The position numbers and the translations under genes were made by a program. The notes below the pieces were generated by a model, which was not told the DNA's origin, searched no databases, and worked only from the letters and a program-made list of their open reading frames with translations. Shown one piece after another: positions 1 to 64,000 of a stretch of DNA of 64,000 nt. Each line of letters opens with the position of its first letter. The first letter of the stretch is position 1. The DNA is from Deltaproteobacteria bacterium (GTDB lineage Bacteria > Desulfobacterota > Binatia > HRBIN30 > JACQVA1): contig JACOST010000014.1 in the NCBI GenBank assembly GCA_016178705.1, positions 434,001 through 498,000 on the forward strand, given 5' to 3'.

Positions 1-2246
1 TCAACCTTCACAGGATCGCCAACGACGCAGGCGCCGGCGCCATCGCAGTGATCGAGCGTGCACGCATCCTGGTCGGCGGTGCATGAGGTAGCGGTGTCTT
101 CGAACTTGCAACGCGCCGAGCAACAGTCGCCATCGATGTTGTTGCCGTCGTCGCACTCTTCACCCGTATCAACGTGTCCGTCGCCGCAGAAGACCGGATT
201 GCCGCCGACGCCAGCGAAGGCGAAAATGAACGTGTTGGGAATGCCGAGATCGGGTCCACCCGGAACATTCGGCTGACCGAACGAGAAAGCCTCGGCGCCC
301 ACCGAGGTGACGTCCGCGAGCGCCGCGACTTCGGTCGCGGCGGCGCCGTAGAACGTCTTGAACTGCTTGGTGGCGCCCGGGGCCAGCATGCCGAAATCGA
401 AATCGAACAGCGCACCGTGATCAGCCGGGCCAGCGTCGGTCACGGGACCCGGCTGGTAGCTGGAAAACGAGAACGGATCGCCGCTGTTGAAGCCGTTGGT
501 GTCGGTGCGGAACAGATCCGCCGCGGAGCCGTTGTTGATGGTGACGTATTCGTTGAAGGGCGTCGGGTAGATGTCCCAGTCCATCACCCGGCGATAGAGC
601 ACGTGTTCCGGGTTGGCGCTGATGTTCTTGATGCTCACCAAGACTTCGTACAGATCAGCCGTCGTCCCGGACGGATGATAATCGTGGGTGACCTCGAAGG
701 TCGAGCCGATCCTAACCTTCGAGACCGCCGTAGTGGCCGAGGCGCTGAAGCTCAGCACGGAGATGTTGGTCACGCCGCCGACATCGCGGTTGGCGGAGCC
801 TGTGATCGCGGTGGTCACGTCCGCCGCGCCCCAGCCTTCACACTGACAGCCGGGTTCGGTCGACGCGGCGCCGGTCGGTACGTAGCGCAGTCCCATGAAG
901 CCGATAGCGAGCGGGTCAGGGGTAAAAGGAACGTTGAGATGACCGGCGCAATTGACGCCGAGGGTCACCGTACCGTTGCCGATCACCGCGCCGTCGCCGG
1001 CAGCGCCGGGGCACGGATCGCACGCATCGCCGAGACCATCGCCGTCACTGTCGGTCTGGTCGGCGTTGGCTACAAACGGGCAGTTGTCGCCCGGATCGCA
1101 GACACCGTCGCCATCGGGATCACTGGTGCCGGGGCCAGCGCAAAAATCGCACGCGTCGCCAAACCCATCGCCGTCGCTGTCGGCTTGGTCCGGGTTGTAG
1201 GCAAACGGACAATTGTCGGAGTCGTCGCAAATGCCGTCACCGTCAGAATCGGAACCGACGCACGGATCGCACACATCCCCGATGCCGTCGAAATCGCTGT
1301 CGGCTTGGTCGGCATTTGCAATGTCGGGGCAGTTGTCGCACGCATCGGCGACCCCGTCACCATCGGTGTCGGCCTGGTCGGGATTATAGGCAGACGGACA
1401 ATTGTCAGCCCCGTCGCACAAGCCGTCGCCGTCACTGTCGTTCGCGCCCGGTCCAGCGCAGAAATCGCACGCGTCGCCAACCCCGTCGCCATCGGTGTCG
1501 GCTTGGTCGGGATTGAAGGTGAAGGGGCAATTGTCGCTGGCGTCGCAGAGACCGTCGCCATCAGAATCGGGGCCGGTGCACGGATCGCACACGTCGCCAA
1601 TGCCGTCGCCATCGCCGTCGGCCTGGTCGGAATTGGACAGGCCTGGGCAGTTGTCACAGGCGTCGCCGACACCGTCACCGTCGCTGTCCGCCTGGTCGGA
1701 GTTGGCAACCGCGGGGCAATTGTCGCAGTCGTCGCCGATGCCGGTGACTTTCCCGTCGGCGTCGGGATCTGAACTCCCCGCCGATAGCGGGCCAAACGTA
1801 AACGACGGCCCGCTGCAGAGATCCCGGCTGGCGCAGGTGGGGTTGGGATTCGACGGACTGCCGTCGAAAATGCACTGATCCGCCGGCGCACCGGAAGTGG
1901 ATACGGTCACGCGCGCAAACGCGAGGGCGACGAAGCCATGAACATCGACGTGGAAGCCGTTGCACATCGTCGGATCGAACGCCGCCAACGTCGTCGCGTC
2001 GCTCAACGTCACCACCAGCGGGCTGGAGTTGCACGCGCAACCTTGCGTCGTCGGCACCGCCGCCGCCACCAAAGTGCTGTTGACGTACAAGTCAAAGTTG
2101 CCGGTTCCGCCGGCGCAATCCGCGTGCAAGAGCGTGAACGTGATCGCGGTCGGCACGATGTGCGTGGCGCGCGCGGGCGCACCCCATAGCATCGCCAGCG
2201 AGATCACACCCAAGGCGAGACGGCGAAAGGTTTTGCGCAGGTCCAT
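1..2246 (-). CDS. Secreted protein with thrombospondin type 3 repeats and a Myxococcus cysteine-rich repeat (3' end outside the window)
   Basis: The frame opens with [20 protein letters not shown], a typical signal peptide, and stays open for about 748 codons to the window edge, so the C-terminus is missing. Residues about 160-411 carry twelve calcium-binding type 3 motifs of the form [15 protein letters not shown], alternating with cysteine pairs. A beta-rich stretch of about 200 residues follows. Near the edge the sequence [17 protein letters not shown] marks a Myxococcus cysteine-rich (DUF4215-type) repeat. The protein should be exported and bind calcium, probably on the cell surface; its exact role is unknown. 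The ATG at 2244-2246 follows a GGGGGGA stretch. Long frames on the opposite strand here are artefacts of the repetitive codons. Confidence 0.85.
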
Positions 2247-2332
2247 GAGTTCCCCCCGTTCGACCCGGAATCAACCGGGCCGTGAAAATTCAGGTCGCTA
2301 CGAACAAACCATGACAGGTTAATGTGTCACAG

Positions 2333-2362
2333 CCGATAGCAAGGAAGGTCGGCGGCCGTCAA
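2333..2362 (-). promoter_or_regulatory. Candidate sigma-70 promoter for the repeat protein
   Basis: On the minus strand TTGACG (2362-2357) and TATCGG (2338-2333) are separated by 18 bases, about 85 bases upstream of the ATG of the secreted repeat protein. Four of six -10 bases match the consensus. It is the only reasonable pair seen in the 190-base gap. Confidence 0.4.
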
Positions 2363-2437
2363 GCATTTTTCCAGTGACCGGCGCGAAAGATCGCTTTCGC
2401 CTCCTGTCCGAGTGTAGTTAGATATCGGGGAAGCGGA

Positions 2438-3031
2438 ATGACCCTGCTCAAACGACTACTGCAACGCCTTGGCGGCGAGCGGGGCGAAGGCGCGTCGCTG
2501 TTCGAGCCGCGTATGCCGAGCGTGGAAGCGGGCGCGAATCTCGCCGCGGTGTTCGCGCAGGCGCGTGCTACTGCCGCCGACAACGAACGGCCAGCGGCCG
2601 GTCGCAACGTGGTGATCGTCACGCCGGGCCGTCTCCTCATGATGCAGCCGTGCCCGCCCCCTGGTTCGATGCCGGAAACACAAGTCGCCGGGATCAAGAA
2701 GATGATCGCACCCGAACCCAAGCGAACCATCGTGGCGATCGCGTATACCGAACTGAGCGCGCTTCAGCGCGATCTTCCGAAGGCTATTCCCTTCATCGGC
2801 ATGCTCATGGGCTTCGCGTATATCGGACACGCCGTCTGCGTCTTCGAAGGCGACGTGGCCGCGCTCGCGTACGGATGCAGCGAAGCCGACCTCGTGATCG
2901 TCGATGGCGCGATGGTGCCGTTCTTGGCCCCCGACTGGGCGACGATCGTCGCCGGTGCGATGCGTGGCCGCGAGATCTACATCCACGATCGCGCGACGTT
3001 CAAACTGCAGCGCTGGCAGGCTCCGTCGTAG
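2438..3031 (+). CDS. Hypothetical protein, 197 aa
   Basis: No family is recognised. The protein has a charged, alanine-rich N-terminus (residues 1-55), then a compact alpha/beta-looking region with a hydrophobic segment around residues 125-150 (PFIGMLMGFAYIGHAVCVF). The segment is interrupted by glycine and histidine, so a membrane span is possible but not certain. The C-terminal half contains LVIVDGAMVPFL and ends in a short basic tail. The ATG follows a purine-rich GGGGAAGCGG stretch. It is convergent with the carboxymuconolactone decarboxylase-like gene, with only six bases between the stops. Codon choice looks like that of the neighbours, so I accept it as a real gene of unknown function. 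Confidence 0.6.
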   Translation: MTLLKRLLQRLGGERGEGASLFEPRMPSVEAGANLAAVFAQARATAADNERPAAGRNVVIVTPGRLLMMQPCPPPGSMPETQVAGIKKMIAPEPKRTIVAIAYTELSALQRDLPKAIPFIGMLMGFAYIGHAVCVFEGDVAALAYGCSEADLVIVDGAMVPFLAPDWATIVAGAMRGREIYIHDRATFKLQRWQAPS

Positions 3032-3037
3032 AAGGTC

Positions 3038-3688
3038 TCACTCTTTGTCGCTGGGGCGGCTGATGTCGCGCATGATGTCGCGCGCGGCACCGCCACTCGG
3101 CGCCGCGATCTCAGTGATTCGTTCGGCGACGTCGTCGTACTCGAGGCGCAGCGCGCGACACATCGTCGCGTGCATCTCGTAGGTGCAGGTGATGTACGTG
3201 AACTCGAGGATCTGTTCGTCGGAGAGCACGGCCTTCAGTCGATCGAACGTTGCGTCCTGCACGCGGCCACCTTGCAGCACCAGTTCGTCGGTGTAGGCGA
3301 GCACGGCTCGTTCGACCGGAGTGAAGATGTCAGCCGTCTGCCACGCCGGGATCGCCGCGATCTTCTCTTCGCTCAGCCCCACCGCGCGACACGACTTGCA
3401 GTGCTGGGAAAACACGAACTGACTGCCGCGCGTGAAGCCGGCGCGAGTCTGTCCCAGTTCGCGCAGTTGCGGATCGAGCGTGCGCTGCGGGCTGCGATAC
3501 AACCCGAAGCCCGCGACCGCGTGCCGGAACACATCGGGAACCAGCGCGAACACAGTCCACCAGTCGCCCGGCGTCCCCGTCGCCGTCCCCGGTTGCGCGA
3601 CCGGGTCGCGGTCGCCGAACAACAGGTTGTACATTTCGATGACTTCGGGTGCTGCGTCGCTGCGCGGTACTTGGCGAAGGCGTGGCAT
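3038..3688 (-). CDS. Carboxymuconolactone decarboxylase (AhpD-like) family protein
   Basis: The 216-residue protein has the all-helical CMD pattern: a CxxC pair in SQHCKSCRAVG (C97, C100) followed by an acidic and histidine-containing helix, and later AVLAYTDELV and ILEFTYITCTYEMHAT. In AhpD-like members the CxxC cysteines are redox active and support peroxide reduction; other members are decarboxylases, so the substrate is open. The ATG at 3686-3688 has an ideal AGGAGG seven bases upstream. That AGGAGG lies inside a 15-bp hairpin (3694-3734), which suggests translational control. The upstream minus-strand gene encodes a small membrane protein and ends 86 bases before this start. Confidence 0.8.
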   Translation of the reverse strand: MPRLRQVPRSDAAPEVIEMYNLLFGDRDPVAQPGTATGTPGDWWTVFALVPDVFRHAVAGFGLYRSPQRTLDPQLRELGQTRAGFTRGSQFVFSQHCKSCRAVGLSEEKIAAIPAWQTADIFTPVERAVLAYTDELVLQGGRVQDATFDRLKAVLSDEQILEFTYITCTYEMHATMCRALRLEYDDVAERITEIAAPSGGAARDIMRDISRPSDKE

Positions 3689-3693
3689 GCGGC

Positions 3694-3734
3694 ATCCTCC
3701 TGTGGGCTACCGAACAGCCGTAGCCCAGGAGGAT
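3694..3734 (-). promoter_or_regulatory. mRNA leader hairpin masking the Shine-Dalgarno
   Basis: Read on the minus strand, ATCCTCCTGGGCTAC (3734-3720) pairs with GTAGCCCACAGGAGGAT (3710-3694): 8 bp, a two-base CA bulge, then 7 bp, closed by a nine-base loop. The 3' arm contains the AGGAGG that serves the start codon at 3688. There is no U-run, so it is not an ordinary intrinsic terminator. Confidence 0.7.
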
Positions 3735-3774
3735 TGGCCGCACAATGAGGACGTGTTGTGGAGCACGGGTAGGG

Positions 3775-4128
3775 TCAGGCGCGACGGCTGGCACCGCTGA
3801 CCGCCAGGTGGCTCCGCGCGTCGACCGTCGTGCTCGCTGGTTCGTCTCTAAAGCGCCGTATGAGGTACGCCAGCGCACCGATGCTGCCGAGGGTGAGGAT
3901 CAGCAACAGATAGGGCACTGGGGAAATCCCGTGCTCGCGGGCGTCGCGCACCATCCACAGCGAGAACAATCCGAGCGCGATGATCAGGTCGGTGAAGACC
4001 TGCACGCCGATCGCGTTGGTTGCGTGCAGATCAAAAAACGCGAGGTACCCGTGGTAGTACACCGCGTAGGCGGTGAGCGCGACGAAGTCAGCCAACACCA
4101 CCATCAATCCAAGTCGTTTCCAATTCAT
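3775..4128 (-). CDS. Small integral membrane protein, 117 aa
   Basis: Starting at MNWKRLGLMVVLADF the protein has three predicted membrane segments, about residues 6-25, 40-60 and 75-95, separated by short loops; WMVRDAREHGIS lies between the second and third. The layout resembles small DUF2834-like membrane proteins, but I cannot assign it firmly. The frame extends upstream, yet the ATG at 4126-4128 is preceded by AAAGGAGT at good spacing, so I use that start. It is divergent from the histidine kinase gene, and the 266-base gap holds a 20-bp palindrome and sigma-54-like elements, suggesting it may be a target of that two-component system. Confidence 0.65.
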   Translation of the reverse strand: MNWKRLGLMVVLADFVALTAYAVYYHGYLAFFDLHATNAIGVQVFTDLIIALGLFSLWMVRDAREHGISPVPYLLLILTLGSIGALAYLIRRFRDEPASTTVDARSHLAVSGASRRA

Positions 4129-4189
4129 ACTGCACTCCTTTCGTTGCGGCCGGAGTCCGGTCCGCGTTTGAGATTTGGTCGAGTCACAT

Positions 4190-4205
4190 TCCAAACCCCG
4201 TGCCG
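4190..4205 (-). promoter_or_regulatory. Weak sigma-54-like promoter for the membrane protein
   Basis: On the minus strand CGGCACGGGGTTTGGA keeps the GG and the ten-base spacing of a -24/-12 element and matches GGCACG exactly, but the -12 GC is GG. Transcription would start about 50 bases before the ATG at 4128. Confidence 0.3.
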
Positions 4206-4287
4206 CCAGCAAGCGACGACGAACAGATGACACGGGGATGGATTCTGACCTCTACTGCTCGCGGCGCCGTGGTGCCGCGGCAACGAC

Positions 4288-4307
4288 ACGTTGCGCGAGC
4301 GCAACGT
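4288..4307. promoter_or_regulatory. 20-bp palindrome, candidate NtrC-type enhancer site
   Basis: ACGTTGCGCGAGCGCAACGT has 9-bp perfect arms around GA. It lies between the divergent membrane protein and kinase genes, about 95 bases upstream of the predicted start from the plus-strand sigma-54 element. A shorter palindrome TGCCGCGGCA sits at 4273-4282. The position fits an upstream activator site for the adjacent NtrC-family regulator. Confidence 0.45.
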
Positions 4308-4366
4308 CGACCGCGCGCAATCGCTTGGCGACCGCTTGCTTCGTAGACGCCGACTGCGGAAGAATG

Positions 4367-4382
4367 CGGCATTGGAGTTGCT
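4367..4382 (+). promoter_or_regulatory. Candidate sigma-54 promoter of the two-component operon
   Basis: CGGCATTGGAGTTGCT matches the sigma-54 consensus at GGCA and TTGCT, with exactly ten bases between the GG and the GC. The predicted transcription start falls within a few bases of the first kinase ATG (4395), so the message would be almost leaderless or translation would begin at the ATG at 4410. Confidence 0.45.
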
Positions 4383-4394
4383 CGTATCGACGAC

Positions 4395-5441
4395 ATGAAC
4401 GACCACGACATGAACGACCTCACGCCGTCCGCACATGCGCCCGCATGGACTCGCAGCGCGCACTGGCGCTGGTGGGGTGCATTGGCAGGGCTCGCCACGG
4501 GCCTGTTCGATGCGGTCTTCCTCACGCAACTGGGCGTCAGCTTCGCGATCAACGGGCACGACGCGACGCTGCTGGTCGGCGCGTACTTCGGACTGACCTT
4601 CGCACTGCTCGGCTACCTCGTCGGATTGTTGGCTGCGAGTCGGCGGCGCGACCATCGCGCGGCGATCGTGATCCAATCACAGTTGGAGATGCTCAACGCA
4701 ACCCGCGCACGGCTGGCGCAAAGCGAGAAGCTGGCGGCCCTCGGACAGCTCGCGGCGGCCATCGCGCACGAAGTACGCAACCCGCTCGGCGTGATCCGCT
4801 CGGCAGCACAGGGACTCGCCGAGTCGGTAGTCGCCCCCGAGTCGGCGGACGGCCGAGATTCGGCAATCGGCACGGATGACGAAGGGCGACGGGCCTGCTC
4901 GTTCATCATCGCCGAGGTGGACCGATTGAACAACGTGATCACGTCGCTGCTTGCCTTCGCGCGGCCGCTGCACGTGCGCCCGCGCGCCGTCGGCGTGTCG
5001 GAGCTGCTCGATCGCGCCCTGCTGCTCGCTGGCGAAGAGTTGGCGGCGAAACGGATTCGCGTCGAACGTGACGATCAATCGGGGATGCCCGCCGTGCAGG
5101 CTGATCCCGACCTGCTCAGTCAGGTGCTGCTCGGCTTGCTCGCCAACGCCAGCGAGGCCGTATCACCCGGCGGTGAGGTTGCGCTGCGCGCGCGCACCAC
5201 TGAGGGTACCATCGCCATCGACGTGACCGACTCCGGCCCTGGCGTGCCGGCGGATTTGCGCGAGCAAATCTTCGAACCGTTCTTCACCACCCGCACACGT
5301 GGCACCGGGCTCGGGCTAGCGATCGCGCGCCAGATCGTCGCAGCGCACGGCGGCCGCATCGAAGTCGGCGAGCGTGACGGTGGCGGCGCGCGCTTCACCA
5401 TTTCGCTACCGATCGCGCGCGATGCCGCGCTGGCAGCATGA
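4395..5441 (+). CDS. Sensor histidine kinase (NtrB/AtoS-like)
   Basis: This 348-residue kinase has two membrane segments (about residues 27-50 and 58-80) with almost no periplasmic loop. A coiled linker follows, then the H-box AIAHEVRNPLGVI with H125 as the phosphorylated residue. The C-terminal ATPase shows the N-box (LLANASEAV), G1 (DSGPGVP) and G2 (GTGLGLAIA). No PAS domain is visible, so the signal is probably sensed in or at the membrane. The stop overlaps the start of the NtrC-type regulator by four bases (ATGA), so the two are translationally coupled partners. The ATG at 4410 is an alternative start. Confidence 0.9.
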   Translation: MNDHDMNDLTPSAHAPAWTRSAHWRWWGALAGLATGLFDAVFLTQLGVSFAINGHDATLLVGAYFGLTFALLGYLVGLLAASRRRDHRAAIVIQSQLEMLNATRARLAQSEKLAALGQLAAAIAHEVRNPLGVIRSAAQGLAESVVAPESADGRDSAIGTDDEGRRACSFIIAEVDRLNNVITSLLAFARPLHVRPRAVGVSELLDRALLLAGEELAAKRIRVERDDQSGMPAVQADPDLLSQVLLGLLANASEAVSPGGEVALRARTTEGTIAIDVTDSGPGVPADLREQIFEPFFTTRTRGTGLGLAIARQIVAAHGGRIEVGERDGGGARFTISLPIARDAALAA

Positions 5442-6778
5442 AGCCCCGCATTCTGATCGTCGATGACGAAACGCGCATGGCGACGGTGATCGCCATGGCG
5501 CTGGGGCGCGCCGGGTACGAGTGCGAAACGTGCAGCGACGGAGCCGCAGCGCTGAAAGCCTTGGAGGCGCGACCCGCTGACTTGGTCGTCACCGATTGGA
5601 AGATGCCGCAGATGGACGGGATCGAGCTGCTACGGCAGTTGCATGCGCGCCAGCCGGCACTGCCGGTGATTCTCGTCACGGCGCACGGCAGCGTGCCGTC
5701 AGCGGTCGCCGCGATGCGCGACGGGGCGTTCGACTACGTGACGAAACCGTTCGACAACGATGAGTTGCGCGCGATCGTCGCCCGCGCCCTCGACCTAACG
5801 CGCCTCGAGCGCGAGAACCGCTACCTCCGACAAGAGGTGGCCAGCCGCTACGCGCCGGCCGCGATGGTCGCCGAGAGTTCTCGCAGTAAGGATGTGCTCG
5901 ATCTCGTGCGCCGCGTCGCGCCGAGTCGGGCGACGGTGTTGATTCAAGGCGAGAGTGGCACGGGCAAGGAACTGATCGCCCGCCTGCTGCACTATTGGAG
6001 CGATCGTGTCGGCCGCCCGTTCGTGCCCGTGAACTGCAAGGCGTTCGCTGAAGGAGTGTTAGAGAGCGAGCTGTTCGGACACGAGAAGGGTGCGTTTACC
6101 GGCGCCGCGGCGGCGCGCATCGGGTGCTTCGAGCGGGCCACCGGCGGCACGCTGTTCCTCGATGAAATCGGCGAGACCGCGCCAGATTTTCAAGCCAAGT
6201 TGCTGCGCGTGCTGCAAGACGGCGAGGTGCTACCCGTCGGCGGCACGCAGCCGCGCACCATCGACGTGCGTGTCGTCGCCGCCACCAACCGCGTCTTGCG
6301 CGATGAGATTGCGGCCGGCCGCTTCCGCGAAGATTTGTACTTCCGCCTCAACGTGATCCCGATCCAGCTTGCGCCCCTGCGCGAGCGTCGCGAGGACATC
6401 CTGCCGCTGGCGCGCCACTTCCTCGATCGCCATGCCGCCGAAGCGGGGCGCGCGCTGACCCTTGCGTCCGAATCAGAGGAGACCCTGAACACCCATCCGT
6501 GGCCCGGCAACGTCCGCGAGCTGGAGAACGCCATCGAGCGCGCCGTCGTACTCGCGCGCACCGAAGTCATCACGCCGGAAGACCTCCTGCTGGAGCACCG
6601 CGGTGGGCCCGCCGAGTCAACTCGGGACGGCAGCCTGCACCACGCCCTCGATCACACCGCCGCCGCGCGCATCCGCGCGGCGCTCAATAGTGCAAACGGC
6701 CAACGCAACGAAGCCGCCCGCGCCCTCGGCATCGACCGCACAACGCTGTACCGGATGATGAAGCGATTCGGGTTGTGA
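5438..6778 (+). CDS. NtrC-family sigma-54-dependent response regulator
   Basis: The 446-residue protein has all three expected domains. The receiver (1-120) has the phosphoacceptor D53 in VVTDWKMPQMDG, T81 and K103. The AAA+ domain has Walker A GESGTGKE (171-178), the sigma-54-contacting GAFTGA loop (218-223) and Walker B TLFLDE (238-243). A Fis-type helix-turn-helix closes the protein (NEAARALGIDRTTLYRMM). It should activate sigma-54 promoters on phosphorylation by the kinase encoded immediately upstream. The intact GAFTGA means it is a true activator. Its likely sites are the palindromes upstream of the operon. Confidence 0.93.
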   Translation: MKPRILIVDDETRMATVIAMALGRAGYECETCSDGAAALKALEARPADLVVTDWKMPQMDGIELLRQLHARQPALPVILVTAHGSVPSAVAAMRDGAFDYVTKPFDNDELRAIVARALDLTRLERENRYLRQEVASRYAPAAMVAESSRSKDVLDLVRRVAPSRATVLIQGESGTGKELIARLLHYWSDRVGRPFVPVNCKAFAEGVLESELFGHEKGAFTGAAAARIGCFERATGGTLFLDEIGETAPDFQAKLLRVLQDGEVLPVGGTQPRTIDVRVVAATNRVLRDEIAAGRFREDLYFRLNVIPIQLAPLRERREDILPLARHFLDRHAAEAGRALTLASESEETLNTHPWPGNVRELENAIERAVVLARTEVITPEDLLLEHRGGPAESTRDGSLHHALDHTAAARIRAALNSANGQRNEAARALGIDRTTLYRMMKRFGL

Positions 6779-6808
6779 CGCACCGGCGCGCCAGCGTTTC
6801 GATCCATC

Positions 6809-7492
6809 TCACGCATTCGCCGCCAACGCTCCTTCCAGTCGCAGCAGCTTCCTCTTGATCGTCAGACCGCCGGTGTAGCCCCCGAGTTTGCCGTCGGTCG
6901 CAATGATGCGATGGCATGGGATGACGATCGGGATCGGGTTGTGACCGAGCGCTTGGCCGACGGCGCGGCTGCCACGCGGGCGGCCGATTCGCTTGGCAAT
7001 GTCGCCGTACGACACCACGCGGCCCCGCGGGATTTGCGCGGTCGCGAGCAATACCCGCCGCTGAAACGGAGTGACGTGGCTGAGATCGGTTTGCACATCG
7101 AATGCGGTCCGACGACCGGCGAAGTAGTCCCGGATCTGATGCACAACCGCCTTCGTCTTTGAGGCGGACTTCATTACCTCTGTCCCGAGCTCCTGGCGTA
7201 GATCACTGGCGAACGCCGATTCGCTCCGACGGAACGACACGCGCACCAACCCGCCTTCGATGGTGGCGACGAACACGCGGCCGATCGGTGTGGTGATGGA
7301 ATCGTAGTAGGCCGCGCGAGGAGCCATGGCGCCGGCGACATTGCTATACAAACGCTGAAGCCCGCTGAGCACGCGTTGATACTCGGCCAACTTCCGCCGT
7401 CCGCGATCGCTGTCGAGCCAGCGTTGCAAAGCGACCGACGGCTTCGCGTCATCGATCAGCATCGCGATCAGTTCATCATCATGAGATTTCAT
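6809..7492 (-). CDS. O6-alkylguanine-DNA methyltransferase with an anti-sigma-like N-terminal extension
   Basis: Residues about 62-227 are an Ogt/MGMT-type alkyltransferase: the recognition helix region RVVSYGDIAKRIG and the active site IPCHRII with acceptor cysteine C193. It repairs O6-alkylguanine by irreversible transfer of the alkyl group to this cysteine. Residues 1-60 are extra: DDELIAMLIDDAKPSVALQR followed by a charged helix and LAEYQRVLSGLQRLY. This pattern resembles the N-terminal sigma-binding region of anti-sigma factors but lacks the zinc ligands. The start codon overlaps the stop of an ECF sigma factor gene by four bases (ATGA), exactly where an anti-sigma gene usually lies. I infer a repair enzyme that doubles as an alkylation-sensing sigma partner. 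Confidence 0.88.
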   Translation of the reverse strand: MKSHDDELIAMLIDDAKPSVALQRWLDSDRGRRKLAEYQRVLSGLQRLYSNVAGAMAPRAAYYDSITTPIGRVFVATIEGGLVRVSFRRSESAFASDLRQELGTEVMKSASKTKAVVHQIRDYFAGRRTAFDVQTDLSHVTPFQRRVLLATAQIPRGRVVSYGDIAKRIGRPRGSRAVGQALGHNPIPIVIPCHRIIATDGKLGGYTGGLTIKRKLLRLEGALAANA

Positions 7493-7986
7493 TGTGTACC
7501 TCCGAGCACCGCGCGCAGTTTCTTGATCGCCTGGTAGACGTTGGCGCGTGCGGTCGCCTCGTTGCCGCCGACGGCGGCGGCAATCTCGCTGTAATTCATA
7601 TCGTGGAACTGCCGCAGCATCAGCGCCGCGCGCTGGCGCGGTGGCAGTAACCGTACGGCGTCCGCCACCGCGCGCAGCTCCTGACGCTGATCGGCGGACA
7701 CACTGACGCTTGCCGGCAGCGTGTCAAGGTCGACCTCAACCGCCCGCGCGGCGAGCCGTGACCGCCGGCGCATGGCGTTGAGCGCGCCGTTAGTCGCGAT
7801 GCGATACAGCCACGCGCGCACATTCGAGTCGGGTGCCAAGTTGGCAAACGCCCGCTGCGCCCGCAGGAACGCATCCTGACACGCATCCTGTGCGTCGGGC
7901 TCGTTGCCGAGCATTCGTACCAGATAACGCAGAATGTCCGATCGATGGCGCTCGGCGAATTCAGCGAATGACGACGGCGGATTCAT
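7489..7986 (-). CDS. ECF-type RNA polymerase sigma factor
   Basis: The 165-residue protein has region 2 (DAQDACQDAFLRAQRAF, then NVRAWLYRIATNGALN) and region 4 (LLPPRQRAALMLRQFHDMNY followed by a helix-turn-helix). The frame is open further upstream, but homology begins at MNPPSSFAEFAERHR and the ATG at 7984-7986 follows AAGGGG. It is the first gene of a two-gene operon with the Ogt-type methyltransferase, coupled by ATGA. ECF factors usually transcribe their own operon, so the inverted repeat in the divergent upstream region is a candidate control site. The target regulon is unknown. Confidence 0.9.
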   Translation of the reverse strand: MNPPSSFAEFAERHRSDILRYLVRMLGNEPDAQDACQDAFLRAQRAFANLAPDSNVRAWLYRIATNGALNAMRRRSRLAARAVEVDLDTLPASVSVSADQRQELRAVADAVRLLPPRQRAALMLRQFHDMNYSEIAAAVGGNEATARANVYQAIKKLRAVLGGTQ

Positions 7987-8019
7987 CTTGCCCCTTGTAA
8001 CACTCCAGTAGGGGGCGAT

Positions 8020-8055
8020 GTGAAACGCGAACCGACGTTCCGGTTGCGATTTCAC
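8020..8055. promoter_or_regulatory. Interrupted inverted repeat between the ECF sigma and hydrolase genes
   Basis: GTGAAACGCGAACCG (8020-8034) and CGGTTGCGATTTCAC (8041-8055) form an inverted repeat in which GTGAAA and AACCG match on both arms and four central bases do not; six bases separate the arms. It lies 34 bases upstream of the sigma factor start and 57 bases upstream of the hydrolase start, so it could be an operator or a bidirectional promoter element. Confidence 0.45.
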
Positions 8056-8112
8056 GTTGCGCCCACGTCGAGTGTTGTACGGACAAATCGAACTCGAAAA
8101 GGAGGTCTCTTG

Positions 8113-8907
8113 ATGAGCACATATGTTTTGGTTCACGGCTCGTGGCATGGCGCGTGGTGTTGGTACAAGATCGTGCCGCGACTCGAACAGGCGGGCCACA
8201 CGGTCGTCGCCCTCGACTTGCCCAGCCACGGGCGCGATCGAACACCGCCGGGTGACGTGTCGATGGCCGACTACGTCGAGGCAATCGGCCGAGTCCTCGA
8301 CGCGGCAGACGAGCCGGTCGTGCTGGTCGGCCACAGTCGCGGCGGGCTGGCGATCACGCAAGCGGCGGAAGAGCGCCCCGAGAAGATTCGCTCGCTGGTG
8401 TACCTGGCGGCGTTCCTCATTGGCGATGGTGAGACGATTCTTCCGCTCGCGTTCGCGGACACTGATTCGCTCATCATGCCCAACCTCGACGTCGATCAGG
8501 ACGCGGGCTGGGACATGCTACGGCGTGACGCCTTCAAGGCGACGCTCTACGCCGATTGTTCCGAGGACGACGTGGCGCTCGCCCACGCGCTGCTTACTCC
8601 CGAACCGAGTGGTCCGACAAACACACCGATGCGGACAACGGCCCAACGCTTCGGACGCATTCCACGGGTCTACATCGAACTCCTGCAAGATCGAGCGGTG
8701 TCACCCGCGCTGCAGCGGCAGATGTACACGGCAATGCCGTGCCGGAAAGTATTGTCGATCGATGCAAGTCACTCCGCGTATTTCTCGAGGCCCGACGAAC
8801 TTGCGAGTAAGATTCTGCACGCCGGCGGCGATATCTACGATCTCCGCTCACGCCAGCGGTGCGACGAGAATCACCAGCACATCGAAGACGAGATGAGAGA
8901 CCACTGA
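8113..8907 (+). CDS. Alpha/beta hydrolase (methylesterase-like)
   Basis: The protein starts MSTYVLVHGSWHGAWCW, the oxyanion-hole HG region of EstC/plant-methylesterase-type hydrolases. The nucleophile elbow is VGHSRGG (S75), and the catalytic histidine lies in DASHSAYFSRP near the C-terminus. The natural substrate, probably a small ester, is not deducible. A strong Shine-Dalgarno AAGGAGGT at 8099-8106 fixes the ATG at 8113. The last about 20 codons run past the usual end of the family and overlap the 3' end of the convergent CPBP gene by 60 bases, so the tail may be a recent read-through extension. It is divergent from the ECF sigma operon. Confidence 0.85.
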   Translation: MSTYVLVHGSWHGAWCWYKIVPRLEQAGHTVVALDLPSHGRDRTPPGDVSMADYVEAIGRVLDAADEPVVLVGHSRGGLAITQAAEERPEKIRSLVYLAAFLIGDGETILPLAFADTDSLIMPNLDVDQDAGWDMLRRDAFKATLYADCSEDDVALAHALLTPEPSGPTNTPMRTTAQRFGRIPRVYIELLQDRAVSPALQRQMYTAMPCRKVLSIDASHSAYFSRPDELASKILHAGGDIYDLRSRQRCDENHQHIEDEMRDH

Positions 8908-9501
8908 AGCGGTGAGGTTGCCGGTCGCCGCAAACAACAGGGCCCAGACCAGCCCGGCACCGAAGGCCGCGAACGGTAGGAGCCAAGTCCCTGACGCGAT
9001 GTGCGCGAGGGCGTAGACAACTGTGCTCGCCGCGACCGAAGTCAGCAACGGTAGGCGCTGCCGCAGCGGGTCTATCAGAGCCGCGCGCCAGAACAGCTCT
9101 TCACCGAGTACCGCGATCGGCAGCGTCGCCGCGACGAAGCCAACGGAATGACCGGCGGTCCACGCAACGAACTGATGCGTCTGCGCCGCCGCCGCAGGCA
9201 CTCGACTGATCACCCACGCGCCACCATACAACGCCGCAGCGCTGATCACGCCGAGTACAGTGCCGGTGAGCGTCGGACGCAGTCGTGCGCGGCGATCGTC
9301 ATCAAGTGCGGCCAGGCCAATAGCAGCGAGGGCCGCGTTGGCAATGATTAGTCGCGCCCATACGTCGAAGACGGGAAGCGCAAAGGCAGCGGTAACGATG
9401 CCGAAGCCGAGAAGAGCGAGCTGCGCAGCGCGTGCTAGCACTTTGTCGACCACGCGCTCGCTATAGCAGTCGGGAGCGACGGAGCGTAAGTCGACCGGCA
9501 T
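8848..9501 (-). CDS. CPBP-family intramembrane metalloprotease
   Basis: The protein has about six hydrophobic segments and the CPBP (Rce1/Abi) signatures: GEELFWR (EE at 134-135), an H in YALAHIASGTW (H167), and SHLVFD (202-207). These residues bind metal and cleave substrates within the membrane. Members process prenylated or bacteriocin-related peptides, or have unknown targets; nothing nearby identifies one here. The start is uncertain: I use the ATG at 9499-9501, but a GTG at 9453 would also keep the first membrane segment. The gene diverges from rimO and overlaps the hydrolase gene tail to tail. Confidence 0.8.
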   Translation of the reverse strand: MPVDLRSVAPDCYSERVVDKVLARAAQLALLGFGIVTAAFALPVFDVWARLIIANAALAAIGLAALDDDRRARLRPTLTGTVLGVISAAALYGGAWVISRVPAAAAQTHQFVAWTAGHSVGFVAATLPIAVLGEELFWRAALIDPLRQRLPLLTSVAASTVVYALAHIASGTWLLPFAAFGAGLVWALLFAATGNLTASVVSHLVFDVLVILVAPLA

Positions 9502-9548
9502 CGCCCATTGCCTCGGGCGGGGCGAGCCTCTACACTGCCACTCTTCAC

Positions 9549-10898
9549 ATGGCACGGCGCATATACCTGCAGAGCCTGGGCTGCCCCAAGAATCTCGTCG
9601 ACAGCGAGCAAATGCTCGGCCTGGCGGCGCGCGCCGGCGCCGAGATCGTCCTCGATCCTGCCGACGCCGATGTGTTGGTCGTCAACACCTGCGGGTTTAT
9701 CGGCGAGGCCAAGAAGGAATCGATCGAAGCCATCCTCGAATTGGCACAGCTCAAGCAATCAGCGCCGGGCAAGCGGCTCATCGTCACCGGCTGTCTAGTG
9801 CAGCGCTACGGGTCAGAGTTGGCGCAAGCGCTGCCGGAAGTCGACGGCTTCTTAGGCACCGGTGATTTCACGCGGTTGCCCGAGTTGCTCGACGCTCCGG
9901 GCACCGCTGATCTCAGCGCCTACCGCCATGCGGCCCATCTGCTACCGAGCATCGATGTGCCGCGCGCGCGCACCGGACACTTCTTCAGCGCCTACCTCAA
10001 GATCTCCGAGGGTTGCGACCATCGCTGCAGTTTCTGCATCATTCCCAAGATCCGCGGTCGACACGAGAGCAAAACGCTCGACGGTGTGATCGCCGAGGCC
10101 GAGGCGCTGGTCCGCGATGGTGTGGTCGAACTGAATCTCATTGCGCAGGATCTCACGGCCTATGGCAAGGATCGGCGCGACGGCTCATCGCTGAGTTCGT
10201 TGTTGCAACGGCTGGCCGCGATCGACGGGCTCCGTTGGATTCGGCTGCTGTACACCTATCCGCGCTACGTCACCGACGAGTTGCTCGACACCATCGCCAA
10301 CGAGCCGAAGATATGCCGCTACATCGACATGCCGCTGCAGCACATCAGCGATACGATGCTCACGCGTATGCGGCGCGAACGCAGCGGCGACGCCGTGCGG
10401 CGGCTGGTCAGCCGCATGCGTGCGCGCGTGCCGGGGCTGGCGCTGCGGACCTCGTTCATCGTCGGCTTCCCCGGTGAGACCGACGCTGACTTCGCCGAGT
10501 TGGAAGCGTTCATCCCCGCGGCGCGCTTCGACAACGTCGGCGTCTTCCGCTACTCGCGCGAAGAGGGCACCGAGGCCGCGACCCTCGACCAACAAGTTTC
10601 CGCTCGCGTGAAACAGCAGCGCTACCACCGGCTGATGACCGCCCAGGCTGGTGTTGCTGCCGCGCTCAACCGCGAGCGCGTCGGCTCCGTGCAGCCGGTG
10701 TTGGTGTGCGGGACGAATACCGCCGGCCGCTGGTACGGTCGTTCGCCGGCGCAGGCACCCGACATCGACGGGGTCGTCTATCTCGACGGAGCCGACACCC
10801 CTGGCGCCATCGTGGACACAACGATTGTCGACGCGACAATCTATGATCTTGAGGGTTGCCGCGCGACCCCAGTTGACAGTGCAGGGGATTGCCTCTAA
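9549..10898 (+). CDS. rimO: Ribosomal protein S12 methylthiotransferase RimO
   Basis: RimO adds a methylthio group to an aspartate of ribosomal protein S12. The 449-residue protein has the N-terminal MTTase domain with the three cluster-binding cysteines (C12 in LGCPKN, C48 in VVNTCGF, C82 in VTGCLVQ). The radical SAM motif CDHRCSFC follows (C156, C160, C163), and a TRAM-type beta domain ends the protein. The YxxSLGCPKNLVDSE start is characteristic of RimO rather than MiaB. The frame is open upstream, but MARRIYLQSLGC is the family start. The stop codon lies in a hairpin that also covers the ribosome-binding region of the following DksA-like gene. Confidence 0.95.
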   Translation: MARRIYLQSLGCPKNLVDSEQMLGLAARAGAEIVLDPADADVLVVNTCGFIGEAKKESIEAILELAQLKQSAPGKRLIVTGCLVQRYGSELAQALPEVDGFLGTGDFTRLPELLDAPGTADLSAYRHAAHLLPSIDVPRARTGHFFSAYLKISEGCDHRCSFCIIPKIRGRHESKTLDGVIAEAEALVRDGVVELNLIAQDLTAYGKDRRDGSSLSSLLQRLAAIDGLRWIRLLYTYPRYVTDELLDTIANEPKICRYIDMPLQHISDTMLTRMRRERSGDAVRRLVSRMRARVPGLALRTSFIVGFPGETDADFAELEAFIPAARFDNVGVFRYSREEGTEAATLDQQVSARVKQQRYHRLMTAQAGVAAALNRERVGSVQPVLVCGTNTAGRWYGRSPAQAPDIDGVVYLDGADTPGAIVDTTIVDATIYDLEGCRATPVDSAGDCL

Positions 10899-10901
10899 AT
10901 T
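10873..10901 (+). promoter_or_regulatory. Internal promoter candidate for the DksA/TraR-like gene
   Basis: A perfect TTGACA (10873-10878) is followed after 17 bases by TAAATT (10896-10901), inside the end of rimO. Transcription would start about 13 bases before the ATG at 10921. Confidence 0.45.
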
Positions 10902-10918
10902 CCCGCCCCCTTAGAGGC
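10891..10918 (+). promoter_or_regulatory. Hairpin spanning the rimO stop and the next ribosome-binding region
   Basis: GCCTCTAA (10891-10898, including the rimO TAA) pairs perfectly with TTAGAGGC (10911-10918) around a 12-base C-rich loop. The 3' arm contains AGAGG, the only Shine-Dalgarno-like sequence before the ATG at 10921. A ribosome finishing rimO would open the hairpin, so it could couple the two genes. Confidence 0.5.
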
Positions 10919-10920
10919 CC

Positions 10921-11346
10921 ATGAGAAAAGCACTGCTGAAGAACGTGCGCGAGAAGCTGCTGGAGATGCGGCGGCAGGTGATGCGCGAGATCGACAACGA
11001 CCTCAAGCAAGGCCGCGAGGGCGCCAAAGACGACGGCATGGATACGTACGATCTGGCGAGCGAAGAGCGCGATCGCGAGATCAGCTTCCTCCTCAGCGAC
11101 CGCGAACGCGGCAAGCTGCAAGCGATTCAAGAGGCGTTGGAGCGCATCGAGGATGGCAGCTATGGCATGTGCGAGAGCTGCGAAAGCGAAATCGCCGCAG
11201 GCCGCCTCGAAGCCCTACCCTTCACCCGCTTGTGCGTGAGCTGCCAATCGGACCGCGAGAAGGAACTGAAGCAAGCGCGTCGCTTCGACGACGAGCGCAC
11301 CTATCGGAAACTCAGCGCCACCGACGTCGACGAGGAAAACAGCTAG
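10921..11346 (+). CDS. DksA/TraR-family zinc-finger protein
   Basis: The 141-residue protein has an N-terminal coiled-coil (about 1-75) with acidic residues (DDGMDTYDLASEERDRE) and a four-cysteine zinc finger CESCxxx..LCVSC (C84, C87, C105, C108) near the C-terminus. DksA-type proteins insert their coiled coil into the RNA polymerase secondary channel and modulate transcription, often with ppGpp. The spacing and the SYGMCESCE motif are typical of the dksA/yocK-like class in deltaproteobacterial lineages. It directly follows rimO and has its own candidate promoter; its expression may also be coupled to rimO translation by a hairpin at the junction. Confidence 0.88.
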   Translation: MRKALLKNVREKLLEMRRQVMREIDNDLKQGREGAKDDGMDTYDLASEERDREISFLLSDRERGKLQAIQEALERIEDGSYGMCESCESEIAAGRLEALPFTRLCVSCQSDREKELKQARRFDDERTYRKLSATDVDEENS

Positions 11347-11380
11347 CCCCTTCACCCGCGCTTATCGCCTCTGCGGCGAT

Positions 11381-12709
11381 ATGCCAGACGCCACCCCTCA
11401 TATCCGCCAGTTGCTGGCGCGCCTGTTCGCCGCCTCCGTGCGCGCCGTCGATCCTGCGGCGTTGGTGGCGCAGCGTCTGCTGCGCGATGGCCCGCGCGTA
11501 GTGATCAGCGACACCTCGACCTCGTGGAGCGGCCTCACCCTCATCGCCGCCGTCGGCAAGGCCGCGATCCCTATGGCCGAGTCCGCCGCGGCGACTCTCG
11601 GATCTGACCTCGCCAGCGGAGTCGCGATCGCGCCGCGCGCCGGGCTCCGGCCAATCGCCGAGATAAACTGCCTCGAAGGGGGCCACCCGTTGCCAAGCGT
11701 GGACGGCGAACGCGCAACACGCCGATTGATGACGCTGCTCGCAAGTCATCCCAATGCGGCGGTTCTCGCACTGATCAGCGGCGGCGCGTCGAGCTTGATG
11801 GTGCAACCGACGCCACCGGTAACGCTCGACGACAAGATCGCCACCACTGCGGCGCTGCTGGCGTGCGGCGCCTCGATTCAAGAATTCAACACGGTTCGCA
11901 AACATCTCTCGCAGGTGAAGGGTGGTGGCTTGGTGCGCCTCGCCCACGGGCGTCCGCTGGTTGCGCTGATTCTGTCCGACGTGATTGGCGACGATCCCGC
12001 GGATATCGGATCGGGGCCTACCGCTGCCGATCCGACCACGTTTGCCGACGTGTACCAGATCGTGCAGCGCTACGGGCTGTCGGCGTCGTTACCATCGACG
12101 GTGCTGGACCGGATCGAGGCCGGCCAACGCGGAGAATTGGATGAGACGCTCAAGCCCGGAGCCGCCGAACTAGGCGCCGTCAGCAATGTCGTGATTGGGT
12201 CAAACGCCGGAGCGCTGCGTGCCGCGGCCGCTGCGGCATACGCAGCGGGCTACGAACCCATCGTGGCAGACGAGCCGTTGTCAGGCGACACGACCGCGGC
12301 GGCGCGCACATTCGCAGCCTGGATCACGCGCGTCCCGCGGCTGCTGCCGACATGCTTCCTTGCCGGCGGCGAGACGACTGTAAGCCTCGGCCCCAACCCT
12401 GGACGTGGAGGCCGCAATCAAGAGTTCGCGTTAGCCTGCTCCGCGCAACTCGCCGGGAGTGATATCGTCCTCTTGAGCGCCGGCACCGACGGTGTTGATG
12501 GTCCGACCGATGCGGCCGGTGCATTCGTCGACGGCTCGACGAGCGCACGAGCGCGCACCCGCGGCTGCGACCCGTCGGATGCGCTCGCGGCGCACGACAG
12601 CTACCGCTTCTTCGCCGCCCTCGGCGATCTGTTCCAGCCCGGGCCGACCAGCACCAACGTGATGGACATCAAGATCGCACTCGTCGGCTCGGCACCGCCG
12701 ATTGCCTAG
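11381..12709 (+). CDS. Glycerate 2-kinase (GckA/TtuD, MOFRL family)
   Basis: The 442-residue protein phosphorylates D-glycerate to 2-phosphoglycerate. It has the DUF4147 N-terminal domain, with AVGKAA near residue 50 and the glycine-rich ISGGASSLM around residue 130. The GDDPADIGSGPTAAD motif follows, and the C-terminal MOFRL domain contains GGRNQEFAL and SAGTDGVDG. Length and motif order match the family. No strong Shine-Dalgarno precedes the ATG. It lies 34 bases after the DksA-like gene on the same strand. A serine-glyoxylate type aminotransferase and serA occur 6 kb further on, so the kinase may feed glycerate into the same three-carbon pool; that link is inference. Confidence 0.9.
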   Translation: MPDATPHIRQLLARLFAASVRAVDPAALVAQRLLRDGPRVVISDTSTSWSGLTLIAAVGKAAIPMAESAAATLGSDLASGVAIAPRAGLRPIAEINCLEGGHPLPSVDGERATRRLMTLLASHPNAAVLALISGGASSLMVQPTPPVTLDDKIATTAALLACGASIQEFNTVRKHLSQVKGGGLVRLAHGRPLVALILSDVIGDDPADIGSGPTAADPTTFADVYQIVQRYGLSASLPSTVLDRIEAGQRGELDETLKPGAAELGAVSNVVIGSNAGALRAAAAAAYAAGYEPIVADEPLSGDTTAAARTFAAWITRVPRLLPTCFLAGGETTVSLGPNPGRGGRNQEFALACSAQLAGSDIVLLSAGTDGVDGPTDAAGAFVDGSTSARARTRGCDPSDALAAHDSYRFFAALGDLFQPGPTSTNVMDIKIALVGSAPPIA

Positions 12710-12760
12710 CTCGGGTTCAGAGCGTGTGGTAGGAACGGGCACCGCGGCGAGCAGCACTTC

Positions 12761-13498
12761 GTGGATCACGGCTACCTCTCTGAGATCTTTGCATCCTTCC
12801 AAGGCGAAGGATCGCACGTTGGCGAACGCCACCTGTTCGTTCGCTTGGCGATTTGCAATCTGCGCTGCCGCTACTGCGACACGCCCGACAGCTTGGTGCG
12901 AACCTCACATTGCACGATCTGTCGCGCTGGGCAGGAGCCCAGACGTGTGTCGAACCCCATCAGCCGTCGCGAGCTGGTCGGTTACACGAGTGCGTTTCTG
13001 GAGAGTGAGGGGCCCATTGATGCCATCGCCGTCACTGGCGGCGAACCGTTGGTGCAAGCCGAATTTCTCGCCGCCTTCCTGAGCCACGCACGTTTTCCGG
13101 TACCGATACTGTTGGAGACCAACGGCGTGCTGCCCGAAAAGCTCGCGCTGGTCCTGCCGTGGATCGGCATCATTAGCATGGATATAAAACCGCCGAGCAA
13201 CACCGGCGAGGCGGCGTTTTGGGACGAGCACGAGGAGTTTCTTCGCGTTGCCGATGGCAAGGAGATCTACGTAAAGGTCTTGGTGGATCGAACCACCAGC
13301 GATGCCGATATCGCGCGCGCCGCAGCATTGGTCGCCGCCCACGGCGACGTACCGATGTATCTGCAGCCGATCATGGACGCCGCGCATCGACCGGAGATCG
13401 ACGGATCAACGCTGACTCGATTGTTTGCCATTGCGCGCCAACACCACGCGCGGGTGCGAGTGCTGCCACAGACGCACAAGTTGCTCGGCATCCAATAG
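12761..13498 (+). CDS. queE: 7-carboxy-7-deazaguanine synthase
   Basis: QueE is the radical SAM enzyme that converts 6-carboxy-tetrahydropterin to 7-carboxy-7-deazaguanine on the way to preQ0 and queuosine. The 245-residue protein opens with YLSEIFASFQGEGSHVG, the family start, followed by the cluster motif CNLRCRYCD (C32, C36, C39). VTGGEPLVQ follows the cluster and IISMDIKPPSNTG lies in the middle, both typical. The start codon is GTG at 12761 with only a weak upstream GGCGAG. folE, which makes the first pathway intermediate, lies 3.5 kb downstream on the same strand. No queC or queD is in the window. Confidence 0.93.
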   Translation: MDHGYLSEIFASFQGEGSHVGERHLFVRLAICNLRCRYCDTPDSLVRTSHCTICRAGQEPRRVSNPISRRELVGYTSAFLESEGPIDAIAVTGGEPLVQAEFLAAFLSHARFPVPILLETNGVLPEKLALVLPWIGIISMDIKPPSNTGEAAFWDEHEEFLRVADGKEIYVKVLVDRTTSDADIARAAALVAAHGDVPMYLQPIMDAAHRPEIDGSTLTRLFAIARQHHARVRVLPQTHKLLGIQ

Positions 13499-13550
13499 TC
13501 GCGCGACTTGTGCGTGACAGCAGACGGATTTCGGTTACAATCGATTGCCA

Positions 13551-14141
13551 GTGACTCGCACGAACCCAACGGCCGAACGCCCACGTGTGCCGCCCGGGCA
13601 ATCGGTTACCCAGAAATGGCCGGTCTTGAGCTACGGTCCGACACCGCGAGTCGACGCGGCGACCTGGGACTTTCGCGTCTTCGGCGAAGTGCGGTCGCCG
13701 TTGCGGTTCTCGTTCGAACAGTTTCGGGCGTTGCCTCAGAGTTCTGTCCTGACCGATTTCCATTGCGTCACCACCTGGTCGCGGCTCGATAACCGATGGG
13801 ACGGAGTGCTGGCACGCGATCTGGTCGCAGCGGTCGATCGCAAGCCTGAGGGTCAGTTCGTTCTCGTCCATTGCGATGGCGGCTACACCACCAACCTGAC
13901 TCTGGACGAGTTTCTCGATCCCGCCGTAATCTTCGCCCATCGACACGACGGCCACAATCTCACTCCAGAGCATGGCTGGCCACTGCGGCTGGTGGTGCCG
14001 AAGCTCTACGCCTGGTAGAGCGCGAAATGGGTCCGCGCGATCGAGTTCGCCACGGAGAATCGACGCGGTTTCTGGGAATCGCGCGGCTACCATACCCACG
14101 GCGATCCGTGGACCGAGGAACGTTACAGCGATCAGGAGTAG
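13551..14141 (+). pseudogene. Sulfite oxidase-like molybdopterin protein interrupted by one amber codon
   Basis: The frame encodes a cytoplasmic oxidoreductase molybdopterin-binding protein of the SorA/YedY fold. It has WDFRVFGEV and the cofactor-ligand cysteine in DFHCVTTWSRLD. Further on come LVHCDGGYTTNL, HDGHNLTPEHGWPLRL and VVPKLYAW. At 14016-14018 a TAG stands where relatives have lysine (LYAWKSAKW). After the TAG the same frame continues with [20 protein letters not shown] and ends with [14 protein letters not shown], the expected family C-terminus. AAG to TAG is a single-base change. Start is GTG 13551 or TTG 13545. It may be a young pseudogene, a sequencing error, or a read-through codon. 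The next gene, glpD, uses a Shine-Dalgarno inside its last codons. Confidence 0.85.
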
Positions 14142-14145
14142 ATGC

Positions 14146-15735
14146 GTGCCTCAGCTCGATCCCACGCGACGCGGACCAACCACACTCTCACCGGCGGTGC
14201 GCCGTAACAATTTGGCGCGGCTCGGCAGCGAAGAGTTTGACCTGCTGGTGATCGGTGGCGGGATCAACGGCGCGGGCATCGCGCGCGACGCTGCACTGCG
14301 CGGCCTCCGGGTCGCGCTCATCGAAAAGGGCGACTTCGCGAGCGGGACCAGCAGCCGATCCTCGAAGCTGATCCACGGCGGATTGCGCTATCTGGAGTTG
14401 GGGGACTTTCGCCTGGTACGCGAGGCCTGCCTCGAACGTGATCGCCTGCGCCGCTACGTAGCGCCCCACCTCGTCAAACCGATCCCTTTTCTGTTTCCAG
14501 TCTATCGTGGGGACCCGGTCGGAATCTTCCGCCTCGAAGTCGGCATGTGGGTCTACGATCTGCTCGCCGCCTTTCGCAACATTAGGATGCACCGCCTGCT
14601 GTCGCCCAAGCGGGTGGCCGAGTTGGAACCAGGCCTGCAGCAAGCCCAGCTGAAAGGCGCCGAACTCTACTATGACTGCGCCACCGACGACGCCAGGCTG
14701 ACGCTCGAAACGATTCTGGGCGCGAGCGGAGCCGGGGCAGTGGTAGCCAACTACGTCCGACTACTCGAACTCGTGAAAGACGGAGGGCGAATCACGGGAG
14801 CCGAGATCCGAGACGAGCGAGGCGCCGGTCGCTACACCATCCATGCACGCGTGGTGGTCAACGCGACCGGTCCATGGGTCGATGAGGTTCGCCGGCTCGA
14901 TAATCCGGCGGTGGTGCCTTGCCTGCGGCTCACCAAAGGCGCGCATATCGTCGTACCACGGTCGCGGGTCGACAATCGCTTCGCCGTCGTCCTGCGCGCG
15001 CCGCGCGATGGTCGGATTTTGTTCGTCATTCCGTGGGACGATCGTACGCTAATCGGAACTACCGATACGGACTTCACCGGATCACCCGACACCGTGTCGG
15101 TTGACCCCGAAGACGTTGAGTATCTGCTCGAAGCAGTCAATGCATTTTATCCACATGCCCGATTGGTCCGCAGCGATGTCGTCGGGAGCTTTGCCGGGCT
15201 GCGACCGCTGGTGGCCCCTGAAGATGCTCGCAATCCCTCCGCGGTCTCGCGCGAGGAGCGCATCCTGAGCAGCCCATCGGGATTGGTCACGCTCGCGGGG
15301 GGGAAGCTGACTACCTTTCGAGCCGTCGCAGCGACCGTCACCGATCACATTATTGGCCAGCTCGGGGGCAAACCCACTCGTCGGCGGCGACGCCATCACA
15401 AGGTTCCGCTCGCGGGTGGTACCGCACACAAGAATGGGCGCTGGCGCGTCGAAGCGGATCGGCTGGAGCAGCGCTACGGCGAAAGGGCTCCTGAAGTCAT
15501 GGCGCTGATGCAAGAACGGGCCGATCTTTCCCATCCGCTCGTCGCAGGAATGCCGTATACGAGGGGAGAGGCCGTCTATGCCGTACAAGCGGAGATGGCG
15601 CTCGATGCGGAAGATGTTTTGAGGCGACGAACCCCGATGGCGATGCGCGATCAGGCCGCCGCCTCGAAGGCAGCCGAGGAAGTCAAAGCGCTCGTTGACA
15701 CGCTGGTGCGGAACTCCGACTCGAAGCTCTCGTAA
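14146..15735 (+). CDS. glpD: Aerobic-type glycerol-3-phosphate dehydrogenase
   Basis: The 529-residue flavoprotein oxidises glycerol-3-phosphate to dihydroxyacetone phosphate and passes electrons to quinone at the membrane. The FAD-binding motif LLVIGGGINGAGIARDAALR is at residues about 30-50, followed by SGTSSRSSKLIHGGLRYLE, and later VNATGPWVD and the family signature LAGGKLTTFR. The GTG at 14146 is supported by CAGGAG seven bases upstream, which overlaps the 3' end of the interrupted sulfite oxidase-like gene; the two reading frames are four bases apart. A premature stop upstream might therefore lower glpD translation. No glpK or glpF is nearby. Confidence 0.93.
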   Translation: MPQLDPTRRGPTTLSPAVRRNNLARLGSEEFDLLVIGGGINGAGIARDAALRGLRVALIEKGDFASGTSSRSSKLIHGGLRYLELGDFRLVREACLERDRLRRYVAPHLVKPIPFLFPVYRGDPVGIFRLEVGMWVYDLLAAFRNIRMHRLLSPKRVAELEPGLQQAQLKGAELYYDCATDDARLTLETILGASGAGAVVANYVRLLELVKDGGRITGAEIRDERGAGRYTIHARVVVNATGPWVDEVRRLDNPAVVPCLRLTKGAHIVVPRSRVDNRFAVVLRAPRDGRILFVIPWDDRTLIGTTDTDFTGSPDTVSVDPEDVEYLLEAVNAFYPHARLVRSDVVGSFAGLRPLVAPEDARNPSAVSREERILSSPSGLVTLAGGKLTTFRAVAATVTDHIIGQLGGKPTRRRRRHHKVPLAGGTAHKNGRWRVEADRLEQRYGERAPEVMALMQERADLSHPLVAGMPYTRGEAVYAVQAEMALDAEDVLRRRTPMAMRDQAAASKAAEEVKALVDTLVRNSDSKLS

Positions 15736-15781
15736 CTCAAAAATTATCGGACACCATTGCTGGTCGTACTGAAAAAGTTTC

Positions 15782-15811
15782 TTGACAATTTTTGCCGAAA
15801 GGGGCTATAGG
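15782..15811 (+). promoter_or_regulatory. Candidate sigma-70 promoter for the homoserine kinase gene
   Basis: A perfect TTGACA (15782-15787) is followed after 18 bases by TATAGG (15806-15811), in an unusually AT-rich stretch for this genome. The leader to the ATG at 15881 would be about 60 bases. Confidence 0.5.
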
Positions 15812-15880
15812 CACGGTGATTCTGTTATAAAATCGTGCGGGTTCGCGCCTGCGTCAGAACGCGAAGCCCACGCTGGACTT

Positions 15881-16915
15881 ATGGCGGTCTACACAGTGCT
15901 AAGTAAGCGAGAGATCGGCGAGATCATCGCCACCTACGGCCTTCCCAAGGCGACCTCGGTGCGCGAGATCCGTCAGGGATCCGTGAACACGCACTACCTC
16001 GTCGAGACGGCCAAAGGGAAGTACGTCGTCAAGATCGACGAGGTGAAGAGCGAGATCGACGTCAAGCGCGAGCAAGACCTGCTCGTGTTCCTCCGTAAGC
16101 ACGGCTTCCCCTGCCCGGTACCCCTCGCTGATCGCAACAACCGGCACTATCGCGACTGGGGCGGCAAGTCTCTTTCGGTGTATCGCCACATTGACGGCCG
16201 CTTTATCGATCCGGAGGATGTCTCGCTAGCCCAGTTGGAAAACATCGGCCGCGTGCTCGCCGACCTCCATCTCTTCGGCAAAGCCTACAAGAAGGGGATC
16301 GAGAACCGCTTCGGGTTTGACCGCGTCGCCGAGATTTATCTCGATGTGCGCGGGCGGCTGCCGCACTACTTCAAGAAAATTACGCGCACCCTCGATGACG
16401 AGATCGAGTACTTGCATCACTACCTGGAAGGCAAGTTGCCGAAAGGGATCATTCACGGTGACCTGTTTGCTGATAATCTCATGTTCAAGGGTGAGAAGGT
16501 GGTCGGCGTGCTCGATTTTGAGGCGGCCTGCCGCGGCAAGTTTGTCTTCGACCTTGCCACCGCTGTGAACTCCCTTTGCTTCGAGACTGGCCCCGGTTAC
16601 TCCATCAAGCGGTTCGAAGCTCTCATCGGTGGCTACGAGGCGCTGCGCACGCTGTCACTCGCAGAGTGGGACGCATTCCCCAACGAGCTGCGCTTCGCCG
16701 CTTTCCGTTTCACGGTTACGCGGCTGCGCGACTTCTTTCTCAATCCAGTCGATGAACGCCAGCGCATCAACAAAGACTTCCAGGATTTCTACGATCGGCT
16801 GCGCATCCTGCGACGTGAACGCGAAGGTGGCATGGAAGCGCTCCTGATGGCGATGGCTACCGGGTACGACTACCGCAAGTACCAGAAGGTGAAGGCGGTC
16901 GCCAAGCGCCGCTAG
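15881..16915 (+). CDS. thrB: Homoserine kinase, type II (APH-fold phosphotransferase)
   Basis: The 344-residue protein starts MAVYTVLSKREIGEIIATYG, closely like ThrB of the aminoglycoside-phosphotransferase type. The kinase signatures are IRQGSVNTHYLVET (nucleotide loop), IIHGDLFADNLMF (catalytic loop with HGD and N) and VVGVLDFEAAC with FDLA (metal-binding DFE). ThrB phosphorylates homoserine for threonine synthesis. It is slightly longer than usual, with a basic C-terminal tail (YDYRKYQKVKAVAKRR), so another small alcohol substrate cannot be excluded. The frame is open upstream to 15782 but those codons contain the promoter-like TTGACA; I use the ATG at 15881. Confidence 0.8.
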   Translation: MAVYTVLSKREIGEIIATYGLPKATSVREIRQGSVNTHYLVETAKGKYVVKIDEVKSEIDVKREQDLLVFLRKHGFPCPVPLADRNNRHYRDWGGKSLSVYRHIDGRFIDPEDVSLAQLENIGRVLADLHLFGKAYKKGIENRFGFDRVAEIYLDVRGRLPHYFKKITRTLDDEIEYLHHYLEGKLPKGIIHGDLFADNLMFKGEKVVGVLDFEAACRGKFVFDLATAVNSLCFETGPGYSIKRFEALIGGYEALRTLSLAEWDAFPNELRFAAFRFTVTRLRDFFLNPVDERQRINKDFQDFYDRLRILRREREGGMEALLMAMATGYDYRKYQKVKAVAKRR

Positions 16916-16975
16916 TTTCCGCCAGCTGCCGTCGCTACTTGCGACGATCCGGATTTCCACTAAGATCGTCCGACC

Positions 16976-17557
16976 ATGAGCCGCAGCCCAGACCGGCCCG
17001 CAATCGAGCCATTGGTGCGCGAGATGCTCCGCCACCTCGGGGAGGATCCCGAGCGTGAGGGACTGGCGAAGACGCCGCAACGTGTGGCCCGGTCGCTCGA
17101 GTTCCTCACCCGCGGCTACTCGCAAGACCCCAAAGAGGTCATCAACGACGCGTTGTTCACCGAAGACTACCAAGAGATGATTGTGCTGCGCGATCTTGAC
17201 TTCTTCTCCCTCTGCGAGCACCACATCCTGCCGTTCTTCGGCAAAGCTCACGTCGCCTACATCCCCCAGCACCGCATCGTCGGCATCAGCAAACTCGCCC
17301 GCTTGGTCGACGTTTATTCGCGCCGGCTGCAGGTGCAGGAACGGATGACCACCCAGATCGCGAACACGCTTATGGATACTCTCGATCCGCTCGGCGTCGC
17401 GGTCGTGTTGCACGCCGAGCATCTCTGCATGCGCATGCGCGGGGTCGAAAAGCAGAACTCCATCGTCGTTACCAGCGCCATGCTCGGGGTATTCCGCAAT
17501 CATCAGGAGACCCGGCAGGAATTCATGACGCTGGTTCACAATGGCAATGCACGCTAG
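16976..17557 (+). CDS. folE: GTP cyclohydrolase I
   Basis: FolE converts GTP to 7,8-dihydroneopterin triphosphate, the first step of folate and of queuosine synthesis. The 193-residue protein has the family pattern: [13 protein letters not shown], then [14 protein letters not shown] with the zinc cysteine C80 and histidines, [20 protein letters not shown], and the second zinc cysteine in [12 protein letters not shown]. Length is normal for the short bacterial form. It lies 60 bases after the homoserine kinase gene. queE in the same direction 3.5 kb upstream makes a shared role in 7-deazaguanine synthesis likely. A TTGACA with a poor -10 lies downstream at 17604 and may serve the next gene. 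Confidence 0.95.
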
Positions 17558-17770
17558 TTCCACGCCCGTCGACGCGAACACCAACGGTCGCGGGCTGACA
17601 ACATTGACACGGCCACCAGCGATAGGCTAAGCGACGCAGCGGATTTTTCGGGTTGCACGACTGGCGCGCGTGGAAGTAACCACGAGGAAGTGCGTCCCGT
17701 CAGTTGGCCGTTCGCCTGGGCCTCTGGCTGTTGAGGTTCAGGCCTTTTTTTGGCCACACGAGGTACTCCA

Positions 17771-18925
17771 GTGATCAAGAACTACCTGATTGCCCCCGGG
17801 CCGACGCCCGTGCCGCCCCGCGTGTTGTTGGCGATGGCTCAGCCCATAATCCACCACCGCACACCTCAGTTCAGCAGCATCTTCGCCGACGCCAAACGCG
17901 ACTTGAAGTCGGTGTTCCAGACCGCGCAGGACGTGCTGATCCTCGCCGCCTCCGGCACCGGCGCGATGGAAGGCTCGGTCACCAACCTGTTTTCGCCCGG
18001 CGACGAAGTGCTCGTCATCAACGGTGGCAAGTTCGGCGAGCGCTGGACCAAGATCGCGACGACGTACGGATTGAAGGCCCGCGAGCTCAGAGTGGAATGG
18101 GGTCGCAGCGCCCATGTCGAGTCCGTCCGCCAGGCACTTGCCGAGCACCGCTCAATCCGCGGCGTCTTGATGCAAGCCAGCGAGACCTCCACGGGCGCGC
18201 TGCATCCGACCGAAGAGATCGCCAAGCTGACGCGGCAGAGCGACGCGCTGCTGATCGTCGACGGCATCACGGCGGTCGGGGTGTTCGATGTCCCAATGGA
18301 TCGCTGGGGCGTCGACGTGCTGATCACGGGATCGCAGAAGGCGCTCATGCTGCCGCCCGGTCTCGCCTTCGCCGCGTTGAGCGAACGCGCCTGGCAGCGC
18401 ACCAAGGAAGCCAAGCTGCCGCGTTTCTACTTCGACTTCGCGCGCGAACGCGACAACCTGGCCAAGGACACCACCGCATGGACGCCGGCGATCTCATTGA
18501 TCACTGGATTGCGCGAAGCGCTTGCGATCATGCTAGAAGAGGGGCTGCCTAACGTCTTCGCGCGCCACGCCCGTCTCGCTGCGGCGACCCGCGCGGCCGC
18601 CACCGCGTTGAACCTCCGACTGGTTGCTCCCGATGCACCCAGCCCGGCGCTCACCTCGATCTTCGTTCCCGACGATGTCGACGGCGGTAAGCTGGTCGGC
18701 TACTTGCGCGATCGGATGGGCGTCACGTTCATGGGCGGCCAAGATCAACTGAAGGGCAAGATCGTTCGCATCGGCCACCTTGGTCACACCGGCGCGTTCG
18801 ATATCATCACCGCCATCGCCGCCTTCGAGATGGCGTTACGCCACTTCGGCCACCCGCTCGAACTCGGCCGGGGTGTCGCCGCTGCGCAAGCGGTGCTCAT
18901 GGAAGCGCTGCCTCCGCGCAGCTAG
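17771..18925 (+). CDS. Class V aminotransferase (alanine/serine-glyoxylate or phosphoserine type)
   Basis: The 384-residue PLP enzyme starts IKNYLIAPGPTPVPPRVLLA, the signature opening of the SgaA/AGXT group. Key features are LAASGTGAMEGSVTNLFSPG, the PLP aspartate region LLIVDGITAVGVFD, and the lysine motif LITGSQKALMLPPGLAF with the Schiff-base lysine in SQK. The GTG at 17771 has CGAGGT upstream; a TTG at 17750 is less likely. It is 12 bases from serA, so it probably supplies the transamination step of the phosphorylated serine pathway in place of a standard serC. An alanine-glyoxylate or serine-glyoxylate role remains possible. Confidence 0.88.
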   Translation: MIKNYLIAPGPTPVPPRVLLAMAQPIIHHRTPQFSSIFADAKRDLKSVFQTAQDVLILAASGTGAMEGSVTNLFSPGDEVLVINGGKFGERWTKIATTYGLKARELRVEWGRSAHVESVRQALAEHRSIRGVLMQASETSTGALHPTEEIAKLTRQSDALLIVDGITAVGVFDVPMDRWGVDVLITGSQKALMLPPGLAFAALSERAWQRTKEAKLPRFYFDFARERDNLAKDTTAWTPAISLITGLREALAIMLEEGLPNVFARHARLAAATRAAATALNLRLVAPDAPSPALTSIFVPDDVDGGKLVGYLRDRMGVTFMGGQDQLKGKIVRIGHLGHTGAFDIITAIAAFEMALRHFGHPLELGRGVAAAQAVLMEALPPRS

Positions 18926-18937
18926 AGTGAAGCGGCC

Positions 18938-21860
<2,923 letters not shown>

Positions 21861-21917
21861 GTCGTGGACGTGTTCGCGAATCGTCGCGAGTTTCACCTCC
21901 GGACACGATCCACGAAC

Positions 21918-22862
21918 TCACTCTTCCGCTGGAACGACTCGCGGCGCACTGTTGGTCAAGAACACCAGCGCGGACGACACCCCGGTGGCCAGCACGACCA
22001 CGCTCGACAGCAAACCGAGGGCGACGGCCATTTCGTGGTCGACGCCGACGCTCGCGAGCGCAACTGAATAGCCGTATTCACGGATGCCAACCCCGCTGAA
22101 GCTGATCGGGATCATCCCGAGCGTGTTCACCACCGGCACGAAGATGAAGAAGAAGGACGCCGGCGCCTGAATGTTCAAGGCCCACGCCAATACGACTTGG
22201 GTCGCGACTTGGATCACGTGGAACACCATCGCCAGCAGAGTCGTTCGCACCAGCAGTTGCCAGTCATTCCAATAGGCGGCGATCTCTTGCTCGACTAGTA
22301 TCCGCCACTTGTTCGATGGCGGAAGCGAGCGCACCAGCAGTGGCGGACCCCACAGCCAGGCCGCTAACGTGCCCGGCGGCACGATCCACGCGCCATAGTA
22401 CAGTGGGGCTGGAATCCTATACGAAGGCTGCAACACGATCGCGATGGCCCCTACCCAAATGAGCGCGATGAAGCCGAGTCCGCGGTCGGCGATCACTGAC
22501 GTGAACGCCAGCGTCCGGCGCTTTTGTCCGCCGGCGAGGAAGATCGCCCGCGCGACATCGCCCGCCACCGTGCTTGGCGCAAACAGATTGAGATACATGC
22601 CGCTGAAGTAGCAGGTGAAGTAGCGGCTGAACGGTTCGTCGAAGCCGAGCGGCCGCGCCAGCATGCGCCAGCGCTGCACGCTCAGTATCTGGCTGCTCAG
22701 GTAGCCAGCGAACGCCAGCAGCACCCACCCGGGTTGTGCTCGGCGGACCACTCCGGCCAACTCTCTGACGTCGGTCTTGTACATCAGGAGTGCGAGCAGC
22801 GCCGTGCTCAGGCCGGCCTTGAACCAGAACGACCCGAGCGCCCGTTTGAAGTGTTCCAGCAT
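21918..22862 (-). CDS. Lysylphosphatidylglycerol synthase-type transmembrane (UPF0104/AglD-like) protein
   Basis: The 314-residue protein is almost entirely hydrophobic, with about seven membrane spans. It carries the family signatures SVQRWRMLARPLG, FAPSTVAGDVARAIFL, SVIADRGLGFIAL and PISFSGVGIREYGY. Members are the membrane half of MprF-like flippases or hopanoid and polyprenyl-linked glycosyl carriers; without the catalytic domain the substrate is unknown. It begins three bases after the stop of the gamma-glutamyltransferase gene, so the two are co-transcribed, which hints at envelope or periplasmic function. It is convergent with purA. Confidence 0.85.
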   Translation of the reverse strand: MLEHFKRALGSFWFKAGLSTALLALLMYKTDVRELAGVVRRAQPGWVLLAFAGYLSSQILSVQRWRMLARPLGFDEPFSRYFTCYFSGMYLNLFAPSTVAGDVARAIFLAGGQKRRTLAFTSVIADRGLGFIALIWVGAIAIVLQPSYRIPAPLYYGAWIVPPGTLAAWLWGPPLLVRSLPPSNKWRILVEQEIAAYWNDWQLLVRTTLLAMVFHVIQVATQVVLAWALNIQAPASFFFIFVPVVNTLGMIPISFSGVGIREYGYSVALASVGVDHEMAVALGLLSSVVVLATGVSSALVFLTNSAPRVVPAEE

Positions 22863-22865
22863 GCG

Positions 22866-24596
22866 CTACCACCCCTGCGCCGCGCCGCCCTTGCGCGGAT
22901 CGGCCGCGCCGGTGTAGCCGCCGGCGGTCACGCGCACGGCCTGAACCGCTGCCAAGTTCGGGACTTCGCGCACATGATGCCCGAGACGTTCCAACGCCGT
23001 GCGCGTCATGACATCGATGCCCGGCTCGACCGCCAACACTTCCGGCACCCACTGATCGTGTACCCGCGACGCCGCCACTGCCGCGTTCACGTCGAAGTCA
23101 AAGTCGACGACGTTGAGCAGCGTCTGCAACGTCGCGGTGATGATGACCGGTCCGCCCGAGCCGCCGGCAATCAACATCGCGCGGTTGTGATCGAGCACGA
23201 TCGTCGGCGTCATGCTGCTCAGCGGCCGCTTGTGCGGCGCCACCGCGTTGGCGGCCGCACCGATCAAACCGAACACATTCGGCACACCTGGCTGCGCGGC
23301 GAAGTCATCCATCTCGTTGTTGAGGATCACGCCGCTCTGCGGCGCCAGCACCATCGAGCCGAAGGCGGTGTTGACCGTCGTCGTCACGGCCACTGCATTG
23401 CCGTCGGCGTCGATCACCGACAGGTGCGAGGTACCGGCGTCGCGCGACGGCTCGGCGGCACCGTAGAAGTCGCGATCGAAGGTCGTGCGTGTGCTGATGC
23501 TGTCGCGTACCGCCGTCGCGTAACGCAGCGACAGCAGGCGCGGCAACGGCACCGACACGAAGTCGGGATCGCCGTAGACTTCCGCGCGATCGGCGAACGC
23601 GTGCTTCATGGCTTCCACCAGCAGGTGCAACGTCGTCGGCGAATTGTGGCCCAGCGCAACGAGGTCGTCACGCGCGATGATGTTGAGAATCTCCAGCAAC
23701 ACGCCGCCACCGGAACTGGGCGGCGGCATGGTGAGCACTTCATGGCCACGGTAGCCGCCGCGCAGCGGCGTGCGCGCCGTCGGGCGGTACTGCGCAAGGT
23801 CTTCGACGGTGAGAATGCCGCCGGCCGTGCGGGTCGCATCGACGATGTCTGCGGCGACGGCGCCGCGGTAGAACGCATCCGGCCCCTGTTCGGCAATGTT
23901 CTCCAACGTATGCGCCAGCGCCGGTTGCTTTAACGGCTCACCAGCGGCGCGCGGCGAGCCATCGGGATGCAGCAGCACCGCAGCGAGCGCGGGGAAGGTT
24001 TGGATCACGTCGCGATTGTGCGCGATCGATTCGGCCAAGTGCGCGCCGATCGGAAAACCGTCGCGCGCCAAACGTACGGCCGGTGCGATCACGGTTGCAA
24101 ACGGCAACCGGCCGTAGCGACGGACGGCGTGGGTCAGACCGGCGACTTCGCCCGGCACCGCAATCGCCAATCCACCACTGCGGCTCAGCGCTGGATCCGC
24201 TTTGCCGTCACGGATGAACATCTCGCGCGTGGCCGCCGCCGGAGCGCGTTCGCGATAGTCGAGCGCCACCGCGCGCTGCGTGCCAGGGAAATACGCGAGC
24301 AAAAAGCCGCCGCCGCCGATGCCGCAGGAGGTCGGGTTCGTCACCCCGACCGCCAACGCCGTTGCCGCTGCCGCATCAATCGCGTTGCCGCCCTTCTGCA
24401 GAATCTCGACCCCCGCCGCCGACGCCAGCGCGTGCTCCGACACCACCATCCCGTGTGTCGCCAACTCGGCGGCGGCGACTCCGTGGAACACAAGGGAGAT
24501 GCCCACCGCACAGACGCAGAGCCGTAGCGATGCAGAGAAGAAGGTTGATGGACCCTTCTGGTCTTGGCGTTCGATTGTTCGCTCGTCCCAACTCAC
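22866..24596 (-). CDS. ggt: Gamma-glutamyltransferase
   Basis: This periplasmic Ntn-hydrolase cleaves and transfers gamma-glutamyl groups from glutathione and related compounds after self-processing. Sequence marks are GMVVSEHALASAAGVEILQK, NPTSCGIGGGGFLLAYF, LDYRERAP, the processing and catalytic threonine in DAGTSHLSVIDADGNAVAVT, and MTPTIVLDHNR in the small subunit. A hydrophobic export signal (LCVCAVGISLVFHGVAAA) precedes the mature domain. The start is uncertain: the frame has no early ATG. I use GTG 24596; TTG 24632 or GTG 24506 are alternatives. The DNA around 24504-24544 that encodes the signal resembles a widespread interspersed repeat, so the original N-terminus may have been replaced. 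Confidence 0.85.
   Translation of the reverse strand: MSWDERTIERQDQKGPSTFFSASLRLCVCAVGISLVFHGVAAAELATHGMVVSEHALASAAGVEILQKGGNAIDAAAATALAVGVTNPTSCGIGGGGFLLAYFPGTQRAVALDYRERAPAAATREMFIRDGKADPALSRSGGLAIAVPGEVAGLTHAVRRYGRLPFATVIAPAVRLARDGFPIGAHLAESIAHNRDVIQTFPALAAVLLHPDGSPRAAGEPLKQPALAHTLENIAEQGPDAFYRGAVAADIVDATRTAGGILTVEDLAQYRPTARTPLRGGYRGHEVLTMPPPSSGGGVLLEILNIIARDDLVALGHNSPTTLHLLVEAMKHAFADRAEVYGDPDFVSVPLPRLLSLRYATAVRDSISTRTTFDRDFYGAAEPSRDAGTSHLSVIDADGNAVAVTTTVNTAFGSMVLAPQSGVILNNEMDDFAAQPGVPNVFGLIGAAANAVAPHKRPLSSMTPTIVLDHNRAMLIAGGSGGPVIITATLQTLLNVVDFDFDVNAAVAASRVHDQWVPEVLAVEPGIDVMTRTALERLGHHVREVPNLAAVQAVRVTAGGYTGAADPRKGGAAQGW
24504..24544 (-). repeat. Possible copy of the SASLRLCV-type interspersed repeat
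   Basis: Read on the minus strand the sequence repeats CTCTGC-like units (TCTCTGCATCGC, GGCTCTGCGTCTGTGCGGTG), and in the ggt frame it reads SASLRLCVCAV. I recall this unit as a common dispersed element in environmental genomes. Only one copy is in the window, so the call rests on memory. Confidence 0.35.
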
Positions 24597-24703
24597 GGCG
24601 GCGATACTTAGCGGAAAGCAGCGGAGACGCAAACGAGTCCTTCGATGAAAGAGGCCCTAGGCGACCACGTGACGCCGTCGCTCGGGTGCGCTAGAAAAAC
24701 GCG

Positions 24704-25276
24704 ATGAAGATGGTCCCGCTTCGGCGCAGGCGACCCGTGCAGCGGATGGGCCAACGATTCGCCGCGCTCACGTTCGTCGCACTCGCCGCGTGCTCGACTA
24801 CCATTCCCGTCAAGGTCGAGTACGATCCGTCGGCGAGTTTCTCGACCTATCGCACCTACGATTGGCTACCGGCCGCCACCGAGTCGCCGGTGGTACCGAA
24901 GGGGCAGACCGAGATGGCGGATTGGCGCATCCGCACAGCGGTGGAGAATCAGTTGGCGGCGAAGGGCTACATCAAGCGTCCGGGCGGCGCCAATTTTCTC
25001 ATCGGCTATCGCATCCGTGTGCGCGAGACGACCGTGAAGACGTTTCAAGATTACTACTGGTATCGCCAGAGCGGTGGTTCCGACAGTCCGCAAGACGCGT
25101 ACGTGATCGGCTATCAAGAAGGCACGCTGTTCCTCGACATCGTCGATCCCGCCAGCAAGCGCATGATCTGGCGCGCCTACGCGCAGGCGGCAGTCAATCC
25201 GAATCAGGCGGAGAATCAAGGCGAGCGCGTCAACCAAGCCGTACGCGAAATGTTGACCCAATTCCCGCCGCGTTGA
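24704..25276 (+). CDS. DUF4136 lipoprotein
   Basis: The 190-residue protein has a basic N-terminus, a hydrophobic core and the lipobox LAAC (cysteine at about residue 30), so it should be a lipoprotein. The mature part matches DUF4136: VKVEYDPSASFSTYRTYDWL directly after the lipobox, a central NFLIGYRI and a C-terminal FLDIVDPASKRMIWRAYAQA. The family occurs widely in Gram-negative bacteria, probably at the outer membrane, with no established function. An internal ATG at 24746 (MGQRFAALTF) gives a shorter signal and is an alternative start. It stands alone between ggt (divergent) and ahcY (convergent). Confidence 0.85.
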   Translation: MKMVPLRRRRPVQRMGQRFAALTFVALAACSTTIPVKVEYDPSASFSTYRTYDWLPAATESPVVPKGQTEMADWRIRTAVENQLAAKGYIKRPGGANFLIGYRIRVRETTVKTFQDYYWYRQSGGSDSPQDAYVIGYQEGTLFLDIVDPASKRMIWRAYAQAAVNPNQAENQGERVNQAVREMLTQFPPR

Positions 25277-25280
25277 GGCG

Positions 25281-25418
25281 GCCCTCGATGCGATCGCTAC
25301 GCGATCTACTCGGGCAAACGGATTTTGGGAGCCTCGAAGAGCTAACCGTTTCCCCGAGTAGCCGGCCTGAGTAGACGCCGAAGGCTTCGTATCGAAGGCC
25401 GGCGTATCGAGGGGTGCC
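25281..25418 (+). repeat. Dispersed repeat, copy 1 (about 138 bp)
   Basis: The block from GCCCTCGATGCGATCGCTAC to GGCGTATCGAGGGGTGCC recurs in reverse orientation at 52671-52812. Shared parts include CGCTACGCGATCTACTCGGG, CCCCGAGTAGCCG, CCTGAGTAGA and GCCGAAGGCTTCGTATCGAA. Each copy contains internal inverted repeats (CCCTCGAT near one end, ATCGAGGGG at the other), so the RNA would fold into a long hairpin. It fills the gap between two convergent genes. Confidence 0.85.
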
Positions 25419-25426
25419 TTGGTCCC

Positions 25427-26900
<1,474 letters not shown>

Positions 26901-26908
<8 letters not shown>

Positions 26909-27887
26909 CGTGAATCCTCCTCTGTTTGGAATGTCCGTTGCGGGGTACACGCCGCGCGCTGGCGGCAAACAACGCCGGGCCCTTGGCCTGCGGCGCCGGT
27001 GGTAGCGGTTGGACACGAGTGCGCTCGAATCCGCTATCGCGCAACCAGTCACTGATTTGCGCCGGCTCAAAGCCCAGCCACACGTGTCCCATCTGTTGTT
27101 GATACTCGCGCCGCTCGTGCGCCAACATGTCGATGACCAGCAATCGTCCACCGGGGCGCAGCGTCCGTGCCGCGGCGCGCAACACAGCCGGCGGATCGGC
27201 TACGTGATGCAGGACCAAGCACGTCACCGCGGCATCAAGTGTCGCATCGTCGATCGGCAACGCTTCGAGATCGCCGTGGCGGATGTCCACGTGCGGAAAC
27301 ATTCCGAGCCGCTGGCGCGCCGCCTTGAGCATCGCGCGCGAGCTGTCGACGGCGATCACCTGACGTACGAACGGTGCTACCGCCACCGAGACCTGCCCGG
27401 TGCCGCAGCCGAGATCACCGAGCACCCAGGTGTCTTCGAGCAGCCCAGCGAGCGCCGTGAGATCGAAGCGATCGCCGAACATCTCGCGGCGTAGATGATC
27501 CCACTGCCCGGCGGCGGAGCTGAAGAACGCCTGCGAGCGCGTCTGCCGTGCCGACAAGATCGTTGCCAGCCGCTGCGCGTCGTGCGCCGCGACCCGGGTC
27601 GATGCCGTCTGTTCGCGCAGGAGATTCCACAACCGTCGTGCCGCCGGTTCGAGGTCGTCGACATCCATGCGGTAGAGTCGGCTGGTGCCTTCCGGACGCG
27701 CGCTCACCCAGCCCTCGTCGGCGAGCAGCTTCAAATGGCGACTCACCGTCGACTGTGGCAACTGCAGCACCGCGCACAAGTCGGCGACGGTCAGCTCGTA
27801 CTGTTCGACCAGCCGCAACGTGCGCGCGCGAGTGGCGTCGGCGAGGGCATTCATCCAGCCGATGATGTCGGGGGTGGCGCTGCTCAT
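26901..27887 (-). CDS. ArsR-family regulator fused to a SAM-methyltransferase domain (SahR-like)
   Basis: The 328-residue protein has an N-terminal winged helix of the ArsR type (residues about 8-80: [22 protein letters not shown] with [13 protein letters not shown] as the recognition helix). A class I methyltransferase fold follows, with the SAM-binding motif [13 protein letters not shown] around residue 160 and [13 protein letters not shown]. Such fusions next to ahcY are known as SahR, regulators that sense S-adenosylhomocysteine or SAM and control the methionine cycle. The eight-base overlap with ahcY fits. A perfect 15-bp palindrome 39 bases upstream of the start is a candidate operator. 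Whether the domain still catalyses methylation is unknown. Confidence 0.85.
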
Positions 27888-27925
27888 TCAATCCGTCAAT
27901 CCGGATGAAGCGTTGCATAGGAACT

Positions 27926-27940
27926 GGGTTGAGTCAACCC
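27926..27940. promoter_or_regulatory. Perfect palindrome, candidate SahR-like operator
   Basis: GGGTTGAGTCAACCC has 7-bp perfect arms around one G. It lies in the 172-base gap between the divergent SahR-like gene and the membrane-anchored SDR gene. A second symmetric element, ATCCGGAT, lies at about 27899-27906. Confidence 0.45.
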
Positions 27941-28059
27941 GCCAAAGCCCCGGCCTTGCCGCTTGGCGCCCGTCGGAGGGCGGGACTTTCCCGCTGCCCT
28001 CAGTGTGCTAAGGGTGGGGCCTCGGTTCCGAACGCAAACGCAACACGGAGGAAGTGCTC

Positions 28060-29265
28060 ATGGCACAGTGGTGGCGTGAACGACTGAAGCAGCGGCCGTG
28101 GTGGATGAACGCGCTGATGCTGTTTTGCGCGTACTTGGCGGTGATCCACATTCCGTGGGACTTCTTCGTCAAGCCGGCGGCGCAGGATGCCGAGGCGTGG
28201 TTCGGCATCCTGTTGCGCGGGCGGTGGGCGAAGGTGACGGAGCCGCTGCACTGGGCGATCTACGCCGCCGGCGCGTTCGGCTTCTGGCGCATGCGCGCCT
28301 GGATGTGGCCGTGGGCGGCCGTGTACGCCGGCCAAGTCGCGTTCGGGATGTTGGTGTGGAACGTCGTGTACGTCGGCGGCGCGCGCGGCTGGCTCACCGG
28401 TCTGCTGTCGCTGGTTCCATTCGGCGTGCTGACCAGTGCGCTGTGGCGCGAACGCGATCGATTCGGCCGCCCGCGCCAATCGCTGCGCGAGCGTTACGGC
28501 GACTGGGCGCTGATCACCGGTGCCTCGGCTGGGATCGGCGCCGAGTTCGCGCGCGCGCTTGCCCAAGAGGGCCTGTCGTGCGTGCTCACTGCCCGGCGCG
28601 AAGATCGCTTGCGGACATTGGCAACGGAGCTGGAGCAGCAATACCACGTCGCGACGCGTGTGGTCGCCGCCGACCTCGTCGATCCGCACGGCACCGACCA
28701 GTTACTCGATGCCATCAAGGATCTGCAGATCGACGTGTTCATCAACAACGCCGGCTTCGGGTACGCCGGCCGCTTCGACAAGCAAGACACCGAACGCTTG
28801 CGCGCGATGGTGCAAGTGAACTGCGTCGCGCCGGTAGTGTTGGCGAGCCGGCTGTTGCCGGCGATGCGCGAGCGCGGACGCGGTGCGATGATCGTCACCG
28901 GTTCGATCGCCGGACGCCAGCCGTTGCCGCGCCACGCGCTCTATGCCGCCACCAAAGCGTTTGATCAACTGTTCGGCGAAGCGCTGTGGGCTGAACTGCG
29001 CGGCACCGGCGTCGACGTACTGGTGCTTGAACCGGGACCGACCGAGTCGGAGTTCCGCGAAGTCGCCGGTGAAGAGCGCGGTACTGGCGAGCCGGCCGTG
29101 AACGTGGTCGCACTCGCGTTCGACGCGCTGGGTCAGCAGCCGTCGGTGATTTCGGGATGGTTCAACTGGGCGCGTGCGAATGCGCTCCGCATAGTTCCGC
29201 GCTCGACCATGACTTTGCTGGCGGAACAGGTGGTGCTCGAACAAACCCCGCCCGCGATGCGGTGA
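28060..29265 (+). CDS. SDR-family oxidoreductase with an N-terminal membrane domain
   Basis: Residues 1-130 hold about four membrane segments (NALMLFCAYLAVIHIPWDFF, AIYAAGAFGFWRM, VAFGMLVWNVVYVGG, GLLSLVPFGVLTSALW). A complete short-chain dehydrogenase follows: TGASAGIGAEFARALA as the cofactor loop, NNAGFGYAGRF, the catalytic serine in VTGSIAG, and YAATK. The glycine pattern suggests NADP(H). C-terminal LEPGPTESEF is typical of the DltE/YqjQ-type SDR group. Substrate unknown; membrane attachment suggests a lipid. The ATG at 28060 is chosen because GGAGGA lies seven bases upstream; a GTG six bases earlier is too close. It diverges from the SahR-like gene. Confidence 0.88.
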   Translation: MAQWWRERLKQRPWWMNALMLFCAYLAVIHIPWDFFVKPAAQDAEAWFGILLRGRWAKVTEPLHWAIYAAGAFGFWRMRAWMWPWAAVYAGQVAFGMLVWNVVYVGGARGWLTGLLSLVPFGVLTSALWRERDRFGRPRQSLRERYGDWALITGASAGIGAEFARALAQEGLSCVLTARREDRLRTLATELEQQYHVATRVVAADLVDPHGTDQLLDAIKDLQIDVFINNAGFGYAGRFDKQDTERLRAMVQVNCVAPVVLASRLLPAMRERGRGAMIVTGSIAGRQPLPRHALYAATKAFDQLFGEALWAELRGTGVDVLVLEPGPTESEFREVAGEERGTGEPAVNVVALAFDALGQQPSVISGWFNWARANALRIVPRSTMTLLAEQVVLEQTPPAMR

Positions 29266-29458
29266 CCCGCCGAGGTCAACGGCGGTCATTGTGACTCTAT
29301 CTGCGCCCAGCACAGCATCGCAACGTGTTGGTAACCGGTAGATTTTATTTGGCAGCGTCGCGCCCGGTTTCGAGAATACGACAAGGCTCTCCGCCACCGC
29401 TAGCAACTCAGCACGCATGTATGCATCACCAATTCGCCGAACAGATCACTGCCGAGTA

Positions 29459-30331
29459 ATGCGACCCGCACTCATTGTTCATGGCGGCGCGGGCGTGGTG
29501 GCCCCGGACGATGCTGGCGCGTGTGCCGCGGGCTGCGCGGCTGCGACCCGTGCGGGCTGGCAGGTCCTCGATGGTGGCGGCACAGCGCTCGACGCGGTGA
29601 CGGCCGCGGTGGTCGTGCTGGAAGACGATTCCGCTTTCAACGCTGGCGTTGGGTCGGTGCTCACTTCGGCGGGGACCGTGGAGACGGATGCGTCGATCAT
29701 GGACGGTGCGACGCTCGCCGCCGGCGCGTGCGCCGTCGTCAGTGAAGTGCGCAATCCGATCGGGTTGGCGCGCGCGGTGATGGCGACCGGCGACATCGTG
29801 TTTCTCGTTGGCGATGCGGCGATCGCATTGGCGCGTGAGCGTGGACTGGCGCTCTGCCCGCCCGCATTCTTGATCACCGAGCGGCAACGTCGACGCTGGC
29901 AACAACGCGCGACTGAAACCGCGAATACGGGCAACACCGTCGGTGCCGTCGCCGTTGATCGAGCCGGCCATGTGGCGGCGGCGACTTCGACCGGCGGGAT
30001 GTTCTGCAAGCGACCGGGTCGGATCGGCGACAGCGCGGTGATCGGGGCGGGAACGTACGCGGATGATCGTCTCGGCGCGGCGTCGGCCACCGGAGTTGGC
30101 GAAGCCATCATTCGCATCGGGTTGGCAAGGATGGCCGTGGACCTACTCGCGGACGGCCGCGCTCCTATGGCGGCCGCGCACGAAGCGGTGACGCGTCTGA
30201 TGGCGCGCGTTCCGGCTCCGGTCGGCGTGATCGTCATCGATCCGCTCGGTCGCATCGGCCACGCGCGCAGCAGTTCTCACATGCCGCTCGCTTTTCGCAA
30301 CGGCGCGCTCGACGACTTGGCCGCGTGCTGA
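29459..30331 (+). CDS. Isoaspartyl peptidase/L-asparaginase (Ntn hydrolase)
   Basis: The 290-residue protein starts MRPALIVHGGAGVVAPDD, the signature of plant-type asparaginases. The self-cleavage site with the catalytic threonine is GNTVGAVAVDRAGHVAAATS, and STGGM plus GRIGDSAVIGAGTYAD follow. The precursor should cleave before T to give two subunits and hydrolyse isoaspartyl peptides or asparagine. No export signal is seen, so it is cytoplasmic. The frame is open upstream to 29417, but the family begins at this ATG. It stands between the SDR and acyltransferase genes in the same direction; no functional link is evident. Confidence 0.92.
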   Translation: MRPALIVHGGAGVVAPDDAGACAAGCAAATRAGWQVLDGGGTALDAVTAAVVVLEDDSAFNAGVGSVLTSAGTVETDASIMDGATLAAGACAVVSEVRNPIGLARAVMATGDIVFLVGDAAIALARERGLALCPPAFLITERQRRRWQQRATETANTGNTVGAVAVDRAGHVAAATSTGGMFCKRPGRIGDSAVIGAGTYADDRLGAASATGVGEAIIRIGLARMAVDLLADGRAPMAAAHEAVTRLMARVPAPVGVIVIDPLGRIGHARSSSHMPLAFRNGALDDLAAC

Positions 30332-30430
30332 TCGGCACACGGGGTCATTGCGGCGAGGGTGGTCGGTAGGTTAGGGAACTCCGTCACGCCGGTGTCTGCA
30401 CGCAATGGGCAGCACCGGCACGCACTGCGT

Positions 30431-31195
30431 ATGACCGCTGCCGAAGCCACCGCATCCGGACCGTTCAAGACTCCGCTGTATTTTCTCTGGGGCCTCGGCG
30501 CCGCGATCGGGATCTTTTTCATCACGATCTTTTGGGGGCTACTGTGTGCCGCGCTGATCCTCCTGTTGCGCAAGCCGTGGCTCGCCGACGTGATCGCGCC
30601 GATCTGGTGCCGCTGGATTCTGGTGCTGTGTGGCATCACGGTCGACGTCGAAGGCCTCGAACACGCGGACCCGCGGCGCTCGTACGTGATCATCTCCAAT
30701 CATCTGAGCAACTTCGACATCTGGGCGACCCTCGCTTGCGTGCCGGCCAAGATCCGCTTCGTGGCGAAGAAGGAGTTGTTACGCTTCCCGGTCTTCGGAC
30801 AGGCGCTGGCGTTGAGCGATCACATCATCATCGACCGCAGCAAACCCGAGCAGGCCATCGCCATCATCAGCCGCAAAGCGCGCGAGCGCATCAACGAAGG
30901 CTTCTGCATCCTGTTCTACGCCGAAGGTACACGTAGCCCTGATGGCAAGGTCCACACGTTCAAGAAGGGTGGTGCGATTCTCGCGATTCAGACCGGGTTG
31001 CCCATCATCCCGATGTCGGTGAGCGGGGCGCACAAGTTCTTGCCCAAGCACCACGCCATCATCCGTCCCGGCGGTCGCATGAAGATCGTCCTCGCGGCCC
31101 CGATCGAGGTCACCGGACTCTCGGTGCACGCCCGCGACGAACTCACCGAGCGCGTGCGCGCCATCGTGGTGGAGAACTTCGTCGAAAACTACTGA
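30431..31195 (+). CDS. plsC: 1-acyl-sn-glycerol-3-phosphate acyltransferase
   Basis: PlsC adds the second acyl chain to make phosphatidic acid. The 254-residue protein has one or two N-terminal membrane segments (GLGAAIGIFFITIFWGLLCA and following), the catalytic motif SNHLSNFDIW (HxxxxD), the substrate motif FYAEGTRSPDG and a later block IIPMSVSGAHKFLP, in the right order. Start at the ATG 30431 (MTAAEATASGPF); an upstream GTG at 30359 is in frame but has no support. Its location next to the asparaginase gene gives no further clue. The gene is convergent with aroK. Confidence 0.9.
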   Translation: MTAAEATASGPFKTPLYFLWGLGAAIGIFFITIFWGLLCAALILLLRKPWLADVIAPIWCRWILVLCGITVDVEGLEHADPRRSYVIISNHLSNFDIWATLACVPAKIRFVAKKELLRFPVFGQALALSDHIIIDRSKPEQAIAIISRKARERINEGFCILFYAEGTRSPDGKVHTFKKGGAILAIQTGLPIIPMSVSGAHKFLPKHHAIIRPGGRMKIVLAAPIEVTGLSVHARDELTERVRAIVVENFVENY

Positions 31196-31239
31196 GAGAC
31201 GTTGGCCCGAGCCGTCGCCGGTAGTGATGCGCAGTCAGC

Positions 31240-31746
31240 CTACCGCCTGTAGAGGAGGGCGATCTCAGCGGCTACTTGATCCGAGCTGAGAGAGTCGGTG
31301 TCGACCTGATGGTGGGCGGCGGCCTCGTACAGCGGTGTGCGTTCGCGTAGCACGTCCTCAACTTCTTCGGTGAACGACTTACCGGCGGTGAGCGCGGGAC
31401 GCTGGGTTCCGCCTTCGATGCGGGCGACGATGGCGGGCACCGAAGCTCGCAGCCAGAATAGAGTGCCATTGCGCCGCAAATTCTTCACGTTCTCTGCGCG
31501 CAGAATCACTCCACCGCCGGCGTCGATGATAATGTTGTCGCGCTCGGAAAACCGCTTGGTGATTTCCGACTCGATGTCGCGAAAGTGCGGCCAGCCGTGT
31601 TCCGCGACAATTTCGGGGATGGCGCAGCCGGCATGGCGGACGATCTCTTGGTCCAGGCTCACCACTTCCATCGCGAGTGTCTTGGCGAGCAGCCCAGCCA
31701 CCGTTGACTTACCGGTTCCCCGGTATCCGATGAGCACCAGATTCAT
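31240..31746 (-). CDS. aroK: Shikimate kinase
   Basis: AroK phosphorylates shikimate in the aromatic amino acid pathway. The 168-residue protein begins MNLVLIGYRGTGKSTVAGLL, containing the Walker A P-loop, followed by SLDQEIVRHAG (shikimate-binding aspartate), FRDIESEI, and the glycine-rich IIDAGGGVILR. The LID region RPALTAG lies around residue 120. The start overlaps the aroE stop by four bases, so aroE and aroK are translationally coupled. The reading frame is open far upstream, but that part is a shadow of aroE. Confidence 0.94.
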   Translation of the reverse strand: MNLVLIGYRGTGKSTVAGLLAKTLAMEVVSLDQEIVRHAGCAIPEIVAEHGWPHFRDIESEITKRFSERDNIIIDAGGGVILRAENVKNLRRNGTLFWLRASVPAIVARIEGGTQRPALTAGKSFTEEVEDVLRERTPLYEAAAHHQVDTDSLSSDQVAAEIALLYRR

Positions 31747-32627
31747 CGTTGCCTCGATTTGACTCCCAGGTGTTCGAGCACCACGTCGCGCATGATCGCA
31801 CGGGGAGCAGTTTTGCCGGTCCACAGTTCGAACTGAATCACGGCCTGATTGACGAACATCTCCATCCCGGAGATCGTCTTGAGCCCCCGCGCCTCGGCGT
31901 CGGCGAGGAGTTTGGTCTTGAGCGGGTTGTAGACGATGTCCATCACCGCGAGGTCGTCGTGCAGCAACGACTTGGGGACGACGCTCTCCTTGGTCTTGGG
32001 GTGCATCCCCACCGGGGTGCAGTGGATGAGCACCTGACTGTCGGCCAGCCGCGCCGCCAGCGTTTTCGGTTCGAGCAGCGCGCAGGTCGCCCGCGCGCCG
32101 GTCTTGCGCACGATGTCGCGAGTGAGCGCCTTCAATTCGGGTTCGATGACCCCGAGCAAGAAGAGCCCAGCGGGCTTTGCCTTGGCTGCGAGAGTGAACG
32201 CGATGGCGCGCGCGGCGCCACCCGACCCGAGAATCGTCACGTTCTTCCCGGCCAGCTTGACTCCGGCAGCGCTGATCGCCTGGAGCGCCCCGGGACCATC
32301 GCTGCCAAAACCTTTGAGCCGTCCGCCGTCGTTGACCACGGTGTTCACTGAACCAATCCCGCGGTCGACGTCGGCGACTTCGTCGAGGTGTTTGATGATC
32401 GATACTTTGTGCGGGATGGTGACGCTCATGCCGCGAAAGTTTTCGAGCGCGCGCATACCCGCCACCGCGCCGCCGACATTTTCCACGCGAAACGCCACGT
32501 AGACGTAGTCGAGGCCCAACTCGGCGAACGCCCGGTTGTGAATCGCGGGCGACATCGAGTGCGCGACCGGATTGCCGATGACGGCACACAGTGTGGTGGT
32601 TGGTCCGATGTCAGTGATTGATTTCAT
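31743..32627 (-). CDS. aroE: Shikimate dehydrogenase
   Basis: AroE reduces 3-dehydroshikimate to shikimate with NADPH. The 294-residue protein has the substrate-binding start AVIGNPVAHSMSPAIHNRAF, MSVTIPHK with the catalytic lysine, SVNTVV, GFGSDGPGA, the NADP motif ILGSGGAARAIAFTLA, and IHCTPVGMHP and MDIVYNPLKTKLL. Length is standard. It is first in a two-gene operon with aroK and has a well-placed promoter candidate about 60 bases upstream. Confidence 0.95.
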   Translation of the reverse strand: MKSITDIGPTTTLCAVIGNPVAHSMSPAIHNRAFAELGLDYVYVAFRVENVGGAVAGMRALENFRGMSVTIPHKVSIIKHLDEVADVDRGIGSVNTVVNDGGRLKGFGSDGPGALQAISAAGVKLAGKNVTILGSGGAARAIAFTLAAKAKPAGLFLLGVIEPELKALTRDIVRKTGARATCALLEPKTLAARLADSQVLIHCTPVGMHPKTKESVVPKSLLHDDLAVMDIVYNPLKTKLLADAEARGLKTISGMEMFVNQAVIQFELWTGKTAPRAIMRDVVLEHLGVKSRQR

Positions 32628-32685
32628 CTCGCTCCGACCTTGGGGCGCCGACTGTCAGGCGCCATCTGTGAATATCAGCCGGCGC

Positions 32686-32713
32686 ACTATAGCTGCCCGG
32701 TCGCTCAGTACAA
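32686..32713 (-). promoter_or_regulatory. Candidate sigma-70 promoter for aroE-aroK
   Basis: On the minus strand TTGTAC (32713-32708) and TATAGT (32691-32686) are separated by 16 bases. Transcription would begin about 50 bases before the aroE ATG. A GGCGCC repeat pair (32644-32662) lies in the predicted leader. Confidence 0.5.
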
Positions 32714-32790
32714 ATGGTCGCAATGCTTCCAAAGAGCGTGCACGAACCGCATCCTTTCCTTTTCGAACTGCTTCCGATAAGCCCGGCGCT

Positions 32791-33522
32791 ATGACGGTGC
32801 CGGCGATCGACGCGCGCGGCTTGAGCAAAACCTTCGGCGGCGTGCCGGCGCTGCGGCGCGTGGATTTTCGGCTCGAACCTGGTGAAGCCGTCGCGCTGTT
32901 CGGTCCCAACGGAGCGGGCAAGTCGACGCTGCTGCGCCTGTGCGCGACGCTGCTTCGGCCATCGGCGGGGTCGGTGAAGATCTTCGCAAACGATGGGCGT
33001 GATGGCGCCGCGGCGATCCGGCGTCGCATAGGGTTTCTGTCGCACCAGAGTTTCCTCTACCCCGATCTGACGCCCATCGAGAACCTGCTCTTCTACGCGC
33101 GCCTGTTTGCCGTACCCGACGCGGTGCGTCGCGTCGACGCGCTGTTGGATCAGGTGGGCTTGATCGGCTGGGCCAACCGGCCCGTGCGCACGCTGTCGCG
33201 TGGCCTCGAACAACGCTGCGCGCTGGCGCGCGCGCTGCTGCACGAACCCGATCTGCTCATGCTCGACGAGCCGTTCACCGGGCTCGATGTCGATGCCAGC
33301 GCAACACTGCGCGCGGTGCTCAGCGCCGCCCATGCCCGCGGTGCTGCGGTATTGATGACCACTCACGACATCAGTCAGGGCCTCGCGATCTGTCACCGGG
33401 CTATCATCCTCGCGCGCGGCGCGTTGGTGTGGGACGGGGCGGTGTCGGCCGATGATGGGGACGCGTTCGAACGCACCTTTCTCGCCGCTATTCATCCGCG
33501 GCCGCACGCGGCCGCCGCGTGA
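32791..33522 (+). CDS. ccmA: Heme exporter ATP-binding protein CcmA
   Basis: The 243-residue ABC ATPase shows Walker A GPNGAGKSTLLRLCATLLRP, the signature TLSRGLEQRCALARALLHEP, Walker B LLMLDEPFTGLD and the switch histidine in MTTHD. RGLEQR rather than SGGQ is common in CcmA. With CcmB, encoded with no intervening bases, it forms the ABC complex of System I cytochrome c maturation that releases heme-loaded CcmE at the cytoplasmic membrane. The frame extends upstream, but the ATG at 32791 begins the conserved protein. Confidence 0.9.
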   Translation: MTVPAIDARGLSKTFGGVPALRRVDFRLEPGEAVALFGPNGAGKSTLLRLCATLLRPSAGSVKIFANDGRDGAAAIRRRIGFLSHQSFLYPDLTPIENLLFYARLFAVPDAVRRVDALLDQVGLIGWANRPVRTLSRGLEQRCALARALLHEPDLLMLDEPFTGLDVDASATLRAVLSAAHARGAAVLMTTHDISQGLAICHRAIILARGALVWDGAVSADDGDAFERTFLAAIHPRPHAAAA

Positions 33523-34194
33523 GTGTGCCGTCCCGTGTTCGCGCTGCTCTGGAAGGATCTGCAGATCGAGTTTCGCACCAAGGAAACCTTGGCGTCGCTG
33601 CTGATGCTCGGATTGCTGACGCTGTTGATCCTGAGTTTTGCCTTCGATCCTATGAGCGAGCTGCGCGGCGAGGCGGCCCCGGCGGTGTTGTGGGTGGTGG
33701 TGATCTTCGCCGGCGTGCTGGGGATCAATCGCTCGTTCCTCACCGAGCGCGAGAACGAGTGCTTACACGGTTTGCTGCTCGCGCCGGTCGATCGCGGCAC
33801 GATCTATCTCGCCAAGGTCGCCGGCAATGTGCTCTTCATGGTGGCGGCACAACTGATCGTGGGACCGATCTTCGTCCTGTTTTTCAATCTGCCGCTGACT
33901 TTGGCGTTGCTCCGCTTGGCGGCGGTGGTGCTGCTCGGCCTGATCGGCTTCGCGGCGGTGGGCAGTCTGTTCGCGGCGATAGCCGTGCGCACCCGCGCGC
34001 GCGAGGTCATGCTGCCGCTGCTGCTGCTGCCGCTCGCAGTCCCCGTGTTGATCGCGGGGGTCAAAGCGAGCGACCGCATTCTGGCCGGCAAGACTCTTGG
34101 CGACGTCAGCCAGTGGCTGCATCTGCTGCTCGGCTTTGATCTGGTCTTCCTGGTTGTCGGCTGGTTGCTGTTTGAATATGCTGTCGAAGAATGA
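33523..34194 (+). CDS. ccmB: Heme exporter membrane protein CcmB
   Basis: The 223-residue protein has six membrane segments and begins FALLWKDLQIEFRTKETLAS, the CcmB family start. FLTERENECLHGLLLAPVDR and the leucine-rich segment near residue 165 (MLPLLLLPLAVPVLIAG) are also typical. It is the membrane partner of CcmA. The start is a GTG immediately after the ccmA TGA; another GTG 12 bases on is possible. ccmC follows after 12 bases. Confidence 0.92.
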   Translation: MCRPVFALLWKDLQIEFRTKETLASLLMLGLLTLLILSFAFDPMSELRGEAAPAVLWVVVIFAGVLGINRSFLTERENECLHGLLLAPVDRGTIYLAKVAGNVLFMVAAQLIVGPIFVLFFNLPLTLALLRLAAVVLLGLIGFAAVGSLFAAIAVRTRAREVMLPLLLLPLAVPVLIAGVKASDRILAGKTLGDVSQWLHLLLGFDLVFLVVGWLLFEYAVEE

Positions 34195-34206
34195 CGTTCG
34201 TCTGAG

Positions 34207-34917
34207 GTGATGATGTCGACCGGACGCCGGCTTGCCGATGTAGTGCTCGCGCCCCTCAGCGGGGTGACGATGCTGCTCGCGCTTTATATGGTTTTTGTTT
34301 ACGTGCCCAGCGACAAGGTGCAGGGGATCGTGCAACGCATCTTCTACTTCCACGTGCCGTTGGCCATCCTGACTTTTGTCGCCTTCGGTCTCGTGGCGCT
34401 GGCGAGCGCGTTGTTCTTGTGGCGAGGGACGCGCTTCTGGGATCGCTTGGCGCACTCGGCGGCGGAAGTCGGCATGATGTTTTGCACCCTAATGCTGGTG
34501 ACCGGCACGATCTGGGCGCGGCCGATCTGGGGGACCTGGTGGACCTGGGATGCGCGCCTCACGTCGGCACTGATTCTGTGGCTGATTTATGCGGCGTATC
34601 TCATGCTGCGCGAATTTTCCGCGACCAGTGACCAAGCCGCGCGCTATGCCGCCGTGCTCGGCATTGTCGGCTCGATCGACATTCCGATCATCAATCGCGC
34701 CGTGTACTGGTGGCGCACCATCCATCCGGCGGTCTTGGTCACCCGCGAGGGCGGCTCCGGGCTTGAAGATCCGCGCATGCAGGCGACGTTGCTGGTCAGC
34801 TTCCTCGCGTTTGCGGCGCTGCTCGGCTGGCTGCTATGGGTGCGCAACGAAAGCGCGCGCCTGCACGACGAGGTTGAGGTGCTGCACCAGCAACTCCTCG
34901 CCGAGCACGAACGCTGA
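34207..34917 (+). CDS. ccmC: Heme exporter protein CcmC
   Basis: CcmC carries the tryptophan-rich WWD motif (WGTWWTWDARLTS, around residue 110) that binds heme for transfer to CcmE, with flanking histidines, for example in YFHVPLA. The 236-residue protein has six membrane segments. The gene can start at GTG 34207 or either of the following two ATG codons; the ATG at 34213 is best placed behind GAGGT. It lies between ccmB and a short ccmD-like gene. Confidence 0.93.
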   Translation: MMMSTGRRLADVVLAPLSGVTMLLALYMVFVYVPSDKVQGIVQRIFYFHVPLAILTFVAFGLVALASALFLWRGTRFWDRLAHSAAEVGMMFCTLMLVTGTIWARPIWGTWWTWDARLTSALILWLIYAAYLMLREFSATSDQAARYAAVLGIVGSIDIPIINRAVYWWRTIHPAVLVTREGGSGLEDPRMQATLLVSFLAFAALLGWLLWVRNESARLHDEVEVLHQQLLAEHER

Positions 34918-34930
34918 TCGGATCGAGACC

Positions 34931-35104
34931 ATGACAAATTTTCCGTTCCTGTTTGCGGCATACACGGCGATCTGGGTGCTCCTGTTTCTGTACATCGCCA
35001 GCATCGGGCGCCGGAACCACTCGTTGCAGCGCGAAATTGACGAGCTGCACAAACTGATCAAGCGCCACGGTGACAGCGGGCGGGCGCAGGAGACGAATCG
35101 ATGA
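34931..35104 (+). CDS. CcmD-like small membrane protein
   Basis: This 57-residue protein has one N-terminal membrane segment (FPFLFAAYTAIWVLLFLYIA) and a charged helix (REIDELHKLIKRHG), the layout of CcmD, which stabilises the CcmABC-CcmE complex. Position directly after ccmC supports the call; sequence similarity between CcmD proteins is always weak. Its stop overlaps the ATG of the following hydrolase gene by four bases. Confidence 0.7.
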   Translation: MTNFPFLFAAYTAIWVLLFLYIASIGRRNHSLQREIDELHKLIKRHGDSGRAQETNR

Positions 35105-35985
35105 GCGAGGCGCGCTTTCCGCGGCAAGTGCCGGGCATTCCGCGAGCGTCGGAGCATCATGAGCTCCGTGAAGACGTCGTGTACGACGAAGTAGCCGGCG
35201 TGCCGCTGCGCTACGATTTCTATCGCCCGCTGCGCGTTGATGCACCGACGCCGGCCGTTGTCGTCGTCCACGGCGGTGGTTGGGCGAACGGCGACCCGAG
35301 CCAGGCGGCCGGCTACGGCCTCCATTTTGCGCGTCGCGGCATCGCCACGATCTCGATTTCGTATCGCTTGGCACCGCTGCACCCGTTTCCCGCAGCACTC
35401 GATGATGTGCGTCGGGGTCTACGCTTTGTGCGGGCCGAAGCGGCGCAGTTCAACGTCGACCCAAGCCGTCTCGTGCTGCTCGGCATGTCGGCAGGCGCCC
35501 ATCTGGTCATGCTCGCTCACGTCGCGCGCGGGTTGCCGCAGCTTGCACCGGATCTCCCGGTTGCGTTGCGCGCGGTGTCGGAGGACGTGCGCGGCGTCAT
35601 CGCGCACTACGGGCCATTCGATCTGCGTCGTCGGCTGGTAACGGACGGACCCGACGCTATCGCCGGGTTTCTCGGCCCGCGGCATGCCGAGCCCGAGTGG
35701 GCAGCCCTGGCCTCACCGGTGTTGCATGCCACGCATGCGACCGCGCCGACCTTGCTCATTCATGGGACCGGGGACCAAGTTGTCTCGCATCGCGAATCGC
35801 AACGAATGGCCGAGGCATTGCGCGCCGCCGGTCGGGAAGTCGAGCTGCTGGTCCTCGACGGTGCCCCGCACGCATTCCAGATTGATTGGCGCGGGGACTA
35901 CAATCGCCACTCCAATGCGGCCATCGATTCATTCTTGGGGCAGCGCTTCGATCTGCATCGACACGCCCAGGCTGCTGCAAGCTAG
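35101..35985 (+). CDS. Alpha/beta hydrolase (esterase/lipase, kynurenine formamidase-like)
   Basis: The 294-residue protein has the oxyanion motif VVHGGGWANGDPS, the nucleophile elbow LLGMSAGAH, the acid in HGTGDQVVSHRES and the histidine in APHAFQ. This arrangement fits the HGGG-type esterase or arylformamidase group. Substrate unknown. It overlaps the ccmD-like gene by four bases (ATGA) and therefore belongs to the ccm operon by position, although no role of such a hydrolase in cytochrome c maturation is known. The diiron protein gene follows after 14 bases. Confidence 0.88.
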   Translation: MSEARFPRQVPGIPRASEHHELREDVVYDEVAGVPLRYDFYRPLRVDAPTPAVVVVHGGGWANGDPSQAAGYGLHFARRGIATISISYRLAPLHPFPAALDDVRRGLRFVRAEAAQFNVDPSRLVLLGMSAGAHLVMLAHVARGLPQLAPDLPVALRAVSEDVRGVIAHYGPFDLRRRLVTDGPDAIAGFLGPRHAEPEWAALASPVLHATHATAPTLLIHGTGDQVVSHRESQRMAEALRAAGREVELLVLDGAPHAFQIDWRGDYNRHSNAAIDSFLGQRFDLHRHAQAAAS

Positions 35986-35999
35986 ACGACGGAGATTGT

Positions 36000-37091
36000 G
36001 TGACCACCATGCATCATGACATCGAGCTACCCGCCATCGGCCCCGAAGAGCGCGTCGCGACGGCATTCCCGTCGCTGTTCAATTGGGAATACAAAACGCG
36101 TCACGATGAGCTGATGCGCCTGTACGAGAAGGGCAAGCAGATGCAGTGGAACGCGTCGACCGATATCGACTGGTCCATCGACGTCGATCCCGAGCGCGAG
36201 ACCGTCCAGGACCACGACGTCATGGACGCGATCCTGCAACCGCCACAGAAGCTCGACACGCGCGCGCGGCGGCGGATGAATCATCACATGAACGCGTGGA
36301 TGTTGTCGCAGTTCATGCACGGCGAACAAGGCGCGCTGCTGGCCACCGCCGAGATCGTCAACACGGTTCCGTGGATCGAGGCGAAGTTTTACGCCGCCAA
36401 TCAAGTGGCCGACGAAGCCCGCCACGTCGAGGTGTATCGCCGCTACCTGACCGAAAAGATGGGGCTCAGCTACGCCGTCAATCCGCACTTGCGCACGTTG
36501 CTGAATCAGATCATCGGCGATTCGCGCTGGGACATGATCTATCTCGGCATGCAGATCATGGTCGAGGGCCTCGCCTTGGCGGCATTTGGCCTGATGAAGT
36601 TCACCCAAGCGGACGAGCCGCTGATCCAGCAGATCACGTCCGCAGTGATGCGCGATGAGGCGCGTCATGTCGCCTTCGGTGTGCTGTCGCTGCAAGACCT
36701 CTACACGAAGGAGCTGTCGTCGACCGAACTGCGCGAGCGCGAGGAGTTCGTCATCGAGGCGACCGTGCTGATGCGCGATCGGCTGCTGATGGAAGAGGTG
36801 TGGGACCGCATCGGGCTCGATCCCAAGGTGTGGCTACCTTGGTCGCTGTCGACCCCGTTCATGATCGGCTTCCGCCAGATGCTGTTCTCGAAGATCGTTC
36901 CGAACCTCAAACGGCTCGGACTGCTGACCCCACGGGTCCGGGCCAAGTACGCCGAGCTGAATATCCTACAGTTTGAATCGATGCCTGATTCCACGATCGA
37001 CGAGGAAGTCGCGATGCCTCCCGCGTTGGCCACCTTCTTCGCGCGGTTGGTGCAGGCGGGCGTTCAACTGCCAGGTGTGGACGCCAACTGA
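36000..37091 (+). CDS. Ferritin-like diiron protein
   Basis: The 363-residue, mostly helical protein has a complete carboxylate-bridged diiron set: E109 (MHGEQGALL), E139 with H142 (VADEARHVE), E189 (IMVEGLALA) and E220 with H223 (MRDEARHVA). The spacing of two ExxH motifs on separate helices resembles ribonucleotide reductase R2-like and AurF-like oxygenases rather than iron storage ferritins. Reaction and substrate are unknown. GTG at 36000 has GGAG five bases upstream; the ATG at 36009 is an alternative. It ends the ccm-hydrolase run of genes. A terminator-like hairpin lies about 240 bases downstream. Confidence 0.8.
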   Translation: MTTMHHDIELPAIGPEERVATAFPSLFNWEYKTRHDELMRLYEKGKQMQWNASTDIDWSIDVDPERETVQDHDVMDAILQPPQKLDTRARRRMNHHMNAWMLSQFMHGEQGALLATAEIVNTVPWIEAKFYAANQVADEARHVEVYRRYLTEKMGLSYAVNPHLRTLLNQIIGDSRWDMIYLGMQIMVEGLALAAFGLMKFTQADEPLIQQITSAVMRDEARHVAFGVLSLQDLYTKELSSTELREREEFVIEATVLMRDRLLMEEVWDRIGLDPKVWLPWSLSTPFMIGFRQMLFSKIVPNLKRLGLLTPRVRAKYAELNILQFESMPDSTIDEEVAMPPALATFFARLVQAGVQLPGVDAN

Positions 37092-37456
37092 AGCCGGCAC
37101 GAGTGCGCTGGAGTGCCGAGGTACGTGGCCGATGCCGACGATCAGTTTTGGAAAGACCGCAACTTCTGGGCTGGTGTGTCGTTAGACCGTCGTAACCGCT
37201 GCGTTCCCTGGCCATGATCTCAAAAAGGTTGACCGCTTCCGACTCTGAAGTGAGCGGTGCTTCGCCTGGAGTGAGCGGAGCGGCGGTGGCCGCCAGCTTC
37301 TGTGGCCGCGGGCCGCCGTAGAAACCGCCGCCAGACCCGTTTACAACGGGTTGGGTTTTTACTATTTGAAGCCCCGTTGCGTTCGACGTTGGGTCGAGCG
37401 ACGGCACTAAAGAGTTGGTAACAAGGAACCGTAACTACAACCACTGGAGGAGACCT
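37092..37456 (+). other. Intergenic region, 365 bp
   Basis: No convincing gene is seen. Minus-strand frames through this stretch have no family resemblance and no ribosome-binding site. The segment 37250-37335 is rich in GGAGTGAGCGGAGCGGCGG-like direct repeats, followed by a hairpin with a T-run. A strong GGAGGAG at the right edge belongs to the next small gene. Confidence 0.6.
37335..37360 (+). terminator. Intrinsic terminator candidate
   Basis: ACCCGTT (37335-37341) and AACGGGT (37345-37351) form a 7-bp stem with a TAC loop, followed by GGG and five T residues. It could end transcription from the ferritin-like gene or from an unrecognised RNA in the preceding gap. Confidence 0.5.
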
Positions 37457-37657
37457 ATGAAGCGCATGATTACGATTGCTCTTGCCGCCCTGCTACTCGC
37501 GGGCGCTCCGCTCGCCGCCATGGCTCAGGCCGAAGGCACGACTGCCGACCAGCCTGCCAAGGGCAAGAGCCACAAGGGTGGCAAGAAGGGCGGCCACAAG
37601 AAGGGTGGCAAGAAGACACCAAAGGCAGACAAGCCTGCCGGCGGAGAGATGAAGTAA
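37457..37657 (+). CDS. Small exported lysine/glycine/histidine-rich protein, 66 aa
   Basis: The protein has a clear signal peptide (MKRMITIALAALLLAGAPLA, cleavage after AMAQA). The mature part of about 42 residues is built from K, G, H and T: GKSHKGGKKGGHKKGGKKTP. The ATG has an excellent GGAGGAG five bases upstream. The composition suggests binding to polyanions (DNA, LPS, polyphosphate) or to metal, but no function is known. It stands alone between two hairpin structures and so is probably its own transcription unit. Similar short signal-peptide, lysine-rich ORFs are common in soil and aquatic proteobacteria. Confidence 0.7.
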   Translation: MKRMITIALAALLLAGAPLAAMAQAEGTTADQPAKGKSHKGGKKGGHKKGGKKTPKADKPAGGEMK

Positions 37658-37667
37658 CTCTCACCGA

Positions 37668-37700
37668 TCGCTGGGCAGCGGCACACCGCCGCTGCCCAGC
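37668..37700. terminator. Strong hairpin between the small exported protein and the TPR operon
   Basis: CGCTGGGCAGCGGC (37668-37681) pairs perfectly with GCCGCTGCCCAGCG (37687-37700) around a five-base loop. There is no clear T-run on either side, so it may act with Rho or protect mRNA ends. It separates two convergent transcription units. Confidence 0.55.
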
Positions 37701-37746
37701 GTGCCTTCGATCCCCCCGTCGCGGGCCACCCGCGATAGATCGTCTT

Positions 37747-40128
37747 CTAGTTACACGCCTTCTTGTACAGATCACTGAGTTTGTTTCTCAGCTCCGCGTC
37801 GCTCAGACCCGGCATTGCGGGCTTCAGCGCGGTGAGCTGCTCGCACGATTTGTCCTTCTTCCCGGTCGCCAGTGTCAGGCGCGCGGTTTCGTACGATGCT
37901 TCGTACCACGGCACGTCGCCCGCTCGCGCGACCTTGAGAAACCGTTGCCAGTAGCCGAGTGCGGCGTTGAGGTTCTTCTGCCCCTCGGCAATGTGAGAGA
38001 GCCCGCGTAACGCGGCCAGCGAGTTCGGGTCTGCGCTCAGTACCTCTTGATACAACGCGTTGGCCTTCTCCAGCTCGTCGGCACCTTCGTAGAGGCGCGC
38101 GAGTGTGAGCTTGGTCTTGTTGCCGCCCTCGGACTCGGTCGGCAGCAGCTCGTAGAGCCGCAGCGCGACCTGTTGTGCCGCGGGCCACGCCTGCGCATCG
38201 CCCTTCGCCTTGCGTCGTGTCCCTTCCTTGATGAAGGCGGTGGCCAACGCCTCGATCGCCTCATTCTTGCCGTCGGCCCGCAGGACCGTGCCGTGCTGGC
38301 GGATCTCGGCTTCCGCGTCGGTAAAGCGGCCGAGCCGTTGCATCGCGCCCAAGCGCAGGCGCACCACCTGCGGGAACAGATCCGACTCATCGGGATACTT
38401 CTTCTCGAAGTCGGCCAAGCCGGCGAGCGCCTGATCGTCGCGCGGCTCAGCGGCCAGACTCGCGTAGACGGCGTTCATCACCGCCGCCTTCGCGCGCAGC
38501 TCCGGCAGTGGGACGCTCTTGTCGCCGCTGCGCTCGTACGCGGTCGAGGCCTGGGTGAACTGGGCAAGGTCTTGGCCGATGGCGGCGATGACCGCGTCGC
38601 GCTCAGCCCCGGTCGGTTTCTTCTCGTCGCCGCCCTGCAAGATCTCGAAGCGGCACTGCAGCGAGCCGAAGCGCGCCCGCAATTCGAAGCCCGGATCGCC
38701 ACTGACGCGCTGGTAGGCATCGAGCGCGACGCCGAATTGTTTGTGCGCCTGCAGCCATTCGCCGAGTCGATAGCGTGCCTCGTAGGCATTGTGATGATCG
38801 CCGTAACGCGACAAGTACGTCCGCATCGCGTCTTCGTAGCTTTGGGTGTCGGCCTCCGGGCTCTTGGCGGCGAGCGCTTCGAGCGCCTTGAAGCGCAGAT
38901 AGGCGGCGTCGGCGCCGTAGGCTGGGTCGCCTTTTGCCAGCGCCGCCGCGAACTGCGTCGCCGCCGCTTGATAGTCGCCGGCTTGAAAGACACAGAGTCC
39001 CAGCAGGTAGTGCGCTTCCTGTTCGACGCGTTTCGAGTCGGCATCGCTGCTGGCGACGATTGCTTCGAGCAGCGGTCGCGCCGCTTTGTAGTCGTTCTTC
39101 TGCATGAGGAGGCGAGCGACGCTCCATTTGGCGGCTGGGCTGTTGGCGTTGGCGCTGAAGTCTTCCGGCTTCTCCTCTGCCTGCATCAAGCCGTCGACCT
39201 TCTCTTGCCATCCCGGGCCGGCGCGGCGCAGTTGATCCATCGCCGCCAGCGCCTCTTGCCGATAGTGTCCGGCTTGCGATCCGCCCGTCTTGGCGGCGCC
39301 CAGCAGCGCCCGCACGCGGTAGTAACGGATCAGCGACGCATCGGCCGAGTCGGCCGCGAGCAAAGTGTCCGCGAGCCGGATCGTCTCCGGAAACTTGCCG
39401 CTGCGAAACGAGGCGTCGAGCATGCCGAGGCGCGCCTTACCGCGGCGTTCGGCGGAGGCATCCTTGTCGTCGACGACGATCTGAAAATCGCGGATAGCCC
39501 AATCATAGTTACCGAGTTCCAAGTGGCACAGCCCGCGGCCGAGCAAACTCTCGGTGATGAGTTCGCTGCGGCGATCGCCGACCGCAAATTCCGAGAACCC
39601 GCGCTCGGCCTTCTCCAGCAGCTCTTTGCGCGGCTCACCGGTGTAGAGCCGCGCGCCGTAGTAGTGCAGCCAGTTGAGGAAGTAGAGCGCTTGCGCGGCG
39701 ACCGCTTGCGACTCCTTCCACTCGGTCGACTCGTACAGGGCATCGAGATCGCCGTCCTGGTCCATGATGTTCTTGGCCAGTCGTTCCAGCTTGCCGCTGT
39801 TGCTGTCGTAGATGCGATCGAGGGGGGCGCTCACCGCCTCGTAGACCCCGAGGAGCGTCTCCTTCTCGCGCGCTTCGGCGCCGGCGCGCACGGCTTTGTC
39901 GCTGAGATCGATGAAGCCTAAACCGAGCTGGCCGAGTTGCTGAATGGCGGCTTGCTGGGCGCGCGCGTCGAACCGGTTGGCGGCCTGTTGCGCGCTGATG
40001 TCGCTCGCGATCTGCTTGGCGCGCGCCCGCAAGTCGGCCGGCGTTGATTGAGTTGCTGCTCGGCCGACGGCGGCGAAGAGGAGAAACGCGACTGTCGCGC
40101 GCGCCACTCCGTTACGTAACCGGTTCAC
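37747..40128 (-). CDS. Exported tetratricopeptide-repeat protein, 793 aa
   Basis: A signal peptide (residues 1-24, GVARATVAFLLFAAVGRAAT) is followed by helical hairpins throughout. Recognisable TPR-like units include ESLLGRGLCHLELGNYDWAI, QEAHYLLGLCVFQAGDYQAA, YRLGEWLQAHKQFGVALDAY and LARLYEGADELEKANALYQE. The protein should be a periplasmic scaffold. It is the last gene of the ExbB-ExbD-VWA-TPR operon and overlaps the VWA gene by four bases (ATGA), so it is made together with it. No enzyme domain is seen. The long plus-strand open frame opposite this gene is a coding shadow. Confidence 0.82.
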   Translation of the reverse strand: MNRLRNGVARATVAFLLFAAVGRAATQSTPADLRARAKQIASDISAQQAANRFDARAQQAAIQQLGQLGLGFIDLSDKAVRAGAEAREKETLLGVYEAVSAPLDRIYDSNSGKLERLAKNIMDQDGDLDALYESTEWKESQAVAAQALYFLNWLHYYGARLYTGEPRKELLEKAERGFSEFAVGDRRSELITESLLGRGLCHLELGNYDWAIRDFQIVVDDKDASAERRGKARLGMLDASFRSGKFPETIRLADTLLAADSADASLIRYYRVRALLGAAKTGGSQAGHYRQEALAAMDQLRRAGPGWQEKVDGLMQAEEKPEDFSANANSPAAKWSVARLLMQKNDYKAARPLLEAIVASSDADSKRVEQEAHYLLGLCVFQAGDYQAAATQFAAALAKGDPAYGADAAYLRFKALEALAAKSPEADTQSYEDAMRTYLSRYGDHHNAYEARYRLGEWLQAHKQFGVALDAYQRVSGDPGFELRARFGSLQCRFEILQGGDEKKPTGAERDAVIAAIGQDLAQFTQASTAYERSGDKSVPLPELRAKAAVMNAVYASLAAEPRDDQALAGLADFEKKYPDESDLFPQVVRLRLGAMQRLGRFTDAEAEIRQHGTVLRADGKNEAIEALATAFIKEGTRRKAKGDAQAWPAAQQVALRLYELLPTESEGGNKTKLTLARLYEGADELEKANALYQEVLSADPNSLAALRGLSHIAEGQKNLNAALGYWQRFLKVARAGDVPWYEASYETARLTLATGKKDKSCEQLTALKPAMPGLSDAELRNKLSDLYKKACN

Positions 40129-41267
40129 GACAGCTCGCCGAGGAATTTGGCCATCTCGACCTTCCAGCGCGAGCCGAAGGTGAGGACGACGACTTCCTTC
40201 ATCAACGCCTTCTGCTGGTCGAGTTGGATCAACTCACCGCCACCATCGGCCGCGATGTCGCCGAAGACTTGCGACACCTGTTTGTAGAATTCCGGCATTG
40301 GCGACGGTTGGAACGGCTCCTTGCCGTGCAGCGAGCGCCACATCTGGTGATCAAACTCTTCGTGCATCCGCCGGGTGACGTCGACGGTGCTGACATAGCC
40401 TCCGTCCTTACGCCACTTGCGCACCAGGTCGCGGACATCCTCGACGTCTTCCGGATGCGGCGGCGAGCCGCCGACGAGCACGATGATCTTCTTCGACTGC
40501 TTGCGCCAACTGAGTTCCTTCACGGCGGCGTCCATGCCTTCTTTGACGGCCTCTTCCCAATCGCCGCCGCCTTCGGCGGTTACGTGAGAGAGGAACTCGC
40601 GCAGCTTGTCGGTGCGGAAGCTGAGGTCGCTCCACTTCACCACGTAGTCGTCACCCTTGTCGCGGTAGACGACGATGCCGATGCGCGCCGTGGGCACCAT
40701 CTTCTGCATCGTGGTGACCAGTTGCGTGAGCCTTTGCTTCACATCGTCGATGACGAACTGCATGCTGTCGGTCGTGTCGATGACGAGCGCGATGTCGAGG
40801 CCCGTCTTACGCAGACCGCCGACGTAGTCGCCGAAGCCGCCGCCGAGGCCGCCGATTCCGCCCGAGCCGAAGGACAGCGTCGTGGCCGCGGTGTCGATCG
40901 TAGGTCCGGCTCCGAGCTTGGGTCCCAAGCCGGCTAGGCGCGGCATCTCGGGCGCCTTGACGTTCTGGACCACCGGTCCGCGCGGTCGTGCCTGCTGCGG
41001 CACCGCGCGCTGGACGTTGAGCACGCCTTCCAGATCCTGCAGCGACGCGGCGCCTTGCCAGTCATCTGGTCCCGCTACGTCTTCGACCACGGTGACCTTC
41101 ACTTGCTCGGCCTTCTTGATCACCGTGAGAGTCACCGTGCCGAGAACGATCAACAGGCCGACGTGCACCGCGGCGGAAACGCCGAACCAGCGCAGCCCAC
41201 TGAGCCGCTTGCCCGACCACGGATCGAACCGCACCGGGTCCGGTCGTTTGGAAGAATCGTCGGCCAT
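40125..41267 (-). CDS. Membrane-anchored von Willebrand factor A protein
   Basis: A cytoplasmic tail of 27 residues precedes one membrane span (about 28-50, GVSAAVHVGLLIVLGTVTLT). A proline-rich periplasmic linker (about 60-130) is followed by a glycine-rich turn and a VWA domain from residue 157. The metal-binding site reads VIDTTDSM (D164, T166, S168), with RIGIVVYRDKGDDY and VGGSPPHPEDVED later. The single N-terminal anchor and extended linker resemble the layout of TonB or TolA, with the VWA domain in place of the usual C-terminal domain. Upstream ExbD and ExbB genes support an energy-transducing partner role, which is inference. Confidence 0.85.
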   Translation of the reverse strand: MADDSSKRPDPVRFDPWSGKRLSGLRWFGVSAAVHVGLLIVLGTVTLTVIKKAEQVKVTVVEDVAGPDDWQGAASLQDLEGVLNVQRAVPQQARPRGPVVQNVKAPEMPRLAGLGPKLGAGPTIDTAATTLSFGSGGIGGLGGGFGDYVGGLRKTGLDIALVIDTTDSMQFVIDDVKQRLTQLVTTMQKMVPTARIGIVVYRDKGDDYVVKWSDLSFRTDKLREFLSHVTAEGGGDWEEAVKEGMDAAVKELSWRKQSKKIIVLVGGSPPHPEDVEDVRDLVRKWRKDGGYVSTVDVTRRMHEEFDHQMWRSLHGKEPFQPSPMPEFYKQVSQVFGDIAADGGGELIQLDQQKALMKEVVVLTFGSRWKVEMAKFLGELS

Positions 41268-41276
41268 CGCGAGCGG

Positions 41277-41696
41277 TCAGTGCGCGACGTGGCGTTCCGC
41301 AGCGATCGCAACCTGTTGCGCGCCCGCTTTCTGCGCCGTGGATAAGATCTTCACGGCGTTGCCAAACAACACCTCGCGATCGCCTTCGAGCACGACGGGA
41401 ATGTCGGGTCGCGCGCTGACCAGACCGCGCAGCACTTGTTCGAGGTCGTCGAAAGCCGTGGGCTGGCTGTTGACGTAGATATCGTTACTCGGCGTGATCA
41501 TGATGGTGATCTCGCGCGGCTGCGACGTAGTCGCATCGACTTCCGGCAGCGAGATCTTGGCGCCGGATTCCACCATCGCGGCGCTGGTCACCATGAAGAT
41601 GATCAGCAGCACCAGGAAGATGTCGGTGAGTGGCGTGATGTTGATCTCCGCCACGATCGGAGACTTCGCCCGCTTCCGAAAGCTACCGAGAGCCAT
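41277..41696 (-). CDS. ExbD/TolR-family biopolymer transport protein
   Basis: The 139-residue protein has the cytoplasmic N-terminus, a single span DIFLVLLIIFMVTSAAMVES with the proton-binding aspartate in ITPLTDIFLVLL, and a periplasmic domain ending in the peptidoglycan-side fold (YVNSQPTAFDDLEQVLRGL, GDREVLFGNAVKIL). It partners with the ExbB/TolQ-like protein encoded upstream, overlapping by 14 bases, to form a proton-driven motor. The next gene is the VWA protein, nine bases away. Confidence 0.93.
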   Translation of the reverse strand: MALGSFRKRAKSPIVAEINITPLTDIFLVLLIIFMVTSAAMVESGAKISLPEVDATTSQPREITIMITPSNDIYVNSQPTAFDDLEQVLRGLVSARPDIPVVLEGDREVLFGNAVKILSTAQKAGAQQVAIAAERHVAH

Positions 41697-42327
41697 TGAC
41701 CTGCCGTCCGAGGTGAATGGCGTCGATCACGCGATTGCAGGCGATCGTCATCGCCGACTCGATCCGTTCAATGCGGGTCTGGAAGTAGTTGTAGGCGACC
41801 ACTGCGATGATCGCGACGCCCAACCCGAGCGCGGTGGCCACCAGGGCTTCCGAGATGCCGGCCGCGACCACCGAGAATCCCCCGCTGCCCATCAGCGCCA
41901 TGTTGTGGAACGCTTTGATGATGCCGACCACCGTGCCGAACAGTCCGATGAACGGCGCGCTCGAGGCGACCGTGCCGAGCACCCACAGCGGTCCCTTGAG
42001 CGCTTCGAGTTCCTCGAAGCGTTTCTCTTCGGTGAGTCCGGCGAGGTATTCGAGCGAGTCCTTCTGGTGGCGCGCCAGGACGTCGGAAAAAATCCGCCCG
42101 GTCGGCAAGCCACCCTGGGCGCGCGTCGCAGTCAACGCGTTGGAGAAGTCACCCGTCTCCAACGTCGGGCAAATACTGTTCGCCAGGGTGAGGCTGCCGG
42201 AAATCAGGTTACGCAACGACCACAGCCGCTCGAAGATGATGGTGACAGTGACGAGCGAGAAGATGATCAGCGGATAGGTGGCGAGCCACCCGGTTTGGAT
42301 CATGTCGAGAATGCTCAAGCCTTCCAC
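41683..42327 (-). CDS. MotA/TolQ/ExbB proton-channel family protein
   Basis: The 214-residue protein has three membrane segments: residues 13-33, about 100-125 and 140-165. The channel signature GPLWVLGTVASSAPFIGLFG continues into TVVGIIKAFHNM, and ISEALVATALGLGVAI contains the conserved threonine. The start is a GTG with AGGAGG six bases upstream. It is the first gene of the four-gene operon; a promoter candidate lies at 42521-42549. No TonB or Tol-Pal genes are nearby, so the motor is likely dedicated to the VWA and TPR partners. Confidence 0.93.
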   Translation of the reverse strand: MEGLSILDMIQTGWLATYPLIIFSLVTVTIIFERLWSLRNLISGSLTLANSICPTLETGDFSNALTATRAQGGLPTGRIFSDVLARHQKDSLEYLAGLTEEKRFEELEALKGPLWVLGTVASSAPFIGLFGTVVGIIKAFHNMALMGSGGFSVVAAGISEALVATALGLGVAIIAVVAYNYFQTRIERIESAMTIACNRVIDAIHLGRQVNGSR

Positions 42328-42520
42328 GGAAGTCCTCCTACGTGCGCATGCGTCGCTCGGGGTGACGCTTGACGTGTAATTCGATCATCGCGATTCCTTG
42401 TCGGCTCGCCGCTCAGAGCTGATCCGGTCCCGCGGGCGCTGTGCCCCGGGGCGTCAGGTGACCGGAGTCGAAGATGAACGGGTGGGGCAACCACGGTGAG
42501 CCGGCATGCGAAGCTCAATT

Positions 42521-42549
42521 TTCGTACCGGCAATCGCTCACGCTGTCAA
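42521..42549 (-). promoter_or_regulatory. Candidate promoter of the ExbB-ExbD-VWA-TPR operon
   Basis: On the minus strand a perfect TTGACA (42549-42544) and TACGAA (42526-42521) are 17 bases apart. It lies in the 317-base divergent gap 42328-42644, which otherwise holds no gene I can support. The leader would be about 190 bases. Confidence 0.4.
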
Positions 42550-42644
42550 ACCATTTGCCTGCCTCAGGGCGGTTGTCGGTGTCGAGTGTCCGTGGCACGA
42601 TCTCATCCGGTCGAAAATCCTGCCTGAACTGAAGTGTCGGCCCA

Positions 42645-42896
42645 ATGGTGAAAGCGTTCAATGCCGCGGCGGCGGCGAATGACGAGCAGCACAAGATGCG
42701 TCGGCTGCGGCTGCTGGTCGACATTGCGACTGTTGCGGTGCGTGGCTACCCGTTGTCCCGAGCCGACGCGGAGCGCGTGGTTGGCGCGCTGCGCGTGCAG
42801 GTGTTGCAACTGTTTCCCGACAAGACGGACACCTTCGAGTTGATTTACGGGCGACGCTTTCGCCGCCTGATTGACGAGCGCTTTGGCGCCGAGTAA
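42645..42896 (+). CDS. Conserved hypothetical protein, 83 aa
   Basis: The short helical protein reads RRLRLLVDIATVAVRGYPLS followed by RADAERVVGALRVQVLQLFP and DTFELIYGRRFRRLIDERF. I recognise this pattern as a widespread short hypothetical family with the core LxLLVDxxxxAxxxxxLxxxEA..LFPGK, but no function is known. No metal ligands or membrane segments are present. It precedes the LLM oxidoreductase gene by 34 bases in the same direction, so co-transcription is likely. Confidence 0.7.
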   Translation: MVKAFNAAAAANDEQHKMRRLRLLVDIATVAVRGYPLSRADAERVVGALRVQVLQLFPDKTDTFELIYGRRFRRLIDERFGAE

Positions 42897-42930
42897 CAGA
42901 CCTCACCCGACCGCGCCAGGAGGACACGCC

Positions 42931-43872
42931 ATGACGACGCCTCGCATCCGCTTCAGTATCCAAACCCCGCTCGAAGGCGCGACCTTCGAGGCGCTCGCGC
43001 GCCACTGGCAAGCGGCCGAACGCCTGGGCTACGACTCGGTCTGGCTCGACGATCATTTCTATGGGGTGATCACGCCACCGTCGGACGATTCGCTCGAGTG
43101 CTGGACGTTGATGGCGGCGCTCGCTCGCGAGACCTCGACGCTTCGGTTCGGCACGCTGGTCGGCTGCAACAACTACCGCCATCCGCCGCTGATCGCGAAG
43201 ATGGCCGCCAGCGTCGACCACATCAGCAACGGCCGTCTGGAATTCGGATTGGGCGCCGGTTGGTATGAGCGGGAGTATGCCGCCTACGGCTACGACTTCC
43301 CCGCCATCGGCACGCGCCTACGGCAACTCGAAGAAGCGCTGCACATCTGCAAGCTGATGTGGACTGAAGAGCGCGCGACCTTTGCGGGTCGGCACTACAG
43401 GGTTGAAAAAGCCTGGTGCAATCCCAAGCCGGTGCAGCAACCGCATCCACCGATCATGATCGGCGGCAGCGGCGAGAAGGTGTTGCTGCGCATCGTGGCG
43501 CAGTACGCCGACCGCTGGAACTTCGGCGGCAGCGTGAAGGAGTTCCAGACCAAACTGCCGATCCTCGCCGCGCATTGCCGCGCGGTCGGTCGTGATTTCG
43601 ACGCGATCGAGAAGAGTTGGTTCGGCAACATTCTCATCGAAGCGAGCGAGCAGCGGTTGCAAGAGCGCCTGGCCAAGCGCGCGGCGCGGCTCGGCGCCGC
43701 CGCCGATCAGTTGGACGACAGCACGATCAGCGGCACGCCCGAAAAAGTGATCGCGCGCATCAAGCAATACACCGCAATCGGTGTCACTCACTTCATCGGC
43801 ATGTTCGGCCGCGTCGATCGCCTGGGCGCCACCGAGTTGTTCGCCCGCGAGGTGTTGCCGGCGTTTCGCTGA
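42931..43872 (+). CDS. LLM-class flavin/F420-dependent oxidoreductase
   Basis: The 313-residue TIM-barrel protein has the bacterial luciferase-like pattern: WQAAERLGYDSVWLDDHFYG, FGTLVGCNNYRHPPLIAKMA, ISNGRLEFGLGAGWYEREY, GTRLRQLEEAL and PPIMIGGSGEKVLLRIVAQY. The start of the family signature (DDHF and the GAGW loop) is typical of F420-dependent members, but FMN cannot be ruled out by eye. The substrate is unknown. AGGAGG upstream supports the ATG at 42931. No F420 synthesis genes are in the window. Confidence 0.9.
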   Translation: MTTPRIRFSIQTPLEGATFEALARHWQAAERLGYDSVWLDDHFYGVITPPSDDSLECWTLMAALARETSTLRFGTLVGCNNYRHPPLIAKMAASVDHISNGRLEFGLGAGWYEREYAAYGYDFPAIGTRLRQLEEALHICKLMWTEERATFAGRHYRVEKAWCNPKPVQQPHPPIMIGGSGEKVLLRIVAQYADRWNFGGSVKEFQTKLPILAAHCRAVGRDFDAIEKSWFGNILIEASEQRLQERLAKRAARLGAAADQLDDSTISGTPEKVIARIKQYTAIGVTHFIGMFGRVDRLGATELFAREVLPAFR

Positions 43873-44008
43873 GTCACGCTGCGCGCCTCGACGCGGAACG
43901 GCCACTGCTCCTATCTTACCAGTAACCAAGATCTGCTGGCTGCAGATGACATGGCGATGGCGGTCCTTTCGCGAAAGGTCCGTGGCACAATGGACTTGTG
44001 TCGCGACG

Positions 44009-46684
44009 TCAGACGACGAACGCAGCCCGTAGCTGCTCGAACGTCTTCGGCCGGTACTGCTCCCACGTCTCTTGCCGGACAAAGAGCGGCCGAAATCGGC
44101 GCGTCTGCTCCTTCGCCGTCGCGTCTTCGCACCACTGGCAAAGGCGAGCCCACTTCAGTGGATCGTCAAGATCTTCGCGCCCTTTCGTCTCGATCAGCCA
44201 AATGTCCGACTCTGCCTCCTTCACAACGAAGTCTGGGTAGTAGTTCGCGATACCCCCGTCGGCTGTCCGGTATTCGATTCGAAAGGCCGTGCTGCGGTTG
44301 TTCTTCACGAACGAGATGATGTCGTCGCAGCCGTCCAGGAAGGCAGCGAACTCCAACTCGAATCCGCTCCTGTCGGCCACAACTTTGTTGAAGATCGATT
44401 TTCGCGGCACCACGTACGGCTGATCGTTCACCACATACGGTCGGGTTCTGCTCAGCTTGATCGTGTCTCTGATCTCTGTCGTGCCCTTGTCCTGCACCGT
44501 GAGCGCGTTTACGGCGGTCTTGAAGGTCTCCATCACCGCGCGCGTGACCTCGATCTCAGACAGGTTGCGCAAGACGTTCAGGTCATCGAGGTCGACCGCT
44601 CGATCGAAGAGGTGCGCCTGCATGAACTGCTTGAGCTTGCCGAAGAGGACATCAAATCCGCCGACAAGGCGGATATCACGCATGATCGCTCTGGCGAAGA
44701 AGCCGACCGCACTTTGATGCGACGGGGTGAATGCTGAGTCCATCACCGTCGTATGGCTCACAGCGCCGATGTTGAGATCCTTGAACACGATCTCCCGCTG
44801 CTCATTCTCGGAGAACGCCTTGATGGGAAGGTGCGGTCGCGGCAGCGCATCCGGGTCCAACTCATCCAGGTTGAGATACTCGCGGTAGATCCGTGGCGCC
44901 AACACTGGCAGTTCGATGTCGAGCTGAGCGATGTCTTTCTTCTCGTTGTCGCGATCCACCTCGACCACAATGGGCGCCTTCGGTTTGCTGTGCTCGCCCA
45001 TCTCCGCGTACTCGAGGTCGACGCCCTCGCTGCGGATCGACTCCACGAAATCCATGAAGGCATCGGTTCCCACGATGCTGACCTTCTCGACCACCGGCTG
45101 CCCACGAAACATTCGCCGCAACCCGCGGCCGAGCGTCTGCTCCGGGAGAATCTGACTGGCGGCTTTGTAGGGCCGCAGGCCGACCATCGCGACGACGTTC
45201 TGCACGTCCCACCCCTCGCGCAGCATCATGACGGAGACGATCGCCTTGTAGGGGTTGTCTGTCTCGTCGATCTTCCGGCTGAGATCCCTGAGCTTTCCCA
45301 ACTCCTCTTGGCTCTTGCCAGTGGCCGCCTCAGAGATCTCACCGTTCTTCTTGGTGTGGATGACGAGCACCGCGCCCTGTAGGTCGTGATAGCGCGCTTC
45401 CAGAAATTCGCCGACCTCGTCGCAGTTCCGCGTGTCGTCAGTCATCACGAAGAGCACGGATTTCTTGCCCGCCGGAGCAAGCTGCTCGGACACCTTCTGC
45501 CACTCGAGATAGCCCAGATGCAGGTAGTCTTCGTACCGCTCGGTGAACTTGGTGCTCTGCCGTTCGTTGAGCTTGGCCCGCGATGCCGCGTCGGGCAGCA
45601 CCGGCGTTTTCACCACACCCTGTCGGATGGCCTCCACCAGCGGGTAGTCACTGATCGTCTGCACGAAGATCGCGCCGTTGCTGTGCTTCGGTGTTGCAGT
45701 GAGATCGAACTGCGCCGACAGCTTGCTGTCCTTCAGACGGAGCTGGTTGGAGATATCCTCGATGTTCTTGAACCACGCCATCTCCGGGTCGTGGATGTGG
45801 TGCGCTTCGTCATTCAACACGATCAGATCCGGAACATCCCGCACGATCTGACCCACGTCGACGCGCGATTGATTCGTCTTGCCCGTCGGCTTGCGGCCGA
45901 GAAAGTAGTCGGTCGTGTCGTCGTCCTCGAACGACGGCGTCGAAGTGTTCTCGTACAGACGGTGGATATTCGTCAGGAAGATGTTGCCGGTGTCCGACAC
46001 CACACCGATCTCATCTTGCACATGCAACGTGACCTGAAAGTCGTTCTGCCAATCACGCCCTTCATAGCCATTCTCCGGCAGGACCGGGTCCTTGTGGAAG
46101 ATCCCCAGGCCGTCGAAGTCCTGGCGCAGCCGGTCGAGCACGATGATGTTCGGGGCGATGACCAGGAAGTTCGTGCTCAGGTCCGATCCGCGCTCGTAGC
46201 GCTTGTGGAAGTACGCCCAGGCAATCAGCAGACTCATCACTTTCGTCTTGCCGGCGCCGGTAGCCAGCTTCATCACGTAGCGGGTCCAGTCCTCGGCGAA
46301 CATTCCCTTCGACACCCGACCCGACGAATCGAACTTGATCAGCGCGTACGGATCGCGCGCCTCTTCGACCTCATACAGCCAGATGGCCGACTCCACCGCC
46401 TCGCGCTGCGCGAAGAAGTACCGGAAGGGCTGTAAGGTACCATCAGCAAACGGCAGAAGGTGATCGCTTTTGAACCAGTGGTACAGCAACGCCCGCGTCG
46501 TATCGCTGGCCCCCGTATACCCAGTGTCCCGCCAGGCCTTCACGCCGTGCCGCACCTTGTACACGAGCGGCGGCAGCAATGTGGCGTAGCCGTCCTCTGT
46601 GAACAGCTCCTCGCCCGGATACCAGCGGATGCTCGGGTCGAGGAGGACGTGCGGATCGGTCGGGAAGTCGGGATGCAGGCCCAT
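44009..46684 (-). CDS. Type III restriction enzyme, helicase-endonuclease (Res) subunit
   Basis: The 891-residue protein has superfamily 2 helicase motifs: I LATGAGKTKVMSLL, II LNDEAHHIHD, III FDLTATPKH, and VI ILPEQTLGRGLRRMF. The C-terminal endonuclease domain has the PD-(D/E)xK residues in NYYPDFVVKEAESDIWLIET followed by KGRED. Res uses ATP to communicate between two inversely oriented sites and then cuts unmethylated DNA. Its start shares one base with the preceding stop (TGATG), placing it last in a coupled four-gene operon with the methyltransferase. All motifs look intact, so the enzyme should be active. Confidence 0.92.
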   Translation of the reverse strand: MGLHPDFPTDPHVLLDPSIRWYPGEELFTEDGYATLLPPLVYKVRHGVKAWRDTGYTGASDTTRALLYHWFKSDHLLPFADGTLQPFRYFFAQREAVESAIWLYEVEEARDPYALIKFDSSGRVSKGMFAEDWTRYVMKLATGAGKTKVMSLLIAWAYFHKRYERGSDLSTNFLVIAPNIIVLDRLRQDFDGLGIFHKDPVLPENGYEGRDWQNDFQVTLHVQDEIGVVSDTGNIFLTNIHRLYENTSTPSFEDDDTTDYFLGRKPTGKTNQSRVDVGQIVRDVPDLIVLNDEAHHIHDPEMAWFKNIEDISNQLRLKDSKLSAQFDLTATPKHSNGAIFVQTISDYPLVEAIRQGVVKTPVLPDAASRAKLNERQSTKFTERYEDYLHLGYLEWQKVSEQLAPAGKKSVLFVMTDDTRNCDEVGEFLEARYHDLQGAVLVIHTKKNGEISEAATGKSQEELGKLRDLSRKIDETDNPYKAIVSVMMLREGWDVQNVVAMVGLRPYKAASQILPEQTLGRGLRRMFRGQPVVEKVSIVGTDAFMDFVESIRSEGVDLEYAEMGEHSKPKAPIVVEVDRDNEKKDIAQLDIELPVLAPRIYREYLNLDELDPDALPRPHLPIKAFSENEQREIVFKDLNIGAVSHTTVMDSAFTPSHQSAVGFFARAIMRDIRLVGGFDVLFGKLKQFMQAHLFDRAVDLDDLNVLRNLSEIEVTRAVMETFKTAVNALTVQDKGTTEIRDTIKLSRTRPYVVNDQPYVVPRKSIFNKVVADRSGFELEFAAFLDGCDDIISFVKNNRSTAFRIEYRTADGGIANYYPDFVVKEAESDIWLIETKGREDLDDPLKWARLCQWCEDATAKEQTRRFRPLFVRQETWEQYRPKTFEQLRAAFVV

Positions 46685-47442
46685 CAGGCCGCCTCGCGCT
46701 CCAACACCTGTTCCGCGTTCTTCTTGAAATCGTCGAGGGAGACGAACTGCTTGTCCCCCGCGCTGGTGATTCGGCTGCGGTCTTTCTTAGTCAACGCTTC
46801 GAAGTCTTCGTGCACGACGAAGCTCTTAAACGGCAGCTTGGCGCGCTGAAACTCCAGGCACGAGATCGCGGCCAACCTCGCCTTCGCTGTGTCTCTTACG
46901 GCGAACAAGTAGATGGGGCGCGGCTTGATATCGAACTCGAAGTCGACCTCTAGGTCGTCGCGACTTGGGATCGGCAGCGCGCCGGGGCGCGGGCGATACT
47001 TCACCAGTGATTCTTCGATGAACTCGGCCAGCAACTCGTAGAAGAGGCTCTGGATAACCTCCCGCTTGTAGAGCTGCATGTTGGAAACCTTCGCCACCGT
47101 TTGCGCGAACTGCAGGACAGCGGGATACAAGCTCTCGGGTTTTGTCTCGACAAACAGGTTGCCGTTTTCCTCGGCGACGTGATTCTCTGCCAGGATCTTC
47201 TGGAAGATGCGCTCCTTATTCGGCGTGTCCAAATCGAACGCGTACGACAAACGCATCAGCGTCATCCCGTGATCGCATATGCGCACTCGCTCTTGCGTGC
47301 CGTTCTTCGGCTCCAGAAAAATCTCCATCATGTCGCCGTCCTCGTGGTACAGCGGGGCAAGCAACTGCAGGACACCCGGCCGGCGCTCCCGAAAGGCGAC
47401 GTGATGGTTGAACTGCTCCTTGAGGAGATCGAGATAGCTCAT
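46684..47442 (-). CDS. DUF1828/DUF1829-type protein in the type III R-M operon
   Basis: The 252-residue protein starts MSYLDLLKEQFNHHVAFRER. The N-terminal half has the DUF1828 look (ICDHGMTLMRLSYAFDLD, NLFVETKPESLYPAVLQFAQ) and the C-terminal half (DDLEVDFEFDIKPRPIYLFA through FVVHEDFEALTKKDRSRITS) resembles DUF1829. Neither has a known biochemical role. The ATG at 47442 is preferred to one at 47460 because it overlaps the upstream stop by four bases. Position between the methylase and nuclease genes suggests a role in regulation or specificity of the restriction system, or a linked defence function. Confidence 0.7.
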   Translation of the reverse strand: MSYLDLLKEQFNHHVAFRERRPGVLQLLAPLYHEDGDMMEIFLEPKNGTQERVRICDHGMTLMRLSYAFDLDTPNKERIFQKILAENHVAEENGNLFVETKPESLYPAVLQFAQTVAKVSNMQLYKREVIQSLFYELLAEFIEESLVKYRPRPGALPIPSRDDLEVDFEFDIKPRPIYLFAVRDTAKARLAAISCLEFQRAKLPFKSFVVHEDFEALTKKDRSRITSAGDKQFVSLDDFKKNAEQVLEREAA

Positions 47443-47942
47443 GTCTTTCGCTCCTCCCATTCGGGGTTGAGCGGCAGCTGCCGCAGGTTCGGAAAATACT
47501 CGTCGGTGTTGGTCACGTTGATGACCTTGAGGAAGTACCGCAGGGCCTCCAAGTACGAGGCGTACGCATCGGTCGGCTCTCCGCCGCGTTCCGCCCGCAG
47601 CCCGGCCTCAATGTTCTCCGGCTTAGCCTTGTGAATGTGATGGAGGAAGTGCGCTGACTCCGGCCCGCCGACAAATTCCCCGTGCGGTCCGTTGCATCGG
47701 AGCAAGCAGATACTGCTGCGCTCATCGGGCGCGCGATACTCCAGCCCGATCGAGAAATTCTCGGGGAAGTCCTCGTTGACGCGCATGAACACCGAGAACT
47801 CCAACTCGCCCTCCTGCGAACGCAGCCGCATGTCGTCGCGCCGGCTGCCGCGTTCGACGCGCATCTCCTTCCGCGGCGGATCGGAAATGATCTTGGCGCA
47901 GCTAATCAAGCGCTCGATGTCCGGCTCGGAGTAGGTCGTCAC
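47439..47942 (-). CDS. Uncharacterised protein in the type III R-M operon, 167 aa
   Basis: The protein starts VTTYSEPDIERLISCAKIIS (GTG at 47942, overlapping the methyltransferase stop by four bases). Later segments are FSVFMRVNEDFPENFSIGLE, LLRCNGPHGEF, HFLHHIHKAKPENIEAGLRA and EALRYFLKVINV. The NGPH and HHIH histidines are conserved-looking and might form a catalytic or metal site. I have seen relatives paired with DUF1828 proteins (DUF6978-like), but I cannot assign a function. A longer frame upstream is ignored because it lies inside the methyltransferase gene. Confidence 0.65.
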   Translation of the reverse strand: MTTYSEPDIERLISCAKIISDPPRKEMRVERGSRRDDMRLRSQEGELEFSVFMRVNEDFPENFSIGLEYRAPDERSSICLLRCNGPHGEFVGGPESAHFLHHIHKAKPENIEAGLRAERGGEPTDAYASYLEALRYFLKVINVTNTDEYFPNLRQLPLNPEWEERKT

Positions 47943-50017
47943 ACCTTGACCTCGACGACCTTGGTCGTGTCGTTGCCGAAGATGTCGATGACCTTTACCG
48001 CGATCTTGTAGCGCTTGTTCTTCGAGTACTCGTGTTCGGCGCTGGTGAACTCCAGCGTGCGGCTCTTGCGCGTCCGGAAACTCTGCCACTCGTTCTCGAA
48101 GATGTAGTTGCCGGTCCAGATGTCCTTCTCAGCCCCGTCCTCGACGACCCGGATGATTTCGCGGCGGTTCTCGTAGTCGAAGTCCACCGCCCAGTAGTCG
48201 ATCCAGTCGGTCCACTTCTTCGTCAATACCTCGCGGCTGACCGTCCCCTGCTTGTCCTTGCTGATCTTGACGACTTGCCCGCTCTCGACGGTGACCTTGC
48301 TGCCGCCGGCCTTGAGCTTCTCGCCGAGCGCATCCAAGTCGTCTTGCCGGTAGTAGACGCCGAAGTCCTTGAGCGTGACCGTCGCCTTCAGGCCCTTCAC
48401 TTTTGGAAGCACCTCGACGTAGGCGACATCGTAGAACACCACCTGCCCGCGATCGACGGCGCGCTTGTCGAAGACGTCCTTGGGAATGAACTTCAAGCTG
48501 AGGCCGATGCCCTTGGCGCGCGCTTCGTCTTGCACTGCGGGAGTGAGGCCCATCTCGAACTCGAAGCCGAGGACATCCACCTTGCTGATCTGCTTGCGCC
48601 GGCACTCGGCGATGACCTCGTTGACCTGCGCCAGCGTCACCGGTGCGTCGATCGGCCCGACCACCACCATCGTGGCACCCTTCCGACCGTGGAAAGGCGG
48701 CGTCTGGAACACCCGCTCGGCTTTGTACGCCGACAGCATTAACGTCAGGTAGTGCTCCTCGCGCTGGATCGTCTGCGCGCGGCGCTGCTCCTCGGGAAGG
48801 GTTGCGTCGATGCCTACGAAGTATTGGCGCTCGTACTTGCCGAGGTTGAGTATCTCGACGCTGCGGTACGGCTGGCCCGCCGCCTTCAGCTCGCGCTGCA
48901 CGCCGATGATCCGCTTACGCGTCGTGTGAATCGCGAAGCGTCCAAGATCACATCCTATCCACTTGCGGCCGAGCTTCTCCGCGACCGCGAGTGTTGTACC
49001 TGAGCCGCAAAAGAAGTCCGCGACCAAATCCCCCCTCTTAGAACAGGCCTTCAAGATCCGGTCGAGCAATGCCTCAGGCTTCTGGGTGGGAAATGGGAGT
49101 ACTTCGTTGAGGGACTTATAGGCCGGAGCGATTACCCAATAGTCCTCCGGAATTTTCCCCAGTTCGTTGAGCTCACCCGATCCAAAGCCCGACCCACCGA
49201 TACCACCAACGAAATTGGCCTTGGTCTTTTCGGAGTACGGAAGTCGAACGTCGTCCAAATTGAATGTCCACTTGTTGGACTTTGAGAACCAAAGGACGGT
49301 GTCGTGCGCCCTCGTAAATTGCTTCTGTGCCGCTACTCCGAACCGGTGATAACCCCAAACAATGCTGTTATGGAAATGCTCCGGCTTGAAGAGCTCATCT
49401 AGGGCCAACCAGACGATCGGCTGAACATGCCAGTCAATGTGGACAAAAATGCTTCCGTCGTCACTTAGCAGGTCTCGCATGATCCGGAGCCGCTCGTAGA
49501 TGTATTGAAGGTATCGCTCGCCGCTCTTACCCCATGTATCTCGATATGCGCGCTCCTCGATAAAGCTCGGCTCCTTCGTTAGCGTCTCATCGCCGACCTC
49601 AATGTCGATGGAGAAGTCGGCGCCGACGTCGAACGGCGGGTCGATGTAGATGAGCTTCAAGCCGCCGGCGGCTTCGATCTCGCGCCTCAAGGGGCCGTTC
49701 TTGAGCGACGCCAACACCAGCTTGTTGTCGCCCCAGATGAGCTTGTTGGTCCAGCCGCTCGATTGCCGGCCGCTTTGCGCGTCGGCGGTGAACAGGTCGA
49801 GTGTCTTGCCTGTGAGGTCTTCCGAGCGCGGCTCGTCGATCTGCTCGATCGACTGGAACGGCAGCGCGACGGTGGTGACCTCGCTCGACTTGCCCTGCCA
49901 GATCAGCTCCACCTCCGGCGCGTCGGCAAACAGCATGAGCTTGTACTTCGGTGGCAGCGACTCGCCGCGATCGATGTGCTCCTTGATGATCTGCTTGTCG
50001 CGCTCGTTAAGATTCAT
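47939..50017 (-). CDS. Type III DNA methyltransferase (Mod) subunit
   Basis: The 692-residue protein has the beta-class motif order of type III Mod enzymes: motif IV IYIDPPFD (126-129 DPPF), then the target-recognition region, and motif I VADFFCGSGTTLAV around residue 345. DPPF instead of DPPY is an accepted variant for N6-adenine methylation. A C-terminal extension of about 260 residues (with KVDVLGFEFEMGLTP) is longer than in classical Mod proteins. It should methylate one strand of an asymmetric site and give sequence specificity to Res. It is first in a four-gene operon and divergent from kdsB. Confidence 0.92.
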   Translation of the reverse strand: MNLNERDKQIIKEHIDRGESLPPKYKLMLFADAPEVELIWQGKSSEVTTVALPFQSIEQIDEPRSEDLTGKTLDLFTADAQSGRQSSGWTNKLIWGDNKLVLASLKNGPLRREIEAAGGLKLIYIDPPFDVGADFSIDIEVGDETLTKEPSFIEERAYRDTWGKSGERYLQYIYERLRIMRDLLSDDGSIFVHIDWHVQPIVWLALDELFKPEHFHNSIVWGYHRFGVAAQKQFTRAHDTVLWFSKSNKWTFNLDDVRLPYSEKTKANFVGGIGGSGFGSGELNELGKIPEDYWVIAPAYKSLNEVLPFPTQKPEALLDRILKACSKRGDLVADFFCGSGTTLAVAEKLGRKWIGCDLGRFAIHTTRKRIIGVQRELKAAGQPYRSVEILNLGKYERQYFVGIDATLPEEQRRAQTIQREEHYLTLMLSAYKAERVFQTPPFHGRKGATMVVVGPIDAPVTLAQVNEVIAECRRKQISKVDVLGFEFEMGLTPAVQDEARAKGIGLSLKFIPKDVFDKRAVDRGQVVFYDVAYVEVLPKVKGLKATVTLKDFGVYYRQDDLDALGEKLKAGGSKVTVESGQVVKISKDKQGTVSREVLTKKWTDWIDYWAVDFDYENRREIIRVVEDGAEKDIWTGNYIFENEWQSFRTRKSRTLEFTSAEHEYSKNKRYKIAVKVIDIFGNDTTKVVEVKV

Positions 50018-50141
50018 GCCGCGATTGCGCCTCCCCCGAAAGCCACTCGAACACCCCGCTCCGCCGCAGCTACTATCCGACCCTTACCGGTCGTTGCAAC
50101 ACGACCACACACGAGCCACGAGGACCAGTCAGGACGCAACT

Positions 50142-50169
50142 TTGACTTGCCGCTCGCGCTTGCTATAGT
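50142..50169 (+). promoter_or_regulatory. Strong sigma-70-like promoter of kdsB
   Basis: TTGACT (50142-50147) and TATAGT (50164-50169) are 16 bases apart, each with five of six consensus bases. The predicted start, about 50176, coincides with the beginning of the leader hairpin. Confidence 0.6.
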
Positions 50170-50174
50170 TCCTG

Positions 50175-50209
50175 CCCGTGGTTCGCTTCCGAGCCACGGG
50201 TTTTCTTTT
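50175..50209 (+). promoter_or_regulatory. 5' leader hairpin with U-tract directly before kdsB
   Basis: CCCGTGG-T-TCG (50175-50185) pairs with CGA-G-CCACGGG (50190-50200) through an 11-bp stem containing one T-G pair and a CTTC loop. It is followed by TTTTCTTTT and the kdsB ATG. It looks like an intrinsic terminator but sits at the very 5' end of the message. The only weak Shine-Dalgarno (ACGGG) is inside the 3' arm. Confidence 0.6.
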
Positions 50210-52628
<2,419 letters not shown>

Positions 52629-52670
52629 GCGCGCTGATGTTGTCTGCGCCCGATTTCTCGTGTCCGGGTA

Positions 52671-52812
52671 GGTGCCGCCCCTCGATACGCCGCCCTTCGA
52701 TACGAAGCCTTCGGCTTCTACTCAGGACGGCTACTCGGGGAAGCGGTTTTTTCTCTGGTGGCCCAACACCCATTTGCCCGAGTAGATCGCGTAGCGATTG
52801 TATCGAGGGCCT
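52671..52812 (-). repeat. Dispersed repeat, copy 2 (about 142 bp)
   Basis: This is the inverted copy of the block at 25281-25418. The minus strand reads GCCCTCGATACAATCGCTAC, then GCGATCTACTCGGGCAAATG, CGCTTCCCCGAGTAGCCG, GTCCTGAGTAGAAGCCGAAG and GGCGGCGTATCGAGGGG. The ends and the central CCCGAGTAG parts are conserved, while the loop between ACTCGGGCAAA and CCCCGAGTAG differs. It lies between pyrG and kdsA. Confidence 0.85.
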
Positions 52813-52841
52813 TCTTGTGCACAGCCCTTGTGGCGGTAGGC

Positions 52842-53693
52842 ATGCCGGCTCGTGAAGTCATCGTCGGCTCCGTACGCATCGGTGGCGCTCAGCCGCTCGC
52901 GTATCTCGGCGGGCCGTGTGTCATCGAGAGTCGCGACAGTGCGCTGCGGCACGCCGCGGCGATCAAAGCGATGACTGACAAACTCGGCATGCCGTTCGTG
53001 TTCAAATCGTCTTTCGACAAAGCCAACCGCACGTCGCTGTCGTCGTACCGCGGCCCGGGATTGCACGAGGGCTTGAAAATTCTTGCCGAGGTCAAACGCG
53101 AAATCGGCGTGGCGGTGGTGACCGATGTCCACGAAACGCCGCAGATTGCCGCCGTCGCAGAGGTCGCCGATCTGTTGCAGACCCCTGCGTTCCTCTGCCG
53201 GCAGACGGATTTTCTGCTCGCGGTGGCGCGCGCCGGCAAACCGATGAACATCAAGAAGGGGCAATTTCTCGCGCCCTGGGACATCGGGCCGCTGCTGGAG
53301 AAAGTCGCGTCGAGCGGCAATCAGCAACTGATAATCACCGAACGCGGCGCCAGCTTTGGTTACAACAACTTGGTCGCCGACATGCGCTCGCTGGCAGTCA
53401 TGGCGGAGCATGGATACCCGGTGGTCTACGACGCCGGCCACAGTGTGCAGTTACCGGGCGGACAAGGGGCGGCGTCGGGCGGGCAGCGCCAATTCATCCG
53501 CCCGCTGGCGCGCGCCGCCGTTGCGGTCGGGGTCAACGCCGTGTTTCTCGAAACCCACGAAGATCCCGATCGCGCACTCAGCGACGGCCCGAACTCGTAT
53601 CGTCTGAGCGAGTTGCCGGCCCTGCTGCGCGAGTTGCAAGCCATTCATTCCACTCTGGCCACGTTTGGGCGAAGCGATGCCTCTACCACGTAA
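52842..53693 (+). CDS. kdsA: 2-dehydro-3-deoxyphosphooctonate aldolase (Kdo-8-phosphate synthase)
   Basis: KdsA condenses phosphoenolpyruvate with arabinose-5-phosphate to Kdo-8-phosphate. The 283-residue protein shows LGGPCVIESRDSALRHA, PFVFKSSFDKANRTS, GLKILAEVKREIGVAVVTDV, QTPAFLCRQTDFLLA, NIKKGQFLAPWD, ERGASFGYNNLVADMRSL and FLETHEDPDRALSDGPNS. FLETHEDP with a nearby CR pattern suggests a metal-independent type, but this is not certain by eye. The frame is open upstream to 52758 through the dispersed repeat; the family start is the ATG at 52842. The kdsD gene overlaps its end by 17 bases. Confidence 0.96.
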   Translation: MPAREVIVGSVRIGGAQPLAYLGGPCVIESRDSALRHAAAIKAMTDKLGMPFVFKSSFDKANRTSLSSYRGPGLHEGLKILAEVKREIGVAVVTDVHETPQIAAVAEVADLLQTPAFLCRQTDFLLAVARAGKPMNIKKGQFLAPWDIGPLLEKVASSGNQQLIITERGASFGYNNLVADMRSLAVMAEHGYPVVYDAGHSVQLPGGQGAASGGQRQFIRPLARAAVAVGVNAVFLETHEDPDRALSDGPNSYRLSELPALLRELQAIHSTLATFGRSDASTT

Positions 53694-54708
53694 AGCGCGA
53701 CGCCCGCCGGCAGTGCGCCGTGGCAAAGCGAGCGAAGATGTGAAACGCGCGCGGCGCGTGCTCGCGATCGAAACCGCGGGGATCGCCGCCGTTGCCAACC
53801 ATTTGGATCAGCGCTTCGATCGCGCGTTGATGCTGCTGCAAGGCTGCCGCGGCAAGGTCGTGGTCACCGGGATGGGCAAATCCGGGCTGATCGCGCGCAA
53901 GATTGCGTCGACCTTGGCGAGCACCGGCACTCCGTCGTTGTTCATGCACGCCGCCGAAGCGCTGCACGGTGACTCGGGCATGCTGGCGCGCGGCGATGTG
54001 GTGGTGGCGCTGTCGTACAGCGGCGAGACCGAACTGGTGCAGTTGCTGCCGTTTCTCAAGCGGATGGCGCTGCCGCTGATCGTCTTCACCGGCCAGCCAC
54101 GCTCGGCGCTGGCGCGGGCGGCCGAAGTCGTGCTCGATGTCGCGGTCCCGGAAGAAGCCTGTCCACTCGGGTTGGCGCCGACCGCGAGCACGACCGCGCA
54201 ACTCGCGCTCGGCGATGCGCTGGCGGTGGCGCTGCTCGAACGGCGCGGCTTCAAGGCGAGCGACTTCGCGCATCTGCATCCCTCGGGTGCGCTGGGCCGT
54301 CAGCTGCTCAAGGTTGAGGATCTCATGCATCGCGGCGACACGATTCCATCGGTGGTCGCCGATACGCCGTTCAAGGAAACCGTGATCGAGATTACGAGCA
54401 AGCGGCTCGGTGTTACCGGCGTGGTCGATGGCGCCGGGGGATTGCTCGGGATGGTAACCGACGGCGACCTCCGTCGCGCCTTCGAGCGCGCCCCGGACGT
54501 CCGCCTGCTCACCGCGCGCGAGTTGATGACCAGCAATCCCAAGACGGTCGATCGTGCGCCGCTGACCATCGACGGCGCCGCGCTGGCTGCTGAGGCGCTC
54601 GCCATCATGGAGCGCTTCAGCATCACGTCGCTCTTCATCGTCGACACCACGCGCCGGCCGGTTGGCATCCTGCACATTCACGACCTGCTGCACGCCGGCG
54701 TGGTCTAG
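53677..54708 (+). CDS. kdsD: Arabinose-5-phosphate isomerase (KpsF/GutQ family)
   Basis: KdsD converts ribulose-5-phosphate to arabinose-5-phosphate, the KdsA substrate. The 343-residue protein has a SIS domain (VVVTGMGKSGLIARKIASTL, FMHAAEALHGDSGML, ALSYSGETELVQLLPFLKRM) and two C-terminal CBS domains (VEDLMHRGDTIPSV, VTGVVDGAGGLLGMVTDGDL and ITSLFIVDTTRRPVGILHIH). It overlaps kdsA by 17 bases. The upstream TTG at 53665 is less likely than the ATG at 53677. No kdsC phosphatase is present nearby. Confidence 0.95.
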   Translation: MPLPRKARRPPAVRRGKASEDVKRARRVLAIETAGIAAVANHLDQRFDRALMLLQGCRGKVVVTGMGKSGLIARKIASTLASTGTPSLFMHAAEALHGDSGMLARGDVVVALSYSGETELVQLLPFLKRMALPLIVFTGQPRSALARAAEVVLDVAVPEEACPLGLAPTASTTAQLALGDALAVALLERRGFKASDFAHLHPSGALGRQLLKVEDLMHRGDTIPSVVADTPFKETVIEITSKRLGVTGVVDGAGGLLGMVTDGDLRRAFERAPDVRLLTARELMTSNPKTVDRAPLTIDGAALAAEALAIMERFSITSLFIVDTTRRPVGILHIHDLLHAGVV

Positions 54709-54728
54709 AAAGCGAAGGCAGGATCGTC

Positions 54729-55727
54729 ATGACGAATCCGCTTCGTCGTCTCTCTAAGCGATTGCCGCGGCTGCGGCGGGCAGTCCGTCGGATCAAGCAT
54801 GCCGGGGTCTATTGGCCAACGCGCTTCATGCTGTGGGGGGTCAACCGCCTGAGTCCAGATGCTGCGCTCAACCTGGCCGAACGTGCCGGTGCGTTGCTAT
54901 TCCGAGTGCTGCGCAAACCGCGACGGCTCGCCGTGGAGCATTTGCGCATCGCGTTCGGTGACCAGCTCTCGGAAGCGTCACGCGTGCGGCTGGCGGGCGC
55001 CTCGTTCATCAACATTGCGCGCTGCTTTTGCGAGATCGCCCAGATCGACACGCTGCGCCCGCAGTTCGGCGACTACATCGAGATCGACGGCTGGGATCAC
55101 GCGCAAGCGGTGCTCGACCAAGGCCGCGGCGCGGTCGTCATCACCGGCCACGTCGGCAATTGGGAATTGATGGCCGCCTATTTCGCGTGGAAGGGCTTGC
55201 CGATGGCCACCATCGCCCGTCGCGCCTACGAGCCGCGCCTCAATCAGCTCATCGTCGATCTTCGCCGCCAGCAGGGCGTGCAGACCATCTTGCTCGAGAG
55301 TCCGAACGCCACGCGGGATCTCCTCCGGGTGCTCAAGAACCACGGCTTGTTGGCGATCGTGATCGATCAGGAACCGAAGGCCGCTTCCGAATCCGTACCA
55401 TTCTTCAGCCGGGCGGCGCACACGCCGGCTGCGGCGGCCTCGTTAGCGGTTCGGCGCAAGCTGCCGGTGTTCGCCGCCTTCATTCAACGCCGGCCACAGC
55501 GCGGACATCGCATCACGATCTTGCCGCCTTTTGCGGTGCCGGATAGCGGCGACGTGCCGACCGATATTCGCGATCTCACGGCGATAATCAGCGAGGCGCT
55601 GGAAGAACAGATCCGTAAGAATCCAGCCGAATGGGTGTGGTGGCACCGGCGCTGGTGGCCCGCACCGCTCACCGACCTTGATCTCGACCGGGAATTGCCA
55701 TATGCGTACTCGCCCTCTGGTTTGTAA
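54729..55727 (+). CDS. LpxL/HtrB-family lipid A acyltransferase (first copy)
   Basis: The 332-residue protein has an N-terminal basic-amphipathic region, a membrane segment around 28-45, and the catalytic motif VVITGHVGNWELMAAY (HxxxxE). LVIVIDQEPKAAS-type residues follow (LLAIVIDQEPKA), then VFAAFIQRRP and a tryptophan-rich end WVWWHRRWW. These enzymes add secondary acyl chains to Kdo-lipid A. It follows kdsD by 20 bases, so its substrate is made by the same operon. A second homologue lies at 56382. Confidence 0.9.
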   Translation: MTNPLRRLSKRLPRLRRAVRRIKHAGVYWPTRFMLWGVNRLSPDAALNLAERAGALLFRVLRKPRRLAVEHLRIAFGDQLSEASRVRLAGASFINIARCFCEIAQIDTLRPQFGDYIEIDGWDHAQAVLDQGRGAVVITGHVGNWELMAAYFAWKGLPMATIARRAYEPRLNQLIVDLRRQQGVQTILLESPNATRDLLRVLKNHGLLAIVIDQEPKAASESVPFFSRAAHTPAAAASLAVRRKLPVFAAFIQRRPQRGHRITILPPFAVPDSGDVPTDIRDLTAIISEALEEQIRKNPAEWVWWHRRWWPAPLTDLDLDRELPYAYSPSGL

Positions 55728-55754
55728 GAGAGTACGCGAGAGGAGGACCCGGGG

Positions 55755-56324
55755 ATGAGTGCTGATCCACGGCTGATCAAGCTGTTTTGCTACTATCGCG
55801 ACGCCGAGCTGCGCGGGGCCAACCTGCTCATGCGGCTCATCAATCACATCGACGACTCCGACTCGCAGGTGAAGCTGTCGCTGCACCTGGCGGAAGAAAC
55901 GCACCACGCTTGGCTATGGACCAAGCGCATCACGGATCTTGGCGGCGAACCGAAGACGATCGCCGACGGCTACCAGTCACGCATCGGCTTGAAGACGGTT
56001 CCGCGCAGCGTCATCGATATCCTCGCCCTGACCGTGGTGGTCGAAGAACGCTCGCATCAGCGCTACGTCGAACACGCGGCACGCCCCGACATCGATCCGG
56101 AGACACTGGCGGTGTTGAAGGAAGTGTCCCACGACGAGAAATGGCACATCGCCTGGATTCGCGCCAAGCTCAACGAGCTGGCGGCCACCGAGGGCGGCTC
56201 CGAGCGCGTCGAAGCGGCGTTGGAGAAGTATCGCGAGATTGATCGGCAGGTGTACAACGATCTGCTCGAAAAGGAGCGCCAGGAGTTCGGTGGCGGCCTC
56301 GCGCACGCCCCGGCGGCCAGCTGA
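55755..56324 (+). CDS. Ferritin-like diiron protein between two lipid A acyltransferase genes
   Basis: The 189-residue protein is all helical and has a full set of diiron ligands: E18 (DAELRGAN), E48 with H51 (AEETHHAW), E97 or E98 (VVEERSHQRY) and E128 with H131 (HDEKWHIAW). The four-helix arrangement with two ExxH motifs resembles rubrerythrin or MiaE-like hydroxylases. It has no membrane segment. It lies 27 bases after one LpxL-type gene and 57 bases before another, so it may modify an acyl chain or sugar of lipid A; that is inference only. The ATG follows AGGAGGACCCGGGG, with AGGAGG at somewhat long spacing. Confidence 0.8.
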   Translation: MSADPRLIKLFCYYRDAELRGANLLMRLINHIDDSDSQVKLSLHLAEETHHAWLWTKRITDLGGEPKTIADGYQSRIGLKTVPRSVIDILALTVVVEERSHQRYVEHAARPDIDPETLAVLKEVSHDEKWHIAWIRAKLNELAATEGGSERVEAALEKYREIDRQVYNDLLEKERQEFGGGLAHAPAAS

Positions 56325-56381
56325 GTCGCGCCTCGCCTATCGCGTATCGAAGCGGGTCTGCGACCCGTCCGTCACACCACT

Positions 56382-57377
56382 ATGAGCAACACTGCCGCGG
56401 CTGGGCCAACGGCTGCGGCTGATACCAGTCGCGCATCGCCGGCGCGCCCGCCGTCAATGCCAACACCGTCGGGGATGGACCGTTTCGAGTATGCCATCAT
56501 GCGCGCAGCGCTGGCGGTCTGCGGTGCAGTGCCGTGGCGCTGGAGTTTGAAACTAGGCGCGGCGCTGGGGCAGCTCTTCTATCTGTTCGATGCGCGTGAC
56601 CGGCGCATCGCCCTGATCAATTTGGCGTTCGCGTTCCCCGATCAGCCGCCGGCCGCACATCGCCGCATTCTGCGCGCGACCTGCCGCAACCTCGGCCGCA
56701 TGGCGTTCGAGATCGCCCACATGCCGCGCCTGACCGTGGCAACGTTGGCGCGCTACGTTCGGGCGGAAGATCCCGCGCGCTGGAATGCCGTCGTCGCCAC
56801 GGCCCGCGAGCGCGGCGCGATCATTTTGACCGCGCACTTCGGCAATTGGGAGTTGTTGGCCTATGCGTGCGGACTCCTCGGCCAACCGGTGACGTTGATT
56901 CACCGCCGAATGCGCAACGCGTTGGTTGATCGCGAGATCGGCGTTCTGCGCGGCGGTGCCGGCACGCAAGCAATTCCGAAGAAGGCGGCCGCGAAGGAGG
57001 CGCTGCGACGGCTCAAGGCGCGTGCGCTGGTGGCGATTCCGATTGATCAAAACCAAGTGCGCAGCTTCGGCGTGTTCGTCGACTTCTTCGGCAAGCCCGC
57101 CTGCACGACGGCCGGCCCAGCGCGCCTGTCGATGTTGACCGGCGCGCCGATCATTCCGGTCTTCATCGTGCGCGAGGGTACCAGCGAGCGTCATCGTATC
57201 GTCGTGTTGCCCGAGATCGAACTGGCGCGCACGGGAGATCGCGAAGCCGACATCCGCGTCACGACGCAGCGCTGCACCGCGGTCTTCGAAGCGATCGTCC
57301 GCCAGCACCCGGATCACTGGATCTGGTTTCACAAGCGGTGGAAGACGCGGCCGGAAGGCGAAGCCAGACTGTACTGA
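56382..57377 (+). CDS. LpxL/HtrB-family lipid A acyltransferase (second copy)
   Basis: The 331-residue protein shares the family features of the first copy: a membrane segment near residue 45-60, IILTAHFGNWELLAYACGLL with HxxxxE, LVAIPIDQNQVRSFGVFVDF, FFGKPACTTAGPARLSML and the C-terminal DHWIWFHKRWKTRP. The first 30 residues are low-complexity (SNTAAAGPTAAADTSRASPA), so the true start may be the internal ATG at about residue 32 (MDRFEYAIM). The two copies differ enough to act on different acyl positions, as LpxL and LpxM do. A long inverted repeat begins at its stop codon. Confidence 0.9.
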   Translation: MSNTAAAGPTAAADTSRASPARPPSMPTPSGMDRFEYAIMRAALAVCGAVPWRWSLKLGAALGQLFYLFDARDRRIALINLAFAFPDQPPAAHRRILRATCRNLGRMAFEIAHMPRLTVATLARYVRAEDPARWNAVVATARERGAIILTAHFGNWELLAYACGLLGQPVTLIHRRMRNALVDREIGVLRGGAGTQAIPKKAAAKEALRRLKARALVAIPIDQNQVRSFGVFVDFFGKPACTTAGPARLSMLTGAPIIPVFIVREGTSERHRIVVLPEIELARTGDREADIRVTTQRCTAVFEAIVRQHPDHWIWFHKRWKTRPEGEARLY

Positions 57378-57508
57378 ATGCGGAGTGAGGAATTCGGAAT
57401 GCGGAATTTCGGACCGACCTCAAACATTCCGCATTCCACACTCTGCGTTCCGCAATTCGTCCGGGCCGGCATCCACATTCCGCATTCCGAATTCCTCACT
57501 CCGCATTC
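57378..57508. repeat. Inverted repeat with perfect 31-bp arms
   Basis: The left arm at 57378-57408 (AATGCGGAGTGAGGAATTCG and onward) is the exact reverse complement of 57478-57508; the arms are separated by 69 bases. The spacer contains further partial copies (CATTCCGCATTCC, GCGTTCCGC). The unit GGAATGCGG recurs in both directions. The arm starts directly after the acyltransferase stop. It could fold into a long hairpin, terminate transcription, or be a miniature mobile element. Confidence 0.9.
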
Positions 57509-57510
57509 CA

Positions 57511-57541
57511 GTTGAGTCTTCGCCCAACTTTCGCTAGTGTC
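57511..57541 (+). promoter_or_regulatory. Candidate lexA promoter with overlapping symmetric operator
   Basis: TTGAGT (57513-57518) and TAGTGT (57536-57541) are 17 bases apart. The inverted pair AGTTG (57511-57515) and CAACT (57526-57530), ten bases apart, overlaps the -35 and spacer, as expected for autorepression. It matches neither the E. coli CTGT-N8-ACAG nor the GAAC-N4-GTTC LexA site. Confidence 0.3.
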
Positions 57542-57569
57542 GCGGCACGGATTGCGAGGAGTGGGGGAG

Positions 57570-58172
57570 ATGATTCTCACCAAGCGACAGAAGCAGTTGT
57601 TCGACTACATCGAGGGATACATCACCGGCCACGGGTTCGCGCCGACGTTGGAAGAGATCGGCGCACAGTTCGGGTTGTCGTCGCTCGCCACGGTCCACAA
57701 GCACCTCACCAACCTCGAACAGAAGGGACTGATCACGCGGCAAGCGAATCTCAGCCGTGCGATTGAAGTGGTGTCGCGCCAGAAGAAACGGCGCGCGGTC
57801 GAGCTCCCGCTACTCGGGCGGGTGGCCGCCGGTCAGCCGATCGAGGCGCTGGAGACGGCAGATACCATCGCGGTACCCGAAGAATTCGTCCGCAAGCAGA
57901 ACACTTTCGTACTCCGGGTGGCGGGCAACTCGATGATCAACGACGGCATCTTCGACGGCGACTACATCGTGGTCGAAGAACGCCACGTACCGGAGAACGG
58001 CGAAACCGTAGTCGCCGTCATTGACGGCGCCGCGACGGTCAAACGATTCCATCGGGAGAAAGGCGGCATCATCCGCCTGCAGCCCGCCAACGACACGCTC
58101 AAGCCGATCCGCGTCAGCTCCGCCGCCGTCACAATCCGTGGCGTGGTGGTGGCGGTGATGCGGAAGTACTGA
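57570..58172 (+). CDS. lexA: LexA repressor
   Basis: LexA represses DNA-damage response genes and cleaves itself when RecA is activated. The 200-residue protein has the N-terminal winged helix (MILTKRQKQLFDYIEGYITG, with APTLEEIGAQFGLSSLATVH) and the S24-type C-terminal domain: the cleavage site A87-G88 in RVAAGQP, nucleophile S121 in VAGNSMINDG, and K158 in ATVKRFHRE. All required residues are present. The ATG at 57570 follows GGGGGAG. The frame upstream to 57537 lacks support. Confidence 0.96.
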   Translation: MILTKRQKQLFDYIEGYITGHGFAPTLEEIGAQFGLSSLATVHKHLTNLEQKGLITRQANLSRAIEVVSRQKKRRAVELPLLGRVAAGQPIEALETADTIAVPEEFVRKQNTFVLRVAGNSMINDGIFDGDYIVVEERHVPENGETVVAVIDGAATVKRFHREKGGIIRLQPANDTLKPIRVSSAAVTIRGVVVAVMRKY

Positions 58173-58288
58173 GCAGCGAAAGACCTCGAGGCATCTGGAC
58201 GACAGCTGCACTTCGTGTCGCGATGGCTCAAGTCGAACGTCGAGTCCGCATCATCCTCGCTCGGTGATGGAAGACGCGGGAAGGCGCC

Positions 58289-59974
58289 ATGGCGACACCA
58301 AGAAGCCGTGACTGGTTCTACTACGCCGATCGGGATCAAGCCCCGAACAATCCAACGCTCGGCAGCACGATCACAACGGATGGGTTCTCGCACGAGAGCA
58401 GCGGAGATATCGAGTCACCGGACTGGGTCAGCGAAGAGTGGCTCATCCGCTCTGCCCTCGTCCCGGTTGCTGAACTCTCCTCCGCTGCGGAGCGTGTGTC
58501 CCAAAGATCCCTTGATCTAAGGCCTTCTTGGCGCACTTCATCCGACTTCGATTTCGCCGAGACAGCGTGCGTCAGCGGAATCACGGTGCATGCGTGGGCT
58601 TTAACGAGGAAGCATCCGATTGACGGGTCACTGCTCGTGGAGTTGAGGCAAGACTTCGTCCGCTATCACTCTTTGGATCGCAGAGGTGCCACAGAGTACT
58701 ACCATCCCGTTCAGGGGCTCGTCGTGGCAGAGACCAAGGTGGACACCCACCCGTGGTACGACCCAACGGCCAGTGTCACTGTGCATGTCGACTTTCTTCG
58801 CGACTACCTTGCGGCACGCCGCATGGGACTGCTGATCTGTCTGTGTGCCGACCGCTTTGCCAACGCCGTGACGAGGCAAGAGCTTGGGGCCGAGGACGTC
58901 GACGATGAACAGGTGGGCGAGTGGACCTGGCTCGCGTCAAAGGTGCACGCTCCCGCCGGTTGGCCCTCGCAATGGTGGCAGGCGAGATCCACCCTTCGTC
59001 GCAACCTCATCATTCGGCCGCACGAGACGCCTCGAGTTGGGCGCAGCCCTTGGTGGTGCTTCGACCGCCAGCATGCAGCGGAGGGTCAGCCGCCTCTCTT
59101 CATCGTCGACGAGCAGGGACGAAGGGCACCACTCGCCTGTGATGGCCCTCCGCGTCCCCCGCTCTTTGGGTATCTGTACTTTCGCGCGGATGTCCTCCGG
59201 AAATACTTGACTACGCCGGGCTATCGCGTCGCCTTCCACATGAGGAATTGGGGCGGCGCGTCCGTTCCGGGCAGCGACTACACGATCGACGTCGGGATCA
59301 ACTCGCACGGACTCGTGAACGCGTTCGCGCCCGATCTTGGGCGGCTGAGTGTTGCCGAGCAGTCATACTGGGCGTCTTTCTCTTCGCTACCAAACGGGGA
59401 AATCTGCGAGGAGATGTTTCAAACCAGGATGCAGCAGGATCCGCCGAACTCGCCGGGTGTGATTGATCTCTTCGAGACGGCTCAACACAATATCGAGGTT
59501 GCCTTTGAGGCGCGCTTTGGTGGGAGTTTGTTTGAGACCGCTAAACCCGAGGAGCGCGACCTTTGTCGCCTGACAGTCGGCCCGCTCACCGACGACTTCC
59601 GCGAGCTTCTCGATCTAACAAAGATCGCCTACTCGTGGGTGATCGAGTCGATTAGCGTGAAGGCGCTGCGAAAAGCGTTGGGCGAGGCAGCGTACGACAA
59701 AGACTGGAAGCAGATCCGCCTCCTGGAGGAACTCTTCGTGCGAAGCTGCAAGATCCCGCAGGACGATGGCCATTCGATCGTGGTGCCGCTTCGCGGTTTG
59801 CATCGGCTGCGAGTTGCGGCTGCACATCCAGTCGTGCCCGATTTGGCGGCGGCCTTCCGAGAGTTCGAAACTACCAGCCCACCGGATAGACCTCGGTCCG
59901 CCTGGGTGCTCTGCGTGGATTCGGTTGTTGAGTGCCTGCGGAAAGTTACCGCCTTGCTTGAGCCCAACGAGTAG
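58289..59974 (+). CDS. Large protein of unknown family, 561 aa
   Basis: No known domain is recognised. Notable segments are TACVSGITVHAWALTRKHPI, LLVELRQDFVRYHSLDRRGA, a tryptophan-rich stretch GEWTWLASKVHAPAGWPSQW, FGYLYFRADVLRKYLTTPGY, FHMRNWGGA, YTIDVGINSHGLVNAFAPDL and FETAQHNIEVAFEARFGGSL. The last 150 residues are helical. There are no signal peptide, membrane spans, obvious nuclease or ATPase motifs. AAGG five bases before the ATG supports the start. Spelling and codon use look slightly different from the housekeeping neighbours. It sits at the left edge of the island with two toxin-antitoxin modules, so a defence or mobile-element role is plausible. Confidence 0.6.
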   Translation: MATPRSRDWFYYADRDQAPNNPTLGSTITTDGFSHESSGDIESPDWVSEEWLIRSALVPVAELSSAAERVSQRSLDLRPSWRTSSDFDFAETACVSGITVHAWALTRKHPIDGSLLVELRQDFVRYHSLDRRGATEYYHPVQGLVVAETKVDTHPWYDPTASVTVHVDFLRDYLAARRMGLLICLCADRFANAVTRQELGAEDVDDEQVGEWTWLASKVHAPAGWPSQWWQARSTLRRNLIIRPHETPRVGRSPWWCFDRQHAAEGQPPLFIVDEQGRRAPLACDGPPRPPLFGYLYFRADVLRKYLTTPGYRVAFHMRNWGGASVPGSDYTIDVGINSHGLVNAFAPDLGRLSVAEQSYWASFSSLPNGEICEEMFQTRMQQDPPNSPGVIDLFETAQHNIEVAFEARFGGSLFETAKPEERDLCRLTVGPLTDDFRELLDLTKIAYSWVIESISVKALRKALGEAAYDKDWKQIRLLEELFVRSCKIPQDDGHSIVVPLRGLHRLRVAAAHPVVPDLAAAFREFETTSPPDRPRSAWVLCVDSVVECLRKVTALLEPNE

Positions 59975-60035
59975 GGGGAGACGGGGGTCTCCATGTCCTC
60001 TTTGTTCCCTTCCGTTCGCATCGACGGTGGCCCGC

Positions 60036-60143
60036 TCGGGCGGCCGCACCATCAGCCCCACCGTCCGGCGGGAGTTGCTACGCCGGCTGCTGGAGCTGAA
60101 TCTCAAGATCGCAGCGGAAGAAGCACGCACGCGGACAAGATGA
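60036..60143 (+). pseudogene. Possible C-terminal gene remnant
   Basis: The frame ends GGRTISPTVRRELLRRLLEL followed by NLKIAAEEARTRTR and a stop. It reads like the helical C-terminus of a real protein, for example a methylase or transposase, but the upstream codons lose coding character and no start is present. Support is weak. Confidence 0.25.
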
Positions 60144-60157
60144 TGCAGCGCCCACTC

Positions 60158-60640
60158 TCAGCGGCCTTGCCGTTGGCGATGCCACTGCTTGCCGCTCAGC
60201 AACGGCGTGACCCTGCCACTCTTCGCAACGGCGGCTATGAAAGGCGGGGCGTGCTTGACGGCGAAACGGCGGATCGCCCCGAGCGCTTTGACGAAGATCT
60301 CCGCCATCTCCTTGCCTTGAAGATTGCCGCTCGTGAGCGTGAAGGCGCCAACTCCTGCGGTCATCAGTGCCGCGCACTCGACGGCGCGCCAGCGAATCGC
60401 GCGGTCCTTGGTCAACACGATCCACCCCTCCCGACCAGCGTGCTGTAACCACGCCTCATCGGGAGCATCGGCCGCGAAGAAATCGTCGTGCACGTGCACC
60501 TGAGCGCCCGCCGCGCGCAGCGCTTCGGCAATTCGTTTCCTTCCAAGCGACCGATCGACGAAGAAGACGATTCGCTCAGGCGGCTTGGACTTCGAGCTCG
60601 CACCGAATCGCTTCTTCGATGTCGAGCCGGTCGCGACCAT
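60158..60640 (-). CDS. PIN-like toxin (DUF5615/VapC-like)
   Basis: The protein (up to 160 residues) has acidic residues in PIN-like positions: FFVDRSLGRKRIAEAL (first aspartate), FFAADAPDEAWLQHA, and WIVLTKDRAIRWR (third aspartate), followed by FTLTSGNLQGKEMAEIFVKA. Such proteins are putative RNases acting as toxins of type II modules. The start is uncertain; the ATG at 60638-60640 gives 65 bases of overlap with the upstream DUF433 gene, which is its probable antitoxin. The N-terminal 20 residues (KKRFGASSKSKPPE) are basic and may not belong to the fold. Confidence 0.75.
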   Translation of the reverse strand: MVATGSTSKKRFGASSKSKPPERIVFFVDRSLGRKRIAEALRAAGAQVHVHDDFFAADAPDEAWLQHAGREGWIVLTKDRAIRWRAVECAALMTAGVGAFTLTSGNLQGKEMAEIFVKALGAIRRFAVKHAPPFIAAVAKSGRVTPLLSGKQWHRQRQGR

Positions 60641-61244
60641 AGTCCTCCGCGAGGTCGTCCACAGACTCTCCCGCTTTGTACCGCTCGGTGACTACCGCGG
60701 TGGCAATGCCGGTGCCTGCAAGTACCGGGCGACCAAACGATACAGTCGGATCAATTACGATGCGCTTCGGTTCGTCCGCATCGTGCCTACGCGTAAAAGG
60801 ATAGAGCTTGATCGGAATACCTGCCGGGTCGCGTTCGATGCGGCGAAGATGCGCTTCCAGCAGTTCGCGCATCGCCAACTGGCCGGCTCGCGAGATGTTG
60901 ATGAGTTGGCCATAGCGGGTGGTGAAGAGATCCAACCCGTCCGTCATGAACTTCTGATCGGCCAACGGGTGTGCGGACGGACACTGTTCACGGAGATAGC
61001 GCAGCGCCTTGCGAACCTTCTGCAGCGACAACTTGTGCTCTCGCCGGATCGCATCCAGCACGTGGATCTCAACCAGATTCAGAAACGACAAGAGCGGGGG
61101 TTTCCTCTGCGCGATGCCGATGAGCGGCGCGAACAGTCGTGGCCCGGTTCTAGTCGCATAGGGCTGACCGAGCGTCCAAGCCCGAAGCGTCGCCAGCGGC
61201 ATCCCAAGGTAGTGGGCCGCCTCTGTGATCCGGTAGGACGGCAT
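60576..61244 (-). CDS. DUF433 antitoxin-type protein with N-terminal helix-turn-helix
   Basis: The 222-residue protein starts MPSYRITEAAHYLGMPLATL, a MerR/excisionase-like helix-turn-helix that would bind DNA. A helical middle region follows (HVLDAIRREHKLSLQKVRKA). The C-terminal DUF433 domain is RIVIDPTVSFGRPVLAGTGI with AEDYGRDRLDIEEAIRCE. DUF433 proteins usually neutralise the adjacent PIN-like toxin. The longer frame beginning at 61286 is not needed. The toxin gene overlaps its end, in the same direction. It is divergent from the sthA fragment and the second module. Confidence 0.8.
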   Translation of the reverse strand: MPSYRITEAAHYLGMPLATLRAWTLGQPYATRTGPRLFAPLIGIAQRKPPLLSFLNLVEIHVLDAIRREHKLSLQKVRKALRYLREQCPSAHPLADQKFMTDGLDLFTTRYGQLINISRAGQLAMRELLEAHLRRIERDPAGIPIKLYPFTRRHDADEPKRIVIDPTVSFGRPVLAGTGIATAVVTERYKAGESVDDLAEDYGRDRLDIEEAIRCELEVQAA

Positions 61245-61362
61245 CTCGCGTAGGTCTTGCGTAGCTGTTCGAAGCCCATCCGGCATGTGTTCTCAAGTAG
61301 CACGCTCGCGTCACGCGGCCAAATCTCCAACGCGCCGCCAGCAAAGACGGGCACAATCGCCC

Positions 61363-61529
61363 CGAACCAGCCGCTGCATTTCTTCCGCGCGGTTGCTACA
61401 CTGCGCGCGATGCAAACTCGCTACGACCTCGTTGTCATTGGCAGCGGTCCCGGTGGGGAGGGCGCGGCGATGCGCGCGACCAAGGAGGGCAAGTCGGTCC
61501 TGGTGATCGATCGGCAAGCCGAGGTCGGC
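61363..61529 (+). repeat. Direct repeat, copy A (167 bp, upstream and first 40 codons of sthA)
   Basis: Matches 62339-62505 without gaps at 160 of 167 positions. Three differences lie upstream of the ATG and four in the coding part. The matching sequence runs from CGAACCAGCCGCTGCATT through the promoter-proximal GTTGCTACACTGCGCGCG to codon 40 of sthA. Confidence 0.95.
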
Positions 61530-61544
61530 AGCGCACCGGTGTGA
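61410..61544 (+). pseudogene. Truncated duplicate of the sthA 5' end
   Basis: The frame reads [20 protein letters not shown] and on to QAEVG, identical to the first 40 residues of the intact SthA at 62386. It then departs into SAPV and a stop. The FAD-binding GxGxxG motif is present, but everything else is missing, so it cannot be a working enzyme. All four base differences to the intact gene are synonymous. Confidence 0.92.
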
Positions 61545-61594
61545 TCTCTTCGCACGGTTGCGACACGGTGGAACGCAGGAGTAAACTAACGACG

Positions 61595-61849
61595 ATGAAA
61601 GCCACATCCCTGGGGCGGTACGTCGTCGCAGACCCGAACATCTGCCACGGGCAGCAGACCTTTCGCGGGACGCGCATCTTGGTAGCTGATGTACTCGAAC
61701 AAGTCGCGAGTGGCATGGCCTGGGAGGCCATCGTCGATGAGTGGCGCAGCGCGATCACCAAAGACGCCATCGCCGAGGCAGTGCGCTTAGCGCGCGAAGC
61801 GCTGGTACACCACGCCGACCAGCCGGCCCGTCGCATGACGGGCTCGTGA
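61595..61849 (+). CDS. DUF433 antitoxin, 84 aa
   Basis: The protein is almost entirely a DUF433 domain: YVVADPNICHGQQTFRGTRI, LVADVLEQVASGMAWEAIVD and AIAEAVRLAREALVHH. It is thought to be the antitoxin of a type II pair with the PIN-like gene that follows. The ATG at 61595 has a GCAGGAG about 17 bases upstream, which is far, so the start is tentative. The stop overlaps the next start by four bases (GTGA). It lies between the two sthA repeats, and unlike the divergent DUF433 gene it has no helix-turn-helix extension. Confidence 0.85.
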   Translation: MKATSLGRYVVADPNICHGQQTFRGTRILVADVLEQVASGMAWEAIVDEWRSAITKDAIAEAVRLAREALVHHADQPARRMTGS

Positions 61850-62226
61850 TCGTTCTAGACGAGAACATCCCGGAGAATCAGCGGCAACTCCTGCGGAGCT
61901 GGCGCGTCCGCGTCCAACAGATCGGGCACGACCTCGGCCACCAAGGGCTGGCCGACGACGCGATCGTTTCGCTGTTGCGCCGGTTGGGATCGGCGACCTT
62001 CTTTACTCGCGACCTCCGTTTCTGCCAGACCGCGCGCTGCCATCCGCGCTATTGCTTGGTATGTCTCGCCGTCGAGCAGTACGAGGCGGCAACCTTCATT
62101 CGTCGCATGCTGCGCCATCGCAGGCTCAACACACGCCGGCGGCGGATGGGTACTGTCGTCCGAGTGACCCACACGGGCCTGCGCGTGTGGCGACGTTCGG
62201 GTGATGAGGAAGTGTTGTCGTGGTGA
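61846..62226 (+). CDS. DUF5615 PIN-like toxin, 126 aa
   Basis: The protein starts VIVLDENIPENQRQLLRSWR, with the acidic residues of the PIN-like fold in LDENIP. It continues with QIGHDLGHQGLADDAIVSLL and the third acidic position in TFFTRDLRFC. It is a likely RNase toxin paired with the DUF433 gene, coupled by GTGA overlap. It is not closely similar in sequence to the other PIN-like protein in this island, so the two modules were probably acquired separately. Confidence 0.85.
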   Translation: MIVLDENIPENQRQLLRSWRVRVQQIGHDLGHQGLADDAIVSLLRRLGSATFFTRDLRFCQTARCHPRYCLVCLAVEQYEAATFIRRMLRHRRLNTRRRRMGTVVRVTHTGLRVWRRSGDEEVLSW

Positions 62227-62338
62227 GTGCCGACATCGCCCGCCTGCGTGAGACGCGCGCCGACGGACCGGTGCGTCCTCGCCTGCTAGTTGTCTGGCTG
62301 CACGATTCGCCCACCAACTAAGGACTGGCACTCCCCCG

Positions 62339-62505
62339 CGAACCAGCCGCTGCATTCCTTCCCCGCTGTTGCTACACTGCGCGCGATGCAAACTCGCTAC
62401 GACCTCGTTGTCATTGGCAGCGGACCCGGTGGGGAAGGCGCGGCGATGCGCGCGACCAAGGAGGGCAAGTCGGTCTTGGTGATTGATCGGCAAGCCGAGG
62501 TCGGC
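62339..62505 (+). repeat. Direct repeat, copy B (native sthA upstream and first 40 codons)
   Basis: Partner of 61363-61529. This copy continues into the full sthA gene and is therefore the functional one. The 809 bases between the copies hold the second DUF433/PIN-like pair. Confidence 0.95.
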
Positions 62506-63777
62506 GGCAGCTGCACGCATTGGAGCACGATCCCGAGCAAGGCGCTGCGCTACGCGGTGCGGCAAGTGATGGATCTCACCCACGCGCCGTTGTTTCATGA
62601 GCTGCTCAAACCGGCGCGACTGACGTTCGCGCAGCTGCTGCAGAGCGCCAGCTCGGTCATCAGCAAGCAGGTCAACCTCCGTCAAGGATTCTACGAGCGC
62701 AACGGTGTCCGACTCGTGCAAGGGCGCGCATCGTTCATCGATCCGCACATCATCGACGTCGAAGAGGACAAAAGCGCGCACGAACGCTTTGAAGGGGACG
62801 CATTCGTGATCGCCGCCGGTTCGCGACCGTATCGTCCGCCCGACGTCGATTTCCACCATCCGCGCATCTTCGACAGCGAGACCATCCTGCGGCTTGAAGA
62901 TACGCCGCAGTCGATCACCATCTACGGCGCCGGTGTCGTCGGTTGCGAGTACGCCTCGATCTTCCGCACCCTGGGCGTGAAACTCAATCTGGTCAATACG
63001 CGCAAGAAGCTGCTCGAGTTCCTCGACGACGAAATCATCGACGCGCTCTCGTATCACTTGCGTGAACAAGGCGCGTTGATCCGCCACAACGAGGAGTACG
63101 AACGCGTCGAAGGCGAAGACGACGGCGTCGTGCTGCATCTCAAGTCGGGCAAGAAGCTCAAGACCGACATCCTGCTGTGGGCCAACGGTCGCACCGGAAA
63201 TTCCGACGGCCTGGGCCTCGATCGGCTCGGCATCATACCTGACTCGCGCGGCAACATTCCGGTGAACCACGACTACCAGACCGCCCTGCCGCACATCTAT
63301 GCTGTCGGTGACATCATCGGATTTCCCGCCCTCGCCAGCGCGGCGTACGACCAGGGACGCTTCGCCGTCTCGCATCTGCTCACCGGCACCTGTGAGCACC
63401 TGATCGATCTGATTCCGACCGGCATCTACACCACGCCCGAGATCAGCTCAGTCGGTCGCAGCGAGCGCGAGCTCACCGAACGCTCGGTGCCGTACGAAGT
63501 CGGCCACGCGTTTTTCAAGAGTCTGGCGCGCGCGCAGATCACCGGGCAGACCGTCGGCATGCTGAAGATTCTGTTCCATCGCGAGACGCTGCAGATCCTC
63601 GGCCTGCACTGCTTCGGCGATCAGGCGTCGGAGATCATTCACATTGGCCAGGCCATCATGTCGCAGAAGGGCGAGGCGAACACGATCCGGTACTTCGTCA
63701 ATACCACCTTCAACTACCCGACCATGGCCGAAGCCTACCGCGTCGCCGCGCTCAACGGATTGAATCGTCTCTTCTGA
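62386..63777 (+). CDS. sthA: Soluble pyridine nucleotide transhydrogenase
   Basis: SthA transfers hydride between NADPH and NAD and balances the two pools. The 463-residue flavoprotein has the FAD motif [16 protein letters not shown] and the region [19 protein letters not shown], where only one cysteine of the usual redox pair is present, as in SthA. Then come [26 protein letters not shown], the NAD motif [30 protein letters not shown] and [19 protein letters not shown]. Similarity to E. coli SthA is high by eye. The true start is the ATG at 62386. The gene lies directly after the island and its 5' end is duplicated upstream. Confidence 0.96.
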
Positions 63778-63824
63778 CGTGCCTGAATCGCGTCGCTGCG
63801 ACGCTTCGTGCTAGGGTCGCCGGC

Positions 63825-64000
63825 ATGCGGGTTCCGCTCCTTCGCACCGCGCGACTCGTCATTCGCCCGTTCGAGCCCGACGACTTGGACGCCATTCATC
63901 GCATCCTCGACCGCGAACTGAGCGACGCCGACTTCGGCACCGAAGGAGTGCAAACCCGCGACGAGCGGCGAGAGTGGTTGACATGGTCGATCATGAACTA
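63825..64000 (+). CDS. GNAT-family acetyltransferase (3' end outside the window)
   Basis: The first 58 codons read MRVPLLRTARLVIRPFEPDD, then LDAIHRILDRELSDADFG and TRDERREWLTWSIMN. RTARLVIRPFEPDDLDAIH is the classic start of RimJ/RimL-type N-acetyltransferases. The acetyl-CoA site lies beyond the window, so the substrate cannot be judged. It follows sthA by 47 bases on the same strand. Confidence 0.75.
   Translation, partial: MRVPLLRTARLVIRPFEPDDLDAIHRILDRELSDADFGTEGVQTRDERREWLTWSIMN

Follow-up and report, generated by a model that had tools for sequence, protein, structure and literature searches.

An O6-alkylguanine-DNA methyltransferase encoded directly behind an ECF sigma factor, and its possible role as an anti-sigma factor

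In removing the alkyl group from O6-alkylguanine in DNA, enzymes of the Ogt family irreversibly alkylate their own acceptor cysteine. In the 64,000-nucleotide stretch of bacterial DNA analysed here (the window), the gene for such an enzyme lies directly behind the gene for an ECF sigma factor, and its product begins with an N-terminal extension. A reading of the locus from its sequence only had proposed that this extension is an anti-sigma domain, and that alkylation of the enzyme releases the sigma factor. Does this Ogt restrain its neighbour, and is the arrangement more than an accident of one genome? The features concerned are collected in Table 1.

Table 1. Features of the sigma-Ogt locus, in window coordinates
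Feature	Position	Strand	Basis
Ogt-type O6-alkylguanine-DNA methyltransferase gene with N-terminal extension	6809..7492	-	ORF, 227 aa, stop included
ECF sigma factor gene, sigma2 + sigma4	7489..7986	-	ORF, 165 aa, stop included
ATGA shared by the sigma stop and the Ogt start	7489..7492	-	sequence
GGAGG, likely Ogt ribosome-binding site, within the sigma gene	7499..7503	-	sequence
Cys193 codon, alkyl acceptor in PCHR motif	6914..6916	-	sequence
Residues 1-58 of Ogt, N-terminal extension, proposed to bind sigma (anti-sigma domain)	7319..7492	-	AF2 helices; zinc domain in relatives
Proposed sigma-dependent autoregulatory promoter, TTTCAC-N18-GTTACA	7996..8025	-	conserved motif upstream of sigma genes

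Both open reading frames described in the sequence-only reading are present, and they overlap as it had said. The sigma frame starts with an ATG at 7986 and terminates with a TGA at 7489-7491, so that the tetranucleotide ATGA is common to its stop and the Ogt start. Its product matches the Pfam families Sigma70_r2 (1.1e-16, residues 11-77) and Sigma70_r4_2 (9.8e-14, residues 105-157) and is a sigma factor of the short ECF type, with sigma2 and sigma4 only. The second gene encodes a full alkylguanine methyltransferase, again as had been claimed: DNA_binding_1 (PF01035, 4.8e-35) and Methyltransf_1N (PF02870, 1e-7) are both matched, the protein has the DNA_binding_1 and ribonuclease-like N domains that the O6-alkylguanine-DNA methyltransferase family requires, and the motif IPCHRII is present, with C193 as acceptor. 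The core of its AF2 model (approximately residues 59-226) superposes well on OGT of M. tuberculosis (4wxc; Z 22.4, rmsd 2.0 over 154) and on Ada of E. coli (1sfe; Z 22.0, rmsd 2.1 over 162). The Pfam matches start at residue 62 and about 58 residues precede the core, in keeping with the extra N-terminus of some 60 residues that had been noticed. Neither an AraC-type DNA-binding domain nor an Ada metal-binding domain was found in the window Ogt with Pfam at E <= 1. Three additional genes with an Ogt domain are present in the same genome.

The locus is flanked by genes on either side. Upstream, and divergent from the sigma gene, lies an alpha/beta hydrolase gene (8113-8907, + strand; Abhydrolase_6, 7.5e-30), and a 126-bp intergenic region is common to the two. 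Downstream of the Ogt gene, and convergent with it, is a 446-aa open reading frame (5438-6778) that by eye resembles an NtrC-type response regulator.

To what extent is the gene pair conserved? As a first sample, 80 relatives of the window Ogt were taken from genome contigs, and a sigma gene was found directly upstream in 14 (13 recognized by phmmer with the window sigma at <=4e-19, and one, at locus L020, at 6e-7). An alignment of 15 paired Ogts was then used for profile searches of 297 genomes from the window's phylum, 400 from the phylum of locus L017 and 396 from that of L074. Altogether 265 loci were examined, the window copy and two duplicates counted; a sigma gene lies upstream in 100 of them and is missing there in 165. 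Removal of the duplicates (L131, identical to L017, and L143, identical to L012) gives 98 distinct pairs, including that of the window, and in 77 of these the two genes overlap by exactly 4 nt. Counting fetched matches only, and hence as lower bounds, the pair occurs in at least 39 of the 400 genomes, at least 45 of the 396 and, in the window's own phylum, at least 6 of the 297. There, 28 of the 30 loci taken from the best matches have no sigma gene upstream. Because the similarity searches for relatives started from the window Ogt or from 15 Ogts, each with a sigma gene beside it, and because 100 of the regions were hand-picked from ranked lists, the ratio 98/265 is not a prevalence. One locus scored as unpaired (L205) carries the final 30 residues of a sigma gene at its contig edge and is in fact a pair. 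The search of other genomes that had been suggested thus recovered the same gene order, mostly with the 4-nt overlap, in several phyla, and the arrangement exceeds chance. No natural sigma-Ogt fusion was seen among the 265 loci at the thresholds used.

Two of the pairs stand out for other reasons. In Acetothermia (L020:3238-4528), a very different ECF sigma factor, on a long branch of the sigma tree, is followed after a 22-nt gap by an extended Ogt; this pairing is possibly an independent origin of the same arrangement. In a metagenome-assembled genome (L016:3441-4100), the paired Ogt lacks a normal C-terminus after GGYSAQ, perhaps owing to a frameshift.

The catalytic residues are kept throughout. 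C193 and Y162 are invariant among the 98 paired Ogt rows and R176 is found in at least 90% of them; we take Y162 to be the flipping Tyr and R176 the Arg finger of the Ogt family. PCHR is retained in 98/98, and the paired Ogts are therefore expected to be active transferases.

Does the extension accompany the sigma gene? For paired loci we took as the Ogt start the in-frame start nearest the sigma stop, favouring ATG, so that extension length and overlap are both tied to the sigma stop by this choice; for unpaired loci we took the first in-frame ATG, a rule that favours long starts. Defined in this way, the extension is no shorter than 20 residues in any of the 98 paired Ogts (median 38, range 20 to 140); in 21 of them it is 31 residues or shorter, too short for a three-helix domain. 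An in-frame ATG was found in 156 of the 165 unpaired Ogts, at a median of 9 residues before the core; 113 of the 156 start fewer than 20 residues before it and 43 start 20 or more. For the 28 unpaired loci of the window's phylum, the corresponding numbers are 23 and two (L103, L110), with no ATG in three. Inspection of 25 unpaired loci by eye, L205 among them, indicated that many of the long starts resemble read-through of upstream sequence or other domains: those of L204 and L279 look like AraC-type domains, that of L225 like the Ada type, and L110, L266 and L273 have an unrelated start in common. L239, whose start resembles the extension although no sigma gene lies upstream, is a possible exception. 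The sequence-only reading had held that extensions in relatives that have no sigma neighbour would tell against it; L239 does so weakly, as do the 43 unpaired loci with an early first ATG.

We also modelled the 28 residues before the Ogt core, training on four-fifths of the pairs and testing on the held-out remainder. Held-out pairs had a median score of 16.1 bits. For the 130 unpaired loci whose open frame was long enough the median was –1.0, and the AUC separating the two sets was 0.978. Against shuffled pairs the AUC was 0.898, meaning that the signal is partly one of composition. The window scores only 2.0 bits, above 108 of the 130 unpaired stretches. These scores indicate that the stretch before the core is a sequence feature common to paired Ogts.

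What kind of domain might the window's own extension be? In the AF2 model of the whole Ogt (pLDDT 92.2, pTM 0.74), it is predicted to form helices at residues 4-14, 20-27 and 29-56, the third being long and less sure towards its end (block means of 82, 87, 93 and 92 over the first 40 residues, falling to 79 and 64 over residues 41-60). This predicted structure is compatible with a three-helix anti-sigma domain; class I anti-sigma domains add a fourth helix to such a bundle. However, the pattern DDELIAMLIDD...LAEYQRVLSGLQRL, which the sequence-only reading had taken for that of sigma-binding helices, finds no match among known anti-sigma families: residues 1-61 match no Pfam family at E <= 1 and no anti-sigma family of NCBIfam, and support for the assignment comes from relatives instead. 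The remark that the extension has no zinc ligands was correct, as it contains neither Cys nor Hx3Cx2C; the latter motif is missing from 93 of the 98 pairs overall. A fold search with the window model covered approximately residues 59-226, and the core filled the lists; no anti-sigma chain was among the matches listed.

Among the relatives, five paired Ogts (L006, L105, L148, L149 and L219) have Hx3Cx2C and an upstream Cys in the extension. Pfam zf-HC2 matches these extensions above its curated cut-off in L148 (1.8e-8) and L006 (6.7e-7) and short of it in L105 (4.7e-4), L219 (1.2e-3) and L149 (0.014). The NCBIfam RsrA model matches L148 (5.9e-6) as well as L105, L149 and L219 (1.1e-3 to 2.3e-3), all under the model's cut-off, and gives no match in L006. 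When a profile of the five was compared with the PDB, the top match was 3hug_B (2e-4), an entry named 'probable conserved membrane protein' that we take to be RslA; second was the anti-sigma factor RsiW (5wuq_C, 0.012), and the anti-sigma factor DdvA (8rlz_A, 0.09) came barely ahead of an unrelated match (0.12). On the basis of these zf-HC2, RsrA-like and PDB profile matches, we regard the five proteins as an anti-sigma domain joined to an Ogt and encoded after a sigma gene, the domain being recognizable as the zinc type.

In a tree of the 98 sigma rows (midpoint-rooted for drawing), the window and the five zinc relatives cluster in a 19-row group (support 99/91) that mixes zinc and non-zinc forms. 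Such mixtures have precedent: class I anti-sigma groups with both zinc and non-zinc domains are described in PMC7406223, which puts the share of class I domains that lack Hx3Cx2C at about 44%. Because the zinc anti-sigma domain occurs in five members of the same clade, the extension of the window can be read as anti-sigma by family, and this reading is supported, on sequence grounds, at that level. Conserved pairing, the common feature before the core and the zinc domain of the five relatives favour what the sequence-only reading had proposed; the extension-like start of L239, at which no sigma gene is found, counts against it.

A direct link between the window extension and the zinc forms is harder to draw. 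Scored with the profile of the five zinc extensions, the window extension obtains 4.0 bits (p 0.004, 10,000 shuffles) in an alignment too short to place residues, and two unpaired stretches, L262 (7.0 bits) and L270 (5.4), outscore it. In a set of 12 extensions outside the zinc profile, each compared with 500 shuffles, p was 0.006 for the window, 0.038 for L016 and 0.054 or more for the others. With a match this weak and an alignment this short, we assign no residues of the window as replacements for the zinc ligands. Aligned with each other, four non-zinc extensions of 60 residues have only M1, L26 and L48 in common. The window extension is linked weakly by sequence to the zinc versions.

Two other approaches were set aside. 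Direct homology was rejected as a pairwise result, since comparisons of the window extension with the five zinc forms and L190 gave p values of 0.09-0.55, like those of shuffles. Contact with the sigma factor was modelled for the relative L268, with its sigma factor and Ogt joined as one chain read through the stop. Of the mixed alignments of sigma and Ogt rows made for this model, A3 and A6 misplaced the Ogt rows; the one chosen, A4, still has the distal ends of the extensions out of place. The resulting model (mean pLDDT 81, pTM 0.56) is of low confidence for sigma4 and the extension, with block means of 38-79, and was not taken as support.

An extension that binds sigma need not inhibit it. 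It could act as a tether or co-activator: the sigma factor might recruit Ogt to RNA polymerase or transcribed DNA, or might be activated by Ogt in its alkylated form. Any stable complex would fit overlapping genes and conserved pairing, and the extensions of 31 residues or less fall short of a full anti-sigma domain. But five members of the window's sigma group have the zinc anti-sigma domain, of a family known for inhibition, and we consider a tether or co-activator rather unlikely.

To look for a shared promoter motif, we counted all pairs of a 5-mer and a 4-mer upstream of the 98 sigma genes and found CTCAC-N17-CGTT upstream of 38 of them; in three shuffles, no word of any kind exceeded 8. 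The wider form YTCAC-N17/18-GTY is found upstream of 76 of the 98 (mean 1.8 and maximum 5 in 40 shuffles); of the 19 rows in the window's sigma group, 14 have it (shuffles: mean 0.15, maximum 2). One caveat here is that the wider form was picked after the data had been seen, and that the shuffles ignore the kinship of the sequences. In the window, the site is TTTCACATCGCCCCCTACTGGAGTGTTACA (7996-8025, - strand), with 9 nt between its end and the sigma ATG. The strict form TTTCACR-N17-GTTAYA occurs once in the 6.1-Mb genome of the window; for a shorter form, the 64-kb window has a single site, and 15 of 100 shuffles have at least one. Across 13 genomes, we counted 9 sites of the 17-spaced form, of which 4 belong to sigma-Ogt operons, versus 6 sites for a reversed control. 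CTCACG-N16-CGTT exceeds its reversed control in 16 of 18 genomes and ties in 2, but we draw nothing from this excess because the control ignores coding bias. A motif retained by this many sigma genes belonging to one family points to autoregulation. One genome from the window's sigma group has a second TTTCAC-N17-GTTATA away from the sigma operon (locus L363, G300:C1:121868-121896), which may be due to chance.

This motif would also serve if the methyltransferase gene were simply an output of a sigma factor that drives its own operon and is controlled by other means, with the extension contributing to Ogt stability, dimerization or turnover. That the window extension matches no anti-sigma family agrees with such an arrangement, as does a precedent in C. 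glutamicum: in the parts of PMC3489674 and PMC4510997 on which we draw, a putative methylated-DNA-cysteine methyltransferase is among the genes that go up on rshA deletion or sigH overexpression, and the anti-sigma factor of the ECF sigma factor SigH is a separate protein, RshA. Yet the extension tracks the sigma neighbour, and in relatives it is a known anti-sigma domain. Among the proteins picked in the flanks by a mechanical rule and scanned (61 of 78 upstream and all 32 downstream), no third gene recurs, the commonest family reaching 4/61 upstream (best 25 of 48 families) and 3/32 downstream. We therefore think it improbable that ogt is merely an output.

Some neighbours are worth recording individually. 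In three loci that are otherwise distant from each other (L149:507-1418, - strand; L017:2294-3220; L043:1138-2082), the gene after the pair encodes an EamA-type transporter, and in one locus the pair is followed by a gene of the uracil-DNA-glycosylase family (L005:4532-5224; UDG, 1.6e-25). Immediately upstream of the sigma gene, two loci encode another Ogt with Ada_Zn at its C-terminal end (L012:2761-3468 and L191:111-842), giving the order Ogt-Ada, sigma, Ogt, and in L155 the gene picked downstream of the pair has Ada_Zn.

Ada_Zn_binding is the methyl-phosphotriester sensor of Ada. This domain also occurs within the pairs, C-terminal to the Ogt core in 5 of the 98 paired Ogts, where it was identified by Pfam scan in L105 and L275 and by alignment to those two in L267, L268 and L269. 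One protein (L105) is common to the five with Ada_Zn and the five with a zinc extension, and combines anti-sigma, Ogt and Ada domains in a single chain.

The motif Hx3Cx2C in the extensions of L006, L105, L148, L149 and L219 might suggest that zinc/thiol chemistry, as in RsrA, is itself the sensor, for oxidative or electrophile stress with Ogt as a passenger, but this is very improbable given that the motif is missing in the window and in 93 of the 98 pairs whereas PCHR is present in every one.

We favour, as moderately probable, a sigma/anti-sigma operon in which the DNA-repair enzyme Ogt is itself the anti-sigma factor, and in which alkylation of Cys193 frees the sigma factor to induce further repair capacity. 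In an undamaged cell, the N-terminal helices of Ogt would hold and inhibit the ECF sigma factor. On repairing O6-alkylguanine, Ogt would become irreversibly alkylated on Cys193, and the spent protein, altered or degraded, would let go of sigma. The freed sigma factor would transcribe its own operon from TTTCAC-N18-GTTACA, raising the levels of both sigma and fresh Ogt, until sigma is titrated once more by Ogt that is not alkylated. Such a circuit would have positive feedback while lesions persist and would shut off once fresh Ogt exceeds them, an adaptive response akin to that of E. coli Ada, made through a sigma factor rather than an activator. Pairing, overlap, extension, the anti-sigma domain of relatives, the active-site motif and the promoter motif are the parts of this scheme that the sequences show; from these we infer the holding and inhibition of sigma and its release by C193 alkylation or turnover.

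The proposal can be set beside several known systems. As in the class I anti-sigma factors RsrA, RsiW and RslA, the gene comes right after that for sigma and encodes an N-terminal domain predicted to be helical, present in the zinc form in relatives of the window; unlike them, the window protein has an O6-alkylguanine transferase as its sensor part and a domain without zinc ligands or a significant family match. With E. coli Ada it would share induction of the transferase's own gene by an alkyl group on a protein Cys, and some relatives of the window have the Ada metal-binding domain, but the window Ogt is without the AraC-type DNA-binding domain, and its output would use a sigma factor. Stand-alone Ogt/AGT proteins have the same core fold and PCHR active site, but not the added N-terminal helical stretch or the sigma operon. 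SigH/RshA of C. glutamicum, so far as the cited parts go, likewise link an ECF sigma factor to a methylated-DNA-cysteine methyltransferase gene, with the difference that a separate protein serves as the anti-sigma factor.

The closest published neighbourhood is that of ECF122. In its entry for this group, a 2022 review (PMC8999054) gives 6-O-methylguanine DNA methyltransferases as neighbours, with WP_057211282.1 of Cellulomonas sp. Root930 as the type, and places ECF122 under 'unknown mechanism', among groups without a cognate anti-sigma factor. The association of such sigma factors with methyltransferases is thus already known. As far as that entry goes, ECF122 resembles the window pair in that an ECF sigma gene adjoins an alkylguanine methyltransferase gene, a likeness in gene neighbourhood, and differs in that ECF122 was published without an anti-sigma factor, whereas here the methyltransferase is proposed to carry one. 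PMC8103513 nowhere mentions methyltransferase, alkyl, methylguanine or Ogt. An alkyltransferase anti-sigma factor was not found in the literature by title or abstract; as far as this search goes, neither the anti-sigma domain nor the Ada variants nor the promoter has appeared in print, although the paper defining ECF122 may say more. That paper is reportedly one from NAR in 2021 (reference 7 of the 2022 review).

More broadly, the chances seem about even that these operons represent widespread 'suicide anti-sigma factors', in which a single-use repair enzyme inhibits a sigma factor and the repair event frees it, such that O6-alkyl lesions are counted singly by a dedicated self-inducing operon and some lineages also read phosphotriester damage through an Ada domain. 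If true, this would be a second way of mounting an adaptive response to alkylation, used in Chloroflexota, Actinomycetota and other phyla. It would give both a signal and a mechanism to a sigma neighbourhood published with neither, and would provide a clean case of a repair enzyme that is sensor, inhibitor and product of one operon.
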